The translations under genes and the position numbers were made by a program. A stretch of 64,000 nt of DNA from Gammaproteobacteria bacterium (GTDB lineage: Bacteria > Pseudomonadota > Gammaproteobacteria > Pseudomonadales > Halieaceae): positions 1-64,000 of the forward strand of contig JAUHYL010000010.1 in NCBI GenBank assembly GCA_030426545.1, read 5' to 3'. The notes beneath the pieces were generated by a model. It was not told the origin of the DNA. It saw only the letters and a program-made list of their open reading frames with translations, and searched no databases. Below are positions 1 through 64,000 of the stretch, one piece after another. Position 1 is the stretch's first letter. The number at the start of each line of letters is the position of its first letter.

Positions 1-450
1 GATGGACGCCAGGCCGGTTTCGCACTGCACCAGAAGATCATAGGCTTTCATCTGTGCATAAGGCCCAGTATCGCCATAGCCGCTGATATCCAGTGTGATT
101 AGCCGCGGGTAGCGTGTACGCAGTTCGACTGAATCGAAACCCGCGCGAGCGGCGGCACCGGGGGCCAGGTTCTGGATAAACACATCCGCGTGCGACAGTA
201 TGCGCTGCAACAATGCCGCGTCCTGATCGTTCTTGATATCAAGACAAAGGGATTCCTTGCCGCGATTCAACCAGGTGAAATAAGCGCTCTCGCCCTGCGC
301 AACGCTGTCGTAGGAACGCGCGAAGTCGCCCTCGGCTCGCTCGATCTTGATCACCCGCGCACCTGCATCCGCCAGGCGCGAACTGCAGTAGGGGGCCGCC
401 ACCGCCTGCTCCAGCGCCACAACAACAACGCCCTCCAACGGCAATCCCAT
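1..450 (-). CDS. CaiB/BaiF-family CoA transferase, N-terminal part (cut by window edge)
   Basis: This is the N-terminal 150 residues of a family III CoA transferase, which moves CoA between an acyl-CoA and a free carboxylic acid in the cytoplasm. The start reads MGLPLEGVVVVALEQAVAAP, followed by the family's CSSRLADAGARVIKIE, LNRGKESLCLDIKN and DISGYGDTGPYAQ segments. The ATG shares one base with the TAA of the upstream acyl-CoA dehydrogenase (TAATG), so the two are probably translationally coupled. The C-terminal part, including the catalytic aspartate region, lies outside the window. The substrate is unknown; the neighbours suggest activation of a carboxylic acid for beta-oxidation-like breakdown. 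Confidence 0.9.
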   Translation of the reverse strand, partial: MGLPLEGVVVVALEQAVAAPYCSSRLADAGARVIKIERAEGDFARSYDSVAQGESAYFTWLNRGKESLCLDIKNDQDAALLQRILSHADVFIQNLAPGAAARAGFDSVELRTRYPRLITLDISGYGDTGPYAQMKAYDLLVQCETGLASI

Positions 451-1607
451 TAGAACGACCTCGGCATCTTCAGATCACGGGTGGCAATATGGGAGAGAAT
501 CAGGTTGGTGGACACCGGCGCCACCTGGTAGAGGCGTGTTTCGCGAAACTTGCGCTCGACGTCATACTCCGCCGCAAAGCCGTATCCGCCAAAGGTTTGA
601 ATACAGGTATCACCCGCGGCCCATGACGCTTCCGAGGCCAGCAGCTTGGCCATGTTTGCCTCGGAACCAACAGGCTGTCCCGCGTCATACAGCGCCGCGG
701 CCTCGCGCACCATAAGTGCAGCAGCCTCCGTCTGGATGTGAGCGCGCGCAATCGGGAACTGTACGCCCTGATTTTCGCCAATGGGACGGTCAAAAACCCT
801 GCGCTCGCAGGCATAGTTCGTTGCCTGTTCAACGAACCAGCGCGCATCGCCAATACACTCTGCGGCGATCAGGATTCGCTCGGCGTTCATCCCATCGAGA
901 ATACAGTGGAAGCCCTGCCCCTCTTCACCAATGAGATTTTCGGCCGGCACGCGCAGGCCATCGAAAAACAACTCCGTTGTGGCGTGGTTCATCATGGTTT
1001 CTATCGGCTGAATGCCAAGCCCGTTGTCCACCGCGTCACGCATATCCACGAGAAATACCGACATACCGTCCGTGTGCTTGTCGCCGCTACCGCGCTCGCT
1101 GGTGCGCGCCAGCAACAGCATGAGGTCAGAGTGCTCAGTACGCGAGATAAACACTTTCTTACCATCTATAACGTAGTGGTCGCCATCACGGACGGCGCGG
1201 GTACGGATGCGAGAAGTGTCGGTGCCACTGTCGGGCTCCGTAACGGCAAAGGCCTGCAGACGAAGCTCTCCGCTCGCGATAGCAGGCAGGTAGCGCTGTT
1301 TTTGTGCCTCACTGCCGTGACGCAACAGCGTACCCATTGTGTACATCTGCGCGTGGCAGGCGGCGCCGTTGCCTCCACTGGCGTGCACCTCCTCCAGAAT
1401 CGCACAGGCGGCGCCCAGCGGCAGACCGCTACCGCCATAGGCTTCAGGAATCAGGACCGACAGGCATCCGGCCGCTGTCAGCGCATCTACAAATTCCACA
1501 GGATATACCCGCGCCGCGTCACATTGACGCCAGTAGTCCGCGGGAAACTCGGCACAGAGTTTCGCCACTGCCTCACGGATTTCCTTGAAAGTTACTTCGC
1601 TGGCCAC
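450..1607 (-). CDS. acyl-CoA dehydrogenase family protein
   Basis: A 385-residue FAD-dependent acyl-CoA dehydrogenase that would oxidise an acyl-CoA to its 2,3-enoyl form and pass electrons to ETF. Visible family blocks are AVTEPDSGTD (about 121-130), a DGDHYVIDGKKVFIS strand and IQTFGGYGF (about 336-344). The usual C-terminal YEG catalytic glutamate is replaced: the sequence reads LYQVAPVS, with Gln361. A glutamate does sit in NAERILIA (Glu243), the position used by isovaleryl-CoA and long-chain enzymes. The start is GTG; the next in-frame Met is far inside the domain, and a GGAGG lies about ten bases upstream. The gene overlaps the CoA transferase by one base and follows the SDR gene by about 60 bases. 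Substrate unknown. Confidence 0.92.
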   Translation of the reverse strand: MASEVTFKEIREAVAKLCAEFPADYWRQCDAARVYPVEFVDALTAAGCLSVLIPEAYGGSGLPLGAACAILEEVHASGGNGAACHAQMYTMGTLLRHGSEAQKQRYLPAIASGELRLQAFAVTEPDSGTDTSRIRTRAVRDGDHYVIDGKKVFISRTEHSDLMLLLARTSERGSGDKHTDGMSVFLVDMRDAVDNGLGIQPIETMMNHATTELFFDGLRVPAENLIGEEGQGFHCILDGMNAERILIAAECIGDARWFVEQATNYACERRVFDRPIGENQGVQFPIARAHIQTEAAALMVREAAALYDAGQPVGSEANMAKLLASEASWAAGDTCIQTFGGYGFAAEYDVERKFRETRLYQVAPVSTNLILSHIATRDLKMPRSF

Positions 1608-1668
1608 GTGGTCAGGCCCTCCGCATTAATTCATCTGTGAGTGAGCCTGCCTGGGCAGCCAGGGGCTG

Positions 1669-2430
1669 CTACAAAAACCAGGAGCCGCCATCAACCATAT
1701 GCGTCTGGCCTGTCACCAGGGAACTGGCGTCGGAAGCCAGGTAGACAATCGTGCCGGTGAGATCCGACGGTTCCAGGTTGCGCCGAATAAGCTGTCCCGA
1801 TGCTATGACGCCCTTGGCTTTCTCAAACTTCTCGCCGAAGAACTCCTCGGTTCCCTCGGTCATTACCGCTGAGGGGGCCACCGCATTGACGCGTATGTTG
1901 TCACCGCCCAGTTCGCGCGCCATCGCGCGGGTCATGCCGATCACCGCCGCTTTGGAAGCTACATAGTCCAGGCCGTAGGGCAGACCGAACACCGCCGCCA
2001 GTGAGGAGATGTTGATGATCGAACCACCGCCCGCCGCACGCAGGTGCTCAGTCACGGCCTTGCTCGCCTGCCAGGTGCCCTTCACGTTGACCGTCATTGC
2101 CGCATCCCACTGGGCTTCATCGAGCTGTTCGAAGCGCGCACCTTTCAAACCGGCGTAGAGCGCGGCATTATTCACCAGTACATCGATACGCCCGAAGGCC
2201 TCGATTGCCGCGGCAGCCATCTGGTTGCAGCTGTCCATGCTGGTGACATCTACCGTCGCTGCCTGCGCGCGCCCGCCCGCACTCTGTATCGCGGTGACGG
2301 TTTCCTCACAGTCGTTCAGGTCACAGGCCAGCACCGCGGCGCCCTCTGCCGCCAGCGCCTCGGAGTAGGCCCGACCCAAACCACGCGCTGCTCCCGTGAC
2401 GATTGCCACCCTTGATTCCAGTTGTCCCAT
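1669..2430 (-). CDS. SDR-family NAD(P)-dependent oxidoreductase
   Basis: A classical short-chain dehydrogenase/reductase of 253 residues, probably oxidising or reducing a hydroxyl/keto group in the same pathway as the two downstream genes. The cofactor motif VTGAARGLG is near the N-terminus, followed by NNAAL, the catalytic serine in NISSLAAV and YVASK with catalytic Tyr and Lys. The C-terminus VDGGSWFL is typical. I chose the ATG at 2430, which places the Rossmann strand at once (MGQLESRVAIVTG); an in-frame ATG at 2448 would add six residues. It is the first gene of the apparent SDR / acyl-CoA dehydrogenase / CoA transferase operon, divergent from the beta-barrel gene. Substrate unknown. Confidence 0.92.
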   Translation of the reverse strand: MGQLESRVAIVTGAARGLGRAYSEALAAEGAAVLACDLNDCEETVTAIQSAGGRAQAATVDVTSMDSCNQMAAAAIEAFGRIDVLVNNAALYAGLKGARFEQLDEAQWDAAMTVNVKGTWQASKAVTEHLRAAGGGSIINISSLAAVFGLPYGLDYVASKAAVIGMTRAMARELGGDNIRVNAVAPSAVMTEGTEEFFGEKFEKAKGVIASGQLIRRNLEPSDLTGTIVYLASDASSLVTGQTHMVDGGSWFL

Positions 2431-2571
2431 TACTTGCTTCGCTCCCATTGCCAGCGGGCAACAGTACCAAACTTCCTTCCGATAGCACTAATGCGGGCAT
2501 GCAAACTGTCCCAAAGGCGCGCGCGACGGCAACAATTCGCTTTATCTATCGCGCTTAAGTTAATGAAATCA

Positions 2572-2600
2572 TTGTACTTGATGAACTCCATGACTATACT
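2572..2600 (+). promoter_or_regulatory. candidate sigma-70 promoter for the beta-barrel gene
   Basis: The plus strand has TTGTAC (2572-2577), a 17-base spacer and TATACT (2595-2600). Transcription would begin near 2607. That lies downstream of the ATG codons at 2581 and 2590 and therefore favours the GTG at 2647 as the start of the following gene. Seen by eye only. Confidence 0.5.
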
Positions 2601-2646
2601 CATTTCGAAAGACAATAAAACAGCAAAAACAAAGGCAGAGCTTCAA

Positions 2647-3642
2647 GTGCAATTGCCACCTTCAATAACCCCTGCACGAACGCCACCCGCACGCCTGCTG
2701 CGCTTGCTTGCCCTGTGCTCCAACGCCCTCTGCGCGGCCCTGTTCACGGCTAACGCCAGCGCCGCGAGCTTTGACCTCTCAGTTGATCGCAGCCTGCTGG
2801 AGCGGGCAGCCGATCCGGACCACAGCGGGCCGGCCTCCTCCGGGCTGGATTTGTCACTGCAGAACGAGCTGTTTAACGTCGCCGTCGATTACGATTTCCA
2901 GGTCAACATGAGCGCAGCGGCGAATGCGACAGAAGACCAAACCCGCGCAACGCAGGAGGATACGGCGCAACGTGTTGCAGCATCGCTGAACAGCCGTGTG
3001 TTGAACAAACTGCTGCGCGGCAGCGCCAGGGTCAACGCCGACAGCATTGTGCATTCGACCACGGGCGCCTACAACTACCGCGTGACACCGGCGTACTCGC
3101 GCAAGCTGGCAAAACTGGCCACGCTGGACATGAAGTATCAATACCTGCTGGTCAGACCTTCCAGCGAAGCGGTGCCACAGGCACAGCACAGCTACTCACT
3201 CGGACTGAAGGGTTCCCTGGGCGGTGGCCGTCTGCGTTGGAGCGGCACCTACAGCAATGCAGAAGTCTACCTTGACCGGGTTGCGCACATACAAAGCAAT
3301 GAATCGTTTCGATTTCGCTCCGACTACAAGTTACTGCCCGATATGCGACTGCATCTGAACAGCGCCATTACCGAGCGCACGACGATCGGCAAAAATAGCG
3401 ACACCCAGTTTCTACAGACAGAGTATGGCGCGGGCTTGCAATGGAGGCCCTCCAGCCACTATGCAGTGGACTTGGCGGTTAGCCAGACGGGGCTCTCTCA
3501 CACCGGTGAAGAAACGCTGCTACGCCGTGGCACGCTGTCCTGGTTTCCACGGCACGATATGAAACTGTCCCTTAACTACGGCGATACCTTGATCGAAGGT
3601 GCGCCTGGTGTACTGTTCAACACACGCCTGGAAATTGACTGA
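2647..3642 (+). CDS. secreted outer-membrane beta-barrel-like protein
   Basis: About 331 residues with a Sec signal peptide (ARLLRLLALCSNALCAALF, cleavage probably after ANASA) and a mature part of alternating hydrophobic/polar strands, such as LDMKYQYLLVRPS and YAVDLAVSQTGLSH. It ends in a strand-like LFNTRLEID. This is the pattern of an outer-membrane barrel. The frame stays open back to 2422 with ATGs at 2581 and 2590, but those lie upstream of the apparent -10 box; the GTG at 2647 gives a normal signal peptide. It resembles the outer-membrane proteins that accompany PEP-CTERM/exosortase loci (TIGR03016-like), but I cannot confirm that. Convergent with the cytochrome operon. Function unknown. 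Confidence 0.6.
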   Translation: MQLPPSITPARTPPARLLRLLALCSNALCAALFTANASAASFDLSVDRSLLERAADPDHSGPASSGLDLSLQNELFNVAVDYDFQVNMSAAANATEDQTRATQEDTAQRVAASLNSRVLNKLLRGSARVNADSIVHSTTGAYNYRVTPAYSRKLAKLATLDMKYQYLLVRPSSEAVPQAQHSYSLGLKGSLGGGRLRWSGTYSNAEVYLDRVAHIQSNESFRFRSDYKLLPDMRLHLNSAITERTTIGKNSDTQFLQTEYGAGLQWRPSSHYAVDLAVSQTGLSHTGEETLLRRGTLSWFPRHDMKLSLNYGDTLIEGAPGVLFNTRLEID

Positions 3643-3664
3643 TTCCAGGCGGCTTTCCAGGCTT

Positions 3665-3695
3665 GCGCTGAGCCCCAGGTCCCGGGGCACGGCGC
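3665..3695. terminator. possible bidirectional terminator hairpin
   Basis: Between two convergent genes lies GCGC-TGA-GCCCC, a seven-base loop, then GGGGC-ACG-GCGC: two paired blocks separated by a three-base internal mismatch. There is no clear T tract, so this is a weak call. Confidence 0.3.
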
Positions 3696-3705
3696 TCACC
3701 CACAC

Positions 3706-5220
3706 TCAGTTTTTCACCCCGAGCATATACTTCGCCACAGCAAGGCGCGTTTCCTCGTCGAGATAATTCTGTGGCGGCATCTCGGGATAGTCATCACGCT
3801 TCTTCGTTGGGCTGGCGATATAGGCTGCGAGTCCCTCCGGGTCATCCATGTACAGGGCCTGAATGATCTGCACGGGCGGCCCGATCATGCGGCCAGTGTA
3901 GGTATGGCAACCGGCACAAATACCCAGGTACGCAATCTTCCCCCTGTCCTCTCCCCTGATCTCGCGCGGCGCTACTGGCGGCAAAAGGTAGTTGGCGGTC
4001 TGGTAAGTATTGGTGAATTCACACTCGCCAAATTCTTCCAGGCCAACGGTGACATAGCGATGGCGGTTAATAATGCAGCTATCCTGGGAGGGCCCTACGC
4101 GCACAATGTCGGGGTTGCCGGTTTGCAACTTCGACAGCATCAGCGCGCGTACTTCGGGAATGGTTTCGTAGCCATTGTTATGCATGAGATTGTTGAGAAT
4201 CTTGACCCGGTCAGAATTCGGCTCTGATTCCGGATCGATGGTCACGTTGGCCGCATGGCTGTGATCGGTAATCACAATGCCTGCGTTTTTGTTGTCGCGA
4301 ATGATATTGCCTTCAATGACCACGTCGTCCGCCGCCATAACCAGGATACCGGTGCCGGCGGGTATACCTGCCACGGTGGAACCGGGGGCACCAAAATTCG
4401 GATGGTTGTTCGACTTGACAAAATTGTTGCGGATTATGACATCAAAGGTCGTCTTGATCGGCAACCCGGGCGTGATGAAAGCCAGGATGCCACCGGTATT
4501 GTTGTACACGTAGTTGGCTTCTACGATAGCGTGCCGGCTGTTTTCGATCTCGATACCCGCCACACTATCGAACACCTCGTTATAGGCGACGTGAACGTTG
4601 TCACTCATACCGACGTAGATCGCCGCGTCCTCGATACCAGACACAACATTGTGCTCAACCACACCGTTTTTACCCAGTTGGGGGAAGATGCCGTAAACGC
4701 CGGTGTCGATGATCAGGTTATTACGAATCTCCCAGTTATTGCCGGCCTGGCTCATAATGCCATTGCCCTTGTAGCGAGTGATGCGGAAGTTCTCGACCAC
4801 AACGTTATTGCCGGAGTACAGAATCGCGTCGTTCAGTTTCCCCTCTCCGTCCAGCGTGGCACGCCTGCCGCCCTCGATTACACCGATCAGTCGAATGCCG
4901 TCTTTGTCGATGTACACGGTCTCATGGTAAGTCCCCGGCATCACCCGGATCGTCGTGCCGCGCTCGGCATTCTTTACCGCCTCCTGAATCGACTCGCCTT
5001 CTTTCACCACTACCACAACATCTGACATGGGCGGGCCGGCCACCGACTTGCTGTTGCCGTCCAGTGTGAGCGAGTTGGCCTCAGCACTGAAACCTTCCTC
5101 GTAGGTCGCGCCCGTTCCGCTGGCAGTAATAACAGGAGCCGGCGCATCCTGGCCCCGGCCAACGAACAGGCCCACTGCGATACCCAGTACAGCTACGACC
5201 AGTAGTTTTGCTGCGTTCAT
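3706..5220 (-). CDS. right-handed parallel beta-helix protein with C-terminal cytochrome c domain
   Basis: A 504-residue exported protein. The N-terminal hydrophobic stretch (LLVVAVLGIAVGLFVG) is a signal peptide or anchor. Residues about 70-350 are NosD/pectate-lyase-like beta-helix turns, with repeated units such as NNVVVENFRI, NNWEIRNNLI and DDVVIEGNIIRDNKNAG. The C-terminus carries a single haem site CAGCH and a distal Met region (YPEMPPQNYL), so it is a class I cytochrome c. The beta-helix part resembles TIGR03805, a family known to occur in gene pairs of unknown function. Its ATG overlaps the stop of the MauG-like gene (ATGA), so the operon reads c4-like, MauG-like, then this gene. It could be an electron carrier tethered to a polymer-binding or polymer-processing helix; no catalytic residues are evident. 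Confidence 0.88.
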   Translation of the reverse strand: MNAAKLLVVAVLGIAVGLFVGRGQDAPAPVITASGTGATYEEGFSAEANSLTLDGNSKSVAGPPMSDVVVVVKEGESIQEAVKNAERGTTIRVMPGTYHETVYIDKDGIRLIGVIEGGRRATLDGEGKLNDAILYSGNNVVVENFRITRYKGNGIMSQAGNNWEIRNNLIIDTGVYGIFPQLGKNGVVEHNVVSGIEDAAIYVGMSDNVHVAYNEVFDSVAGIEIENSRHAIVEANYVYNNTGGILAFITPGLPIKTTFDVIIRNNFVKSNNHPNFGAPGSTVAGIPAGTGILVMAADDVVIEGNIIRDNKNAGIVITDHSHAANVTIDPESEPNSDRVKILNNLMHNNGYETIPEVRALMLSKLQTGNPDIVRVGPSQDSCIINRHRYVTVGLEEFGECEFTNTYQTANYLLPPVAPREIRGEDRGKIAYLGICAGCHTYTGRMIGPPVQIIQALYMDDPEGLAAYIASPTKKRDDYPEMPPQNYLDEETRLAVAKYMLGVKN

Positions 5221-6452
5221 GTTGAATCTCCAGAATCAGATGTCTGTAGTACGACTTGTTCGTCGCTTTCGTTTGCCTTGCCAGCACCATGCGAAATCGG
5301 GGTCAATCCCGAGGGCACTCTCTCCGGTACAGCTGGCGCCAGGCTCTCGTCAGTCAAAGTGCCAAGAAAATCCACAAGCCTGTCCAGTTCGTAATCAGTC
5401 AAATCGGGCGAAGTGATATGCCAGTGCAGATGTAGATCCAGACCGTCCGGGATCGCGTGACCCCGCCCCTTGTTATAGAACTCTGCCGTGTCGCGCAGAT
5501 TATCAAACAGTCCCGAATGCATATAGGGCGCAGTCAGTGCAACATTCCGCAGGGTAGGCACTTTAAACCCGCCCTTTAGTTTGGGCGCGCCGTAGGTCTT
5601 TTCCGCACCGATATCGAAGGGCAGGCCTTCCGGTTCCGGCGCGCCAATCACCGCTACCTGCTGATTGGTAAACAGGGGTGGCGTGTGACATTCGGCACAG
5701 CGAGCGACGAACGAACGAAAAATATTCAGCCCCTCGATCTCCTGCGCATTCAACGCATCGTGGTGGCCGTGGGCGTAGCGATCATAGCGGCTATTCAGCG
5801 AAATCAGCGACGTTTGAAACGCGGCCAAAGCGGTGTAAACCTGATCGAGGGTGATGGCGGTGTTGCCGGGCTGCGCAAACGCCTCACCGAACATCGCCTG
5901 GTATTGGGCGTTGTTATTCAGCGTGGAAAGCAGCTTCTGGGGAGAATTGCCCATTTCGTTTTCGGCATAGAGTGGCCCTGCAGCCTGCTCCTCCAGCGTG
6001 TTGGCACGCGAATCCCAGAAGAAACGCTTGAGAAACGTAACGTTCCAGAGTGTGGGCGCCGCACGGGCCGCCGCCCGCCCACCGATACCCACTGAGCGTG
6101 GCAGGCCGTCGGCAAACCCCTTGTCGGGGTGGTGGCAACTCGCACAGGAGGTAGAACCGTCACCGGACAGGGCCGGATCAAAGAACAGGTAGCGACCCAG
6201 GTCGATCTGTTGCGCCGTGAAACCGTCCCGGTGAGCGGGCAGTTCAGTCTGTGTGCCACCCAGACCGCCGCCCTGAACTGAGCTGTAGAACTCATAAAGT
6301 GTGCGTAACTTGCAGGTGCCCTGTGGGGTTTTTTCAAAGCTGGGCGGACATTGCTCGCGCAGCACGAATGAGCCGTGCTGATCGGCCGCCGAAAGCTGGT
6401 CGACCAGGAAAATTTGCGACATGAGCGCCAGAAAAAAGGAGACTGTGCGCAT
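5217..6452 (-). CDS. diheme cytochrome c peroxidase / MauG-like protein
   Basis: A 411-residue periplasmic protein with signal peptide FFLALMSQIFLVDQLSA and two haem c sites, CASCHHP and CAECHTPP. It has the family's FFWDSRANTLEEQ segment (the bridging tryptophan region) and VPTLRNVALTAPYMHSG. CcpA-type members reduce hydrogen peroxide with electrons from a small cytochrome; MauG-type members oxidise residues of a partner protein. Between the cytochrome c4-like gene (5 bases upstream) and the beta-helix/cytochrome fusion (4-base overlap), it could draw on either partner. The C-terminal tail beyond the fold is acidic and low complexity. Peroxidase versus protein-modifying activity cannot be settled from sequence. 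Confidence 0.9.
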   Translation of the reverse strand: MRTVSFFLALMSQIFLVDQLSAADQHGSFVLREQCPPSFEKTPQGTCKLRTLYEFYSSVQGGGLGGTQTELPAHRDGFTAQQIDLGRYLFFDPALSGDGSTSCASCHHPDKGFADGLPRSVGIGGRAAARAAPTLWNVTFLKRFFWDSRANTLEEQAAGPLYAENEMGNSPQKLLSTLNNNAQYQAMFGEAFAQPGNTAITLDQVYTALAAFQTSLISLNSRYDRYAHGHHDALNAQEIEGLNIFRSFVARCAECHTPPLFTNQQVAVIGAPEPEGLPFDIGAEKTYGAPKLKGGFKVPTLRNVALTAPYMHSGLFDNLRDTAEFYNKGRGHAIPDGLDLHLHWHITSPDLTDYELDRLVDFLGTLTDESLAPAVPERVPSGLTPISHGAGKANESDEQVVLQTSDSGDST

Positions 6453-6457
6453 CGCAG

Positions 6458-7108
6458 TTATTTCGCGGCCTCCCCACCGGATACGCCGGCGGCACCCTGG
6501 GCATGGATGAAGGCGATGACATCCTCTACATCCTTTTCGGTCGGTAGTGCGGTCGACATCATCTTCATCTGCCGACCGGGTCGATCGTCGGGGTGCGAAC
6601 CGCGAATACCCTGCTGAAAGTTCTCCAGTTGACGCTTGAGATAGGCCGCGTCAAGCATGACCAGCGCGGGCGCATTCAGGCCCGGATTACCTTCTGCCTT
6701 GCCGCCGTGGCAGGCCCCGCATTTTGACTGATAGTAGTTATTGCCGTTCATCAGGTCGGCCCCCTGTCCGGGCACCTGCGGCTGCACCGGTAAATCAGCC
6801 AGCCAGGTTGCCAGGCCAGCCACTTCCTGATCTGATAGCGAAGTTGCCATCGGCTTCATCTGCGCGCCCGGGATGTCCCTCGGGTCAGTGCCGCGAATCC
6901 CCGACTTAAAATAACGCAGCTGCCGCTCGAGATACGCACTTCCCTGCCCCGCCAGGGCCGGTGCGTTCAACGCTGGATTGCCCTGCGCGTCGGCGCCATG
7001 ACAGGCAGCACATGGCTGGTAGGCGGCAGGCGCCGCTCCCTGCGCGCCCACCTCCACTGCCAGCAGCAGCACCAACGCTGGCACTGCAATAACTTTTTGC
7101 CACTTCAT
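6458..7108 (-). CDS. diheme c-type cytochrome, cytochrome c4-like
   Basis: A 216-residue periplasmic electron carrier made of two tandem class I cytochrome domains. The haem sites are CAACHGADAQG and CGACHGGKAEG, each followed by an RQL(R/E)x(F) helix and a distal methionine region (QMKPM, QMKMM). The signal peptide is VIAVPALVLLLAVEVGAQG. The ATG at 7108 is chosen because it begins the signal peptide (MKWQKV); an upstream in-frame codon at 7141 adds only a charged non-signal stretch. It is first in an apparent three-gene operon with the MauG-like enzyme and beta-helix cytochrome, and divergent from the TonB receptor. Likely job: shuttling electrons to or from the diheme enzyme. Confidence 0.9.
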   Translation of the reverse strand: MKWQKVIAVPALVLLLAVEVGAQGAAPAAYQPCAACHGADAQGNPALNAPALAGQGSAYLERQLRYFKSGIRGTDPRDIPGAQMKPMATSLSDQEVAGLATWLADLPVQPQVPGQGADLMNGNNYYQSKCGACHGGKAEGNPGLNAPALVMLDAAYLKRQLENFQQGIRGSHPDDRPGRQMKMMSTALPTEKDVEDVIAFIHAQGAAGVSGGEAAK

Positions 7109-7284
7109 CTTTCGCTCTCCATGGTCGACCCTTTGCCGCAACCCTGAGACAACAGGTCGCGATTAAAACACAGCAAGTTAATTATGACTACCTTTCTTAA
7201 TTTGCAGCATATCCGTTAGTATATAAGCGCGTAACCAGAAGGGATAACAAGCGCCAAAACATTCAACCGCAAGGAACCTGGACC

Positions 7285-9723
7285 ATGACCTCACCACGCC
7301 AACAGAAAATGTTTGCGCCGCGCGCTTTGCAAGTCGGCGCCACCGCACTTGCAACCGTTCTCGGAGTTGCCGCCAGTACGGCGACAGCACAGGAGACAGG
7401 GACCGGAGGCAACCGCTACGACCTGGTGCTCGAAGAGGTTTTGGTCACCGCGCAAAAGCGTGAGCAGAGCAACATGACGGTACCCATCAGCGTCGATGCA
7501 TTTACCGCGCAGGATATTATTAATACCGGCGCCACCGACATCGGTGAAATCGATGATTTTATGCCGGGAGTGGAAATTGATTCCGGCCAAACAACGCAAA
7601 CGGGAATCAGGATCCGCGGTGTCAGGAGCCCCAATATTTCCAGTGGCCAGGACCCCTCAATCGCCACATTTTACAACAACGCCTACATGCCACGTGCTGT
7701 GACTACCATCCCACTGGTTGATCTGCAGCGAGTGGAAGTACTGAAGGGCCCGCAGGGTACCCTGTTCGGACGCAACGCAACGGTTGGCGTGATCAATATC
7801 ATTCCAGAACGGCCAAACCACGATGAGTTTGAAGGGTATGTCTCAACCCGCATCGGGAACTATGACCTGCTGCGCCTGGAAGGCATGGTCAATGCGGCGA
7901 TCAACGACGACGTGGCATTCCGGGCCAACCTGTTCCATCACCAGCGTGACGGCATTACCCAGAACCTCGGTATTGGGCCGGATTTACAGGATCAGGAATT
8001 TCTTTTCGGGCGCGCAGCCCTGTCCTGGAACCTGGGAGCTGATACCAACCTGCTGCTCAGCGGCGACTTCGAAGATCGTGACGGCGCTCCCTCCGCACAC
8101 ACCGGCGTAAGCAAGTACGCCGTGAGCACTGATCCATTCAGTGGCGAGACCAGCAACGACGTCATCGGCCGGGAGGAAACGCGCGAGATGTACGGCGTCT
8201 CCATTCAGGTTGAACACGCGTTCAATGACCGGCTCTCGGTATTTGGCATTACCAGCTACCGGGAGTGGGATACCACCAACCTGCAGGACGAGGACGGTAC
8301 CAGCGCCCCCCGGCGCTACCTGGACAGCAATAACATCGAAGAATCTGACATCTGGTACAACGAGGTGCGTTTTAGCTTCGTCGATGATCGCTTCGATCTG
8401 GTATTCGGCGCCAATTACAGCCAGGAAGACGTCTATCAGCGCACAGATATCGGCCTGCTGGCCGACTCCTACATGCAGTTCATCAGCCTGGAGTTGCTGC
8501 CGGAAATCGGGCTGCCCTCGGACCCGGACGTGCACGCCTGGGATCCGGACATTCTCGGTAATGAACCCACCGCTTTCTGGCTGGATGCCTCGGCGTTGGC
8601 GGGTTCAATACTGGGCAACGATGGCATCGCAGTACTGCCACCCGAATTTGCCGGGACCTACTTCACGGAAACCATCGACAACACCGGCGACTTCGTGAAC
8701 TGGGGCATCTTCGCGGATCTCAGTTACGATGTGACCGAGACGCTGACACTGATCGGCGGGCTGCGTTATAGCTACGACGAGAAGGACTATTCGTGGCAGA
8801 CCTTTGAACAGGATTTGGACTGGCCTTTCGCACCGGCTAGAGTCGCCTACGATCCGGCAGAAGTAACCGACAATCCTGCCGAGTTCTTCAACAAATTCGA
8901 AGACAATGAGAACTGGAGCAAAGTGACGGGCCGCCTGATCGCCAATTGGCAGTTCCACGAAACCGCGATGACCTACCTTTCCGTTGCAACGGGTTACAAG
9001 TCCGGCGGCTTTGACGGCCAGGTATTTTCCGGCTTCACCGCCGGGCCGTTTGATCAGGAGGACATGACCAGCTACGAGTGGGGTGTTAAGGGAGACTTCT
9101 TCGACGACACGCTGCGTATAGAGGCCTCCCTGTTTTACCATGAACTGGACGGCAGACAGGGCAGTGAAAGTACGAAGGAAAGTCCGGAAGATCCCACAGC
9201 CCAGCCCACCATTGTCACCTCGGACGAAGAGACGACCGGCTTCGAGATTATCGCAACCTGGCAGCCGCTGAACGAGCTACAGCTGGCTGGCCTCACCACT
9301 ACACGCGACACCGAACGTGTGCAGGAAATGTATTTCGATGCACAGGGCAATCCTCGCGGCGGTGAACCGGAAAACCTGAGCACACAGACCGACTACACCC
9401 TGCGACTCGACTGGACACCGAACATACCGGCAGGCTACCTGCTTGTTCACGTCGATTACGTATTCAACGAGGCGGATGACGACTCCAGTGCGACCATCTT
9501 TACGACAGGCCCCTGGTACTTCCAGGATCGCGAGGAACTCAGTGCGCGCATCGCCTGGTCAAACGAAGAAGACACCATAGAAGTGGCGCTCTGGGGCAAA
9601 AACCTGCTGGACAAGGAGCGTGCAAGCAACCCTGGCGGGTTCGTGGCAGACACTCTGGGTGCCTACAAGACCACGATCGAAGATCCGATGACGTACGGAG
9701 TGGACCTGCGCTACTCGTTCTAG
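7285..9723 (+). CDS. TonB-dependent outer-membrane receptor
   Basis: An 812-residue TonB-dependent transporter. It has a signal peptide (ATALATVLGVAASTATA), then a TonB-box-like EEVLVTAQKRE (about 50-60), the plug domain with IRIRGVRSP and VLKGPQGTLFGRNATVGVINI, and a long 22-strand-type barrel ending in YGVDLRYSF with terminal Phe. AAGGA lies nine bases before the ATG. This subtype (VTAQKRE plug, GTLFGRN) is abundant in marine and sphingomonad-like bacteria for siderophores, sterols, glycans or other hydrophobic substrates; the ligand is unknown. It is transcribed away from the cytochrome operon, so the two may share regulation. Confidence 0.95.
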   Translation: MTSPRQQKMFAPRALQVGATALATVLGVAASTATAQETGTGGNRYDLVLEEVLVTAQKREQSNMTVPISVDAFTAQDIINTGATDIGEIDDFMPGVEIDSGQTTQTGIRIRGVRSPNISSGQDPSIATFYNNAYMPRAVTTIPLVDLQRVEVLKGPQGTLFGRNATVGVINIIPERPNHDEFEGYVSTRIGNYDLLRLEGMVNAAINDDVAFRANLFHHQRDGITQNLGIGPDLQDQEFLFGRAALSWNLGADTNLLLSGDFEDRDGAPSAHTGVSKYAVSTDPFSGETSNDVIGREETREMYGVSIQVEHAFNDRLSVFGITSYREWDTTNLQDEDGTSAPRRYLDSNNIEESDIWYNEVRFSFVDDRFDLVFGANYSQEDVYQRTDIGLLADSYMQFISLELLPEIGLPSDPDVHAWDPDILGNEPTAFWLDASALAGSILGNDGIAVLPPEFAGTYFTETIDNTGDFVNWGIFADLSYDVTETLTLIGGLRYSYDEKDYSWQTFEQDLDWPFAPARVAYDPAEVTDNPAEFFNKFEDNENWSKVTGRLIANWQFHETAMTYLSVATGYKSGGFDGQVFSGFTAGPFDQEDMTSYEWGVKGDFFDDTLRIEASLFYHELDGRQGSESTKESPEDPTAQPTIVTSDEETTGFEIIATWQPLNELQLAGLTTTRDTERVQEMYFDAQGNPRGGEPENLSTQTDYTLRLDWTPNIPAGYLLVHVDYVFNEADDDSSATIFTTGPWYFQDREELSARIAWSNEEDTIEVALWGKNLLDKERASNPGGFVADTLGAYKTTIEDPMTYGVDLRYSF

Positions 9724-9751
9724 CGGCAGCAACACCGCTTTCTCGTGCTAA

Positions 9752-9778
9752 GGGCCTGCAGAAGCAGGCCCTTTTTTT
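9752..9778 (+). terminator. rho-independent terminator of the TonB receptor gene
   Basis: A perfect 8-bp stem GGGCCTGC / GCAGGCCC with a four-base AGAA loop followed directly by seven T, starting 29 bases after the receptor stop codon. Confidence 0.93.
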
Positions 9779-9845
9779 ATAAAACAGTTTGTCTGCACGC
9801 GTACGGAGGAAACGCACAGGCGCCTGCGATCAAAACGCGGAACGG

Positions 9846-10232
9846 TCAGGAGCGGATCAAGCCGTGCTTCATATTGTCCGCAATCGACGTGGCAATCCGC
9901 TTGGCGCGCTCCGCCTGCGGTCCGGCAAAATACGTATCCACGGTATCCATGAAGAATGCCAGCCAGCGCGCGAAGTCGTCCGGGTGCAACGTGCGCTTGC
10001 TATTCAATTGTCGGTGAATATCCATGGTGTGGCGTTTATAAGCCCTTTCACCCAACAGGAGTTTGCACCAGTAATCCTTGATGTGCGGAAGATGCACTAC
10101 AAGATCCACCTCGGCCACATCGATAAAAATAGGAGCGAGTTGCGCGTCGGCCAGCAGACGTTCATAGAAACGGTCCACAAACAGCTCAATGTGCTCGCGA
10201 GAATCCAGATCCGGTAACTCCGCTCGGGCCAT
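9846..10232 (-). CDS. group III truncated haemoglobin
   Basis: A 128-residue single-domain globin of the group 3 truncated type. It has the FVDRFYERLLAD helix, LVVHLPHIKDYWCKLLLG and the KRHTMDIHRQLN region, where the proximal or distal histidines would lie; the C-terminal helix contains RAKRIATSIADNM. These proteins bind oxygen or NO in the cytoplasm; their roles are usually unclear. The ATG at 10232 is favoured, though a GTG at 10238 overlaps the TAG of der by one base and would add two residues. It is the last gene of the long ndk-to-der transcription unit, so it is probably expressed at the operon tail. Confidence 0.85.
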   Translation of the reverse strand: MARAELPDLDSREHIELFVDRFYERLLADAQLAPIFIDVAEVDLVVHLPHIKDYWCKLLLGERAYKRHTMDIHRQLNSKRTLHPDDFARWLAFFMDTVDTYFAGPQAERAKRIATSIADNMKHGLIRS

Positions 10233-10237
10233 TGCCA

Positions 10238-11659
10238 CTACTTCCGGCTCTTCTTTCCTTTCTTGACGTGTGCCATCAGGCGGTGTTTGCGCTGTACCTG
10301 CCGCTGGGTCAACTTATTGCGTTTCTCTGCGTAGGGGTTCTCCGCAGTGCGAAACTCAATGCGCACAGGTGTTCCGGTAAGACTCAATTCGCGGCGATAG
10401 ACCTTTTCAAGATAGCGTCGGTAGCTGGTGGGGACCTTGCCGGTCTGGTTGCCATGAATGACGATCAACGGTGGATTCTGGCCACCCGCGTGCGCGTAGC
10501 GCAGCTTGATTCGTCGCCCATTGCTCATCGGCGGCGGATGGTCAAAAACGGCTCCTTCCAGGATGCGCGTCAGTTCATTGGTATTCAATTTGCGCGTTGC
10601 AGACGCATGGCCGGCGAGTACAGATTTATACAGGTGGCCAACCCCGGTGCCATGCAAGGCGGAGATATAATGGGTGTCTGCGTAATCGGCAAAACGCAGC
10701 CGTCGATCCAGTTCACTTTTTATCCAGTCTCGCTGATCGGATTCAATCCCGTCCCATTTATTAATGGCAAGCACAAGCGCTCTGCCAGCATCTATGCAGT
10801 GGCCAAGCAGGTGCAGATCCTGATCTACAATGCCCTCGTGGGCATCCATGACAAGAATCACGACCTGTGCATCACCGATGGCCTTCAATGTCTTTACGAT
10901 AGAAAACTTTTCCACCGCGAGTTTGACGTTCTTGCGGCGCCGCACACCCGCCGTATCGATCAAGGTGTACTTCCGCCCGTCGCGCTCAAAGTCTATGTAG
11001 ATGCTGTCGCGCGTGGTGCCAGGCTCATCGTAAACCACAACTCGTTCTTCACCGAGCAGACGATTGACCAGAGTGGATTTGCCAACATTGGGGCGCCCGA
11101 CGATCGCTACCCGAACACTCCCGTACCTGCCCTCCTCCGCATTTTCCTCTCCCTCCGTTACCGGGTCATGCGGAAACTCAGCGAGCACCGAGGCGATCAT
11201 ACTGCGTACGCCGCGACCGTGGCTGGCAGCAATCGCATGCAGGGATTGAACGCCAAGGGAATAGAAGTCTCCGACGGCGATTTCTTCGTTCAGACCATCA
11301 ATCTTGTTCACGACCAGGTGAAACGCTTTGTTGCGCTGACGCAACTGTTGCACCAGCGCTTCGTCGGTTGCGCTGAGCCCCTCGCGCGCGTCGACCATGA
11401 AGAGGATTGCATCCGCCTCTTCGATGGCAGTTAGAGATTGCTCGGCCATTGGCGAATCAATGCCAGCCTCACCGCCGGACAGGCCGCCAGTATCGATGAC
11501 AATAAATGCGCGATTGTCGATCCGCGCCTCGCCGTATTGCCTGTCGCGTGTCAGCCCCGGAAAGTCCGCCACCAGCGCATCGCGCGTACGCGTCAACTGA
11601 TTAAACAGTGTCGATTTGCCAACATTGGGGCGCCCGACAAGGGCGATGACTGGCACCAT
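10238..11659 (-). CDS. der: ribosome biogenesis GTPase Der (EngA)
   Basis: A 473-residue essential GTPase for 50S subunit assembly. Two consecutive G domains are visible, each with a [10 protein letters not shown]-loop; the first has DTGG and NKIDG, the second DTAGVRRR and NKWDG. They are followed by the KH-like C-terminal domain and a basic tail ([10 protein letters not shown]). Length is close to that of E. coli Der. It follows bamB by only three bases, in the conserved yfgM-bamB-der order. Confidence 0.98.
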
Positions 11660-11662
11660 AGA

Positions 11663-12841
11663 TCACTCTTTAACGGTGACCTCGTAGGCGCCGAGTTTGC
11701 CGCTGTTGCCATAAACATAAAAGACGTTGCCTTCACTGAGCATATCCGCACGGACACCATCCCCGTCGACTTTCACCCGGCCGACAATCTCTCCGTCAAC
11801 CTGCGAAACAATGTGGACGTAACCCTCAAAGTCGGCGACAGCCACATAGCTGCTCACAGGTGTCGGACGCGATAACTCACGGTAGGCGAGTTCGCCCTGA
11901 CTCCAGCGCAAGCCGGCGCCAGTGCGCATATAAGCGTAGAGCGTGCCATCAGCATCAGCCACGTAGACGTTCCCAAAACCCTGCGAAACACCTGAAAATG
12001 AGGAGACATCCTGCTGCCAAAGCTTGCGACCAGCGGCGGCATCGATTGCCACCAGCCGTCCCTGGTAGCTGGCGGCATAGAGTTCATTACCGGCCAGTTC
12101 CATACTGCCGTCGATATCGACTATGCGTTCTATTTCTGAGCGCCCCTGCGGGATGGTCACGCGGATCTCCCAGCGCACCGCGCCGGTGCGCGCGTCAAAG
12201 GCAAGTACACGGCCGCTGGCGAATCCGGCATAGACCGTGTTGTCTGAGAGAATGGGCGTACTGGTGCCGCGAATCGTTAACACCGGTACATTACTGTCAT
12301 GCGTCCACAGTATTTCACCTGTTTCGTAGTCCAGACCCTGAAGTTTGCCGTCGTACGACTGGGCCACCACCACCTGCCCATTGCCCTGCGGGGCCGCGAG
12401 GATTTCGCCCTTCAACTGGGTGGACCAGAGTATCTCACCGCTTGAGGCATCCAGTTTGAGCACGGAGCCCTCACTGCTACCCAGGAACAGGGCGTCATTG
12501 TAAACACCAACGCCGCCCGACAGGTCCCTGTCGAGGTCAGTCTTCCACAACGTCTTGCCATTATCGGTTTGCAGCGCCCTGACCTTTCCGTCCGAGGAAG
12601 CGATATAGAGCGTATAGCCTTGAATCACCGGCCGGATGCGATACAAGCCAGCGCCCTGCCCATCGCCGATGCCGACTGACCACAGCCGCTTTATTTTTAC
12701 CTTCTCCACGATTTCCGTGAGCTCCGCCGGCTGAGTCGGATCCTCATCGTCATCGGAAAACCAACCCGACACGGTGCTACAACCCGCCACAAACAGCGCG
12801 CAAGCCACGACCAGTAAGGGGCGTGTTACCAACATGTGCAT
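11663..12841 (-). CDS. bamB: outer-membrane assembly lipoprotein BamB
   Basis: A lipoprotein of the BAM complex that assembles beta-barrels in the outer membrane. Starting at the ATG at 12841 the protein is 392 residues, the same as the E. coli protein, and opens with a lipoprotein signal peptide ending in FVAGC. PQQ-type beta-propeller blades are visible as repeats such as KTLWKTDLDRDL, GEILWSTQL, GEILWTHD, GAVRWEIR and RKLWQQDV. The start lies one base after the yfgM stop; a second ATG at 12835 is possible. The open frame further upstream lies inside yfgM and is not coding. Confidence 0.97.
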   Translation of the reverse strand: MHMLVTRPLLVVACALFVAGCSTVSGWFSDDDEDPTQPAELTEIVEKVKIKRLWSVGIGDGQGAGLYRIRPVIQGYTLYIASSDGKVRALQTDNGKTLWKTDLDRDLSGGVGVYNDALFLGSSEGSVLKLDASSGEILWSTQLKGEILAAPQGNGQVVVAQSYDGKLQGLDYETGEILWTHDSNVPVLTIRGTSTPILSDNTVYAGFASGRVLAFDARTGAVRWEIRVTIPQGRSEIERIVDIDGSMELAGNELYAASYQGRLVAIDAAAGRKLWQQDVSSFSGVSQGFGNVYVADADGTLYAYMRTGAGLRWSQGELAYRELSRPTPVSSYVAVADFEGYVHIVSQVDGEIVGRVKVDGDGVRADMLSEGNVFYVYGNSGKLGAYEVTVKE

Positions 12842-12842
12842 G

Positions 12843-13640
12843 CTACTGCTCCTCACCGGAAAACACGGTCTCGTCTGCCGCAACATCCTGATTCGCTTCC
12901 GTCGGTATTGCGTCACCGGCGACAGGCTCGGCGGCAGGCAAAGCAGCGGAATTCTCCGGTGCAACCGTGGTTTCAGCGGGTAATGCCGTCGGTACCGGCG
13001 TCAGGCGCTGCAGTTTTGCCTGCAGTATGGCCATCTGCTGGCCGCTGAGGGAGGCCAGCGTCTGTGCTGTCATGTACGCCTGTCGCGCCTCATCTTCACG
13101 ACCAGCCGCCAAGAGCACGTCACCCCGGGCGAGTGCGTAGGACGCCTCGTAGACATCGGCGGGGGCATCGGCGAGTATCGCCAGGGCCGGCTCCACCTCA
13201 CCGCGCGCTGCCAGCACCCGCGCCAGTCGAAGTTGCGCCACACGCGCGGTGTCGGAATTCTTGTCCGCCCTGCCAAGCACCCAGCGCAACTGTGCCTCTG
13301 CCTCGTCGAGATTGTCTGCCTCCACCGCCAGCGCCGCAAGGTGCAGGGCAGCAAACTGCGCGTACGTCGTGTTGGCATACTGGGCTTTCAGTTGCTCCGC
13401 CAGCGGTAGGGACTGCTGGCGTTGCTTTTCCATGGGCTCGCTGGAAGTGCGCGCCTTGATCAGCGCCTGGTAGACATCCGAGGCCGCTTCAGCCTTGTTC
13501 GCCTGCCATCCCTGCCAACCCTGCCAACCAAAGGCGGCCGCCAGCGCTATCACCACCGCAGCAACAGTCGAGCGGCCGTTTTCCTCCCACCAGCGCTTCA
13601 GTGCCTCTACCTGTTCTTCTTCCGTCCGATATGATTCCAC
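12843..13640 (-). CDS. yfgM: YfgM-family protein (ancillary SecYEG translocon subunit)
   Basis: A 265-residue inner-membrane protein. A short cytoplasmic N-terminus (YRTEEEQVEALKRWWEENG) leads into one membrane helix (TVAAVVIALAAAFGWQGWQ), followed by TPR-like periplasmic helices. YfgM binds SecYEG and periplasmic chaperones and works with BamB in outer-membrane protein traffic; the two genes are adjacent here too. It is longer than the roughly 206-residue E. coli protein because of an Ala/Pro/Glu-rich low-complexity tail of about 50 residues. A WQGWQGWQ triplet at the membrane boundary comes from a short tandem DNA repeat. Confidence 0.93.
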   Translation of the reverse strand: MESYRTEEEQVEALKRWWEENGRSTVAAVVIALAAAFGWQGWQGWQANKAEAASDVYQALIKARTSSEPMEKQRQQSLPLAEQLKAQYANTTYAQFAALHLAALAVEADNLDEAEAQLRWVLGRADKNSDTARVAQLRLARVLAARGEVEPALAILADAPADVYEASYALARGDVLLAAGREDEARQAYMTAQTLASLSGQQMAILQAKLQRLTPVPTALPAETTVAPENSAALPAAEPVAGDAIPTEANQDVAADETVFSGEEQ

Positions 13641-13664
13641 GTCGTTCTTCCTTCTAGAAAATAC

Positions 13665-14954
13665 TCACACACCCAGCGCGGTTGTAAGAATCGAATCCAG
13701 TTCCGCCAGCGGCACTGACTGCTGACCCTGTGCGGTAGCGTTGCGCAGGGGCTTTACGCTGACCGACCCCGAGGCAACTTCATCCTCACCCCAGATCAAT
13801 GCGAGCTCCGCGCCGCTCTTGTCTGCTTTTTTCATCTGGCTCTTGAAACTGCCACCGCCCGCGTGCAGAACCATCTGCACGCCGGGATACTTGTTGCGCA
13901 ATTCTTCAAGCGCCAGCAGCGCTGCCTTGTAGGCCGCATCTCCGACGCTGATCGCATAAACTGCGGGCTGTTCATGTATTGCCGCCGAGGATTTCTCCGC
14001 CCACTGTTCCGCCAATAACAGCGCCAGGCGCTCCATGCCCATGGCAAACCCCACCGCCGGCGTGGCCTTGCCTCCCAATTGTTCCACGAGACCATCGTAA
14101 CGCCCTCCGGCACAAATGGTTCCCTGAGCGCCCAGTTGATCAGTGACCCACTCGAAGACGGTTTTATTGTAGTAATCCAGACCGCGCACGAGACGCCGGT
14201 TCACCACATATTCCACACCGGCTGCGTCCAGCAGGTCACACAGTCGAGCGAAGTCATCAGCGGAGCCTTCGTCCAGGTAATCCTGCAGCGAGGGAGCGTC
14301 GTCCAGCAGCGCTTGGGTAGCCGTGTTCTTGCTATCCAGAATGCGCAGCGGGTTGCTGTGCAACCTTCGCTGGCTGTCCTCATCGAGATCGGTCTCACGC
14401 TGCAGCAGGTAGGACGTCAGCGCGGCCTTGTACGCTTTGCGTGCCTCAATGCTGCCAATCGAGTTGAGTTGCAACTGCACCTGCGGCTCCAGCCCCATGG
14501 CACGCCAGAGCCGGGCCGAGAGCAAAATCACTTCTGCATCGATATCCGGCGTGGCCACACCGAAGGCCTCCACACCAATCTGGTGAAACTGGCGCTGCCG
14601 CCCCTTCTGTGGCCGCTCGTGTCGAAACATGGGGCCCGCGTACCACAGGCGTCGGGGCGTGCTCAGCAGGCCGTGCTGAATGGCCGCGCGCACACAGCCT
14701 GCCGTACCCTCCGGGCGCAGCGTGAGACTGTCGCCATTGCGATCCTCGAAACTGTACATCTCCTTTTCGACGATGTCAGTGACTTCGCCGATGGAACGAT
14801 TGAACAGCGCCGTCTTCTCCAGAATCGGCAGCCGAATTTCGCTATAGCCATAGGCCGTCAGCACCGACGAGACGGTCTGCTCAAGGAATCGCCAGTATGG
14901 CGTCTCCTCGGGCAGAATGTCGCTCATCCCGCGAATGGCTCTGATATCGTTCAC
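13665..14954 (-). CDS. hisS: histidyl-tRNA synthetase
   Basis: A 429-residue class II aminoacyl-tRNA synthetase charging tRNA-His. It shows [13 protein letters not shown] at the N-terminus, motif 2 ([21 protein letters not shown]), the histidine-specific [14 protein letters not shown] and motif 3 ([13 protein letters not shown]), with the anticodon-binding domain at the C-terminus. The start codon is GTG, giving VNDIRAIRG. It sits between ispG and yfgM in the conserved gammaproteobacterial order. Confidence 0.98.
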
Positions 14955-15021
14955 TTACACTCCCTGCTGACCCGAACTTCGCGGCAACCACACGCTGCGG
15001 CGCACGCGACCTGTATGACCT

Positions 15022-16152
15022 TCAACCGGACGACTTGGTGATAACGTCCTTGTCCTGTTCTGCACGCTCATGCTCCAGTGCCGCCGCGCGCTCGCGAATC
15101 ACCTGTTCGAGGTGATCGACAAAATCCTCGTTGCTGATTTTGTGGTCGGGTTCGCCGCTGATGTAGATCAGGTTGCTGGGACTGGCCCCGGTAAGCCCGA
15201 CATCTGCCTCGCGCGCCTCGCCCGGGCCATTAACAATGCAGCCAATGACGGCTACATCCATGGCGGTGCGCACATCTTCCAGGCGCTGCTCAAGCGTGTT
15301 CATTGTTCCCACTACATCGAAGTTTTGCCGCGAGCAGCTGGGGCAGGCGATGAAGTTAATGCCATTGGTGCGCAAATGCAGGCTCTTCAAAATATCAAAG
15401 CCCACCTTCACCTCTTCCACCGGGTCAGCGGCCAGTGACACCCGAATAGTGTCGCCAATGCCGTCCATTAACAGCATTCCCAGCCCGACCGCAGACTTGA
15501 CGGTGCCACCGCGCAAGCCGCCTGCTTCGGTAATACCCAGGTGCAGGGGTTGTTCAATTTCCTTTGCCAGCAGGCGATAAGCTTCAACCGCCATAAAAAC
15601 TTCAGAAGCCTTCACGCTGACCTTGAAATCCTGATAATCGAATTTATCCAGGATATCGACGTGCCGCAGTGCCGATTCGACCAGCGCAGCGGCGGTGGGC
15701 TCGCCGTATTTGCGCTGCAAATCCTTACCCAGCGAACCGGCATTAACGCCGATGCGCAATGGAATACCCTTGTCCCTCGCGCTGTCGATGACTGCTCGCA
15801 CCTTATCATCACGACCGATATTCCCGGGGTTGATACGCAGGCAGTCAACGCCGTATTCCGCGACCTTCAGGGCAATCTTGTGGTCGAAGTGAATGTCCGC
15901 CACCAGTGGTACGCTGACCTGTGCACGGATCTGTCGAAAGGCCTCCGCCGCGTCCATCGTTGGTACCGATACGCGTACGATGTCCGCACCCGCGTCGGCA
16001 ATGGCCAGTATCTGATTCACCGTCGCCGCGACATCGCAGGTATCGGTATTGGTCATGCTCTGTACGCTGATGGGCGCATCTCCACCCACGGGCACATCGC
16101 CGACCATAATCTGCCGCGATACCCGACGCTGGATTGGTGATTCAGTTTTCAT
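15022..16152 (-). CDS. ispG: 4-hydroxy-3-methylbut-2-enyl-diphosphate synthase IspG (GcpE)
   Basis: A 376-residue [4Fe-4S] enzyme of the MEP isoprenoid pathway. It reductively converts methylerythritol cyclodiphosphate to HMBPP. The N-terminal TIM-barrel part begins with [20 protein letters not shown]. Cluster ligands are in [12 protein letters not shown] and the later [14 protein letters not shown]. Its ATG overlaps the rodZ stop (ATGA), so the two are translationally coupled. Length agrees with the 372-residue E. coli protein. Confidence 0.98.
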
Positions 16153-16664
16153 CTTTCACCCGCTACAGCCTGCGATAACTCGGTGCCCCGATGTTCGCCT
16201 CCCTGCAGTTCTACCTCGTGTGTCTGCGCTTCCTGCTGAAATGCCTTGATCGGTTCAACATGCTCGGAAGACGCTCCCTGCCACCACAGCAACGCGACGA
16301 ACACCACCAAAACAGCCAGCCCCACTACGACACCCAGGCCAGTGCGTTGCAATTGCAATGGCCGTGTTTCAATACGCCGCGGTGTTGCGCCCCCATTCTG
16401 CAGAGGCAACTCATCGAACAACTGCAGCAGTCGCTCCTCATCGACGCTCAACAAACGCCCATAGGCACGGATATAGCCCTTGGCGAACGCCGGACTGCGC
16501 AGCGATTCGTAATCATCGCGCTCCAGAATGCCAACGTAGTCCGGCATGAGATTGAGGCGATCCGCCGCCTCACGCTCACTCATGCCCTGGGCCTCCCGGG
16601 CCTCCTTGAGCAGTCCACCGGGCGTGGCAAATGCATCAATCTGTTTTAGAGCGTCGTCATTCAC
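16149..16664 (-). CDS. rodZ: RodZ-like helix-turn-helix membrane protein, short form
   Basis: A 171-residue protein in the rodZ position between pilW and ispG. Residues 15-85 form the RodZ cytoplasmic HTH ([20 protein letters not shown], then [20 protein letters not shown] and [10 protein letters not shown]), which binds MreB in the family. One membrane helix follows at about 108-128 ([21 protein letters not shown]). Only about 43 residues remain outside, so the C-terminal DUF4115 beta-domain of full-length RodZ (about 330 residues in E. coli) is missing. The GTG at 16664 begins the protein just before the HTH and overlaps the pilW end by eight bases; the open frame further upstream is pilW in another frame. 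The stop overlaps ispG's ATG. Confidence 0.85.
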
Positions 16665-17445
16665 CGCTCTTGATCCGCAAATAGGCCTGGTACTCGGGTG
16701 ACTGCGGGAATCGATTGGCCAGGGCAAGCGCGTAACTGGCCTCGTCGTCAACATTACTATTGGCTCGTGCCAGTTGAATTCCCAGCAACAGGCCACGCGC
16801 TGACTGCTGGCGCACAACTCTGCGATAGGTGTCGTAATAGCTGGAGGCGGAGCCGATATCGTTCGCATCAAAGCGCAATTGCGCAGTCTCAAGCAGCGCA
16901 AAACGATTGGTGCGGTCCATGGACAACGCGCGGACGAACGCCTCTTCCGCGCCCTGGGGATCAAACAACTTCAGGCGGCACAGGCCGAGGTTAACAAAAG
17001 CCTGTGGCCTTGCAGCATACAGTGAGTCCTTCACCACACGCTCCAACTGCACTTCCGCTTCTGCATAGCGTTGCTGGCTGTAAAGGAAAGCGGCGTAATT
17101 ATTGCGGCAGCGCGAACACCCCCGCTCTACGCTGATGGACTTCTTAAAGTGCTGTTCTGCGAGCTCGAATTCGCCGGTTTGCTGGTACAGAAGCCCGAAG
17201 GCTTCATGCACATCCGCATTGCCAGGGTCGATGTCGATGGCCAGTTCCAGGTTGCGCTTGGCGCTGTCCCAGTTGCCTTCGCCGATATATTGCCGCGCCA
17301 GGGTTACACGCTTCTCCAGCGCTTTCTCGGGCGAGGCCTTCTCGGTAAAGCCGCCCTCGGTGGTGGTAATACAACCGCTGAGCAGGCCGGCCCAGGCCAG
17401 CGTGAGACCGACAAAACACATTCTGATGCTGTTGTATTTTCCCAC
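16657..17445 (-). CDS. pilW: type IV pilus biogenesis/stability lipoprotein PilW (PilF)
   Basis: A 262-residue outer-membrane lipoprotein with lipobox LLSGC and tandem TPR helices (ALEKRVTLARQYIGEGNWDS, ADVHEAFGLLYQQTGEFELA, CRNNYAAFLYSQQRYAEAE). PilW/PilF pilotins help the PilQ secretin reach the outer membrane. The start is GTG at 17445; an ATG at 17421 would leave almost no charged n-region. It lies five bases after rlmN and overlaps rodZ, as in other gammaproteobacteria. Confidence 0.93.
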   Translation of the reverse strand: MGKYNSIRMCFVGLTLAWAGLLSGCITTTEGGFTEKASPEKALEKRVTLARQYIGEGNWDSAKRNLELAIDIDPGNADVHEAFGLLYQQTGEFELAEQHFKKSISVERGCSRCRNNYAAFLYSQQRYAEAEVQLERVVKDSLYAARPQAFVNLGLCRLKLFDPQGAEEAFVRALSMDRTNRFALLETAQLRFDANDIGSASSYYDTYRRVVRQQSARGLLLGIQLARANSNVDDEASYALALANRFPQSPEYQAYLRIKSGE

Positions 17446-17450
17446 GCTGC

Positions 17451-18608
17451 CTACCCCACCTGGATAACGTTTGAGTCCACCCGGGACCGATGACGCTCAC
17501 TGCGCCTGGTTCTGTCAACGACCTGGCCGACGAGCTGGCCGCAGGCGGCGTCGATATCATCTCCACGAGTGGATCTGACGGTAACAATATATCCCGCATC
17601 AACCAGTACTTGCCAGAAACGAGAGACACTATTACCGCTGGGCCGACGATAGTCTGACTGATCAAAGGTATTGAACGGAATGAGGTTGATTTTGCACGGC
17701 AGATCGCGCAACAACTCCGCCAGTTCACGCGCCAGGGGTACGCTGTCATTGACCCCTGCGATCAGCGTGTATTCAACGGTCACCACACGATTGCGATCAG
17801 ACTGGGCTGCCATGTAATTGCGGCAGCTCTGCAGCAGCCGGGCTATGGGGTATCGCCGATTGATGGGAACAAGCTGATCGCGCAGTGCGTCGTTCGGGGC
17901 ATGCAGCGACACGGCCAGAGACACCTCACTCACCTCGGCCAGTTTGTCCAGCGCGGGCACCACACCGGAGGTACTCAGCGTGACGCGGCGCTTGGAAATG
18001 CCGTAGGCGAGATCCTCCATCATAAGCTCCATCGCGGCGACCACATTGTCAAAATTGAGCAGGGGCTCGCCCATACCCATCATCACCACGTTGGTCACCA
18101 CCCGGCCCTTGCCAGACTTGAAGGCATCGTAGGAATCTATGGCCAGCCAGACCTGGCCAATGATCTCTGCGGCGCTGAGATCGCGCTGAAATCCCTGCTT
18201 GCCGGTGGAACAGAAGCTGCAGTCAAGGCTGCACCCCACCTGCGAGGAAACGCACAAGGTGGCGCGCCCGGCGGTGGGTATCAACACGGTCTCCACGAGA
18301 CCACCACCCTCTACACGAATCGCCCACTTGCGTGTACCATCCGCGGAGTCCTGCTGGCTCACAATTTCCGGTGGTCGCACCTCCGCTACCTGCGCAAGCT
18401 TTTCACGCAGTGCCTTGCCGAGGTTGGTCATCTGTTCGATATCGATCACGCCGGCGTGATGAATCCATTTCAGCACTTGTTCGGCGCGGAACTTTTTCTC
18501 TCCCAGGTCGAGAAAAAAACGCTCCATTTGCGGGCGACTGAGCCCAAGAAGGTTTACCCGCTGCGCCGGGGCGGTGGGCCGGGGATCATTGCCGGTGGCA
18601 GCGCTCAT
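17451..18608 (-). CDS. rlmN: 23S rRNA/tRNA adenine C2-methyltransferase RlmN
   Basis: A radical SAM methyltransferase that makes 2-methyladenosine at A2503 of 23S rRNA and A37 of some tRNAs. The radical SAM cluster motif [24 protein letters not shown] and the C-terminal cysteine region ([10 protein letters not shown]) that takes the methyl intermediate are all present. The ATG at 18608 gives 385 residues, against 384 in E. coli; the frame continues upstream into ndk but without family sequence. It lies 22 bases after ndk. Confidence 0.97.
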
Positions 18609-18630
18609 AGCAGGGGTCGCGGGCGTGGGC

Positions 18631-19056
18631 TCAACGCCCGCAGAGCTCACTTTCTGCGAAAAAGTAGGCAATCTCCCGCGCTGCAGATTGCGCGGAGTCC
18701 GAACCGTGCACCGCATTGGCATCGATTGACGAGGCGAAGTCGGCGCGGATGGTGCCGGCTTCCGCTTCCTGAGGGTTGGTGGCGCCCATCAGTTCACGGT
18801 TCCTGGCTATGGCATTCTCACCTTCAAGCACCTGCACAACCACCGGGCCGGAGGTCATGAACTCGATCAGCGCCGGGTAGAAGGGGCGTTCTGCGTGTTC
18901 CGCGTAAAAGCCACCGGCCACGGCATCGCTGAGGCGCAGCATTTTAGACGCTACGATCTGCAGCCCGTTGGACTCAAAGCGCGAGTAGATCTTACCGATA
19001 ACGTTCTTCGCCACAGCATCGGGTTTGATGATGGACAGTGTGCGTTCAACAGCCAT
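18631..19056 (-). CDS. ndk: nucleoside diphosphate kinase
   Basis: A 141-residue enzyme that balances nucleoside triphosphate pools by phosphate transfer through a phosphohistidine. It begins [20 protein letters not shown] and has the active-site histidine in NAVHGSDS. A consensus -10 box lies just upstream (19096-19101). It leads the ndk-rlmN-pilW-rodZ-ispG-hisS-yfgM-bamB-der unit. Confidence 0.98.
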
Positions 19057-19095
19057 TGCAGGTCTCCAGAATGGGTGGATATTGAGAAGCGCGCA

Positions 19096-19124
19096 ATTAT
19101 ACGGATTTTAGCTCGCCGTTTCAC
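19096..19124 (-). promoter_or_regulatory. candidate sigma-70 promoter for ndk
   Basis: On the minus strand a perfect TATAAT (19101-19096) is preceded after 17 bases by GTGAAA (19124-19119), which matches the -35 consensus at four of six positions. It lies about 40 bases before the ndk start, in the gap after iscX. Confidence 0.5.
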
Positions 19125-19237
19125 CCAGAAAACACGCTGGAGCGGTATTTCTTTTTCTTTTAAATCAGTAGGTTAGTTCGCGCTTGCCACAGCGCCGCAA
19201 TGTCCCGCAACGCGCGCACAGGATACCCGGCCCGGGC

Positions 19238-19447
19238 TCAGTCCAGTTCTTCTATCCAGGCCGCCTGGATTGCCTCGAGGATCTTCTCGCCACAGCGCTC
19301 AGGGTCGTCGTCAAAGCCTTCCAGCGCCAGCACCCACTTGCGCAGATCCACGAAGTTCACCGTCAGCGGATCGACCTCCGAATGGGCCTCGCTCAACTCT
19401 ATGGCAATATCATTCACGTCTGTCCAGCGCATTTCACCTTCCGCCAT
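19238..19447 (-). CDS. iscX: Fe-S cluster assembly protein IscX
   Basis: A 69-residue small acidic protein that binds IscS and tunes cluster assembly. The family start MRWTDVNDIAIELSEAH and the patches VNFVDLRKWVLALEGF and ILEAIQAAWIEE are all present. It is the last ISC gene, 28 bases after fdx. Confidence 0.95.
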   Translation of the reverse strand: MAEGEMRWTDVNDIAIELSEAHSEVDPLTVNFVDLRKWVLALEGFDDDPERCGEKILEAIQAAWIEELD

Positions 19448-19475
19448 TGACTGGTGGCACTCTCACCCCAATCAC

Positions 19476-19814
19476 TCAGTGTCGCTCCGACACCATGTTA
19501 ATCGTGTAACGGGGGATTTCCACCACCAGATCCTCGTCAGCGACGATCGCCTGGCAGGAAAGCCGTGAATCCGGCTCCAGCCCCCACGCCTTGTCCAGGT
19601 AATCATCTTCCAACTCGTCCGCCTCTTCCAGCGAATCATAACCCTCACGCACAATCACATGGCAGGTGGTACAGGCACAGGACATCTCGCAGGCATGCTC
19701 AATTTCGATATCGTTGCGCAACAGGGCCTGACAAATACTCTCGCCGGGCTGCGCTTCAACCACCGCGCCCTCGGGGCAGAGATTTTCGTTCGGCAGTACC
19801 ACTATCTGTGTCAT
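19476..19814 (-). CDS. fdx: ISC-type [2Fe-2S] ferredoxin
   Basis: A 112-residue adrenodoxin-type ferredoxin that supplies electrons for cluster assembly on IscU. The four ligands are in [10 protein letters not shown] and LSCQAI. The N-terminus ([20 protein letters not shown]) matches the ISC ferredoxin family. Its ATG overlaps the hscA stop in ATGA. Confidence 0.97.
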
Positions 19815-21691
19815 TTTTGTGCCTCGTGTTCAAGGGACGACAGGGACACGCCGGCGAGCGCCTCCTTGATGCTTTTGTCCATGCGTCGCGTGGCGAATGT
19901 CTCGCTGAAGCGGCCCAGTTCCTCCGTGGCTGATTTGATTTTTGGGGCGTCACTGCCCTCCAGCAACGCGCGCAGCCCGGCCATGCGCTCTTCCAGCGCA
20001 GAGCGTTCATCCATATCCAGCAGGCTGTCGCCATCGGCAGCAAGCGCTGCTTCCAGACTTTCCAGCAACTGCCAGCCACCCAGCCTTTGTTCCGCCAGGT
20101 GTCGTGCTTCCTTATCGTCGCCTGCATTTTCAAACGAGGACTGCAGCATCGTCGAAATATCCTCATCGCTGAGACCGAAGGACGGCTTGACCGTCACACC
20201 GGCCTCGGCACCCGTGGTCTCCTCCCGCGCTGACACGTTCAGCAGGCCATCGGCATCTACCTGAAACGTAACGCGGATACGCGCGGCACCGGCGACCATG
20301 GGCGGAATGCCGCGCAATTCAAATCGCGCCAGCGAGCGGCAGTCGTCCACCATTTCGCGCTCGCCCTGCAAAACGTGAACAGCAAGCGCCGTCTGTCCGT
20401 CCTTATAGGTCGTGAAATCCTGCGCGCGGGCAACGGGAATGGTCGTGTTGCGGGGCACGATCTTCTCTACCATGCCGCCCATCGTCTCCAGCCCCAGGGA
20501 CAGCGGAATAACATCCAGTAACAGCACATCTTCTTCACTGCGGTTGCCGACCAGAATATCCGCCTGTATCGCCGCACCCAGCGCGACCACTTTGTCGGGA
20601 TCAATATCCACCAGTGGCTCGCGTTTAAAGAAGTCCGCCACCGCCTCACGCACCAGAGGCACACGGGTGGAGCCGCCCACCATGACAATACTGTCCACGC
20701 CATCCACCTCGGCATCACGCAGACAACGCCTGCAGGCGCGCAGGGTGCGTTTCACGTGGGCACGAATCAGTTCCTCGAAGCGGCCGCGTGTGATGCGCAG
20801 CGGAGCGCTACCAGAGCAGATACCGGAGAGATCGATACTCACTTCATCCTCGCGGGACAGCGTCTCTTTTACCCGGCGGGCAAGCATTCTCAGTTCCCGG
20901 TAATGCCCTGGACCCAGTCCGATCAACAGCGCGGAATCACGTATCCAGTCAGCGAGCAAGGTATCGAAGTCATCCCCACCCAGTTCGGTATCTCCGCCGG
21001 TGGCAAGTACTTCGAACACACCGCGCTGCAAACGCAGGATAGAGACATCGAAGGTGCCTCCCCCCAGGTCGTAAACGGCAATGACGCCCTCTTCCCGGCT
21101 GTCCAGCCCGTAGGCGACGGCAGCGGCTGTGGGTTCGTTCAACAGGCGCAGAACGTTGATTCCGGCGAGCTTCGCGGCATCCTTGGTCGCCTGTCGCTGG
21201 GCGTCATCAAAGTAAGCCGGCACGGTGACGACCGCACCTTCAACTTCACCCCCCAGTGTCGACTCGGCCCGCGCGCGCAACACGCCAAGGACCTCCGCAG
21301 AGGCCTGCACCGGGCTGACTAGACCGGCCGTGGTGACAAAACGCACCATGCCGCCATCACCCTCGTCCAACTGATAGTGGGCGCGCCGCGCCTCGGCGGA
21401 CGCATCGTCACGACCACGACCCATAAAGCGCTTGAAGGAAACCAGTGTGTCTGCCGGCTGCATTGCCGCCAGGGCGAGCGCATCGTCTCCGACCACAATC
21501 TGATCCGGGTCGGTGTAGTTCACCGCAGAAGGCAACATGATTTGCCCCTGCGCATCGGGCAACGCCCTCGCCACACCGCCGCTGACAGTGGCCACCAGGG
21601 AATTCGTTGTACCGAGATCAATGCCGACTGCCCGCTTTACCTGGTGCGGCAGTGGCGACTGTCCGGGTTCTGCAATCTGCATCAATGCCAT
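19811..21691 (-). CDS. hscA: Fe-S assembly chaperone HscA (Hsp70 family)
   Basis: A 626-residue specialised Hsp70 that, with HscB, drives cluster transfer from IscU. The ATPase domain has [50 protein letters not shown] and [14 protein letters not shown]. The peptide-binding domain and helical lid follow. Length is close to E. coli HscA (616). It lies between hscB and fdx, overlapping the latter by four bases. Confidence 0.98.
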
Positions 21692-21733
21692 GGCTGGATG
21701 TTCCGTAGCGTATGCAACTTCCTGGGAAGCCTG

Positions 21734-22276
21734 TTAGTCGTCAATGAGATCAGCCTCAATCTGCTCCGCCTCGCGCAGCAATTTATCGAGGTACTGCATT
21801 TTGACACAGGCCTGTGCAGCGCTGTTGAATTCCCGCGCACCGTAGGCCTTGTCGAATTGCGCCTGCTCGGATGCCAGATCACCGTTAATTTCGTCCACCA
21901 GGTGCTGCAGGGCCTCATCGGGCTCAACCAGTGCGCCTATCGATTCCAGCTTTTCACGCAACTCCATCTGCACGATAAGGAAGCCGCCATCAATCGGCTG
22001 ACGTGCCACCTCTTCCTGCGTCAAACCCACCAGCTCCAGCAGGTAAAGCGCGCGACTGAGGGGCCGACGCAGTGTCTCGTAGGCCTCGTTTACCCGCGCG
22101 GAGTACTGCAGTGCAAGTCGTTTTTCGTGCTCACGACCGCTGGCATGCCTGTCGGGGTGCAACTCACCCTGCAGTTGGCGGTAGCGCGCGCTCAACTCGT
22201 TGCGGTCGATGAAAAAGCCGACCGGCATGCGAAATAGCTCGAAATAGTTGCTGGTAAGACTGAGTGCGGGAGACAT
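21734..22276 (-). CDS. hscB: Fe-S assembly co-chaperone HscB (Hsc20)
   Basis: A 180-residue J-type co-chaperone. The N-terminal J domain runs from NYFELFRMPVGFFIDRNELS through the HPDRHA motif that stimulates HscA ATPase. The C-terminal three-helix IscU-binding domain follows. It starts three bases after the iscA stop and precedes hscA by 42 bases. Confidence 0.97.
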   Translation of the reverse strand: MSPALSLTSNYFELFRMPVGFFIDRNELSARYRQLQGELHPDRHASGREHEKRLALQYSARVNEAYETLRRPLSRALYLLELVGLTQEEVARQPIDGGFLIVQMELREKLESIGALVEPDEALQHLVDEINGDLASEQAQFDKAYGAREFNSAAQACVKMQYLDKLLREAEQIEADLIDD

Positions 22277-22279
22277 ACC

Positions 22280-22603
22280 CTAAACGGTGAAGCTCTCCCC
22301 GCAGCCACATTCAGCGGATACGTTAGGGTTACGGAATTGCAGGCCTTCGTTCAAGCCCTCTCGCACGAAATCCAGCTCCGTGCCATCCAGGTACACCAGG
22401 CTCTTGGGGTCGATGAAAACCTTGACGCCATGCTCTTCAAAAACCTGGTCTTCCGCCTGCGGTTCATCCACAAACTCCAGCACATACGCCATACCGGAAC
22501 AGCCCGATGTGGTAACGCCCAGTCGAATACCGAGGCCGCTACCGCGCGACGCCAGTTGGCCGCCGATATGCTGCGCGGCTGATTCTGTCAGGCGTACACT
22601 CAT
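22280..22603 (-). CDS. iscA: A-type iron-sulfur carrier IscA
   Basis: A 107-residue A-type carrier with the three conserved cysteines in [14 protein letters not shown] and ECGCGESF. It carries iron or clusters to apo-proteins. Its ATG overlaps the iscU stop in ATGA. Confidence 0.97.
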
Positions 22604-22989
22604 TCAGCCTCGCCCCGTTTTTCACGCAGATCGCGCACGGCCGCCTTGATAGCATCTTCAGCAAGTACCGAGCAGTGAATTTTCACCGGCGGCAGGGCCA
22701 GTTCTTCGGCAATCTCGGTGTTGCGGATTTTCTCCGCCTCGTCGAGATTCTTGCCCTTCACCCACTCGGTTAATAGCGAGCTGGAGGCGATCGCCGAACC
22801 GCAGCCATAGGTTTTGAACTTCGCGTCTTCGATGATACCGTCGTCGTTGACCTTGATCTGCAGGCGCATCACGTCGCCGCAGGCCGGCGCGCCAACCATC
22901 CCGGTGCCCACACTGTCGTCTTCCGCGTTGAGCTTGCCAACATTGCGCGGGTTCTCGTAGTGGTCCAATACTTTGTCACTGTATGCCAT
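22600..22989 (-). CDS. iscU: Fe-S cluster scaffold IscU
   Basis: A 129-residue scaffold on which IscS-derived sulfur and iron build a [2Fe-2S] cluster. The ligand-bearing segments are [36 protein letters not shown] (with the HscA-binding LPPVK motif later) and [12 protein letters not shown]. It follows iscS by about 40 bases. Confidence 0.98.
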
Positions 22990-23028
22990 TGCCTGACTCC
23001 TGTTTAGACTTCAGCGGGTCGTTAAAAC

Positions 23029-24243
23029 TCAGTGGGCCGCCCACTCGATACTGTCAAGGTCCACCCCGTCCTGGTACATATCCCACAGGGGTGACAATTC
23101 GCGAAGCTTTTCTACCGCCGCGCGCAGTTCCTGCACCGCTTTGTCGACATCCTCCTCGGTCGTAAATCGGCCGAAGCTGAAGCGCAGCGAGCTGTGCGCG
23201 AGCTCATCGTTCAAGCCCAGCGCACGCAGTACGTAAGAAGGTTCCAGGCTGGCCGATGTACAGGCGGAGCCCGAGGAAACCGCCAGGTCCTTCAGCGACA
23301 TGATCAGTGACTCACCTTCGACGAACGCGATGCTGACGTTGATCGCCCCGGGGAGCCGGTGCTGCTCATCGCCGTTGATATGGACTTCTTCAATATCGCT
23401 GATGGCGTCCCAGAAGCGCTGTCGCAGACCCTGCAGTCGCAGCGCCTCGTCGGCCATGCCCTCTTTGGCGATGTGCGCGGCCTCGCCCATCCCGACTATC
23501 TGATGGGTAGCCAGCGTGCCGGAGCGCATCCCGCGTTCGTGACCTCCGCCGTGCATCTGCGCCTCCAGGCGCACACGCGGCTTGCGGCGCACATACAGCG
23601 CGCCAGCCCCCTTGGGGCCATACATCTTGTGCGCAGACATGGACAGTAAATCCACCTTCATGCGCTCCATATCGATTTCAATCTTGCCAGCGCTCTGCGC
23701 GGCGTCGACATGGAACAGGACACCGGCGTTGCGTGTGACTTCGCCTATGCCCTCAATGTCATTCAGTGTGCCAATCTCGTTGTTGGCATGCATGATACTC
23801 ACCAGGATCGTGTCGTCACGCAGTGCGCCCGCCACAGCCTCCGGGCTGACAATGCCGTCTGAGCTTGGGTCAAGATAGGTCACCTCAAAGCCCTCGCGTT
23901 CGAGGTGCCGACAGGTATCAAGCACTGCCTTGTGCTCGATTTTGGACGTCACTATGTGCTTGCCCTTCTTCTGATAGAAGTGCGCCACACCCTTGATCGC
24001 CAGGTTGTCGGATTCAGTCGCGCCTGAGGTCCAGACTATTTCACGCGGATCAGCATTGATCAGGTCTGCCACCTGGCGCCGGGCGTTTTCCACCGCTTCC
24101 TCGGCCTTCCAGCCGTACAGGTGTGAACGCGAGGCCGGGTTACCGAAGTTGCCCTCCATCGTCAGGCATTCGATCATCTTTTCGGCAACGCGGGGATCAA
24201 CCGGTGTCGTGGCCAGATAGTCAAAGTAAATAGGTTTGTTCAT
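23029..24243 (-). CDS. iscS: cysteine desulfurase IscS
   Basis: A 404-residue PLP enzyme that takes sulfur from cysteine for Fe-S clusters and tRNA thiolation. It begins [19 protein letters not shown]. The PLP lysine is in [17 protein letters not shown] and the persulfide cysteine in [20 protein letters not shown]. Length is identical to E. coli IscS (404). It is the second gene of the ISC operon, 32 bases after iscR. Confidence 0.98.
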
Positions 24244-24275
24244 GCCGCTGAATAACTCCGCAAGTTCCGCTTAAC

Positions 24276-24752
24276 TCATACTTCCGCCAGAGACAGGGGG
24301 CCGCCCTGCGGCTGGCTACGCGCATCCTGACGCGCCGAAATGCTCTGTACCTCACGTCGCGCAACCAACTGCGCGAGACTGATTCCGCTGAGAAAACTGT
24401 GTATCTGTTCGCTCAGGTCGCACCACAGGTGATGGGTCAGGCAGACTTCACCCTGCTGGCAATCGGCTGTGCCGCCACACCCGGTGGCGTCGACGGTTTC
24501 ATTGACCGCGTCTATAATCTGCGCGACAAAAATTTCGTCGCCACCGCGACTCAACCGGTACCCACCACCCGGGCCACGCACGGAACTGACCAGGTCATTG
24601 CGGCGCAGTTTGGCGAACAACTGCTCCAGGTAAGACAGGGAAATATCCTGCCGGCTGGAAATATCGGCCAGGCTGACGGGCTTTTCTGTCCCGTGCAGCG
24701 CCAAGTCCAGCATGGCTGTCACCGCATAGCGGCCTTTGGTTGTCAGTCGCAT
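24276..24752 (-). CDS. iscR: Rrf2-family Fe-S regulator IscR
   Basis: A 158-residue transcription factor that carries a [2Fe-2S] cluster and represses its own operon when clusters are plentiful. The winged helix ([20 protein letters not shown]) is followed by the ligand region [22 protein letters not shown] with three cysteines and the histidine. The ATG at 24752 is chosen because it begins the family sequence and has GGAGG seven bases upstream; an in-frame codon at 24779 would overlap the promoter -10 box. It leads the ISC operon and is probably autoregulated (see the two sites at 24787-24834). Confidence 0.97.
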
Positions 24753-24778
24753 CACACCCTCCTGCACTTTGCCTGCCA

Positions 24779-24807
24779 AGTATGCAATAACCTAGTATTT
24801 TAGTCAA
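24779..24807 (-). promoter_or_regulatory. sigma-70 promoter of the iscR operon
   Basis: On the minus strand TTGACT (24807-24802) and CATACT (24784-24779) are separated by exactly 17 bases. Transcription would start near 24772, about 20 bases before the iscR ATG. Confidence 0.75.
24787..24807 (-). promoter_or_regulatory. probable IscR type 1 binding site overlapping the promoter
   Basis: The minus-strand sequence TTGACTAAAATACTAGGTTA, covering the -35 and spacer, matches most positions of the E. coli type 1 IscR consensus as I recall it (YYGACTRWWWYAGTCRGRTAT). Binding here by [2Fe-2S]-IscR would block RNA polymerase and give feedback control of the ISC operon. Confidence 0.65.
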
Positions 24808-24813
24808 TTATTA

Positions 24814-24834
24814 AACCTACTAAATTACTAGGTT
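24814..24834. promoter_or_regulatory. probable second IscR operator upstream of the promoter
   Basis: A 21-base imperfect palindrome with AACCTA and TAGGTT arms lies seven bases upstream of the first site and shares its CTA...TAG core. In E. coli the iscR promoter also carries paired type 1 sites. Seen by eye. Confidence 0.5.
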
Positions 24835-24890
24835 TTAGCGCCTGCCGGGCGAATTTTTCATCGCTGGAGGCGCCGGTACGCTGGCCACAG

Positions 24891-25640
24891 CTAGTCAGGG
24901 GTTTTGCGGGCGCGCGCCACCCACTTTTGGGCCTCGGTAAGAATGCCACGCAGAATATTCAGCTCCATCTCATCGAGACGTACCCGGCTGTAGAGACGGC
25001 GCAGGCGGGTCATCAGCTGTCGCGGCGCCGCCGGGTCCAGAAACTCCAGGTCCACCAGCGTTTCTTCAAGGTGCTGATAGAATCGCTCCATGTTGTCACG
25101 GGTGGCGAAGGGGCTGTCCCACTGCGCATCCTCCTGAACGGGTGTATCTGGCGCCGTACTCACCATGCGCAACTCATAGGCCACGATCTGCACCGCCATG
25201 GCAAGGTTTAGCGAACTGTACGTGTCAGAGGTCGGAATATTCAGGTGCAGGTTACAAATTTTCAGCTCATCGTTGGTCAATCCACGGTCTTCACGACCGA
25301 ACAGGATCGCCACCTCCTCAGACGGCGGTAGCGCCGCAATGCGTTGTGCGCATTGTCGGGCATCCAGTAATGGCCAGGGTATGCGCCGTTCGCGCGCGCT
25401 GGTGCCAACGACAAACTGGCAGTCTCCCACCGCAGCTTCCAGCGAGTCGGTCACCACAGCAGTCTCCAGCAAATCCTGGGCGGACGCTGCACGCCAGTCC
25501 GCCTCTTCATGTGGAAAGCGTTTTGGCTGCACGAGGTAAAGACGACTGAGCCCCATGTTTTTCATGGCCCGCGCAGTGCCGCCGATGTTGCCCGGGTGGC
25601 TGGTATTCACCAGGACGATGCGGATGCGTTCAGGATGCAT
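24891..25640 (-). CDS. trmJ: tRNA (cytidine/uridine-2'-O-)-methyltransferase TrmJ
   Basis: A 249-residue SPOUT-class enzyme that 2'-O-methylates position 32 of several tRNAs. It begins HPERIRIVLVNTSHPGNIGG, with the knot motifs AILFGREDRGLTNDEL and LNIPTSDTYSSLNLAMAVQI. It lies between suhB and iscR, a common gammaproteobacterial order, with about 20 bases to suhB. Confidence 0.96.
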   Translation of the reverse strand: MHPERIRIVLVNTSHPGNIGGTARAMKNMGLSRLYLVQPKRFPHEEADWRAASAQDLLETAVVTDSLEAAVGDCQFVVGTSARERRIPWPLLDARQCAQRIAALPPSEEVAILFGREDRGLTNDELKICNLHLNIPTSDTYSSLNLAMAVQIVAYELRMVSTAPDTPVQEDAQWDSPFATRDNMERFYQHLEETLVDLEFLDPAAPRQLMTRLRRLYSRVRLDEMELNILRGILTEAQKWVARARKTPD

Positions 25641-25661
25641 GACGGGGACGAACGTTGAGAG

Positions 25662-26456
25662 TCAGGACAGCAGCGGTTTTACCGTCTGCAGCACCGCCTT
25701 GAAACAGCGCGGTGTACCGCAGACGATATTGCCGGACTCCAGGTAATTGTCGGAGCCGTCGATATCTGCCACCAGTCCACCCGCCTCCTTGACCAACAAC
25801 GCGCCTGCGGCAATATCCCACTTTGCCAGGCCAATCTCCCAGAATGCATCCAGCCGGCCCGCCGCCACGTAGGCGAGATCCAGCGAGGCAGCACCGGCGC
25901 GGCGAATGCCTGCGCACTGCGAGGCCAGCGTTTCGATCGTTTGCGCATAGGGTGCCAGTTTGTCATCGCAGTGGTCTTTGAAAGGGATGCCGGTGCCCAA
26001 TAACGCGCCCTCAAGACTCGGGAGCTTGCTGACCCTGATGCGCCGTCCGTTCAACTGCGCACCGCGCCCGCGTGTCGCAATAAACTCCTCGCGGCGCACC
26101 GGATCGACAATCACGGCGTGCTCGAGTTTGCCCTTGTGCAGACAGGCTATCGAGATCGCGTAGTGGGGAATACCGCGAATGAAATTGGTGGTGCCATCAA
26201 GAGGATCTATGATCCAGCAGTACTCCGCATCCTCGCGGCCTGTCAGCCCCGTTTCCTCGCCAATAATGGCGTGATCAGGATAGGCTTTCTGCAGGTGGTA
26301 AATGATGTCCTCTTCGGCCTTGATGTCCACTTCGGTAACGAAGTCGTTCACGCCCTTGGCAACCACCTCGAAACGGTCGAGATCGTCCGATGCCCGCACA
26401 ATATTGTCTCCCGCCTTGCGGGCGGCTCGAAGTGCGATCGTGGTCATCGGTTGCAT
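25662..26456 (-). CDS. suhB: inositol-1-monophosphatase SuhB
   Basis: A 264-residue Mg-dependent phosphatase of the SuhB type, which also acts in rRNA transcription antitermination. The metal-site motifs are AIIGEETG, WIIDPLDGTTNFIRG and LAKWDIAAGALLVKEAGG. A TATAAT box lies about 40 bases upstream (26495-26500). It is followed by trmJ with a 21-base gap. Confidence 0.96.
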   Translation of the reverse strand: MQPMTTIALRAARKAGDNIVRASDDLDRFEVVAKGVNDFVTEVDIKAEEDIIYHLQKAYPDHAIIGEETGLTGREDAEYCWIIDPLDGTTNFIRGIPHYAISIACLHKGKLEHAVIVDPVRREEFIATRGRGAQLNGRRIRVSKLPSLEGALLGTGIPFKDHCDDKLAPYAQTIETLASQCAGIRRAGAASLDLAYVAAGRLDAFWEIGLAKWDIAAGALLVKEAGGLVADIDGSDNYLESGNIVCGTPRCFKAVLQTVKPLLS

Positions 26457-26494
26457 GCGTGTATTCCGGGTAGGCGGTAATGTGCGGGCGCGGG

Positions 26495-26524
26495 ATTATA
26501 GCAGCAACATGGCCGCCGATTTAA
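26495..26524 (-). promoter_or_regulatory. candidate sigma-70 promoter for suhB
   Basis: A perfect TATAAT on the minus strand (26500-26495) with a poor -35 (TTAAAT, 18-base spacing) in the 127-base gap after secF. Confidence 0.4.
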
Positions 26525-26583
26525 GAGTGAGAAATGCCCTGAAACGGAGGGTAATTGCCGTTGGCAGGCCTCTCAGGGTGTTG

Positions 26584-27498
26584 TCAGGGCGTCAATTCTT
26601 CCTGCTCAGCGCCTTCTTTCACCGGAATCATCAGGTCTTCCTTGCTGACGCCCATGGTGAGCAACACATTCGCCGCCACATAGATGGACGAGTAGGTACC
26701 AATGGCGACACCCACTATGAGCGCAATCGCAAAACCGCGAATAATCTCCCCGCCGAACATGGCCAGGGCACCCAGCACCAGCAGGGTCGTAAATGACGTT
26801 ACCAACGTGCGGCCCAGCGTTTCCGTCAGGGAAATGTTGATGACTTCCAACGGCTCTGCGCGCCGCAACTTGCGAAAATTCTCACGGATACGGTCAGACA
26901 CCACAATCGTGTCGTTCAGCGAGTAACCGATCACCGCCAGTAGTGCCGCGAGCACCGTCAGATCGAACTCCAGACCTGTCACCGAAAAGAAACCGAGGGT
27001 AATCAGCACGTCGTGCACCAGCGCCACCACGGCACCCACCGCAAACTTGAACTGAAATCGGAACGCGATGTAAAGCATGACCAGCGCCAGGGCAAGTAGC
27101 ATCGCCAGCCCACCCTGCTCGCGCAGCTCATCGCCCACCTGGGGACCGACGAATTCGATGCGGCGCAATTCGACCGTCTCGCTATAGGACTCCTGCAGCA
27201 ATACCAGCAGTTCAGCGCCCTGCTTGTCAGAGTAGCCCTTGGGAAGCCGTATCAGCACATCCTTGTCGCTGCCGAAACTGACGACAATAGCCCCTTCGTG
27301 GCCGGCGTCCTGCAGCGTCTGACGAATAGCATTCAAATCAGCGCTGTCGCTGTAGTGCACCTCTACCAGCGTACCGCCGGTAAAATCCAGACCCCAGTTC
27401 AGCTGGTTCACGGCCAGCCAGGCAACGGACAGGAGCACGAGCGCTATCGAGATCGCTGCGGCCAGCTTGCGCCGGCCCATGAAGTTGATGGTTTTCAT
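26584..27498 (-). CDS. secF: protein translocase subunit SecF
   Basis: A 304-residue inner-membrane partner of SecD, which pulls proteins out of SecYEG using the proton gradient. It has the N-terminal helix, the LDFTGGTLVEV signature of the periplasmic P1-like domain and five later membrane helices with SLNDTIVVSDRIREN. Its ATG overlaps the secD stop (ATGA). The C-terminal tail is acidic (VKEGAEQEELTP). Confidence 0.98.
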   Translation of the reverse strand: MKTINFMGRRKLAAAISIALVLLSVAWLAVNQLNWGLDFTGGTLVEVHYSDSADLNAIRQTLQDAGHEGAIVVSFGSDKDVLIRLPKGYSDKQGAELLVLLQESYSETVELRRIEFVGPQVGDELREQGGLAMLLALALVMLYIAFRFQFKFAVGAVVALVHDVLITLGFFSVTGLEFDLTVLAALLAVIGYSLNDTIVVSDRIRENFRKLRRAEPLEVINISLTETLGRTLVTSFTTLLVLGALAMFGGEIIRGFAIALIVGVAIGTYSSIYVAANVLLTMGVSKEDLMIPVKEGAEQEELTP

Positions 27499-29396
27499 GC
27501 CTCGGCCCCCTGCGGCGTCGCATTGCGGCCGCCTATCGACAGGCTTCTCACCCGACGGCCGCCATAGATTAGATTGACCAGCGCGCGGGTACCTACAATC
27601 GCGGTGAACATCGAGGTGACAATACCGACAGACAAGGTCACGGCAAAGCCCTTCACAGGCCCGGTACCGACGGCATAAAGGATCAGCGCGACAATCAGCG
27701 TCGTAATATTGGCATCAAGAATCGTGGCCACCGCACGCTCAAACCCGGCGTGAATCGCCATCTGCGGGGAGAGCCCATTGCGCAGTTCCTCCCGAATACG
27801 CGAAAAGATCAGCACGTTTGCATCCACCGCCATGCCCACAGTCAGCACGATACCTGCAATGCCGGGCAGGGTCAGTGTCGCGCCAAGGATTGACATCACC
27901 GCGATCAGCAACACGAGGTTACAACTCAGGGCAATAACCGCCGCGACGCCAAACACCCGGTAGTAAAGCACCATAAACAACGCGACAAGCGCCAAACCGA
28001 TCTGCACCGACTTCACACCGAGACGAATATTCTCCGCACCCAACGAGGGCCCCACGGTGCGCTCCTCAACAAAGCTGATAGGCGCCGCCAGGGCACCTGC
28101 GCGCAGCATCAGCGCCAGTTCGGACGCCTCGCCGGGACTGTCCAGGCCGGTAATCTGGAAAGAGGCACCCAGGGCCGACTGAATCACCGGCGCCGTGAGT
28201 AGCTTCTTCTCGTCATAGGGCATTTTCACCGCCACTTCAACGCCGTCTTCACCGGTTTCATAACGAGTGCGGTACTTGCGCTCGATAAACAATACGCCCA
28301 TACGGCGCTTGATATTGTTGCGCGTTGCCCGCGACATGGCCTGGCCACCCTCGCTGTCCAGGCTGATGTTGACGTTTGGCTGTCCGTTCTGGTCAAAGCT
28401 GGCCGCGGCATTATTGACCCGCTCGCCGGTAATAATGACATCGCGCTCCAGCCATTCACTGCTGCCGGCCCGATCAGGGCTGCGGTAATCAAAGCGTTGT
28501 CGCTCAGAGGGCAGTGCGTCACTGCGCGCCACCAGCCTGAACTCGAGATTGGCGACCTTGCCCAGGATGCGCTTCGCTTCTGCAGTGTCCTGAATCCCGG
28601 GAAGCTCGACCACGATGCGATTCTGGCCCTGGCGCTGCACCAGCGGTTCGGATACACCCAACTCATTCACTCGATTGCGCAACGTCGTGAGGTTCTGACT
28701 GACAGCGTAGTCGGCGATCTCGCTGCGCGTCTGCTCGGTCATACTGGCGTAGATGATCCAGTTATCGTCAGCATCGACGCGGTCAAGCATCAGCGCCGGG
28801 TAGGCTTCCGCGATCACGGCGCGCGCTGCTTCGCGCAGTTCCTCCGTCTTGAACTTGCCCTCTATCCGTCCCTTATTGTCAAACCCCACAAAGCCGCGAA
28901 TACGCTCCTCGCGCAGCAGGCGCTTGACCTCGTTAAGCTGGGTTTCCAGACGGCGCTCCATCGCCGCATTCACATCCACTTCCAGTTTGAAGTGCACACC
29001 GCCGCTGAGATCCAGCCCCAGTTTCATCGGCTGGGCGCCATAATCGCTGAGCCAGTCAGGTGTGGTCGGCGCGAGGTTGAGCGCGATAATAAAGCCATCA
29101 CCCAGGGCCTTGGATACCGCGGCCTGGGCTATAAGTTGCTTCTCGGCGTTACGCAATCGCACCAGGGCATTGCGCCCGCGGGGGTCGATCATCTCACCGA
29201 AGTGATCGATGCCTGCCTCCTCCAGCGCACGGGTGACGCGGCCCAGCGTTTGCTCATCGATAACCTGGGCGCTGCTGTCGCCGGTAATCTGCAGCGCTGG
29301 ATCCGGCGCATACAGATTGGGAGCGGCGTAGAATGCGCCCAACGAGAGCACAAACAGCACGAGCAGGTATTTCCAAAGGGGGTACTTGTTCAGCAT
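27495..29396 (-). CDS. secD: protein translocase subunit SecD
   Basis: A 633-residue inner-membrane protein, slightly longer than the 615-residue E. coli SecD. It has an N-terminal helix, a large periplasmic region with GLDLSGGVHFKLEVD, and the six-helix membrane domain with VGMAVDANVLIFSRIREEL, which carries the proton-relay residues. It begins about 120 bases downstream of a consensus promoter and overlaps secF. yajC and tgt, which commonly precede secD, are not in front of it; purL is. Confidence 0.98.
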   Translation of the reverse strand: MLNKYPLWKYLLVLFVLSLGAFYAAPNLYAPDPALQITGDSSAQVIDEQTLGRVTRALEEAGIDHFGEMIDPRGRNALVRLRNAEKQLIAQAAVSKALGDGFIIALNLAPTTPDWLSDYGAQPMKLGLDLSGGVHFKLEVDVNAAMERRLETQLNEVKRLLREERIRGFVGFDNKGRIEGKFKTEELREAARAVIAEAYPALMLDRVDADDNWIIYASMTEQTRSEIADYAVSQNLTTLRNRVNELGVSEPLVQRQGQNRIVVELPGIQDTAEAKRILGKVANLEFRLVARSDALPSERQRFDYRSPDRAGSSEWLERDVIITGERVNNAAASFDQNGQPNVNISLDSEGGQAMSRATRNNIKRRMGVLFIERKYRTRYETGEDGVEVAVKMPYDEKKLLTAPVIQSALGASFQITGLDSPGEASELALMLRAGALAAPISFVEERTVGPSLGAENIRLGVKSVQIGLALVALFMVLYYRVFGVAAVIALSCNLVLLIAVMSILGATLTLPGIAGIVLTVGMAVDANVLIFSRIREELRNGLSPQMAIHAGFERAVATILDANITTLIVALILYAVGTGPVKGFAVTLSVGIVTSMFTAIVGTRALVNLIYGGRRVRSLSIGGRNATPQGAEA

Positions 29397-29515
29397 AAGC
29401 TTGCTCTGGTCGAGGCGACAGCGCGTTGCTGTCGTTGCGTTCTATGAGTTGGGTTGCGCTTCACTTGAGTTCCGCCAGGCCGCTGTTGCTTATTCGACCC
29501 GACAAAAAGGGCGCC

Positions 29516-29543
29516 ATTATAAGGTAACGGTATGGGGTCACAA
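29516..29543 (-). promoter_or_regulatory. sigma-70 promoter for secD-secF
   Basis: On the minus strand TTGTGA (29543-29538), a 16-base spacer and a perfect TATAAT (29521-29516), immediately after the purL stop codon. This implies secDF is transcribed on its own, not only by read-through from purL. Confidence 0.7.
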
Positions 29544-29549
29544 GGGGAC

Positions 29550-32500
29550 TTATTCAAGCCAGCAGCGCGCATTGCGAAACAGGCGCAACCAGCCACCGTC
29601 CTCCCCCCAGTCGCCAGGCGCCCAGGAATGCTGCACGGTGCGATATACACGCTCGGGATGCGGCATCATGATCGTGGCCCGGCCATCAAGGCTGGTCAGC
29701 CCCGCAATGCCCGCAGGTGATCCATTGGGGTTGGCCGGATAACGCTCGGCCACGGCGAGGTCGTTCTCCAGGTATCGCAGGGCAACCGTACCCGTCGCTT
29801 CGCAGGCCGCAAGCGACGCATCGTCGTGAAATTCAGCTCTACCCTCCCCGTGCGCAACGGCAATGGGCAGGCTGGATTCCGCCATGCCCGCAAGCAGCAT
29901 CGAGGGCGTATCCTCGATACGCACTAACGACAGTCGCGCCTCAAACTGTTCAGAACGGTTGCGCACAAAGCGCGGCCAGTGGTCGGCACCGGGGATTAGT
30001 GTTTTCAGGGCGGAGACCATCTGGCAGCCATTGCACACACCCAGCGTGAACGTGTCACTGCGCTCAAAGAAGGCGGCAAACCTGTCGCGCACGGCGTTGT
30101 TGTACAGAATCCCTTTGGCCCACCCCTCGCCCGCGCCCAGCACATCGCCGTAGGAAAAGCCCCCGCAAGCCACCAGGCCGCGTAGATCACTCAAATCCTG
30201 TTGGCCGGACAGAATGTCGCTCATATGCACATCCACCGGCGTAAATCCGGCGCGGTGAAAAGCCGCCGCCATTTCTACGTGCCCATTGACGCCCTGCTCG
30301 CGCAGGATCGCCACCCTGGGCCGTACACCCGTGGCAACGTAGGGGGCGCAGATGTCTTCCGCCGGGTCGAAGCTGAGCGCTGCGCTGAGCCCCGGATCAT
30401 CCTGCGCGCTGCGCGCGTACTCCTCTTCGGCGCAGGCGGGATTGTCGCGCAGCGCCTGCAATTCGTAGCTGGTGCGAGACCACAGCTGCTGCAGCCGCGC
30501 GCGGCTGTCCTGCAACAACACAGCGCCCGAACTGGCCAGGCATACAGCGTCCCCGGCAACCGCAGTGCCGATTTCATACAGGCATTCGCCCAGCCCCAGG
30601 TCGTCGGCTCGCTGCCTGAACGCCTGCAGGTGCGCTGCGGGCAACTGAATCACTGCGCCCGCTTCCTCGTTAAACAGCGCGGACAGGTGCTCACCCGGCA
30701 CATCGGCCAGTTCAATATCCAGGCCACAGCGTCCGGCAAACGCCATCTCCAGCAGCGTAGTGAACAACCCGCCGTCTGAACGGTCGTGGTAGGCCAGGAT
30801 GTCGCCGCGCTGCAAGAACTCCTGTACCAGGATGAAAAACGCTTTCAGATCCTGCGCCGACTCCATATCGGGCACTGTGTCGCCAAGTTGTCCGCAAACC
30901 TGGGCCAACGCAGAGCCGCCGAGCCTGTTCCGCCCGCGACCGAGATCCAACAACAAAAGCCGCGCATCCGCCTGCAGTTGCAGTTGCGGTGTCAGCGCAA
31001 GGCGCACGTCGGTGACCGGACTGAAGGCAGAGACGATCAGCGACATCGGCGCAGTCACCGCTTTGTCCTCGCCGTCCTCCTGCCAGGTGGTGCGCATCGA
31101 CATGGAGTCCTTGCCCACCGGTATCGTGATACCGAGCTGCGGACAGAACTCCATACCCACGGCTCTCACCGTGTCGAACAGGACCTCGTCCTCCGCGCCA
31201 TGGCCAGCGGCACACATCCAGTTGGCGGACAGCTTGATGTCGCTGATGGCGTTGATGGCTGCCGCGCTGATGTTGGTAATCGCCTCGGCGACCGCCATGC
31301 GCCCGGAGGCCGGGCCATCCAGCAGCGCCAGCGGTGTGCGCTCACCCATCGACATTGCCTCACCGGCATAGCTGTCGTAGGACACTGTCGTCACAGCACA
31401 GTCAGCCACCGGCACCTGCCACGGGCCCACCATCTGATCCCGTGCGACCATGCCCGTCACCGTGCGATCGCCTATGGTAATGAGGAAGTTTTTACTCGCC
31501 ACGCTGGGCAACTGCAGCACTCGCTCGACCGCTTCAGCAAGGGAGAGTGTCAACGCCAGTGCCGGCCGCGCGAAGTGCTGGCGCTCCACTTGCCGGTGCA
31601 TGCGCGGCGGCTTGCCGAACAACACGGACATCGGCAAATCCACCGGCTCATTGCCGAATTCACGATCTGACAGTCGCAGGTGCAGCTCCTCGGTTGCTTC
31701 GCCGACCACCGCGTAGGGGCAGCGCTCACGCGCACAGATAGCCTCAAACTGAGCCAGGTTCTCCGGCTCAACCGCGAGAACGTAGCGCTCCTGCGATTCG
31801 TTGCACCAGATTTCCAGCGGCGACATGCCCGGCTCGTCGCTGGGCACTTCGCGCAATTCGAAGCTGCCGCCACGCCCGCCATCTTTCACCAGTTCCGGCA
31901 GGGCGTTGGACAGGCCGCCCGCGCCCACATCGTGTATGAACGCGATAGGGTTTGCCTCGCCCATCTGCCAGCAGCGGTCAATGACTTCCTGGCAGCGCCG
32001 TTCGATCTCCGGGTTCTGGCGCTGCACAGAGGCAAAATCCAGGTCCTCGGCACTCTGTCCGCTGGCCATGGACGAGGCAGCACCGCCACCCAGGCCAATA
32101 AGCATCGCCGGCCCACCGAGCACGATCAGTTTTGCGCCGGGATGGTATTCGCCCTTCTGTACATGCTCCTCGCGCACATTGCCGTAACCGCCAGCGATCA
32201 TGATGGGCTTGTGGTAGCCGCGCACCTCGTTGCCGGCGCCTCCGGGCACGGACATCTCCAGGCTGCGGAAGTAGCCACACAGATTGGGACGTCCGTACTC
32301 ATTGTTGAAGGCAGCGCCGCCTATCGGGCCCTCCAGCATGATATCCAGTGCGGACACAATGCGGCCAGGCTTGCCGTAGTCTGATTCCCACGGTTGCAGG
32401 TAGCCCGGAATTCTAAGGTTTGACACAGAAAACCCCGTTAGACCGACCTTCGGCTTGGAGCCCCTGCCAACGGCGCCCTCATCGCGGATTTCACCCCCGG

Positions 32501-33458
32501 AGCCTGTGCCCGCGCCTGGGAAGGGCGCGATTGCAGTGGGGTGATTGTGCGTTTCCACCTTCATCAGCAGGTGAATACTCTCTTCACTGAAGCCGTACTC
32601 TGCACTCTCGGGATCGGGGTAGAACCGCCCTGCCCTGTGCCCACGCACCACTGCGGCGTTATCTGAGTAAGCAGACAACACGTCCTGCCCACCGCATTCG
32701 TAGGTGTTGCGAATCATGCCGAACAGCGACAGTGGCTGAGGCTGGCCATCGATGGTCCAGTCGGCATTGAATATCTTGTGGCGGCAGTGTTCCGAGTTGG
32801 CCTGGGCAAACATCATCAGCTCGACATCGCTGGGGTTGCGTCCAAGCCCCGTGAAACTGTGCACGAGATAGTCGATTTCATCCGCCGCCAGCGCCAGACC
32901 CAGCGATTGGTTAGCCTCCACCAGTGCGTCACGCCCCCCACCGAGCAGATCAATCGTCCGCAAGGGTCGCGGTGCGGCCTGTGAGAACAGCACCTCGGCG
33001 TCCGCCTCGCTGGCGAGGACAGATTCCGTCATTCGATCGTGAATAACACCCAGCAGGCTCTGCCTCGCTTCTGCGGACAGATCCGCGGGGAGTGCGAAGT
33101 ACCAGGCGACACCCCGCTCAAGGCGCTCCACTTCGGCCAGCCCACAGATATGGGCGATGTCAGTGGCCTTGCTCGACCAGGGGGAAATGGTGCCGGGGCG
33201 CGGGACAACCAGAAAGCAGGTGCTGCCGGACAATTCACCTCTGGCCAGCGGTGCTGCTTCGGGGCCGTAGGTGAGCAGACCCTCCAGAATAGACAGCTGT
33301 TCTGCACCGGGCTTGCCATCCAGACTGGCGTCAAATTGCGCAAAATGCAGAAACTCGGTGTGCAGAAGTTGAATGCCGGGATGAATATCTGACAACTTCT
33401 GCGCCAGCTTCGCCACGCGAAACGCGGACAAAGCGGGGCTACCACGCAGGGTCAACAT
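29550..33458 (-). CDS. purL: phosphoribosylformylglycinamidine synthase (single-chain PurL)
   Basis: A 1302-residue enzyme of purine synthesis that converts FGAR, ATP and glutamine to FGAM. The large proteobacterial form (E. coli 1295) is present: an N-terminal PurS-like domain, two AIR-synthase-like halves with [20 protein letters not shown] and [11 protein letters not shown], and a C-terminal glutaminase domain with catalytic Cys in [11 protein letters not shown] and the [10 protein letters not shown] histidine. The ATG at 33458 is preferred; a TTG in frame lies nine bases upstream. It is divergent from mltF, as in many gammaproteobacteria. Confidence 0.98.
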
Positions 33459-33597
33459 GCTGTGCAAAACTCCGGGGGAGACTGTCGGAAAGGCGGCATT
33501 GTACTGTATTTGCCTGCGCTCCGTTAGCCGAAAATGCCCGTCCGCGGTGACGCACTTTCACCGCGAATTCACCCGTCAGGCGAGCTAAACTGCAGCC

Positions 33598-35028
33598 ATG
33601 TCAAAAACCCTCTTTTACCTGCTGATGCTCGCCCTTGCACTGGGGACGCCGGGCTGCGCTCGCAAGGATGCGCTGGACGATATCGAGCACAGCGGCAAAC
33701 TGCGTGTGGTAAGCCGCAACAGTCCCACCACGTACTATCTCGACAAAAACGGCCCCGCAGGTTTCGAGTATGAACTCGCGCAACGCCTGGCCAGGGAACT
33801 GAAGGTGGAGCTTAAAATCGAACCCGCTTTCAGCCTGCAGGAAATTTTCGATCGCCTCACGCGGCATGAGGCCCACATCGCCGCTGCAGGTCTTACACGT
33901 ACCGAAAGCAGGGCCGCGCTGTATCCCCACACGCTGGCATACGACACGCTGGTTACACAGGTTGTCTACCGGGCAGGCAAATTTCGACCACGTCAGGTTG
34001 AAGAACTGCTGGGCATGCGCATCGTCACACTGGCCAACTCCAGCCATGCCCAGGTGCTCCAGGAATTGCAGCAGAGCGCCTTGCCAGAGCTTGAGTGGGA
34101 GGAGCTCAGCGAGGGCGATACGATGGAACTGCTGGAACGGGTGGACTCCGGTGAAGCCGAGCTGGCGCTCATCGACTCCAGCGAGTTCGAGGTGCAGCAG
34201 AGCCTGTACCCCCGGCTGAAAGTGGCCTTCGACCTGACAGAAGAGCAGGACATGGTCTGGTACCTGCCCCCCGGGCCGGAGTACAGCGGGCTGTTGGAGA
34301 GGATCAATACCTTCATCGCGCAACTCAAGGCGACTGGCGAACTCGCCCGCCTGCGAGAGCTGCACTTCGGCCACACTGAAGGCTTCTCCCGTATCAGCTC
34401 GCACACGTTCACCCGCAAGATGCGCAGCGCACTCCCGCGCTACGAGGCACTGATCAAGCGAGTGGCCAAGGAGTACCAACTGGACTGGCAACTGCTCGCC
34501 GCCATCGCCTACCAGGAGTCGCACTGGAATCCGCGCGCCCAGTCCCCCACCGGGGTGCGCGGAATGATGATGCTGACCCTGCCCACTGCCAGAGAGTTGG
34601 GGGTAGACAACCGCCTGGATGCGGAGCAGAGCCTGCGCGGTGGAGCGCGTTACTACAAAAATATGAAGCGTCGCCTGCCGCCCGATATCAAGGAGCCGGA
34701 CAGAACATGGATGGCCCTGGCGGCTTACAACATCGGCATGGGTCACCTGGAAGACGCACGCATTCTCACCGAGCGCGATGGCAGCGATCCGCACCTTTGG
34801 AGTGAGGTGATGCAGCGTCTGCCGCTGCTGCAGAAAAGCGCGCACTACAAAACAACCCGCTATGGCTACGCCCGGGGGCGCGAGGCTGTCACCTACGTGC
34901 AGAACATCCGGCATTACTACAATATTCTGCAGTGGCAGGATATTTCACAGCAGCAGGCGCTACCGCCAGTCGAGGCAAGCGATCATTTACCGGCGCGACT
35001 CGGCGAGGTTTCGCTAAAGGCGTTATAG
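33598..35028 (+). CDS. mltF: membrane-bound lytic murein transglycosylase F
   Basis: A 476-residue outer-membrane lipoprotein that cleaves peptidoglycan to 1,6-anhydro products. It has a signal peptide ending in GTPGC, an ABC-type solute-binding domain (about 35-265, regulatory in the family) and an SLT domain with catalytic Glu307 in AYQESHWNP, then SPTGVRGMMML and YNIGMGHLEDAR. It is divergent from purL, the usual gammaproteobacterial arrangement. Confidence 0.96.
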   Translation: MSKTLFYLLMLALALGTPGCARKDALDDIEHSGKLRVVSRNSPTTYYLDKNGPAGFEYELAQRLARELKVELKIEPAFSLQEIFDRLTRHEAHIAAAGLTRTESRAALYPHTLAYDTLVTQVVYRAGKFRPRQVEELLGMRIVTLANSSHAQVLQELQQSALPELEWEELSEGDTMELLERVDSGEAELALIDSSEFEVQQSLYPRLKVAFDLTEEQDMVWYLPPGPEYSGLLERINTFIAQLKATGELARLRELHFGHTEGFSRISSHTFTRKMRSALPRYEALIKRVAKEYQLDWQLLAAIAYQESHWNPRAQSPTGVRGMMMLTLPTARELGVDNRLDAEQSLRGGARYYKNMKRRLPPDIKEPDRTWMALAAYNIGMGHLEDARILTERDGSDPHLWSEVMQRLPLLQKSAHYKTTRYGYARGREAVTYVQNIRHYYNILQWQDISQQQALPPVEASDHLPARLGEVSLKAL

Positions 35029-35034
35029 CAAGTG

Positions 35035-35050
35035 GCCTGCAGACGCAGGC
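35035..35050 (+). terminator. hairpin after mltF, possible terminator
   Basis: A perfect 6-bp stem GCCTGC / GCAGGC with loop AGAC starts seven bases after the mltF stop. It almost copies the core of the terminator at 9752-9778 but has no T tract. Confidence 0.4.
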
Positions 35051-35132
35051 ATCACCAGCGCCGCTCACATTGACACCGGGGCATATCACGGCTATCCCTT
35101 AAACAGGAGTCAATTGCTGCGCGGTGATGATC

Positions 35133-35921
35133 ATGGAGCGAATCAGAGGGATTGCAATTGGCCTGGTGCTGTCCTGGCTGTGTATGGGCGCACAGGCTGC
35201 CCCCATCACACTGGTGCCGACGGCGAGCGGCGAGTTGGTGGAGAAGCAACAGTGCGCGAGTCCGGGGTGCTTCTCGCTGGACTTTGAATACCGCAACCCC
35301 CTGCAGTCACTGAGTTACAGCTCAACACTGGTCCCGGGCGACGGGCGAGTCAACACCGGCCTGGGATACCTTGTTTTCGACCTGAGCGGCCTCACTGCGA
35401 GCACCGAGAGCGCGCATCTGCGACTTGATCTCAACTATTCCCAGGCAGTCGATCCAGCGCTAACTGTCGCGGCACTGCCGCCGTCCATTGTCGGCGCGTT
35501 GACGGGGATTGCGCCGGGCTCGACCACAGTTTCTTTCTTTGACATGACCCCTGGGGGGATTGCCGCATTCGCGGCGGCAGGGACGCTATACAATGCTATC
35601 GGCACCGGCGCCATGCTCGGTTCCCTGGGTACGTCGGGCCCCTTCAATGGCGTCATTGATATATCCCTGAACAGCGAAGCGCTCAGCCAGATCAACGCGA
35701 CGGGCGGGCTCTGGGGAATCGGCCTGCGCTGGACGCCCACACCTGTTGGAACCATTTTTAATTCAAGCGATTTGATTGAATTCAACTCGGCGCCACAGTT
35801 GCTGCTGACGCAAACGGCAGAAGCGCCGCTTCCCGGCAGTCTGGCCCTGTTCGCACTGGCCGTACTACTGCAACTGCACAGGCTATCAGTACGCCAGCGC
35901 AACGCTGCGACCGCGGCCTGA
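35133..35921 (+). CDS. secreted protein with PEP-CTERM-like C-terminal anchor
   Basis: About 262 residues: an N-terminal signal peptide (IAIGLVLSWLCMGAQA), a beta-rich exported domain with phrases such as LGYLVFDLSGL and SAHLRLDLNYS, and a C-terminal tripartite tail EAPLPGSLALFALAVLLQLH followed by RLSVRQR. The tail (Pro motif, hydrophobic helix, basic end) fits the PEP-CTERM/exosortase sorting pattern, including the common PLPGSLAL variant. The start is uncertain: GTG 35124, ATG 35127 and ATG 35133 are in frame, and the AGGAG at 35105 is rather far. The middle resembles extracellular carbohydrate-binding or DNRLRE-like domains only vaguely. No exosortase gene lies in the window. Function unknown. 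Confidence 0.7.
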   Translation: MERIRGIAIGLVLSWLCMGAQAAPITLVPTASGELVEKQQCASPGCFSLDFEYRNPLQSLSYSSTLVPGDGRVNTGLGYLVFDLSGLTASTESAHLRLDLNYSQAVDPALTVAALPPSIVGALTGIAPGSTTVSFFDMTPGGIAAFAAAGTLYNAIGTGAMLGSLGTSGPFNGVIDISLNSEALSQINATGGLWGIGLRWTPTPVGTIFNSSDLIEFNSAPQLLLTQTAEAPLPGSLALFALAVLLQLHRLSVRQRNAATAA

Positions 35922-36002
35922 TCCCTGCCACAAAACGCTTGAAGACTCACCCCTGTGACCGCCGCCGTGTGCGTGAACACAGCAGACCCTGAAACGCCGC
36001 AC

Positions 36003-36455
36003 TCAGCGTCGCGCCCGAAAAAACCCCTGCAGCAGATCAGCGCTTTGCGCTTCCAGCACACCACCGGTCCACTCCACCTTGTGATTAAACCAGTCTTGCT
36101 CCAGCAAGGTCGCATTGCTGGTAATGATGCCGGCTTTCGGCTCGTAAGCGCCAAATACCAGACGTTGGACGCGACTATGCACCAGGGCACCCGCACACAT
36201 CGTGCACGGCTCCAGAGTGACGTAAAGCGTTACACCCGGGAGCCGGTAGTTTTGCGCCGCTCTCGCCGCATCGCGCAGGGCGACCATCTCGGCATGGGCG
36301 CTGGGGTCGCTGTGAGTAATGACCGTATTCCATCCCTCGCCCAGCAGCTCACCGTCCCTGACCACCAACGCGCCGACGGGCACTTCACCCAAGTCACCGG
36401 CCCTCCTGGCCAGCTCCAGCGCACGCTGCATCCACTGCTCGTCCGACGGTATCAC
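36003..36455 (-). CDS. tadA: tRNA adenosine(34) deaminase TadA
   Basis: A 150-residue zinc deaminase that makes inosine at the wobble position of tRNA-Arg. It has the catalytic HAEMVAL and zinc-binding PCTMCAGALVHSR motifs, plus family sequence WMQRALELARRAGDLGEVPVG. It is on the minus strand between unrelated plus-strand genes, so it is probably transcribed alone. Confidence 0.97.
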   Translation of the reverse strand: MIPSDEQWMQRALELARRAGDLGEVPVGALVVRDGELLGEGWNTVITHSDPSAHAEMVALRDAARAAQNYRLPGVTLYVTLEPCTMCAGALVHSRVQRLVFGAYEPKAGIITSNATLLEQDWFNHKVEWTGGVLEAQSADLLQGFFRARR

Positions 36456-36637
36456 GCTAACCCTTTGCTCCTGTTCACGGGCGAGATGAGCAGCACTGGC
36501 AGCCTCCGCCGGAGAAGCTCCCGGCTGGGGAATTTACTTTCCCACGGACGCCCGATAGAGTGACCCGCCGGCAGCATCAGGAGGTACTGACAATTACTAT
36601 CGTTCAACATCATGCCCTGGCTCGTGTCCACAAACGC

Positions 36638-37417
36638 ATGCCCCACCGTCTCCGCATGAGCGCCGGGCCGCGCAATCCGACGATTATACGGCTAGCAGCG
36701 TGCGCTTTCATCGGCTGCCTGCTCAGCGCCTGCACCGGCCTCGAAACCGAAAACACTGCCGGCGATCAAGAAGCGCTCATTTTGCGACTGGACCAGTGTC
36801 TGGAACAGCAGCGTGTCACCCATGAGAAACTGGACGCCCAGCAGGCGATGCAGCAGCATCAGTCAGAACAGGTTACCGAGTTAAAAGGCATGCTCGCCAA
36901 CCTGCCGCGCGGCGCTACCGCCCCGCCCAGTGATCGCAAGCAATGCAAGGCTCGCGCCGGAAAGGAAGACAAACTCATAGTGGGCGCCAAGGAGCGTGTC
37001 TGGCTGCCAAACCTCGGGCTCACCCTGCCCGCCAGGGTCGACACCGGCGCAGAAACGGCCTCACTGGATGCGCGCAACATTACCCCTTTTGAGCGTAACG
37101 GCAAACGGTGGGTGCGCTTCGAGATCCTGCACCCTGATACAAAAGAGCACGTTGAGGTCGAGCGTAAACTTGAACGCACCGTCTCGATTGTCCAGTCTAA
37201 TTCCCCCGAGCCGGAGCGCCGACCCGTCGTCAAGCTCCGCGTCACGCTGGGCCATGTTAATCAGACCGCTGAGTTTACACTGAGCAATCGCAGTCACCTT
37301 GACTACCAGATTCTGGTGGGAAGGAATATCCTGCAGGATGTGATGATCGTCGATGTGAGCAAGCGCAACATTGCTCCCGCCATTGTGCCTGACCCTGAGT
37401 CTTCAGACAGTTCCTGA
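36638..37417 (+). CDS. retropepsin-like 'ATP-dependent zinc protease' family lipoprotein
   Basis: About 259 residues. The N-terminus is a lipoprotein signal (IIRLAACAFIGCLLSAC). A short helical, probably coiled segment follows (QEALILRLDQCLEQQRVTHE), then a domain with the aspartyl-protease-like ARVDTGAETASLDAR, the NLGLTLPARVDTG strand and YQILVGRNILQDVMIVDV. This is the PF05618-type fold, annotated as ATP-dependent zinc protease and related to RimB, but resembling retropepsins with Asp-Thr-Gly. The start could be 36638 or 36656; both keep the signal. Its TGA overlaps the next ATG (TGATG), the first of two such couplings in this trio. The lipid anchor puts it in the periplasm. Substrate unknown. 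Confidence 0.82.
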   Translation: MPHRLRMSAGPRNPTIIRLAACAFIGCLLSACTGLETENTAGDQEALILRLDQCLEQQRVTHEKLDAQQAMQQHQSEQVTELKGMLANLPRGATAPPSDRKQCKARAGKEDKLIVGAKERVWLPNLGLTLPARVDTGAETASLDARNITPFERNGKRWVRFEILHPDTKEHVEVERKLERTVSIVQSNSPEPERRPVVKLRVTLGHVNQTAEFTLSNRSHLDYQILVGRNILQDVMIVDVSKRNIAPAIVPDPESSDSS

Positions 37418-38937
37418 TGGATTACAAACTCAGCTTTCGTATTGTTCTGTTGCTGCTGGCACTCGCCGGCATCTCTATCGCTGTAGCGCGCTCAGTGCAG
37501 ACGGGCATGCCGTTTCTCCCTGGCCTTGAACGTTCTGTCTGGCTGGTTGAGGCGCGCATCGATTTTGATGCGGAAGGTGGCCCGATTACTGCCAGCCTCA
37601 GCCTGCCCGACGCACAGATTCCCGGCTTTGAACTGGTCGAGGAGCAGGCCGCCTCTCCCGGCTACGGTTTCTCCATTATCGAAGAGGACGGCAACCGCCG
37701 CGCAGAATGGACACGGCGCAGCGCTTCCGGTGAACAGGCACTGTACTACAGCGCCCAGTTGGTCGAATCGGGTGCGCAGCAATCCCCGCAGGAACCCGCA
37801 CCGGCGACACGCGACGCTCACCCGATCTACTGGGACGAGGCCGAGAAGCTCGCCGCAAGTGCGGTGCTGCGGCGCGCCCGCCAGACGTCCAGTTCGGCTG
37901 AGAGCTTTACCCGCGAATTGATCAAACTACTGGACGATACCGACGCCGACCAGAATGCCGCTCTGCTGCGGGCCGGGGAAAGCGACCGTGCCCGGTTGCT
38001 GATGAACCTGTTGGAACAGGAAGGCATCATCACACGCTCAGCGATGGGCCTCCGCTTGGAGGATGCGCGGCGGCGGCAGACGCTGACCCCCCTGGTTGAA
38101 ATCTACACCGATGGCGAATGGCGCCTGTTTGACCCCCAGAGCGGCGCCATGGGTTTGCAACCTGATCTGCTGTTGTGGCACCGCGGCGGCGTTTCCGTAC
38201 TCGATGTTACAGGCGGCAGCAGCTCACGACTGAGCTTCTCCATGATCCAGCAAACCGTTACCGCCACGCGCCTGGTGAGCAGCGTCAACAGCGACAGTAT
38301 TTTCAACACGATTGGCATGCACGCACTGCCTATCGAAGAGCAAAGTATGTTCAAACTACTGCTGCTTCTGCCGCTGGGTGCAGCCGTTGTCGTTTTTATG
38401 CGGGTGCTGGTCGGGGTAAAAACCGCCGGCACGTTCATGCCGATATTGATCGCACTGGCCTTTCTGCAGACTTCACTGATTCCCGGCCTGATTAGCTTTG
38501 TGTCGGTCGTCATGATCGGCCTGGTTCTGCGCGGTTACCTGTCGCGACTGAACCTGCTGCTGGTCGCCAGGATTGCGACACTGATCGTACTCGTGATTTT
38601 TCTTATTTCAGCCCTCAGCATTATCGGCTACCAGATGGGCTATAGCACAGGCATGACGATCACCTTCTTCCCCATGATCATTATCGCCTGGACAATTGAG
38701 CGCATGTCCATACTGTGGGAGGAGGAAGGCGCGAAAGAGGTGTTAATCCAGGGCGGCGGCAGCATGCTGGTAGCGGTTCTGGCTTACCTGTTGATGCAGA
38801 CTCCTATACTGAAACACCTCACGTTTAACTTCCCGGAATTGAACCTGGTGCTGCTCGCACTGATCCTGGCCATGGGGAATTACACTGGGTACCGGCTCAC
38901 CGAACTGCGGCGATTCCGCGACATGGTGCAGGGCTGA
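37417..38937 (+). CDS. inactive transglutaminase fused to seven membrane helices
   Basis: A 506-residue membrane protein. One N-terminal helix (FRIVLLLLALAGISIAVA) leads to a periplasmic region of about 270 residues. That region includes a transglutaminase-like section (SSSAESFTRELIKLL through TPLVEIYTDGEWRLFDPQSG) which I cannot align with a Cys-His-Asp triad; the family is described as inactive. About seven membrane helices follow from residue 310 on (FKLLLLLPLGAAVVVFMRVL to LVLLALILAMGNYTGY). This is the PF14400/PF14402 architecture. It shares one base with both neighbours (TGATG junctions). Likely the membrane core of the trio, linking the periplasmic protease to the cytoplasmic ligase. 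Confidence 0.85.
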   Translation: MDYKLSFRIVLLLLALAGISIAVARSVQTGMPFLPGLERSVWLVEARIDFDAEGGPITASLSLPDAQIPGFELVEEQAASPGYGFSIIEEDGNRRAEWTRRSASGEQALYYSAQLVESGAQQSPQEPAPATRDAHPIYWDEAEKLAASAVLRRARQTSSSAESFTRELIKLLDDTDADQNAALLRAGESDRARLLMNLLEQEGIITRSAMGLRLEDARRRQTLTPLVEIYTDGEWRLFDPQSGAMGLQPDLLLWHRGGVSVLDVTGGSSSRLSFSMIQQTVTATRLVSSVNSDSIFNTIGMHALPIEEQSMFKLLLLLPLGAAVVVFMRVLVGVKTAGTFMPILIALAFLQTSLIPGLISFVSVVMIGLVLRGYLSRLNLLLVARIATLIVLVIFLISALSIIGYQMGYSTGMTITFFPMIIIAWTIERMSILWEEEGAKEVLIQGGGSMLVAVLAYLLMQTPILKHLTFNFPELNLVLLALILAMGNYTGYRLTELRRFRDMVQG

Positions 38938-39911
38938 TGTTGTCCCAGTTGCGCACCATACGTCGCATGCACGCGCTGGGTGTCATGGGCATGAATTGCC
39001 GCAATGTCGATTACATCAGCCGCTACAATGAGCGCAAGCTCTACCCCCTCGTTGACGACAAGCTCAAGACCAAACTGCTGGCTGAGGAATACGGCGTTTC
39101 CACACCAACGCTGCGCTTTGTGGTAAGTGAGCAGCACGAGGTGGACAGTACCCAGGCCAAGCTGGAACAACTGGATAACTTTGTTCTCAAGCCGGCGCAG
39201 GGTTCAGGCGGCAAAGGCATACTGGTTGTCAGCGCCCGTGAAGGCAGCGAATTTATCAAGAACTCGGGAGTGCGCATCGAGTTTTCCGATCTGCGTAGGC
39301 ACATGACCAACATCCTCGCGGGCCTCTACTCCCTTGGGGGAACATCCGACCGGGTGATCGTAGAAGACGTCATCGCCTTCGACGAAAGCTTTACCAACTT
39401 CTCCTTTGAGGGCGTGCCCGATATTCGCGTCATTGCGTTTCGCGGCTACCCGGTGATGGCGATGATGCGACTTGCCACGCACGCATCTGACGGCAAAGCC
39501 AATCTTCACCAGGGCGCAGTCGGTGTCGGCCTTGCAATCGACTCCGGCGCCTGTCTGAATGCCGTGCAGTACAATCGACCGATAACAGAGCACCCTGATA
39601 CGGGCTATAACCTCAAGGAGATCAAGGTTCCGAACTGGCGTGAAATCTTGATGCTGGCAGCGCGCTGCCATGATATGACGGGGCTGGGTTATCTGGGCAC
39701 CGATGTGGTGCTGGACAAGAACGCCGGCCCCCAACTCCTGGAGTTAAATGCCAGGCCGGGACTCGCCATACAGATCGCCAACGGCACCGGCCTGCTGCCG
39801 CGACTCAGGCATGTAGAAGGATTACCAGACAGTCGGCGCTGGTCTGCCTCACAGCGGGTAGACTACGTGATGCGTCAGTTCCGCCAGGCGGAGCAAGTGC
39901 CCGCCGAGTGA
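38937..39911 (+). CDS. alpha-L-glutamate ligase-like ATP-grasp protein (RimK-related)
   Basis: A 324-residue cytoplasmic ATP-grasp enzyme of the TIGR02291 type. The ATP-binding parts are NFVLKPAQGSGGKGILVV and VIVEDVIAFDESFTNFSF, with the metal-binding tail PQLLELNARPGLAIQIANG. Members are thought to add glutamate or another amino acid to a carboxyl group through an acyl-phosphate; the true substrate is unknown. It is third in the coupled unit with the retropepsin-like lipoprotein and the 7TM transglutaminase, an arrangement conserved in many proteobacteria. Not the ribosomal-protein S6 ligase itself. Confidence 0.88.
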   Translation: MLSQLRTIRRMHALGVMGMNCRNVDYISRYNERKLYPLVDDKLKTKLLAEEYGVSTPTLRFVVSEQHEVDSTQAKLEQLDNFVLKPAQGSGGKGILVVSAREGSEFIKNSGVRIEFSDLRRHMTNILAGLYSLGGTSDRVIVEDVIAFDESFTNFSFEGVPDIRVIAFRGYPVMAMMRLATHASDGKANLHQGAVGVGLAIDSGACLNAVQYNRPITEHPDTGYNLKEIKVPNWREILMLAARCHDMTGLGYLGTDVVLDKNAGPQLLELNARPGLAIQIANGTGLLPRLRHVEGLPDSRRWSASQRVDYVMRQFRQAEQVPAE

Positions 39912-39963
39912 CGGCGAACAGCCACAGCTTCCCACCAGCACAAGAAATAGAGAGACTTCCACT

Positions 39964-41493
39964 ATGAACCTTCGACCCTATCTCAGCGGCACCCTGCTCC
40001 TGGCCGCAATGCTGCTGGCGCCGTTGCTTCAGGCGGCGCAGAAACCCAATATCCTCGTTATCTGGGGCGATGACATCGGCTACTGGAATATCAGCCGCTA
40101 CAGTCTGGGCATGATGGGATATCCCACCCCGAACATTGATCGCATCGCCAACGAGGGCATGATCTTCACCGACTATTACGGTGAGCAAAGCTGTACTGCA
40201 GGTCGCTCCGCCTTTATCACCGGCCAGCTCCCCGTACGCACCGGCCTGACCAAGGTAGGTATTCCCGGCTCTGAAATCGGAATTCAGGAAGAGGATCCGA
40301 CGCTGGCGGAGCTGCTCAAACCGCTGGGCTACACCAGCGGACAGTTCGGCAAAAACCACCTCGGTGATCGCGACGAGTTTCTGCCGACGAATCACGGCTT
40401 CGATGAATTCTTCGGCAACCTGTATCACCTGAACGCCGAGGAGGCACCTGAAGACCCGGACTATCCGAAAGATCCCGAGTTTCGAAAACGCTTCGGCCCA
40501 CGCGGGGTGATTCACTCCTACGCCGACGGGCGGATCGAAGATAGTGGACCCCTGACGCGCAAACGCATGGAAACGGTGGACGAGGAGTTCCTCGCCGCCG
40601 CAGTCAAGTTCATTGACCAGGCGCACAGCGACGGCAAACCCTTTTTCGTGTGGTTTAACTCTACACGCATGCACTACTACACCCACGTCAAGGCGTCTCG
40701 CCTGGGGGCGTCAGGCCAGGGCTTCTACAACGACGGCATGCTGGAACACGATGACCACGTGGGAATGCTGCTAAATAAGCTGGACGAGCTGGGAATCACT
40801 GACAATACGATCGTGATCTACTCAACAGATAACGGCCCGCACTACAACCAGTGGCCCGACGCGGCAATTACACCTTTTCGCGGCGAGAAAAACACCAACT
40901 GGGAAGGCGGCTTTCGCGTGCCTGCCATGGTTCGCTGGCCCGGCAACATCAAAGCGGGACAGATCAGTAATGAACTGATGTCGCACCTGGACTGGGTGCC
41001 CACGTTGATGGCCGCTGTGGGAGAGCCCGACATCAGCAAACGGCTCAAGTCGGGCGATTCCATTAACGGCAAGAACTACAAGGTTTTCCTTGATGGCTAC
41101 AACTTCCTGCCTTTCCTCACTGGCGAACAGCAGTCAGGACCACGCCAGGAGTTTTTCTATTTCAGCGACGACGGTCTACTGACAGCGGCACGGCTGGGAG
41201 ACTGGAAACTGGTATTTGCAGAACAGCGTGCGCAGCGCTTTGACGTGTGGCGAGATCCGTTCGTCACCCTGCGCATACCGAAGGTCTTCCACCTGCGGCG
41301 CGATCCCTTTGAGCGCGCCGACACAGACTCAAACACGTACAACCGCTGGTGGGACTACAAAATCGCCGGCATCGCCGGGCAGGGTATGGTCAGCGTTACA
41401 CGCCTGGTCGCCACCCTTCACCAGTTTCCACCCAGGCAGCGCCCGGGCACCTTCACCGTCGATCAGATCATGGAAGCTGTCTATAAAAAATAG
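39964..41493 (+). CDS. exported arylsulfatase family protein
   Basis: A 509-residue secreted sulfatase with signal peptide TLLLAAMLLAPLLQAA. Metal ligands are in NILVIWGDDIGYW (Asp36, Asp37). The formylglycine motif is C77-T-A-G-R, which fits C-x-(P/A)-x-R, so Cys77 must be oxidised by a maturase before it works. Other family segments are HGFDEFFGN and YSTDNGPHYNQWPD. Sulfate esters of algal or host polymers and small aryl sulfates are all possible substrates. It starts 52 bases after the ATP-grasp gene and may be read from the same transcript. No sulfatase maturase is in the window. Confidence 0.93.
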   Translation: MNLRPYLSGTLLLAAMLLAPLLQAAQKPNILVIWGDDIGYWNISRYSLGMMGYPTPNIDRIANEGMIFTDYYGEQSCTAGRSAFITGQLPVRTGLTKVGIPGSEIGIQEEDPTLAELLKPLGYTSGQFGKNHLGDRDEFLPTNHGFDEFFGNLYHLNAEEAPEDPDYPKDPEFRKRFGPRGVIHSYADGRIEDSGPLTRKRMETVDEEFLAAAVKFIDQAHSDGKPFFVWFNSTRMHYYTHVKASRLGASGQGFYNDGMLEHDDHVGMLLNKLDELGITDNTIVIYSTDNGPHYNQWPDAAITPFRGEKNTNWEGGFRVPAMVRWPGNIKAGQISNELMSHLDWVPTLMAAVGEPDISKRLKSGDSINGKNYKVFLDGYNFLPFLTGEQQSGPRQEFFYFSDDGLLTAARLGDWKLVFAEQRAQRFDVWRDPFVTLRIPKVFHLRRDPFERADTDSNTYNRWWDYKIAGIAGQGMVSVTRLVATLHQFPPRQRPGTFTVDQIMEAVYKK

Positions 41494-41662
41494 TCGGGCA
41501 TTGCCTTGCCGGGCATAAACCCGCATTGCAAAGGGCCGAGGAGCCAACGACATAAAGCGCGCGGACTGGGCCGCCTCGGCATCGCCAGGAACAGCTGGAA
41601 GCCTTCTGCCGTGATCTCCATCGCAAAAATCACGTGCCCGCGTCATTGTGCGCTACGCAGGT

Positions 41663-41677
41663 GCGCTATCATAGCGC
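41663..41677. promoter_or_regulatory. perfect 15-base palindrome upstream of acyltransferase gene
   Basis: GCGCTAT-C-ATAGCGC lies 26 bases before the likely GTG start of the acyltransferase. It could be an operator for a dimeric regulator or overlap a -10 box (TATCAT). Function not known. Confidence 0.4.
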
Positions 41678-41702
41678 GACCACTTATACAGTCCACACAG
41701 GC

Positions 41703-42866
41703 GTGACGGTGACAACCACCCCCACTATACCGAGTCGGTTTTACTCGCTGGATGCGCTCCGGGGGACCCTGACGTTTTTTATTATCCTGTTTCACTGGCA
41801 ACACTTCTTCTACGACGGTGGTTCGGTTTCCGCAGAGTTCATACCCAGTGCGCAACCGCTGTTCGACTATCTCAAACCCCTGTACACGCAGGGGGTCTAC
41901 GCGGTGGATTTCTTCTTTTCGCTGTCCGGATTTATCTTTTTCTGGCTGTACGGCGAGGCCATTGCCAGCGGCAGAGTCTCTGCGGCCAAGTACACTGCCT
42001 TACGTGTGTCCCGACTCTATCCACTGCACCTCGTTACACTGGCAATGGTGATCGTTGGCCAGTTTGTGGCGGCCGCACAAACCGGCGGCTACGTCGTGTA
42101 CCAGGAAAACGACTGGTACCATCTGTTCCTGAATCTGCTATTTGTGAACGCGTGGGGTTTTGAATCCGGCTTTTCGTTCAACGGACCAAGTTGGACGGTC
42201 TCCATTGAAGTCATGATGTATATCGCGTTCTTTCTTGTCGCCTATTTGAAACTCGCTCGATCACTGATCGTCGCGCTCGCGATCGCCATTGCCGGGTTTC
42301 TGATCGAAAAACACGTCAACCACATGATCGGCATGGGTTTCCATTCGTTCTTTATCGGCGGGGTCGTGTACATCCTGTATACGCGATTGCTGGCTTACAA
42401 TCTCAAAACCGTCTTGCTCGCGTTAACGCCGGTATGTCTGACGATATGGTCGATAGCGGTCATTGATATGTATACCGGCATCGCACCCGATTTCAAGGCA
42501 GTCGCTCCCCAGTACCTGCACGGCGCCATCACCACCATGGATTCCAGCCTGTACGCAACGGTAGTACTGATCCCGTTCACCATACTGTTTCTCGCCATCG
42601 CTGAAACCCTGCGCGGCCGGCTGGCCAGGCGCATGCACGTTCTGGGCGACATGAGCTATGCGCTGTATCTACTGCACTTTCCCTTGCAGCTGACAATGAT
42701 CCTGGTAGCGGACGCACTGGGAATCGATCGCAGTGTTTTCTATTCGGTAGGTGCCCTGCTGCTGTTCTACCTGATCCTGTTCCCCATGTCCTATTGCAGT
42801 TATTACTACTTCGAACTGCCTGCACAGCGCTACCTGCGACGCAAACTGATCCCGCGCAAGGACTGA
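41703..42866 (+). CDS. acyltransferase 3 family membrane protein
   Basis: About 387 residues with roughly ten membrane helices. It has the acyltransferase-3 opening RFYSLDALRGTLTFFIILFH, FFSLSGFIFFW and the Arg-rich LRVSRLYPLHLVTL segment. Such proteins O-acetylate or acylate surface glycans, lipids or small molecules. GTG at 41703 or 41709 is the likely start, since the upstream residues of the open frame are not family-like. It opens the envelope-glycan island running to 49549. Confidence 0.88.
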   Translation: MTVTTTPTIPSRFYSLDALRGTLTFFIILFHWQHFFYDGGSVSAEFIPSAQPLFDYLKPLYTQGVYAVDFFFSLSGFIFFWLYGEAIASGRVSAAKYTALRVSRLYPLHLVTLAMVIVGQFVAAAQTGGYVVYQENDWYHLFLNLLFVNAWGFESGFSFNGPSWTVSIEVMMYIAFFLVAYLKLARSLIVALAIAIAGFLIEKHVNHMIGMGFHSFFIGGVVYILYTRLLAYNLKTVLLALTPVCLTIWSIAVIDMYTGIAPDFKAVAPQYLHGAITTMDSSLYATVVLIPFTILFLAIAETLRGRLARRMHVLGDMSYALYLLHFPLQLTMILVADALGIDRSVFYSVGALLLFYLILFPMSYCSYYYFELPAQRYLRRKLIPRKD

Positions 42867-42896
42867 TAAATTGGAGTTAGCGCTGTAAAGCGGACA

Positions 42897-43883
42897 CTAC
42901 TCGCCGTCAGTATTCCCGGAATCGGCAGGGGTAGACACAGCAGGCAGAGAAAACCCCATGGCAAGTGACAACCCGCCAAGCAGTGCCCCGCACAGGCCGG
43001 CGAGGCCGAAAGATATCCCCAGCATCAGCACGTTTTCGCTGGCCGCACCCAGTGGCACCAGGATGGCCAGAAAACCTGCCTCGCGTACACCCCACCCCGC
43101 CAGGGAGACAGGAATCATGGAGACCAGCAGGATAGCCCCGGTGACTGTGGCAGCGAGAACAAAGCCAATTTCAATCTGCAGCGCGAGTGCCAGCAGGTAA
43201 ACGGCAAGACCCGGCAGCACCTGTGCGACAAAGGACGTGGCCATAGCCTGCCAGATTCGCCGCCACGACAGCGGCCTGTCGACGAAGATCATCGCCAGTG
43301 CGTGAATTCGCGCCACACGTTTAAATAACTGTGCCAGCCACGGCCACTGGCTGAGCACAACCAGCAGCAGACAGCCGCCTGTGACCGCAGCGCCCAGCAG
43401 AAAAAGTGATATCACCATGTAGCGCTCTACCGGCAGACCCCACAGTAGCGCACAGGCCAGCACAGTAAACGAAGCGGCACCGATTGCGCCGAACAGGCGG
43501 TCTCGCAGCACACTGACGACTGCATCACCCGTACCCACATTGAAGGCTCGCCAGCGCAACACGCGAACGGCATCGCCACCGATGAAAGAAGGCAGCGCCT
43601 GGTTGAAGAACAAGCCCTCCATGTAGGCTGCAAAGCTCTTCGCAAGGCCCGGCACCGGGTCAATGTTGACCGCCACCAGACGCCAGCGAAAGGTACACAA
43701 CACTGCCTGCAGCACGTTCAGCGCAACGGCTGCCAGGAACGCGGCCACCAGCGAGGGAGCCAACAGCGCGCGCAAGCTTTCCAGGGGAACCTGGCGAAGT
43801 ATCACATAATAGATCGCTACAACAACGGCTATCCTGGCCAGTAGCAGTAGCCACTTTTTGACGGCGTTGTTTCCCTCATCCAT
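42897..43883 (-). CDS. LPG-synthase-type flippase-like membrane protein (UPF0104)
   Basis: About 328 residues with eight or so membrane helices, starting WLLLLARIAVVVAIYYVILR. It contains the family's FMEGLFFNQALPSFIGGDAVR-like segment (here AYMEGLFFNQALPSFIGGDA) and SMIPVSLAGWGVREA. The family (lysylphosphatidylglycerol synthase TM region, AglD-like) is linked to lipid or glycan translocation. The ATG at 43883 is used; a TTG at 43928 in frame would add 15 residues and sit two bases after the upstream gene. It follows the glycosyltransferase fusion, so both probably act on one lipid-linked sugar. Confidence 0.87.
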   Translation of the reverse strand: MDEGNNAVKKWLLLLARIAVVVAIYYVILRQVPLESLRALLAPSLVAAFLAAVALNVLQAVLCTFRWRLVAVNIDPVPGLAKSFAAYMEGLFFNQALPSFIGGDAVRVLRWRAFNVGTGDAVVSVLRDRLFGAIGAASFTVLACALLWGLPVERYMVISLFLLGAAVTGGCLLLVVLSQWPWLAQLFKRVARIHALAMIFVDRPLSWRRIWQAMATSFVAQVLPGLAVYLLALALQIEIGFVLAATVTGAILLVSMIPVSLAGWGVREAGFLAILVPLGAASENVLMLGISFGLAGLCGALLGGLSLAMGFSLPAVSTPADSGNTDGE

Positions 43884-43930
43884 CGACTGGCGGGAAACAC
43901 TCTCTTGATCATCAGGTAGGCGAGGCAACG

Positions 43931-45592
43931 CTATTCAGCTTTCTTGCGCGCGACAAACAGCTTTATGTCACCGAAGGAAATCGGCAGCATGATGCGATCC
44001 GGTATCAACCGGGCGAAAACAGCGAGCGGAGCGCGGAGAAAGGCCGGCAATATGTATAGCCCCTTGGAGTACACGTAATTGGCGCGCGCATAATGCACGT
44101 ACGGGCCGGTATGGACCAGCGTAAACCCGGCGCGATCCAGCAGATCTTCCAGGGTGGCGCGGTCAAAATAGAACAGGTGCATATTGATCAACCAGGGCCA
44201 TCGCGTCTTCAGCAGTTTGGGAAGCCAGGAATCAATATCCATGGTTGACAGGCAGAGCGTTCCACCCGCCGGCAAGTACTCACCACAGGACTCCAAAAAG
44301 GCTTTTGGATCCCTCACATGTTCCAGCACATCCCAGCTCACTACCAGGTCATACTGTGCCTGCAAGTGCTCGCGCTGATCCTCCAGAAAGCCCTGGTGAA
44401 CCGTCACCTCAGATACAGACTTCGCGTATTCCGCCGCCCAGCGTGAAGGTTCAACTCCTTCAGCCTGCCAGTTGCGGCGCCCGGCCTCACGCAGAAATAT
44501 TCCGCAGTAGGAACCCACTTCAAGCAGCTTGCCGGGCTGCGCCGGAATGAATGGACTGATCTGTTCGAAACAGCGGGAATAGGTACGCTCCCGCGCTGGA
44601 ATGTTCTCGATATAGGTGGTGTCGACGACATCCTGGTAGTTTTCCTCAAGCGATGAGGCTACCAGGCTGGCAGGTACCTGTTCGAGATTACAGCCAAGAC
44701 AAACGTAGACGGGCGGATAATCCGAGGAACCCACAGCCGTACATTTAAGCTCGGCGTCCGACACATCGGCTGCCTGCGGTGTTGTCTCAGCGCGCGAACC
44801 GAAGTGTTTCAGCGCAAGCGCGCGATCACTACAACTGGGACAGGCATCCTCCACAAAGAAGTCGGGCTGCAGGTCTGGTGACCGGTTCAGGCGGTGCAAG
44901 CTGAGCAACAGCAAATCGAACGCGCTCTTGAAGATCTGGGCGCGCGGTATCTTGGATGCGCCCCGCGTGCGATCGGAGAAGTGGATGGGCCACTCTTTCA
45001 GCTCAACACCACACTTGTGGAGGTAGTAGACCAGTTCTACGCCATAACTATAGCCTGAAGATTTGATGTGCCGCAGCGGCAGGCGCTTGAGGCTCTCGAC
45101 GTCAAACACGCGGAAATAGGTAGTGAGTTCCTTGAGATCAATCCCCAGGGCCCTGCGCGCGACTACATTGCCCAGACGACTAACCAGGTTGCGGTAGCCG
45201 GTGTAATCACTGGTGCCGCCCTCGCAATAGCGGGATCCCGTTACGAACACGTTCTTGTCGTGCTGGGCCAGCATGTGTGGAATTTGTTCGGGCTCGTGCG
45301 AAAAATCAGCATCCATCGTCACGAGCACGTCGTACTCCTCACGTATGGCGTAAAAGATGGCGTATTTATGCGCACTGCCAATGCCCAGCTTGCGCGGGCG
45401 CCGCACACTGTAGATGTGCTCGTACTGCTGCCGCTTCTCTTCGATAACGTCCCAGGTGCCGTCGGGAGAGTTATCGTCAACCACCAGAATATGCGCCTCG
45501 GGCATAGCGCTGCGCAGGCGGTCGATGAGCAGACCGATGTTTTCACGCTCGTTGTAGCACGTGGTGAAAATCAGTGTTTTTGGATTAGCCAT
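43931..45592 (-). CDS. GT2 glycosyltransferase fused to zinc-ribbon SAM methyltransferase
   Basis: A 553-residue two-enzyme fusion. Residues 1-240 are a dolichol-phosphate-mannose-synthase-like GT2 domain: FTTCYNERENIGLLIDRL, the HILVVDDNSPDGTW loop and the TMDADFSH metal site. A linker with two CxxC pairs (CPSC 251-254, CLGC 298-301) looks like a zinc ribbon. Residues about 340-510 are a class I methyltransferase with SAM motif LLEVGSYCGIFLREAG and VVSWDVLEHVRDPKAFLESC. The C-terminus has a short hydrophobic patch. It probably makes a polyprenyl-phosphate sugar and methylates a related intermediate. Two bases separate it from the upstream limit of the flippase-like frame. Confidence 0.9.
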   Translation of the reverse strand: MANPKTLIFTTCYNERENIGLLIDRLRSAMPEAHILVVDDNSPDGTWDVIEEKRQQYEHIYSVRRPRKLGIGSAHKYAIFYAIREEYDVLVTMDADFSHEPEQIPHMLAQHDKNVFVTGSRYCEGGTSDYTGYRNLVSRLGNVVARRALGIDLKELTTYFRVFDVESLKRLPLRHIKSSGYSYGVELVYYLHKCGVELKEWPIHFSDRTRGASKIPRAQIFKSAFDLLLLSLHRLNRSPDLQPDFFVEDACPSCSDRALALKHFGSRAETTPQAADVSDAELKCTAVGSSDYPPVYVCLGCNLEQVPASLVASSLEENYQDVVDTTYIENIPARERTYSRCFEQISPFIPAQPGKLLEVGSYCGIFLREAGRRNWQAEGVEPSRWAAEYAKSVSEVTVHQGFLEDQREHLQAQYDLVVSWDVLEHVRDPKAFLESCGEYLPAGGTLCLSTMDIDSWLPKLLKTRWPWLINMHLFYFDRATLEDLLDRAGFTLVHTGPYVHYARANYVYSKGLYILPAFLRAPLAVFARLIPDRIMLPISFGDIKLFVARKKAE

Positions 45593-45893
45593 TCGCGGTG
45601 AGTCTTCATGCAGCAGGGCAGCCTGCTAAACAGTTAAAATGCCATAACGGGGCGCACAAAAACAAGCAGGCACCGACACTATCGAACGCTCTCGCTGAAA
45701 ATTGCTGCGGCCTTGGTCACAGTTCAGGGTATTTTGCCCTATGGAGCCGGACAGGTGTGTCATGGCGTCAGCTGCGGGAGTGGATGTGTGAACCTGAACA
45801 CATTTTCACCCAGGAAACCCCTGGGCCGGAAAGCGAGGCAAACCTGAGCCGACACCGGATGGTACGGGCGCTGAAGCCCAGGCAGCGCCAGAT
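45593..45893. other. 301-base gap without a recognised gene
   Basis: Lies between two minus-strand genes: upstream of the glycosyltransferase fusion and downstream of the YfhO-like gene. I see no tRNA, terminator or convincing reading frame. It presumably holds the promoter of the glycosyltransferase-methyltransferase gene. Confidence 0.5.
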
Positions 45894-48155
45894 TCAACGG
45901 GACAACGTTTCACGACGACGGGTCGCAAAGCCAAAGAGCGCGATTAACGCGGCTGTTGCCAGGCTGACTGCAGCGCCGATGTAAACTGTAAGGGGGTAAT
46001 AGTCGAATTCAACGCGCCGGCTGCCTGCACTCACCTCCACCGCCCGGAAAAGGTGATTGGCCGCCAGCAGGTCCGCCGGTTCGCCGTCCACCGTCACCCG
46101 CCAGTTGCTGTCAAAACTGTCTGTGAGGACAAGCACGCCACCTTCAGTTACCTCGGGTAACTCGATGACCACGCGCTCAGGCTGGTACTCAACGATGGTC
46201 GCGGCCGTTAGGGAACCGGACTCGGGGTAGGCCCCTACGACCGCGGCCTCATCCAGTACCACCTGAACCTGTGGATCAAAATGTCGCTGCGACAGGTAGG
46301 GAAGAATCTCCTGTTCTGGCAACGACCTAACGGCCGACGCCACAAAGCTTCTTGGAATAACAGTGGGAAGTTCAAACACCTGGTAGTGCTCATCCCGGTA
46401 CACGCGCTTGAATTTTTTCAGGGTCTGGCCGGGATTCTCGTTGAGCCAGTTCTGACTCACCAGGATCCAGCGCGCACCGAACAATGACAACAGCTTCCGG
46501 TTGCGCGGTATGGACTTGTGATAGAACGGGTTGAGCCCCATGGCCTGGCCAAACTCAACAAACCTTGCCGTGTTGAGGGGCTCATAATCCTCAATAGAGT
46601 ACAGACCTTCTCGCATCGCCCACTTTATGGGTAGATCGGGCATGAAGTTGAGATCAATTTGCAAAAGGGCCAGGGTCCGCTCCTGCTGCGTCTCCCGCCG
46701 CAGAAACGCCAACACAGCCTGCGCTTCAGTGTAGGGCTCCTGCAGGTGCATCTTGAACTGCGCAGGGTGTTGCACCATATGCTGTAAACCGTACCACGCC
46801 CGGGAAGGCTGGTACGCAGAGTAATCTTTGCCGAACGGCTTCCAGTGCCAGTTGGGATAGGTAATCTGGGCGCCCGCCGTGGTGTATCGCGCCAGGAACG
46901 CGATGGCGAACACCGCAAAACAGTACCCCCAGAATCCGTAGCCAGCCAGTCGCCAATCCCGGCGAGCGATAAAACGCTGGCAATGGTGCAGCCCCACACC
47001 GACCAGCACACTCACCGTAAGGTTGGACAATAGCAGGAACTTTTCCGGCCAACGAAACCAACTGCCCGTGGGTACATAGTAGAAATAGAATTTGAACAGC
47101 CAGGCCTCAGGACCGCGCGCCATGGTGACAAACAGCAGGGTTGCCAGAAAATAGAACGCGGCAAGGGGTCGATGCGCCGCCGAGAAGAGTAGTCCGGCCG
47201 CCACAAGGCACCAGAATAAGGCGTCCCTGTATGATTGTGTCATCGGAACAACAGGGTCGTTCAGCGTTTCGGCCACGGTTGGCGAGGGAATAATAGGGAC
47301 GTTAACGTACGCCAGGTCCATGCCTTCCACCAGGTTGTGCGTTGATGAGTTGGACGACATCTCCAGGGTAGGCAGTAATTGCACGGCACACAGAAGGACC
47401 GCAAGTACTGCCATCACGGCAAACCGGGTAAACACAGTAACCACAAACCCAAACTCGCGTTTATCCAGGTAGCATTGCCCCAAACGAAACGGTATGTAGA
47501 GGCACAGGAAATAGCCGATATAGACTACCGTCTGAATATAGCCAGCGAACACCTGCAAAACCATCGTGGCCAGAAAAACCAAACTCCAGCGGTTGGCGAC
47601 CGCGTCCTGCGCACGCGAGGAAGTCTGTAAGATTTTTTCCACTGCAGCCAGCAGGAAGCCCACGGTTGCCAGTGGATAGGCGCCTGCCTCAAATACGGTG
47701 AAGACAAGATAGAAATTACCTGTCATGAAAAACAGGCCGCCCAGGAATGAAGCCAGTGGCTGCAGCTTCAATACGCGCAGGTAAAAATAAAGCGAGAAAC
47801 CACTGACAAAAAGATGCAGAAACTTGCTCACGACATGTGCCGTGTCCCCTGAAAAGACCATGGCCAGCCAGGTAGGCGGATAGAGGACCATGCCCTGCAA
47901 CGCGGCGAAGAACGGCAGACCAGCGGACTGGTGAGGATTCCAGGAGGGCCAATCACCAGCGGCCAGGCGCTTCATGCCATAGGCAATCATGTCGGGGTGA
48001 TAGTTGCGGTTATCGTAGTTGCCCCAGATATCAATGCGCAACCAGTGTTCCAGAACAGACCACACGAGATAGGCGGCGATCGCATAAAGCAACGCGGCGA
48101 GAATCAGCTCATTGCGCGAATATGCAACGGGAGGTTTACATTGTGTATCAGGCAT
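45894..48155 (-). CDS. YfhO-like multi-pass membrane protein
   Basis: A 753-residue protein with about a dozen hydrophobic helices in residues 10-420 (LILAALLYAIAAYLVWSVLE, FLGGLFFMTGNFYLVF and others), then a soluble domain of about 280 residues (FARSLPEQEILPYL-type region, here VRSLPEQEILPYLSQ) and one last helix with a basic end (ATRRRE). This is the YfhO/PF09586 layout, related to GT-C glycosyltransferases. Bacillus YfhO acts in glycosylation of lipoteichoic acid. The GNYDNRNYHPD loop after the first helix carries acidic residues at the place where GT-C enzymes have catalytic Asp. It fits a role in adding a polyprenyl-linked sugar to an envelope polymer; substrate unknown. Confidence 0.82.
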   Translation of the reverse strand: MPDTQCKPPVAYSRNELILAALLYAIAAYLVWSVLEHWLRIDIWGNYDNRNYHPDMIAYGMKRLAAGDWPSWNPHQSAGLPFFAALQGMVLYPPTWLAMVFSGDTAHVVSKFLHLFVSGFSLYFYLRVLKLQPLASFLGGLFFMTGNFYLVFTVFEAGAYPLATVGFLLAAVEKILQTSSRAQDAVANRWSLVFLATMVLQVFAGYIQTVVYIGYFLCLYIPFRLGQCYLDKREFGFVVTVFTRFAVMAVLAVLLCAVQLLPTLEMSSNSSTHNLVEGMDLAYVNVPIIPSPTVAETLNDPVVPMTQSYRDALFWCLVAAGLLFSAAHRPLAAFYFLATLLFVTMARGPEAWLFKFYFYYVPTGSWFRWPEKFLLLSNLTVSVLVGVGLHHCQRFIARRDWRLAGYGFWGYCFAVFAIAFLARYTTAGAQITYPNWHWKPFGKDYSAYQPSRAWYGLQHMVQHPAQFKMHLQEPYTEAQAVLAFLRRETQQERTLALLQIDLNFMPDLPIKWAMREGLYSIEDYEPLNTARFVEFGQAMGLNPFYHKSIPRNRKLLSLFGARWILVSQNWLNENPGQTLKKFKRVYRDEHYQVFELPTVIPRSFVASAVRSLPEQEILPYLSQRHFDPQVQVVLDEAAVVGAYPESGSLTAATIVEYQPERVVIELPEVTEGGVLVLTDSFDSNWRVTVDGEPADLLAANHLFRAVEVSAGSRRVEFDYYPLTVYIGAAVSLATAALIALFGFATRRRETLSR

Positions 48156-48457
48156 TCAACCAGTGACTCTAGCGAATTTTCAGTTTGTTATGGTCAGTAG
48201 AATCACCCGGGCAGCTACAATTCACCCAGTGCGCCGCCCAATCACGATGTGGAACAGCGCCATCAGAATAGCAGTTCACTCCCCCCGAGTCACCGCTGTC
48301 AGAGAAATGCGGGTAATCCTGCACTCTCCCGCACCCTGCCCTCGCACAGCAAAGCTTATGAGAACCAGCCCGAGAATTTGGCATTCTCTTATTTCAGTCA
48401 ACTGAAGAAAGCCTTAAGCTTGCTGCCTGAGCAATCATCCATACGTAGATCAACCGG
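48156..48457. other. 302-base divergent promoter region
   Basis: Lies between the divergent YfhO-like gene and acyltransferase gene. It must hold both promoters, but I cannot point to a clear -35/-10 pair. No RNA gene or repeat seen. Confidence 0.5.
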
Positions 48458-49549
48458 GTGCAAACAGCCAAACAACCAGTTCACCACAATACCCTGGACG
48501 GACTCCGTGGCATCATGGCCATCGGCGTATTGTTGGCGCATGTAAAAATGGCGTGGTTTCCCGGTGCGCACATCTTCATGGATATTTTCTTTGTAATATC
48601 GGCTTTCCTGATCACGACCACCTTGAAAAAGGGCATCGAGAAAAGGCACGAGATACAGCTCAAAACCTTCTGGAGCCGCCGCTTGCTTCGCCTGTATCCC
48701 GCCCTGGTGACGGTGGTAGTAACTTACACGATCATTGCATTTTTCGTGCAGGACGCAATGGCGCCCATACTGAAAGATGGGCTACTCACGCTGCTCTACG
48801 TCTCCAACTTCACCAAGCTGGAGAACTACGATTGGCCGCATTTTTTCGGGCATACGTGGTCACTCTCCATTGAGGAACAGTTTTACCTGGTCTGGCCCGT
48901 GTTGCTGGTGCTACTGCTGCGCTTCGACGCGTTATGGCGCCTGCGTGTTCCCCTGTTAACTACTGCCATCGTCGCGAGCATCTGCTGGCGCCTGTATCTG
49001 GTGGGCTCGGATGCGCAGTGGGAACGGCTTTACTATGGCTCTGATACGCGAATCGACGCCTTTATCGTCGGCGGCCTGTTGGCATTTTTCCGCGATGACC
49101 TGTTGGCGCTTGCAGACAAAAGCAAGCTATTCCTTGGCTTCCTGCACATCGCCACCGTGTCACTGTTTCTCGCCGTGGCCCTGTGGGATCCAAAGATTCT
49201 GTACTACTTTATCTGGCAGCAACCCACGGTCTTGATTCTCACCTGCCTCACTATCGTGCTACTCACGCGGGACGCGGATTCAGTGGTCCGACGTCTGTTC
49301 AGCAATCCGATTCTCGCCTGGATGGGCGTGCGCTGCTATGGCATCTACCTTTGGCACTGGCCAATGATCTGGCTGTTGCTGGTCAATACCAAGATCAGAG
49401 AATTCGAACTGCTGGCTATCGTCTTCCCGGCGACGATGTTGCTGTCGTGGGCAATGTACAAATATATCGAAGAGCCCATTCTTAAACGCCGCCCCGCCAT
49501 GAAGACACGCGAGCCATCGGTGGCACAGGATCCTGCTGCCCTCACATAA
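48458..49549 (+). CDS. OafA-like acyltransferase 3 family protein
   Basis: A 363-residue membrane O-acyltransferase with about ten helices. It has NTLDGLRGIMAIGVLLAHVK, FMDIFFVISAFLITTTL, the catalytic-site FWSRRLLRLYPALVTV and WSLSIEEQFYLVWP. It probably transfers acetyl groups from the cytoplasmic side to an envelope glycan. It starts with GTG at 48458. Unlike OafA it has no SGNH domain. It closes the envelope island. Confidence 0.92.
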   Translation: MQTAKQPVHHNTLDGLRGIMAIGVLLAHVKMAWFPGAHIFMDIFFVISAFLITTTLKKGIEKRHEIQLKTFWSRRLLRLYPALVTVVVTYTIIAFFVQDAMAPILKDGLLTLLYVSNFTKLENYDWPHFFGHTWSLSIEEQFYLVWPVLLVLLLRFDALWRLRVPLLTTAIVASICWRLYLVGSDAQWERLYYGSDTRIDAFIVGGLLAFFRDDLLALADKSKLFLGFLHIATVSLFLAVALWDPKILYYFIWQQPTVLILTCLTIVLLTRDADSVVRRLFSNPILAWMGVRCYGIYLWHWPMIWLLLVNTKIREFELLAIVFPATMLLSWAMYKYIEEPILKRRPAMKTREPSVAQDPAALT

Positions 49550-50012
49550 ATCCCGGGCGAAACCACCCTCCTTTACCCGGCGCGCACGGGCGCGCTTTCC
49601 TTACCTGAAATGACCGCACAATACAGGCTATCTGAGCGCCTGCCGCTATCACTAACCACCCTCAAATGGCGGGAAAAATCGGCAATTGCCCGCAAATCCT
49701 GCGAAAAAGTGATGAAATGAAAGGGGGTTCCTTAAAGTGAGCGCAATATTGACCGCTATAAAGTGAAGTATTGCGGATAAACTGCGGCATGCGAATCCCT
49801 TATCATTACCGGGACAATAATAACTACCGACCCAGGCGGGGTGTTTTGCCGGACACTGCACGCAATGCCCATGAAGGCACTGAGTGGTCGGTGCGACGTG
49901 TTCACCACGACGGCGCAGGGATGGGGCCGTGTCGAGCCCATACCCGGAAGCGCAAGCGACCGGTTTGCGACGCGACAAGCCGGGACCTCGCTGACCTGGT
50001 ACAGGGGAAGCA
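49550..50012. other. 463-base gap upstream of the hybrid kinase
   Basis: The longest non-coding stretch in the window. The first 200 bases are AT-richer toward 49680-49800 and contain an inverted repeat at 49742-49775. No RNA gene or credible small protein is visible. It probably holds the regulatory region of the hybrid kinase gene. Confidence 0.5.
49742..49775. repeat. inverted repeat CGCAATA...TATTGCG
   Basis: Seven-base perfect arms CGCAATA (49742-49748) and TATTGCG (49769-49775) separated by 20 bases, in the gap before the hybrid kinase. Could be an operator or an RNA hairpin; no T tract follows. Confidence 0.4.
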
Positions 50013-53000
50013 ATGAATAAAGTGCCCAATAAAAAACAGGGCTTCGAACTGCAGAGCATGCTGATGCCACTGGCTGTCAGTACTGGCCTCGTCGTACTGG
50101 TAGTGAATGTGCTTCTGGGGCTGCAACTGCAAAGCGACCCAACTGTACACGCGCTGATCGAAAGCCTTATGCAACTGGCGCTTCTGTTTATCATGGGGCT
50201 GGCACTGCAGACTGCGCGCCGTGAACGCGACAGCTACATCTTGCTGATGTTTTTCGCTTTCACCGGTACTTTCCTCCTCGATCTCCGGCACCTGCTCTAC
50301 AGCGTGGAACCCTACGCGCCTGTTTTTGGTATCACGCTGGTCAATCTCGAGACTAACCAGTACTCCTCCGCGCAAAGCTGGCTCGCGCCCAGGTTGTACT
50401 TTGCGGCTATGTTGCTGGCCTCTACGCTGCATCAGTTGCTAGAAGCCCGGCGGGGATATATCAGCATCAAGCGCGCGCTACCCGCACAAGTGCTGCTGGC
50501 CTTCACTCTCGGCGTGGGTGCCTACCTGACATCCAACTGGATTACCCGGCCTTTTCCGGGCGTGTCCTTTGTCAGCCCGTTACAACCCGGTGAGACATTA
50601 GCCGGCGTGCTCAGCCTGTTCGCCCTGGTAGGATACGTTTACCTGGGCCGTTGGAAAGAATCGGTATTCGAGGTATTTCTGGCTTGCGCGATCGTTATCA
50701 ACGTCATCACCCACTGTTTCGTTATGCCCTTTTCCCAGCAGGATTACGACAGCTACTACGCGACTGCCCACTTCCTGAAGTTTGTCAGCTATATCGTTTT
50801 ACTGGCAGGGCTTGTATCGCGCAGCCGGGAGAAGACCAGGGCACTGCTCGCTGAAGAGCGCAAGCGTTCGCAGTCGATACTCGAAATTGTCGCTGACGGG
50901 ATATTCACGCTTGATAGCACGGGCACCATTACAAACATCAATCCAGGAGGCTGCGCCATCCTTGAAGAATCCGTGGAATCGCTTCAAGACCAGAACATCA
51001 GGCGCTGGGTTCCAGAACTTGAAGTTGAAGATAATTTCCTCACCCAGGGGCGCGAGTATTCCGTAGCGGGCAATGCAATGGAACTGGACGCCGTTCTCGC
51101 CAACGGCAGCCATAAGCCACTGGAAATCAGTTTCAACGTGGCTCACCACGATGATGATGAGAAAGTGTTCGTTGGCGTAATGCGTGATATCAGCGATCGC
51201 AAGCAGCGTGAGGTGGAACTGCAGAACCTGACCCTGAAACTGGAGACCGCGTTGGCGGCGGCGGGGCTTGGCAGTTGGGAATGGGACGCGAAAAATGGCG
51301 TAGCGACGTGGGACGAACAATCACAACTACTGCACGGCCTGCCCCAGGGGCGAGGGAAGTACGAGATTAGTCGGGAACAGGTAATGGCACTGGTACACCC
51401 GGAAGACCGCGTAGAGGTAGAGGGTCATTTCGACAACACTGATGAGGAGAAAAGATACCGTGACAGGGAGTACCGCATCCGGCGAAAAAGCGATGGAGTG
51501 GAACGCTGGATCAACACATCGGGCGCGATGCTCTTTGACAATAAGGGCAATCTGATCCGCGTAGTGGGCGTGATGAGCGATGTGACTGAACGCAAGGAAA
51601 ACATCGCGCAACTCACGGCCGCAAGAGAGGAAGCGCGCGAAGCCAGCCGCGTCAAATCAGCCTTCCTGGCAAACATGAGCCACGAAATTCGCACACCGAT
51701 GAATGGCGTTATCGGCATGCTGGATGTACTCCAACAGAGCAGTCTCAATTCTCGCCAGATGGAAATGACTCATCTTATCAAGGAGTCCTCCCTCTCACTG
51801 CTCAACATTATCGACGACATTCTGGACTTTTCGAAAATCGAAGCCGGAAAGCTCGCAATCGTGGCAGAACCCATGTCGCTGGAGTCTCTGGTGGAGGGGG
51901 TTGGCGGCTCACTGGACCTACTCGCGCGGGAAGCCGGCGTTGAACTCAGCCTGTTCTGCGACCCGACTCTGCCAGGCACAGTGTCGGGTGATGCGCACAG
52001 ACTACGTCAGGTCCTTGTCAACCTGGTGAACAACGCAATCAAGTTCTCCGCCGGACAGGATTATCCCGGTCGTGTCGCGCTACGTGCGACGCTCACCGCA
52101 GTACAGGAAGACACCGCCTCGCTGGAGTTCACCGTCATCGATAACGGCATCGGTATGGACGCAGAGATACAGAGCGCGGTATTCGAAAGCTTTGTGCAGG
52201 CCGATGCTTCTACGCAACGGCGTTTTGGCGGAACAGGGCTGGGCCTGGCGATCACTCAAAGCCTGGTAACCATTATGGACGGCAGTCTGGAGGTAGAAAG
52301 CAAGCCCGGGGCGGGCAGCGTGTTCCGGGTAAAGCTGTCACTGCCCATCATCAAACAGAACAATGCAGTTCCCGCTGCAGATATACGGCTTGATAATCTG
52401 CCATGCCTCCTTATTGACGACCCTTCTGGTTGGACGGAAGACCTGGCCATTTATCTTTCCCTCGCCGGTGCGCGCGTACAGAGGGTTGCGCGTATCTCGC
52501 AACTGGCGGACTGGCCAGGCTGGGAAGCACACGGCAGCGCGTTGTGCATCATTGACCGCGGCGATCAGAGCTTTTCCGCGGGTGATCTTGAGCGGTTGCG
52601 ATCGGGAGAGGCGCATATTGTCCACGTGCAGCGCGATCGTCGTCAGCGGATCGTACCCTTCGAAGCGGGCTCGCTCATAGACGGCAACGCATTGGGACGC
52701 ACCGCTTTTTTGCGGCAGATTAAGCAAAGCGTTGATCCATCCGGCTCGGGCTATGAAGGCGATACGGACCAGGCCCTTCCCCTGCCCGAGACGACCCTGC
52801 CCAGCCGAGAGGAGGCCATTGCCAACAGGCAACTGATTCTTGTGGCGGAGGACAACAGCATCAACCAGACGGTTATTCGAGAGCAGCTCACAACGCTGGG
52901 CTACACAGCGGATATGGCCGACGACGGCGAAGAAGCCCTCGCGCGCTGGCGAGAAGGCACCTACTCACTGATTCTCACCGATTTGCAGATGCCCGTGCTC

Positions 53001-53594
53001 GACGGCTACGAACTGGCTGCACGGATTCGCGCAGAGGAAGGACCAGGTGAACGGCTGCCAATTATTGCGCTAAGCGCAAGCGCCATGCAGGGTGAAGCAG
53101 ATCGTTGTTCTGCAGCCGGTATGGACGAATTTTTGTCCAAGCCAGCCCGACTGAAGGATCTGGAAGCAGCATTGAAGAAGTGGCTACCCACATCAAAACG
53201 CGAAGCCGAAAAGAGCGCAAACTCATCGACCATCGCCGCTGCCAACGATCCGCTGCCCATCAATCTGTTCGTTCTGCAAGACCTCGTGGGTGGCGGCAGC
53301 GCCATGATCCCCTCGCTGCTGGAGGACTACCGCGAGTCAATGACAGAAATTCGCGATAAACTTCTCGACGCGTGGAGCGAGGGCAGACTGGACGAGGTAA
53401 GCTCACTTGCTCACCAGCTCAAGTCCTCCTCTCGTACCATAGGCGCGGTGACGCTGGGAGAGCTCTGCGAGCAAGTGGAGGTGGCTGGAAAGGCCTACAA
53501 TGCCAGTGCGCTGGGCGAGTTTATCCCGCGACTCGAAGCGGAAATTATCGCGGTAGAGAGTTTTATTACCCGTAACGCCCTGCCCGCCGCATAG
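50013..53594 (+). CDS. hybrid sensor histidine kinase / response regulator with Hpt
   Basis: A 1193-residue phosphorelay protein. Residues 1-270 have about eight membrane helices forming a MASE3/4-like sensor. Two PAS domains follow (about 285-395 and 405-525, the second with its PAC region ERWINTSGAMLFDNKGNLIR). Next is HisKA with His557 in FLANMSHEIRTPMNGVIGML, then HATPase c (VNNAIKFS, GIGMDAEI, RRFGGTGLGLAI). After that come a degenerate receiver (about 800-910), a good receiver with Asp990 (LTDLQMPVLDGYELA) and an Hpt with His1134 (LAHQLKSSSRTIG). A phosphate would pass His557, Asp990, His1134 to a separate regulator not in this window. AGGGGAAG just before the ATG is a good ribosome site. 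Signal and target unknown. Confidence 0.94.
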   Translation: MNKVPNKKQGFELQSMLMPLAVSTGLVVLVVNVLLGLQLQSDPTVHALIESLMQLALLFIMGLALQTARRERDSYILLMFFAFTGTFLLDLRHLLYSVEPYAPVFGITLVNLETNQYSSAQSWLAPRLYFAAMLLASTLHQLLEARRGYISIKRALPAQVLLAFTLGVGAYLTSNWITRPFPGVSFVSPLQPGETLAGVLSLFALVGYVYLGRWKESVFEVFLACAIVINVITHCFVMPFSQQDYDSYYATAHFLKFVSYIVLLAGLVSRSREKTRALLAEERKRSQSILEIVADGIFTLDSTGTITNINPGGCAILEESVESLQDQNIRRWVPELEVEDNFLTQGREYSVAGNAMELDAVLANGSHKPLEISFNVAHHDDDEKVFVGVMRDISDRKQREVELQNLTLKLETALAAAGLGSWEWDAKNGVATWDEQSQLLHGLPQGRGKYEISREQVMALVHPEDRVEVEGHFDNTDEEKRYRDREYRIRRKSDGVERWINTSGAMLFDNKGNLIRVVGVMSDVTERKENIAQLTAAREEAREASRVKSAFLANMSHEIRTPMNGVIGMLDVLQQSSLNSRQMEMTHLIKESSLSLLNIIDDILDFSKIEAGKLAIVAEPMSLESLVEGVGGSLDLLAREAGVELSLFCDPTLPGTVSGDAHRLRQVLVNLVNNAIKFSAGQDYPGRVALRATLTAVQEDTASLEFTVIDNGIGMDAEIQSAVFESFVQADASTQRRFGGTGLGLAITQSLVTIMDGSLEVESKPGAGSVFRVKLSLPIIKQNNAVPAADIRLDNLPCLLIDDPSGWTEDLAIYLSLAGARVQRVARISQLADWPGWEAHGSALCIIDRGDQSFSAGDLERLRSGEAHIVHVQRDRRQRIVPFEAGSLIDGNALGRTAFLRQIKQSVDPSGSGYEGDTDQALPLPETTLPSREEAIANRQLILVAEDNSINQTVIREQLTTLGYTADMADDGEEALARWREGTYSLILTDLQMPVLDGYELAARIRAEEGPGERLPIIALSASAMQGEADRCSAAGMDEFLSKPARLKDLEAALKKWLPTSKREAEKSANSSTIAAANDPLPINLFVLQDLVGGGSAMIPSLLEDYRESMTEIRDKLLDAWSEGRLDEVSSLAHQLKSSSRTIGAVTLGELCEQVEVAGKAYNASALGEFIPRLEAEIIAVESFITRNALPAA

Positions 53595-53615
53595 ACTCGA
53601 ACGGCGTCAGACACG

Positions 53616-53630
53616 GCGACAAACTGTCGC
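53616..53630. terminator. possible hairpin between convergent genes
   Basis: Perfect GCGACA / TGTCGC stem with a three-base loop, 22 bases after the kinase stop and 22 before the end of the P450 gene. No T tract, so only a weak candidate. Confidence 0.35.
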
Positions 53631-53651
53631 TTAAGCCAGTCCGGAATCAGC

Positions 53652-55022
53652 TTACCTGTTCAGCACGCGCACGCGGGCAGGCTGCCCGGGGCGCGCAACG
53701 CCGCCCATCTGACGATCGGAAGGCGTAGGCATAACGTCCCACACAGGCTCCAAGCGGAAACGATCAAGCGCTCGCGTAACTACAATTTTTGCCATGTGCA
53801 GCGAGAATCGCTGCGCCGGACAGGCGTGACGACCGTGACCAAAGGTGCTGATATATTCCGGGCCGGGTGTAGCAATCCGATTTGCCCAGCGATTCCCGGC
53901 ATAATTCTCCGGATCGAACCGTGCAAGATCCTCGCTTGATGTATTGGTCACTGAAAGCATCGTCGCAATATACAGGCCGGGGCGCACCTCGTAGCTACGC
54001 TCGCCATCTTCAAACTGCGTTGTACGCATGACCTTACGCAAAGTCAGTGACCGCTGTCCAAGCCGCACAGACTCCATCATCACCTGCTCGAGGTAAGTCA
54101 GCTCGTTCAACGCCTCTACCGAACAGGGAAATTTGCTACCGAATCGGTTGCGTACGTCCGCGATCTCCGCCTCAACTTTCGCCAGCACTTCCGGCTTCAC
54201 TATCAACCAGACCAATACCCATGCGATGGCAGCATAAAGATTGGACAGGAAGCCCTGATTGGCGTTGATTATGTTGTTGAACAGCTTTTGCTCAAAGTGC
54301 TCCTCGCCGGCAAAATGTTCGGCAAGGAAATCCGATGCCGCGAAATTGCCGCCACCAGCGCCAGCTCGCTCTGCGAGGATATCCCGCAAAATCTGGTAAA
54401 GCGCGGCGGCGGCTTCCTTTTCCCGCGCCTTGCCACTCTTAATGGTATTGAGTGTTTCCGCCGGGTCTACAAACGCACTCTCCTGATCGAGCACATCAAA
54501 GTGCAACTTGAGCGCCTGCCAACGCCCATCGGCGGCCGCTTCCTGACCGATCCATAGACCAAAACCCACTCGCTGCTCCAGGGTGCGAATCGCATCAAAC
54601 AATTCCAACTCGTTCCCAGTTTCCCAACGCGCCAACTCCAGCTCCAGCACATGATCGATCACTGACAGGAAATCAGGCATGTGCTTGTGCTGCAACAACC
54701 GATAGAACAGACGAACATCCACGTGATACAGAATTTCGATGGGCGTCTTGAAGCGAATAAGGTCGAACGTGGCAGCATGAAAGCTGGCATCGGCCTCTTC
54801 AAACGCGTACAGGCTCTTCAATCCCTGTGCCGAGAAAGTCATTAGCAGGTGATAGCCAAAGATATCGAGCAGAAAGGTATCGCCGTGCGTCTGGCGCAGA
54901 TCCGTCAGGTATCCGGTCGGACTTTCGATAAAGCGCAATCCGCTGCCCACGTGCTCAAGTTCCTCAGTGTGCACCAAAGGAAGCGGCTCCATAAGCTGTT
55001 TAGCGAATCGAGTATCGGACAT
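53652..55022 (-). CDS. cytochrome P450 with atypical I helix
   Basis: A 456-residue soluble P450. The haem-thiolate motif FGHGRHACPAQRF places Cys at about 401; the K-helix ExxR is ESVR (317-320). The I helix reads NNIINANQGFLSNLYAAIAW (about 250-267) and lacks the usual (A/G)Gx(D/E)T acid-alcohol pair used to activate oxygen. Eukaryotic CYP7/CYP8-type enzymes also depart from this motif at the same place. The ATG at 55022 has AGGAG well placed upstream; the in-frame codons before it are not family-like. It could be a standard hydroxylase with a substitute residue, a peroxygenase or an isomerase. Convergent with the hybrid kinase. Confidence 0.92.
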   Translation of the reverse strand: MSDTRFAKQLMEPLPLVHTEELEHVGSGLRFIESPTGYLTDLRQTHGDTFLLDIFGYHLLMTFSAQGLKSLYAFEEADASFHAATFDLIRFKTPIEILYHVDVRLFYRLLQHKHMPDFLSVIDHVLELELARWETGNELELFDAIRTLEQRVGFGLWIGQEAAADGRWQALKLHFDVLDQESAFVDPAETLNTIKSGKAREKEAAAALYQILRDILAERAGAGGGNFAASDFLAEHFAGEEHFEQKLFNNIINANQGFLSNLYAAIAWVLVWLIVKPEVLAKVEAEIADVRNRFGSKFPCSVEALNELTYLEQVMMESVRLGQRSLTLRKVMRTTQFEDGERSYEVRPGLYIATMLSVTNTSSEDLARFDPENYAGNRWANRIATPGPEYISTFGHGRHACPAQRFSLHMAKIVVTRALDRFRLEPVWDVMPTPSDRQMGGVARPGQPARVRVLNR

Positions 55023-55196
55023 ATAGAACTCCTGTTTACCCGTGTAGCTCCTGTTGCCGACAGAACCCATGCGAGACAACGCGACCCGGGGAGTGTATCG
55101 ACATCTTCGACTCTGCAGAAGCCCAGGATGGACTTGAAGCAGCAGAATCGACGGGAAGCGCGGGTGCCCGACCGCGCAAGCGGGACTCAGCGTCCA

Positions 55197-55901
55197 CTAC
55201 TCAGTTCTGGAGGCTGCAAAAGCCGCACAATGCTGCACGAAACGGGCAAACAGACGTCGCTGCTCCAGTCGCTGAGGCAGGTATTCCGGATGCCACTGAA
55301 CCCCGAGTCGCAACGCACCATCGGTCGACTCAATTGCCTGTACGATACCGTCCTGGTCAAACGCGGTAGCAATCATGCCCTCACCCAGGTCCTTCACCGC
55401 CTGATCGTGCAGACTGTTTACCGAGATTTCAGCCTGACCCATGTACCGCTGAAGCATTGACGAAGCGTCCACGGACACTGCCTTACCTGGCAGGATAGTT
55501 CGACGATGAGAAGTCAGCCGACGCAATCCCAGCAGACTTTCATGCAACGTGCCGCCAGCGTGTACGTTGAGTAGTTGACAGCCCCTGCAGATGCCCAAAA
55601 CGGGAATTCCGCGCTCGTAGGCAGCGTCCAGCACCGCCAGTTCAAAGGCGTCCCGACCCCAGTCCTGCTCGACAGCGGCCGTCGACTCGCTCAGATAGAT
55701 CGCGGGATTGATGTCATCGCCACCACCGATAATGAAGCCGTCAAACATGGCATCCAGTGGGTCCGGGAGATCGCCCGTGGCCGGTGTCAGATAGCGGCCT
55801 CGCGCTCCAGCCAGTGCCAGTTGCAATCGCGTTGCCCACCAGCCAACGCGGAACAACTTTTCCGGGCCGGTGACGCCTAGGCGAACGTATTGTCTGTCCA
55901 T
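55197..55901 (-). CDS. class I glutamine-amidotransferase-like hydrolase (peptidase C26 / PuuD type)
   Basis: A 234-residue cytoplasmic enzyme of the gamma-glutamyl hydrolase family. It has GFIIGGGDDINPAIY, the nucleophile Cys105 in VLGICRGCQLLNVHAGG, and His204 and Glu206 in GVQWHPEYLP. PuuD-type members split gamma-glutamyl-GABA; others cut gamma-glutamyl or isopeptide bonds. Its ATG lies 25 bases inside the preceding amidoligase gene, so the two are strongly coupled: one would make and the other remove an amide-linked residue. Substrate unknown. Confidence 0.92.
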   Translation of the reverse strand: MDRQYVRLGVTGPEKLFRVGWWATRLQLALAGARGRYLTPATGDLPDPLDAMFDGFIIGGGDDINPAIYLSESTAAVEQDWGRDAFELAVLDAAYERGIPVLGICRGCQLLNVHAGGTLHESLLGLRRLTSHRRTILPGKAVSVDASSMLQRYMGQAEISVNSLHDQAVKDLGEGMIATAFDQDGIVQAIESTDGALRLGVQWHPEYLPQRLEQRRLFARFVQHCAAFAASRTE

Positions 55902-56875
55902 GCCTGAATGCGATCACGCCAGCGCGTATCCAGCGCTCTGGTCAAGCGCTGCAGATCTTCAGCGTACTCACTACTGAACATCGACAGGGCCTCAGCGTCT
56001 GCAGCCAGCGCTTCCAGACAAACCCAGAGGTTCCAGGGCTTGGCGACACTCCAGTCCGGCTCGTCCACGCAGCTGTTGGCGAGCCTGTAGTGAAACGCGG
56101 GGCGGGCTTTCACCAGGTTATCGTCAACCGCGCGCTTCACGGCTTCCGCATCCAGGTGTGAAAACATGGGCAGCATATCCAGCGCGCGGTTGCGGGTGGG
56201 ATTGTACTCCAGGTAGTCCGAGATCAGCTGTCCCGTGTCCGGCCGATAGGCGTCATCCAAAACTAGCAGCTTGTAGTCTTTAGGAAAGTCATCAATGTAG
56301 GGGGTAACACGCCGTGACGGATCCACCCGCCCCTTCCAGAGAATCCATTCGTACAACAATACAAACGCGCGCATGAACGCCAGTATGGTCGCAGGCTGCA
56401 GATCTGGCGGCTCGACATTCAAATGTACGCCGAACGCGTACAGAATCGAACGCCTGGTGCCTTTACAGCCAGCATGCCGCAATGCTTCGACAATCGCATC
56501 CATCGGCTGCGAGAGTGATTCAACCGGCAAAGGCGGTGCGACGATTTCACAGGGCACCAGCAACGAGGACACAGCTTCCAGGGCGTCGAACGCAATCTCC
56601 CCAGATGCACCCACGTATTGTGCCAATTCGTCCTCGTAGCCAGCCATCTCTTTCAGCAGCGCATAGTCGAGCTCAATTCGGTAGTGCCCTCCCCCTGCCA
56701 GGAAAAGCTTGTACTCTGCGCGGCTCACGCGCTTCAGTTCGCCACCCAAGGTCTTGCGCATCAGATCGGCAAGCTTGCCAATGTCCTGCCCCTGAAACTC
56801 GATCTCCACTCCCACGCGACGCAGTTCGTTGTCGTCCCGTTCCAGCCGAACTGGCGTACGCCACTCTTGTTGCAC
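55877..56875 (-). CDS. amidoligase family protein (Amidoligase_2, glutamine-synthetase-like fold)
   Basis: A 332-residue protein of the PF12224 type. The family blocks are VGVEIEFQG (21-29, glutamates that bind metal and ATP), GHYRIELDYAL (63-73), PCEIVAPPL (108-116) and FGVHLNVEP (148-156). These enzymes are related to gamma-glutamylcysteine synthetase and glutamine synthetase and are predicted to form amide bonds between an amino acid and a peptide or small molecule. The start is GTG at 56875. It overlaps the glutamine-amidotransferase-like gene by 25 bases; pairing of these two families is known from comparative genomics, but I know of no proven product. Confidence 0.85.
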   Translation of the reverse strand: MQQEWRTPVRLERDDNELRRVGVEIEFQGQDIGKLADLMRKTLGGELKRVSRAEYKLFLAGGGHYRIELDYALLKEMAGYEDELAQYVGASGEIAFDALEAVSSLLVPCEIVAPPLPVESLSQPMDAIVEALRHAGCKGTRRSILYAFGVHLNVEPPDLQPATILAFMRAFVLLYEWILWKGRVDPSRRVTPYIDDFPKDYKLLVLDDAYRPDTGQLISDYLEYNPTRNRALDMLPMFSHLDAEAVKRAVDDNLVKARPAFHYRLANSCVDEPDWSVAKPWNLWVCLEALAADAEALSMFSSEYAEDLQRLTRALDTRWRDRIQAWTDNTFA

Positions 56876-56972
56876 TAGCTTGCTCCCGGGAAATTGGAAT
56901 TTGGGCTTGAATACACAGCAGTTCGCCCGCGCACTCCCTGCTCAAGCACGTGCCCCACGTTGGTAAAGGGCC

Positions 56973-58142
56973 TCACCTGAAACGCGCTTCTATCAGTTTC
57001 AAGCCAGCCTGGTAGCGCGGAAACTGGGAAAGTACCAGCTTCAGACAAACCAGTAATGGCACCGCGACCAGGACACCGACAACTCCCCACAACCAGCCCC
57101 AGAGCATCAGCCAGAGCATGATCAGCAGCGGGTTCATGCGCATATGCAGCCCCAGCGCCTGCGGCGTGACCAACTGCGCCTCCAGTGCGTTAATTGTAAA
57201 GTATGTCACGGCGGGAACGAGCGAGGCCAAAGCCAGCCCATATTCTGCGATGCCGGCGACAGCGATGATCGTCACACCAATAATTGGCCCGACATAGGGT
57301 GCATAGTTTAGAAAAGCCACCATCATTCCCCATAGCAGCGGATCGGGGAAATCGAGCAACCATAGCGCCGCAGCCGTAGTCGCTCCCAGCAGCGCATTGA
57401 TCACACTGACCGTCAGTATGTAACGCGAGAGTTGCCTCTGCGTGTCCATCGCTATCCGCGTTAGCTTCTCACTGCGTTCGGGGTCTGTTTGCGTCTCCAC
57501 CAGAGTAGCGTACAGCGCAGGGCCGTAGATCAGGAAGAACAACACCAGGATGACGGTCGAGAGAAACTGCGCGACAAGCACTGGTGCGTCTGATAATACT
57601 CGCATGGCTACATCCATGCCGCCGCTCACCAGCCGGTTCATCAGCGGCGAGCTTGTTGATTCTTCCACTGCAGACGCGTCTGTCTCCGATTCGCTAACAC
57701 TAAACCAGTCAAGAAAACGCCCGAAGCGCGTCGGTTCCGGCGCTGTCGCGACGACCGTTGTCGTCGAAGCCCCAGGATCGAGCGCCTCGGAAAGGGTCTC
57801 CAACTGCTCATTGACCCTGGCGGTTAGTTCTGGAGCGCGCTCAATCCAGCGCTGCGCGGGCTCGACGAGCTGCGCGCCCAAAACAGCAAAGGGAACTCCC
57901 AACGCAATCATCAGCATCGGCGCAGCAAGCGCCCTAGGCAAGCGCATGCGGCCGAGCCACAGCACCGGGGGGTTCAGCAGTAACGCTAACAACATGGCCG
58001 CCACTACCGGCACCAGCAGCGAAGCGGCCTGCTGAATAGCGTACAAAAGCGCTAGCCCAACCAGTACCCACAGCGCTGTGTCGAAGCGCCTTCTCACACT
58101 CGAGGGTGACAAAGCACTCGGATCGCCATCGTGTCCCTGCAT
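56973..58142 (-). CDS. AI-2E family transporter (PerM/TqsA-like)
   Basis: A 389-residue inner-membrane protein with about seven or eight helices. It opens with FDTALWVLVGLALLYAIQQA, then PVVAAMLLALLLNPPVLWL. The C-terminal family motif runs from NYAPYVGPIIGVTIIAV to GVVGVLVAVPLLVCLKL. A periplasmic or cytoplasmic insertion near 140-180 is rich in Ser, Thr and Glu. Members export autoinducer-2 or act as ion antiporters; most are uncharacterised. It precedes the amidoligase gene by about 100 bases. Confidence 0.92.
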   Translation of the reverse strand: MQGHDGDPSALSPSSVRRRFDTALWVLVGLALLYAIQQAASLLVPVVAAMLLALLLNPPVLWLGRMRLPRALAAPMLMIALGVPFAVLGAQLVEPAQRWIERAPELTARVNEQLETLSEALDPGASTTTVVATAPEPTRFGRFLDWFSVSESETDASAVEESTSSPLMNRLVSGGMDVAMRVLSDAPVLVAQFLSTVILVLFFLIYGPALYATLVETQTDPERSEKLTRIAMDTQRQLSRYILTVSVINALLGATTAAALWLLDFPDPLLWGMMVAFLNYAPYVGPIIGVTIIAVAGIAEYGLALASLVPAVTYFTINALEAQLVTPQALGLHMRMNPLLIMLWLMLWGWLWGVVGVLVAVPLLVCLKLVLSQFPRYQAGLKLIEARFR

Positions 58143-58180
58143 AAAAGTTGCCTGCCTCTCGTGCGGCTAGTGGGCCTTGC

Positions 58181-58501
58181 CTAACTTTTTACGTCCGGAG
58201 ATTCGTGCGCGCCAAGCGCGCGAGCGCCGAACACCAGGCGAGCCAAGCTTAGCCTACCGACCCAGCCACGCGCCAGTAACACCATTCGATATAGGCTTCG
58301 CGCCGGCACGCCACTCTGGGCAGCCCCTAGAACCCTTCCAGCACAAAAGCCCACCAGTAACCCACCACTTACCATCAATATGGGAGGCGTGTGAGCCAGG
58401 CTGGCAGACAACCGCTCCAAAGAACCCGCAAGCTTGCTGCTATCGCCATCAATACGCGCACTGAGTTCATGGACTTGTCGAATCTTTTGTCGGCGAATCA
58501 T
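58181..58501 (-). CDS. small protein in YqjK-like position
   Basis: A 106-residue basic protein with one central hydrophobic helix (TPPILMVSGGLLVGFCAGRV) and an N-terminal charged helix. I do not recognise the sequence itself. It overlaps the YqjE-like gene by 35 bases and is third after the YqjD- and YqjE-like genes, the place of yqjK in E. coli. Probably a small inner-membrane accessory of that set. Confidence 0.7.
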   Translation of the reverse strand: MIRRQKIRQVHELSARIDGDSSKLAGSLERLSASLAHTPPILMVSGGLLVGFCAGRVLGAAQSGVPARSLYRMVLLARGWVGRLSLARLVFGARALGAHESPDVKS

Positions 58502-58940
58502 CGTCTTTCACCTCCTGCACAAGTCTTGCTATCTGTCCCCGCGTCTCCGGCATGCTGGCCATATGCGCCAGGTGTCGCATGCCCCGCAACGCCGCCCCCA
58601 ATGCCAGGCATTGAACCGCCAGGAACGCACCCATTCCGGCCAACACTGAGCCAACAGCGGCTCCGAAACTCCAGCTGATGAGAACTGACAGGCCCATCCA
58701 GGCACAAATGAGTAGCAGGCCCATCGTAATGGCAAGCAGCAGCATGCGGACTAGCGAGCCTGCCGCCAGCTGCATTTCTGCTGTAGCCAACTGGACGAGG
58801 CGAGTCAGCAGCGCGGACCCTTGCCCAAGCGTAGACACGCTCAGCGAGAGCACATCTTCGTCGATTTCCTGGCGCACACCAGTGGCAGCCGCGGGATGCT
58901 CTGACTGGGAGGTGGACGTGTGCAAGGACACAGGCTTCAC
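58467..58940 (-). CDS. YqjE-like / phage holin family (PF07332) membrane protein
   Basis: A 157-residue protein. After a polar N-terminus comes an amphipathic helix (LLTRLVQLATAEMQLAAGSL) and two membrane helices (MLLLAITMGLLLICAWMGL; AVGSVLAGMGAFLAVQCLAL), then a basic/acidic tail. This is the Actinobacteria_holin/YqjE pattern; despite the name it is a chromosomal inner-membrane protein. Its ATG overlaps the stop of the DUF883 gene in ATGA. Confidence 0.82.
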   Translation of the reverse strand: MKPVSLHTSTSQSEHPAAATGVRQEIDEDVLSLSVSTLGQGSALLTRLVQLATAEMQLAAGSLVRMLLLAITMGLLLICAWMGLSVLISWSFGAAVGSVLAGMGAFLAVQCLALGAALRGMRHLAHMASMPETRGQIARLVQEVKDDDSPTKDSTSP

Positions 58941-59266
58941 TTGCGCCCGAACAGGCTGGCAAGCAAAATGCCCACTGCAACGGCGATACCCAATGACTGC
59001 AGCGGCCGTTCGCGGACCGACGTCGCAAGCTCGCCGCCTGCCCGCTCCAGCTCACCCAGACCGCCTTCTGCCTTGCTCAGCAGGTTTTCAGCGGTATCGA
59101 CGCCGGCTTCACGCGCCGCGAGCTGAAGGTGCTTTCGCGCCTGCTGCAATTGGGCGTACGCTTCGTTGAACGCCTCACGCGCCGCGTCCACTTGCTCGGC
59201 ACTGCCCGGTGAACTCTGGGAACTGTCCTGGCCTGCTTTCGGGGCACTAACCTGCTCGCTGCTCAT
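58937..59266 (-). CDS. DUF883 (YqjD/ElaB) family protein
   Basis: A 109-residue protein with long charged helices (ARKHLQLAAREAGVDTAENL) and a C-terminal membrane anchor (SLGIAVAVGILLASLFGRK). YqjD and ElaB in E. coli tie ribosomes to the inner membrane in stationary phase under RpoS. It has a very strong AGGAGGAG ribosome site. First gene of the three-gene set. Confidence 0.88.
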   Translation of the reverse strand: MSSEQVSAPKAGQDSSQSSPGSAEQVDAAREAFNEAYAQLQQARKHLQLAAREAGVDTAENLLSKAEGGLGELERAGGELATSVRERPLQSLGIAVAVGILLASLFGRK

Positions 59267-59670
59267 TGTTTCTCCTCCTGCCTTCGTTAATTCACGTCAA
59301 CAACCCGAATCGCACCGTATGCATGTGGGTCGTGTGCCGGGCATCCACCCTGCACACTTCTGAGCAGCAAGTTGTGTGCCAGCACCCATGTCATTGTCAC
59401 CGGAGGCAGCCACGGCGCCCGCCCACTGTCCTATTGCCACACTTTGGGCAGGGTGATCCGCGGGAAAAGTTCTTCCGTACTCGCTAATTCTGCAAACGAT
59501 TTGTAAGAATTACATTCGCTCCAGGCCGATGTGGCAGGGTCTGAGGTGCTGGTTTTCGCCGAGAAACACGGCTTCTTCCATTAGCGGTGGCCATCGCGCA
59601 CATGCAACATGTAAGGTTTGTCCAGTACCGGACTAACATGGTGGTAATCAAGGAATATTGACGGGCAGCA
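59267..59670. other. 404-base divergent promoter region
   Basis: Separates the DUF883 set from the TVP38 gene. It holds the strong ribosome site of the DUF883 gene at its left end; an AT-richer stretch lies near 59480-59520. I see no RNA gene or clear promoter pair. Confidence 0.5.
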
Positions 59671-60408
59671 ATGAAACCCACACACAAAATAGCTGCAGTA
59701 AGCGTGCTCGCGCTGATTGTTGCATTAATCGCAGCGGGCCTGGATTTGCCCGTGAAAAACAGCGTCGGCGAACTGGTCGCCCGCGGGAAATCCTACGGCA
59801 ACTGGGCTACCCTGCCCTATCTCGCGCTTTACGTCACAGCGGCGGTGTCCGGCATGTCTCGTACACTGCTAAACATACTGGCCGGCGTAATATTTGCGCC
59901 TGCCATCGCGGTACTGGCTGTGCTTGTCGCTTCGACGGCGGCCTTTGCCACCACTTTCTGCATCGCCCGGTTCATCGCACGTGACTGGGTAGCAAAACAC
60001 CTGGAGAAAATACCGACAGCCAGCACGTTCATGGCGGCTATCGACACTTACGGTTTTCGGCTACTTGTACTGATGCGAATGAACCCACTAATTCCGGGCT
60101 TCATCAACGGCTACGGTTTCGGCCTGACTAGCATCCGGCTCGGATCATACATGCTTGCCAGCATCCTTGGCTCCATGCCCCTTTCACTGCTACACATTTA
60201 CCTCGGTTGGGCCGGTGGGGAGATGCTGCTGGCCGATGGACAGCTACCAGGCGACGTGCAACATACACTCTTGATCAGTGGATGCGTGTTGAGTTTTGCG
60301 CTGCTCGTGGTAATAAGCTGGTATGCGCAAAACACCCTGCAATCACCCCGTTACGCAGTCCAGCCCAGCGACAAGCGGGAGACGCCGCAATCCGATCCAG
60401 TGCCATAG
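59671..60408 (+). CDS. TVP38/TMEM64 (DedA-superfamily) membrane protein
   Basis: A 245-residue inner-membrane protein with about six helices. It has the SNARE-associated domain: LPYLALYVTAAVSGMSRTLL, LNILAGVIFAPAIAVLAVL, ATTFCIARFIARDWV and LLVLMRMNPLIPGFINGYGFGLT. DedA-superfamily members scramble or flip lipids and help keep envelope homeostasis. It is followed 18 bases later by the membrane-anchored C26 hydrolase, so the two may form an operon. Confidence 0.93.
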   Translation: MKPTHKIAAVSVLALIVALIAAGLDLPVKNSVGELVARGKSYGNWATLPYLALYVTAAVSGMSRTLLNILAGVIFAPAIAVLAVLVASTAAFATTFCIARFIARDWVAKHLEKIPTASTFMAAIDTYGFRLLVLMRMNPLIPGFINGYGFGLTSIRLGSYMLASILGSMPLSLLHIYLGWAGGEMLLADGQLPGDVQHTLLISGCVLSFALLVVISWYAQNTLQSPRYAVQPSDKRETPQSDPVP

Positions 60409-60426
60409 CCAGGATGTCGTAGAGAG

Positions 60427-61245
60427 ATGCCATTGAAACGTCCGTATATCTGGCTGCTGGCAAGCTGTTTGGGCTTGTGCGTACTTACCCTTGCCATTCT
60501 CTGGATGGGTGACAGTGAGGAAGCCGCTGACGCTCCCAGAGTGTTGATTTCGCTGGACAGGTCCTTGTGGAATCGTCTGCGCATGAACCGCTGGACGTAC
60601 GTGCGCGCAGCTCGCGAAGCTGGCCTGCAACCATTGTTGGTTGATTACGATTACCAACCCGCTGAGGCAAAACGACTGATGCGCGATATCGACGCACTTA
60701 TTCTAAGCGGTGGCGGTGATGTCGGAGCAAAACACTACGGTGGGGATCCTCTCATCAGCCGCGATGTTAACCCGGCCCGCGATGCCTTTGAGTTGTCCCT
60801 GCTGCGAATCGCGGAAGAAAAGGGCATCCCCGTTCTGGGCATCTGCCGCGGCGCACAACTGATCAATGTCTATTATGGCGGGACACTGGGCGACTTTCGC
60901 AAAGACGGCCCTAAATACAGCGTTCATCATAAGATCTGGGGTGGACATTCCGTGAGCCTTGCACCCGGCGCCAAACTCATCGACATCTATCGAAGTACAG
61001 AACTGGAATCCGTCGTCAGCTACCATGGTCAGTATGTGGAGCGTCCAGGACGCCACGTAGAGATTGTCGCCTTCGCACCCGACGGCACTCCCGAAGCGAT
61101 CGAGGTTGGCGAGCAATGGGGTTTCGGTATGATCGGTGTGCAGTGGCATCCGGAGGTTTGGTCCAGAGGCGATCCGCAAAAAAGGCTGTTCCGGGCTCTG
61201 GCGACTGCTGCGCAGCGTTACCGTTCTGAGACAGCGGGCGAATAG
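60427..61245 (+). CDS. membrane-anchored glutamine-amidotransferase-like hydrolase (peptidase C26)
   Basis: A 272-residue member of the same family as the gene at 55197, but with an N-terminal membrane helix (IWLLASCLGLCVLTLAILWM). The catalytic domain follows: LILSGGGDVGAKHYGG, nucleophile Cys140 in VLGICRGAQLINVYYGG, and His241 and Glu243 in GVQWHPEVW. Because the basic residues precede the helix, the enzyme domain probably faces the periplasm, unusual for a family normally in the cytoplasm. It may trim amide-linked groups from an envelope component. Substrate unknown. Confidence 0.9.
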   Translation: MPLKRPYIWLLASCLGLCVLTLAILWMGDSEEAADAPRVLISLDRSLWNRLRMNRWTYVRAAREAGLQPLLVDYDYQPAEAKRLMRDIDALILSGGGDVGAKHYGGDPLISRDVNPARDAFELSLLRIAEEKGIPVLGICRGAQLINVYYGGTLGDFRKDGPKYSVHHKIWGGHSVSLAPGAKLIDIYRSTELESVVSYHGQYVERPGRHVEIVAFAPDGTPEAIEVGEQWGFGMIGVQWHPEVWSRGDPQKRLFRALATAAQRYRSETAGE

Positions 61246-61343
61246 TTATCACCTATCGAAAGGGAAAACGAAACCCGCACCAAACAGGTGCGACACGGTC
61301 TGACCATGGCTAGAATCTTCCACTTCGAAGAGGTAACGAACCG

Positions 61344-62288
61344 ATGTCCCTGACTATCCCTAGCATCGACATTGGTGCAGGCTTGAATAAACCTGAGTGC
61401 CTGCACCAGTTGAGTGTCGCCTGCGAGCAATGGGGTATATTCGAATTGACCGGGCACGGCGTTAGCGAACGCCTGCGCAAGGAGTTGTTCGAAACGCTTG
61501 CCGCATTTTTCGTTCTGCCTCCGACCACCAAGCGCAAGCTGAGCCGAACCGCGGACAATTTCTGGGGCTACTATGATCGGGAACTGACCAAAAATCACGT
61601 GGACGCCAAAGAGATTTTTGACATGGGCGCAAACGCATCGGCGCTGGGTCAGGTTCCCTGGCCCGGGGATCTGCCAGCGTTCGAATCCGTCTTGAAACGC
61701 TGGGCCAGCGTTGTAGAAGTATTGGCGCGCGATCTTCTCAACGCGCTGTGCCTGACATTGGGCAAGCCCACCGACACCCTGGATGCCGCCTTCGGCCAGT
61801 CACATACCAGTTTTTTGCGCTTGAACCACTACCCACCGGAAACACAGCGCGCCCGCGCCGGGGAGCTGACAAACCACGATTTGGGCATACATCCCCACAC
61901 CGACGCTGGCGGGCTTACCGTATTGGCGCATGACGGAGTCCCGGGACTGCAAGTAGCCCAAGCAGGTGCCTGGCACACCGTTGTCGCAGAACCCGACAGT
62001 CTGATCATCAACATCGGCGATATGCTGCAGGTCTGGTCCAATGATCGCTTCAAGGCACCGGAACACCGCGTGCTTGCAAGCAAGGATCGTCCCCGCTACA
62101 GCGCCGCGTACTTCTACAATCCCGCCTATGAGACCGTGTGCAGACCGCTGGAAGACGATACCGCACTGCACCGCTACCGCCCCGTGTCCTGGCGCGAATT
62201 CCGGGATCAGCGCGCTGCCGGCGATTACGCTGACGTTGGGGAAGAGGTGCAGATTAGCTGGTACCGGGTTAGAGGCGAATCCGGATAA
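61344..62288 (+). CDS. isopenicillin-N-synthase-like 2-oxoglutarate/Fe(II) oxygenase
   Basis: A 314-residue oxygenase with the DIOX_N-type N-terminus (ACEQWGIFELTGHGVSERL) and a double-stranded beta-helix core. Iron ligands are His185, Asp187 (HPHTDAGGLTVL) and His241 (APEHRVLAS). The Arg251-x-Ser253 pair (RPRYSAAYF) would hold 2-oxoglutarate. Members hydroxylate or desaturate small molecules; the substrate here is unknown. GAGG lies about ten bases before the ATG. It stands alone between the C26 hydrolase and the zinc peptidase. Confidence 0.93.
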   Translation: MSLTIPSIDIGAGLNKPECLHQLSVACEQWGIFELTGHGVSERLRKELFETLAAFFVLPPTTKRKLSRTADNFWGYYDRELTKNHVDAKEIFDMGANASALGQVPWPGDLPAFESVLKRWASVVEVLARDLLNALCLTLGKPTDTLDAAFGQSHTSFLRLNHYPPETQRARAGELTNHDLGIHPHTDAGGLTVLAHDGVPGLQVAQAGAWHTVVAEPDSLIINIGDMLQVWSNDRFKAPEHRVLASKDRPRYSAAYFYNPAYETVCRPLEDDTALHRYRPVSWREFRDQRAAGDYADVGEEVQISWYRVRGESG

Positions 62289-62414
62289 TTCGATGGCGCC
62301 GAGGTTGGCTGAAGCCCGCTCGAAGCAACAAGGGCCTGGACAAGATGTGCATCAGGCATACGCCCCACCTGCGGTCGCGCACTCCCTTGCGGGCCCGCAC
62401 GGAACACTGATTCT

Positions 62415-63095
62415 ATGCTTTACCTGATCTTGCTACTGCTACTGATGCTCGCCATATACGGCCCCCAGATCTGGGTACGCCACGCTATTCGCAAGCACGG
62501 AAAAACCATTGCAGCGCTGCCCGGCACCGGCGCAGAGCTCGCCCAGCACCTTGTAGAGCGCTTTGAACTGGACGGCGTCAGCATCGAGCGTGTGGGTCGC
62601 GACGAAAACTTCTATTCACCGGTGAACAAGGTGATTGGCCTGTCACCGGATGTGTATGACGGCAAATCGCTCTCCGCGGTGGCAATTGCCGCCCACGAAG
62701 TGGGTCACGCAATTCAGTACATTCGCGGTGAACCCATCAGCCGGCTGCGGGGCCGCTATGCTGGCCGCGCGCACCTGGTGCAGAATGTGGGCATCTTCAT
62801 CATCGCGAGCGTACCGTTGATCGGCATCGTGGCGCGCAGCCCGGCGCTTATCGTTGCGCTTGTCGGTGTCGGCATTGTTGCCATGTTGGCCTCGGTAGTG
62901 TTTCACGCGCTAATACTGCCTGAGGAATTCGATGCCAGCTTTAATAAGGCACTGCCTATTCTTGCCGAGGGCTATATCACTGAAGACCAGCTTCCGGCGG
63001 CAAGGCAGGTATTGAAAGCAGCGGCACTGACCTACGTAGCGGGCGCATTATCTGACATCTTCAGCATTTGGCGCTGGATAGCGCTGCTTCGCTAG
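62415..63095 (+). CDS. membrane zinc metallopeptidase (Zn_peptidase_2 family)
   Basis: A 226-residue protein of the PF04298 type. One N-terminal helix (MLYLILLLLLMLAIYG) is followed by the HEVGH zinc site (94-98, in AIAAHEVGHAIQY) and two or three more helices (NVGIFIIASVPLIGIVA, LIVALVGVGIVAMLASVVF), with a C-terminal EEFDASFNKALPIL. Similar proteins (YugP in Bacillus) are not characterised in detail. About 125 bases separate it from the oxygenase gene. Confidence 0.9.
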   Translation: MLYLILLLLLMLAIYGPQIWVRHAIRKHGKTIAALPGTGAELAQHLVERFELDGVSIERVGRDENFYSPVNKVIGLSPDVYDGKSLSAVAIAAHEVGHAIQYIRGEPISRLRGRYAGRAHLVQNVGIFIIASVPLIGIVARSPALIVALVGVGIVAMLASVVFHALILPEEFDASFNKALPILAEGYITEDQLPAARQVLKAAALTYVAGALSDIFSIWRWIALLR

Positions 63096-63125
63096 GCGTC
63101 GGCACCGAACACGCGGAAAAGCCAC

Positions 63126-63154
63126 CTGGACTGCCTCTGGACTGCCTCTGGACT
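63126..63154. repeat. 11-base tandem repeat, about 2.6 copies
   Basis: CTGGACTGCCT occurs at 63126-63136 and 63137-63147, followed by a third partial copy CTGGACT (63148-63154). It lies just after the zinc-peptidase stop, between convergent genes. Confidence 0.75.
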
Positions 63155-63177
63155 ACGCCGCACAGGTTTACCATCGA

Positions 63178-63534
63178 TCAAAACTGCTTGTGCTGTGATT
63201 GCGAGAGTGCGAAGAACTCCCGCGTAATACGAACGGCCCGGTCTTCATCAAATGCCCTGCATGTGTAGATGATCAGGGAAAGGAAACGTGAAGACTGCCA
63301 GGTATACAGCGCCACCCCCGACTCGATCAGCGGCAGAAACGCCTCGATACCCTGGTTTTCCAGACTGCCCTTGCCAGTGGAATCGTTGACTACTGGCTCC
63401 CCGGCGGCAGTCACTCCCAACCCGGTTGTCAGCGCGTCAAAATAGCCGAGGATGGTATCGACATCGACCTCGCGTTCGTAGATACCTTCGATCAGTAAAC
63501 GCTGGCGATAAATATGCGGTGCCAGATTTTCCAT
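63178..63534 (-). CDS. SpeD-like (S-adenosylmethionine decarboxylase related) protein
   Basis: A 118-residue protein with the size and layout of the small bacterial AdoMet decarboxylase proenzyme. It has an N-terminal RLLIEGIYEREVDVDTILGY strand-helix, then FLPLIESGVALYTW with Glu71-Ser72 where SpeD self-cleaves to make the pyruvoyl group, and IIYTCRAFD with Cys92 at the general-acid cysteine. The histidine after the cleavage serine (ESH in classic SpeD) is Gly here, and the later HTW/HSF histidine is Tyr. It could be an AdoMet decarboxylase, one of the SpeD homologues that became pyruvoyl-dependent ornithine/arginine decarboxylases, or a non-processing relative. It lies 41 bases after the alpha/beta hydrolase gene. 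Confidence 0.6.
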   Translation of the reverse strand: MENLAPHIYRQRLLIEGIYEREVDVDTILGYFDALTTGLGVTAAGEPVVNDSTGKGSLENQGIEAFLPLIESGVALYTWQSSRFLSLIIYTCRAFDEDRAVRITREFFALSQSQHKQF

Positions 63535-63575
63535 ACACTCCGTTCCCCCTGAGTTAACCGCTGATCAGCCTGTGT

Positions 63576-64000
63576 TCACACCTTCAAAAGGGTGTTCAAC
63601 ACGCACGCAAGCGCTATGGGTTGATCCAGCATCAGGTGATGTCTGGCATCGGGAATGGCGATCATGGGTATATGCGCTCCGCCGCATTCCACCACATAGG
63701 CTGCAGAATCCGCGTCGAACAGTTTACTCTCCTCGCCGTAGACAATAACAATATCGCCGGGCGCTTCTGCAATGCGCTTGGTCTGAGCCAACATACGTTC
63801 GTGCAAGTCCGCGCTCGGCGCAAATACGCTGGGATGAAACTTCCAGGACCAGCCGCCCTCAACTTCCTGTAAAGAATGAAACGCCATGTAGTCGAACAGG
63901 TATTCCTCATTCACCTTTTGCGGTGGCGACAATACGAAGCGACCCTTGGCGGTTTCGTAGTCGGGGTAAACGCGATTCGGTCGATTCGGTTCCTGGGAAC
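63576..64000 (-). CDS. alpha/beta hydrolase, C-terminal part (cut by window edge)
   Basis: The last roughly 140 residues of an alpha/beta hydrolase. The frame continues beyond 64000 through PNRVYPDYETAKGRFVLSPP. It contains IVIVYGEESKLFDADSAAYV (the strand with the catalytic acid region) and IPDARHHLMLDQP, where the histidine ending the catalytic triad would lie. The codon at 63932 is a TTG inside the frame, not the start. It precedes the SpeD-like gene on the same strand and may form an operon with it. Substrate unknown. Confidence 0.85.
   Translation of the reverse strand, partial: SQEPNRPNRVYPDYETAKGRFVLSPPQKVNEEYLFDYMAFHSLQEVEGGWSWKFHPSVFAPSADLHERMLAQTKRIAEAPGDIVIVYGEESKLFDADSAAYVVECGGAHIPMIAIPDARHHLMLDQPIALACVLNTLLKV

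Follow-up and report, generated by a model that had tools for sequence, protein, structure and literature searches.

Three adjoining genes on the plus strand of the window (the whole 64,000-nucleotide stretch of DNA analysed here) are a form of the rloABC operon, less studied than the one of Pseudomonas aeruginosa that was characterised in 2025 (PMC12239564). We lean towards the reading that the trio forms a single RloABC-type envelope device, in which RloC would build chains at RloB, RloB would pass them outward and RloA would trim them. Docked on RloB's cytosolic C-terminal tail, the cytosolic RloC would ligate L-glutamate units into a short acidic chain, either free or carrier-bound; the RloB core, with its dead periplasmic transglutaminase-fold domain, would move or present the chain across the inner membrane; and on the periplasmic side RloA, a lipid- and stalk-tethered retropepsin, would trim this chain or remove it. 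In a sister type, RloB's own intact transglutaminase-fold domain would cut, making the retropepsin needless.

The locus and its relation to rloABC

The rloA-like gene (36560..37417, + strand) encodes a PF05618 retropepsin-like aspartic protease with a lipobox and a long hydrophilic stalk, as judged from profile match and motifs. The rloB-like gene (37417..38937, +) encodes a protein with an N-terminal anchor, an inactive transglutaminase domain and seven membrane helices (PF14400/PF14402, AlphaFold2), and the rloC-like gene (38937..39911, +) an ATP-grasp, alpha-L-glutamate-ligase-like protein (TIGR02291, PF14397) in which an export signal was not seen. Consecutive genes share a TGATG stop–start overlap on the plus strand, at 37415..37419 (TGA 37415–37417, ATG 37417) and 38935..38939 (TGA 38935–38937, ATG 38937). 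An earlier sequence-only reading had proposed these three genes, their one-base overlaps at 37417 and 38937, the families (retropepsin-like, inactive transglutaminase/7TM, amide ligase) and an exported protease beside a ligase lacking an export signal; the reading frames, the sequence, the Pfam and TIGR02291 matches and the LSAC lipobox of RloA bear it out on each point. There are three in-frame start options for rloA (GTG 36560, ATG 36638 and ATG 36656), all followed by a hydrophobic stretch and then the lipobox. Promoter and terminator sites found between 36400 and 40050 were not in excess of those in shuffled sequence. The wall enzyme MltF is among the products of the window's seven neighbour genes.

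The same reading had described the unit as one of unknown function and without a proven substrate. The former no longer holds in full since the characterisation of rloABC, and the latter is outdated in part, as P. aeruginosa RloA cleaves poly-glutamate constructs in vitro (PMC12239564). P. aeruginosa needs its operon at low osmolarity, and its protease-less strain recovers once rloB or rloC is deleted (PMC12239564), a genetic order that speaks for the device favoured here. The window trio shares with that operon the same-strand order protease, inactive transglutaminase/7TM protein, ATP-grasp ligase, as well as a DTG retropepsin, symmetric basic poly-glutamate contacts, an export signal on the protease and the inactive state of the transglutaminase. 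It differs in its RloA, a lipoprotein on a stalk that has R rather than K two residues before the catalytic Asp and is devoid of the two disulfide cysteines, and in that the assembly holds one PF05618 gene as opposed to three RloA plus RimB. RloA and RloB also fall far under the NCBIfam Rlo cut-offs (best 98.6 bits versus 210, and 338.3 versus 900, respectively), the models concerned (NF052262-4, NF052267) being narrow, of equivalog or exception type.

Co-occurrence of the three genes is not due to chance. In a class sample of 229 genomes PF14402 was present in 47, and its 38 strong matches had a same-strand PF05618 gene upstream in 36 cases and a strong PF14397 match directly downstream in 37. 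The expectation that the families travel together thus holds for RloB and its ligase and fails in part for the protease family, which is often found apart: 97 of 138 PF05618 matches lay more than 6 kb from any PF14402 match, and 60 genomes carried PF05618 without PF14402. Among the nearest relatives (the best 80 among the named matches listed, plus the window, a set biased to the window's closest kin) the full trio passed a position filter in 79 of 81 loci; of the two exceptions, one has its beginning at a contig end, and a wider filter recovered the ligase of the other. Trio-bearing members of the window's branch include Marinobacter lipolyticus (L083) and Shewanella algidipiscicola (L113). 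The exact one-base overlap is not conserved, with a nearest-start offset of −1 in 7/80 loci at the A–B junction and 16/80 at the B–C junction. Junctions are nonetheless close among these best 80 listed, with offsets of −4 to +20 bases in 69/80 (A–B) and −20 to +5 bases in 79/80 (B–C).

The protease RloA and the ligase RloC

RloA matches PF05618 over residues 140–273 (E 2e-35), carries the active-site motif DTGA and has its best matches in the protein data bank with 9g58, 9g59 and 2pma. The lipobox LSAC, recognised by pattern at residues 55–58 of the longest reading, starts 106 residues ahead of the catalytic Asp, and an outer-membrane address may be presumed for the mature protein. Residue conservation was counted over the 80 loci with a protease match, window included. 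The positions of K46, R92, R114 and R137 of P. aeruginosa RloA, poly-glutamate contacts named in PMC12239564, are occupied by R in 78, 78, 79 and 78 of these loci, respectively, and that of D48 by D in 80/80; the window protein has R, D, R, R and R at K46, D48, R92, R114 and R137. In the window protein the asymmetric poly-glutamate contacts K95 and K97 are replaced by S and V, respectively. The probable role of RloA is to cut chains of glutamate beyond the inner membrane.

The two disulfide cysteines are stated to be conserved in periplasmic RloA orthologs (PMC12239564). Of the 80 nearest loci (best 80 listed, the window among them), 78 have a protease domain devoid of cysteine, as the window does, and the other two have one, whereas in a class/phylum set at least two were present in 35 of 47 proteins; one locus, L010, whose active-site motif was not recognised, was left out of this lipobox and cysteine table. 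RloA comes in two forms, a stalked lipoprotein without disulfide cysteines and the short published form, a division that is new here, and the window protein, lacking both domain cysteines, is filed as a variant and not as the published form.

RloC scores 421.7 bits against TIGR02291 (cut-off 314.2) and matches PF14397 with an E value of 2.9e-92. Its motifs SDGKANLHQGA and ELNARPG are kept in at least 97% of the 80 loci, and RimK-like motifs are kept as well. RloC probably joins amino acids inside the cell, with glutamate as its presumed substrate.

RloA and RloC have relatives in RimB and RimK, a pair that likewise combines a retropepsin with an ATP-grasp ligase and opposes glutamate ligation by cleavage, and a rimB–rimK pair lies directly upstream of one 7TM–ligase pair (L143). 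The trio might on these grounds be a relocated Rim system that still acts on a cytosolic protein, S6 of the ribosome or one like it, which we regard as very improbable. RimB and RimK reside in the cytosol and lack an RloB partner, while the lipobox places RloA outside the cytosol; RloC reaches 38.9 bits against the RimK family TIGR00768, below the cut-off of 143.4; and rimB showed no genetic interaction with rloA in P. aeruginosa (PMC12239564). RimB and RimK were not found in the window's assembly, where the sole PF05618 match is RloA and the sole PF08443 match is a glutathione synthase; a genome with one retropepsin in which neither Rim gene is found is new here.

Other ligases of RloC's superfamily modify carriers, and Pfam labels the RloC family 'sugar-transfer associated'. 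RloC could accordingly add glutamates to an envelope building block, be it a wall precursor, a lipid or a lipoprotein, for RloB to flip and RloA to untag, the defects seen without RloA then reflecting an over-tagged envelope. The rloABC phenotypes of P. aeruginosa in cell shape, with ampicillin and at low osmolarity (PMC12239564) suit such tagging. Against it, none of the window's seven neighbour genes, MltF included, recurs at the other 80 loci (stored flanks of the best 80 listed; only the window's neighbours were compared), and RloA cuts plain poly-glutamate constructs in vitro (PMC12239564). We hold tagging of a carrier to be rather unlikely.

The membrane protein RloB and its C-terminal tail

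RloB matches PF14400 (E 1.9e-51) and PF14402 (E 1.5e-101), and its AlphaFold2 model has a mean pLDDT of 86.6. The transglutaminase domain (approximately residues 38–282) is predicted to be periplasmic and has a fold like that of a protease (3isr, Z 14.1). TG-less 7TM proteins paired with a ligase exist (L143, L144), so that the 7TM protein and the ligase form the core of the system, and in one genome, G181, transglutaminase, 7TM and ATP-grasp parts are fused in a single 853-residue chain (L043:2931–5489), a natural RloB–ligase fusion that is new here.

When the 7TM model was compared with 134 aligned chains, the ten top VIA rows were all membrane chains of Rnf or Na+-NQR (RnfA/E and NqrD/E, names deduced from chain letters), with Z 8.7–6.7 and r.m.s.d. 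2.9–3.5 over 117–130 residues, in the grey zone where helical proteins may reach a Z below 9 through a common arrangement; plant anion channels came next (Z 6.1). Rnf and Na+-NQR differ from RloB in function, cofactors and partners. Foldseek gave no match to the 7TM model below E 0.001, and a profile search for an internal repeat in RloB was not significant.

A possible common logic links RloABC with PgsBC(A), which makes and exports poly-gamma-glutamate: a cytosolic ligase, a small membrane protein and trimming outside. PgsB is a Mur-type ligase, not an ATP-grasp one. Two proline motifs, picked by eye, are 79 residues apart in one PgsC and 77 in RloB. Similarity of the RloB membrane domain to PgsC/CapC was not significant with hhalign or Pfam, also after PgsC diversity had been widened with the order of G358 and another phylum (which gave L163). 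With hhalign, the single-domain PgsC/mixed family gave a probability below 5% (best P 0.0086, reversed controls at least 0.14) and doubled CapC by itself a best P of 0.043 (reversed 0.07). PF14102 (PgsC/CapC) matched 0 of 33 RloB proteins at E ≤10, a range in which HMMER filters drop most matches above 0.1. PgsC was absent among the fold-search matches, and with doubled CapC as the query no chain in the PDB came up at E 1. A weak CapC match in G431 sits in a heme A synthase-like protein.

The C terminus of RloB bears the motif GYRLTELRRF (residues 491–500, 38887..38916, + strand). The corresponding pattern G.[RK]..E..[RK]F is present at 141/141 ligase-partnered loci and 0/4 loci without ligase, having been relaxed after the tails were inspected from a stricter version that fitted 79/141; E496 and R499 are present in 142/142. 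The 146 loci of this survey comprise 144 distinct RloB ends, and two of them (L085 and L159) seemingly come from the same genome. Loops assigned to the cytosol contain 2, 3, 2 and 4 K+R and those assigned to the periplasm 0, 0 and 1, a charge distribution that agrees with a cytosolic tail. Thirteen positions are fixed in ligase-partnered RloB and lost in orphans, of which only E428, E496 and R499 fall in cytosol-assigned stretches. The tail motif, modelled with low confidence (pLDDT ~51) and predicted to be cytosolic, is thus a candidate docking site for RloC. Since the three full orphans form one clade, the link between tail and ligase may rest on a single event. A PF05618 gene lies near three of the four ligase-less orphans, on the opposite strand, which shows that a protease gene may occur where the ligase is missing. 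New here is a tail of RloB, predicted to be cytosolic, that tracks the ligase and offers two residues for mutation.

Covariation of the tail and E428 with the ligase suits signalling no less than export. Receptors are often built as a dead enzyme fold mounted on a membrane domain, and the likeness of the RloB domain to a protease fold fits such a plan: the domain might sense a peptide or a piece of cell wall in the periplasm and the tail switch RloC on, RloC then acting on a cytosolic target and RloA tuning the level of the periplasmic signal. Such a receptor seems unlikely, given that TG-less 7TM proteins are still paired with a ligase, that the domain looks catalytically intact in the sister type described below, which would be odd in a pure sensor, and that poly-glutamate, cleaved by RloA, is the product type expected from a RimK-like ligase (PMC12239564). 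The envelope device that we favour presumes export of the chain by RloB; a transported chain was seen neither in the window analysis nor in the available part of PMC12239564.

Two proposed cutters and a possible secreted polymer

RloB loci fall into two types according to the state of the transglutaminase domain. In type i, to which the window belongs, the catalytic Cys is absent from the window and all 130 loci, and a retropepsin is present in 127/130, one of the three remaining loci starting at a contig end. In type ii, 10/10 loci, L044 among them, retain the Cys (ASC), the His (SHQW) and the Asp (PFD); these have a ligase and a PF05618 neighbour in 0/10 (five loci searched on either strand within 6 kb, all ten upstream on the same strand), and two type ii genomes, G071 and G197, have no PF05618 gene at all. 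The TG-less locus L144 has a ligase and lacks a PF05618 neighbour. Type ii is a single clade, so the swap of cutters may be a single evolutionary event. This swap between an intact RloB cysteine-protease-like domain and a retropepsin neighbour is new here, and the existence of an intact-domain sister type without retropepsin offers a reason for the 'inactive transglutaminase'. The intact type ii domain presumably cuts the same product as RloA, and the two independent enzymes can be used to find their shared substrate.

More tentatively, and as a possibility only, RloABC may be a maker of secreted poly-alpha-L-glutamate, with a docked ATP-grasp ligase, a new class of transporter and two interchangeable cutters. 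The product would be an acidic periplasmic polymer, exported by an RnfA/NqrD-like and perhaps distantly PgsC-like RloB core, and its chain would be kept short by the cysteine-protease domain of RloB or, after death of that domain, by the outer-membrane-tethered retropepsin. The PF14402 membrane family is widespread, and in P. aeruginosa the operon bears on survival at low osmolarity, on the response to antibiotics, on biofilm and on cell shape; if this last reading is true, secreted poly-alpha-L-glutamate would stand beside the osmoregulated periplasmic glucans as their peptide counterpart.

The protease, 7TM and ligase genes as a unit

Three forward-strand open reading frames, rloA-like (36560..37417), rloB-like (37417..38937) and rloC-like (38937..39911), lie where the sequence-only reading had placed them, and both junctions carry the one-base TGATG overlap that it described, the downstream ATG sharing one base with the upstream stop. 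Its family calls are matched by both Pfam and NCBIfam. The start of the rloA-like gene is ambiguous (36560, 36638 or 36656); with any of the three, the protease is preceded by a hydrophobic stretch and by the LSAC lipobox. ARAGORN found no tRNA in the window.

Among 229 genomes drawn from the class, PF14402 (7TM protein) has a match in 47, PF05618 (protease) in 104 and PF14397 (ligase) in 103, over the cut-off in 80 of these. The proposal that the three families travel together holds around RloB: PF05618 lies upstream on the same strand of 36 of the 38 strong PF14402 hits, and a strong PF14397 match lies directly downstream of 37, the one exception being at a contig end. PF05618 by itself is far more widespread: of 138 matches, 97 are not beside a PF14402 match. 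The full trio is present in 79 of 81 loci (the window and the best 80 named loci among the matches listed); of the remaining two, one is cut by a contig end and the other has a ligase recovered by a wider filter. The trio is a real, conserved unit. The seven genes that neighbour it in the window (PurL, MltF, a 265-aa protein, TadA, a sulfatase, an acyltransferase and a flippase-like protein) are all absent from the flanks examined of the other 80 loci, nearest among the matches listed.

The sulfatase, which has a CTAGR motif (39964-41493, +), lies 52 bases downstream of rloC in the same orientation, with the acyltransferase (41634-42866, +) next; both are absent beside the trio in the 80 other loci, and any co-transcription would therefore be local. 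The flippase-like LPG_synthase_TM protein (42897-43928) adjoins a GT2 glycosyltransferase-methyltransferase fusion encoded in a single ORF (43931-45592, -). The 265-aa protein (35124-35921, +), which has no Pfam or NCBIfam match, shows a hydrophobic N terminus and a C-terminal PLPG-hydrophobic-basic tail, which we take to resemble a PEP-CTERM type sorting signal.

The published operon and two forms of RloA

The trio is a variant of the system whose genes a 2025 report named rloA, rloB and rloC in P. aeruginosa (mBio 2025, PMC12239564). That report describes three redundant RloA proteases, retropepsin-like dimers that cut poly-glutamate in vitro; a strain lacking all three fails on low-salt medium and shows defects in biofilm, antibiotic response and shape. 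When rloB or rloC is deleted, the low-salt defect is relieved completely and the other defects partly. The words 'lipoprotein', 'lipobox', 'export' and 'fusion' are absent from its main text. Of two other reports, one describes increased vesicle production in Shewanella vesiculosa when an inactive-transglutaminase/7TM gene is disrupted (PMC12096838), and the other, on flagellar mutants rich in exopolysaccharide, lists PA1766-PA1768 among its suppressor insertions (PMC7314104). Searches by gene names and families gave no further paper on the operon in the literature covered.

The 80 nearest loci (best among the matches listed, window included) span Haliea, Vibrio, Shewanella, Aeromonas, Marinobacter, Halomonas and others. 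In this set a lipobox stands at least 80 residues before the active site in 73 proteases, and 78 carry R two residues ahead of the catalytic Asp. The domain has no cysteine in 78 of the 80, which are thus missing the cysteines of the published RloA disulfide; since cysteine-free proteases dominate the nearest loci, that disulfide is not general. A second group of loci, from the class and phylum, has two or more cysteines in 35 of 47 proteases, K two residues ahead of the Asp in 32 and the long lipobox form in 6, some loci being too short to judge the N terminus. One protease (L007) has both cysteines and the long lipobox form. In the Marinagarivorans protease (L139), VDDEA replaces the DTGA or DSGA of the others, and this protein, beside RloB and RloC, is perhaps dead or altered.

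The four symmetric poly-glutamate contacts are conserved, and the protein is therefore expected, judged by sequence, to share the substrate class of the published RloA; the asymmetric contacts K95 and K97 of the P. aeruginosa protein are, in contrast, S and V in the window RloA. In E. coli, the residue after the lipid Cys bears on the membrane address of a lipoprotein, and by this rule the Thr at that position in the window RloA suggests an outer-membrane location. The source assembly (4.35 Mb, 97.85% complete) contains a single PF05618 match, and its sole PF08443 match is glutathione synthase; RimB, RimK and an RloA paralog were therefore not found in it.

RloB types, cutters and the C-terminal tail

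An alignment of RloB from 146 loci separates a type i (130 loci, including the window) with a dead transglutaminase domain, the catalytic-block Cys being absent from all 130 and a retropepsin being upstream in 127, from a type ii (L043-L047 and L145-L149) in which the ligase is present and the transglutaminase is apparently intact. All ten type ii proteins retain the Cys, His and Asp expected of the transglutaminase triad. None of the ten loci has a PF05618 neighbour upstream on the same strand, L043-L047 have none on either strand within 6 kb, and the type ii genomes G071 and G197 have no such gene anywhere. Counting types i and ii together, 137 of 140 loci carry one cutter, either within RloB or next to it. 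Our reading is that a working ligase-membrane core would usually require a periplasmic cutter, and that RloA may have assumed this role after the death of RloB's own domain. Type ii forms one clade, so the swap is one contrast, not ten. TPR proteins occur near all three annotated type ii loci (L043, L044 and L145), and in genome G181 a single 853-aa chain (L043:2931-5489) combines 7TM protein and ligase.

In two loci, L143 and L144, a 7TM protein that lacks the transglutaminase domain precedes a PF14397 ligase. No PF05618 match neighbours the pair in L144; in L143 a rimB-rimK pair lies upstream, the row (L143:1165-5419) reading rimB-like, rimK, an unknown 326-aa protein, the RloB core and an RloC-like ligase. 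Four orphan RloB loci (L048-L051, one partial) have no ligase neighbour, and PF05618 is nearby on the opposite strand in three of the four. The three full orphans lack the catalytic Cys and group as a single clade with a long branch.

The presence of the ligase is mirrored in the RloB tail: a G.[RK]..E..[RK]F motif, loosened post hoc from a stricter form that matched 79 of 141, marks all 141 ligase-bearing loci and one more whose contig ends before the ligase position, and all four ligase-free loci lack it. E496, R499, E428, F418, G357 and G487 are invariant across 142 RloB proteins, and none of the six survives in any of the three full orphans, which do retain the GTF.P and P419 helix breaks. 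Thirteen fixed positions are lost in orphans, three of them in stretches assigned to the cytosol.

The AlphaFold2 model of RloB (56 sequences) has a mean pLDDT of 86.6, falling to ~51 in the C-tail, and its transglutaminase part matches the putative cysteine protease 3isr (Z 14.1). The membrane part modelled alone (52 sequences, pLDDT 78.7) gave no Foldseek match with E < 0.001; with VIA against 134 chains, the top ten places go to Rnf or Na+-NQR chains (Z 8.7 to 6.7), and plant ALMT channels rank behind them (Z 6.1). These matches hint at a transporter-like fold and prove nothing. A PgsC-like exporter would suit the logic, yet it has no significant sequence relation to RloB in sequence tests. 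L053, L054 and L164 encode chains of ~1,080-1,090 aa that each contain two CapC domains, the one in L053 adjoining a CHASE2 protein; they are possibly an unstudied export system.

A glutamate chain as the simplest reading

In the simplest reading, RloC would build a glutamate chain at RloB, RloB would carry or present it outward, and RloA would cut it. This model accommodates the published genetics together with the poly-glutamate contacts, the cutter swap, the tail that goes with the ligase and the natural RloB-ligase fusion; within it, we infer glutamate use by RloC, transport by RloB and the attachment partner of the chain. Through the present comparison, the question of the substrate is now sharper.
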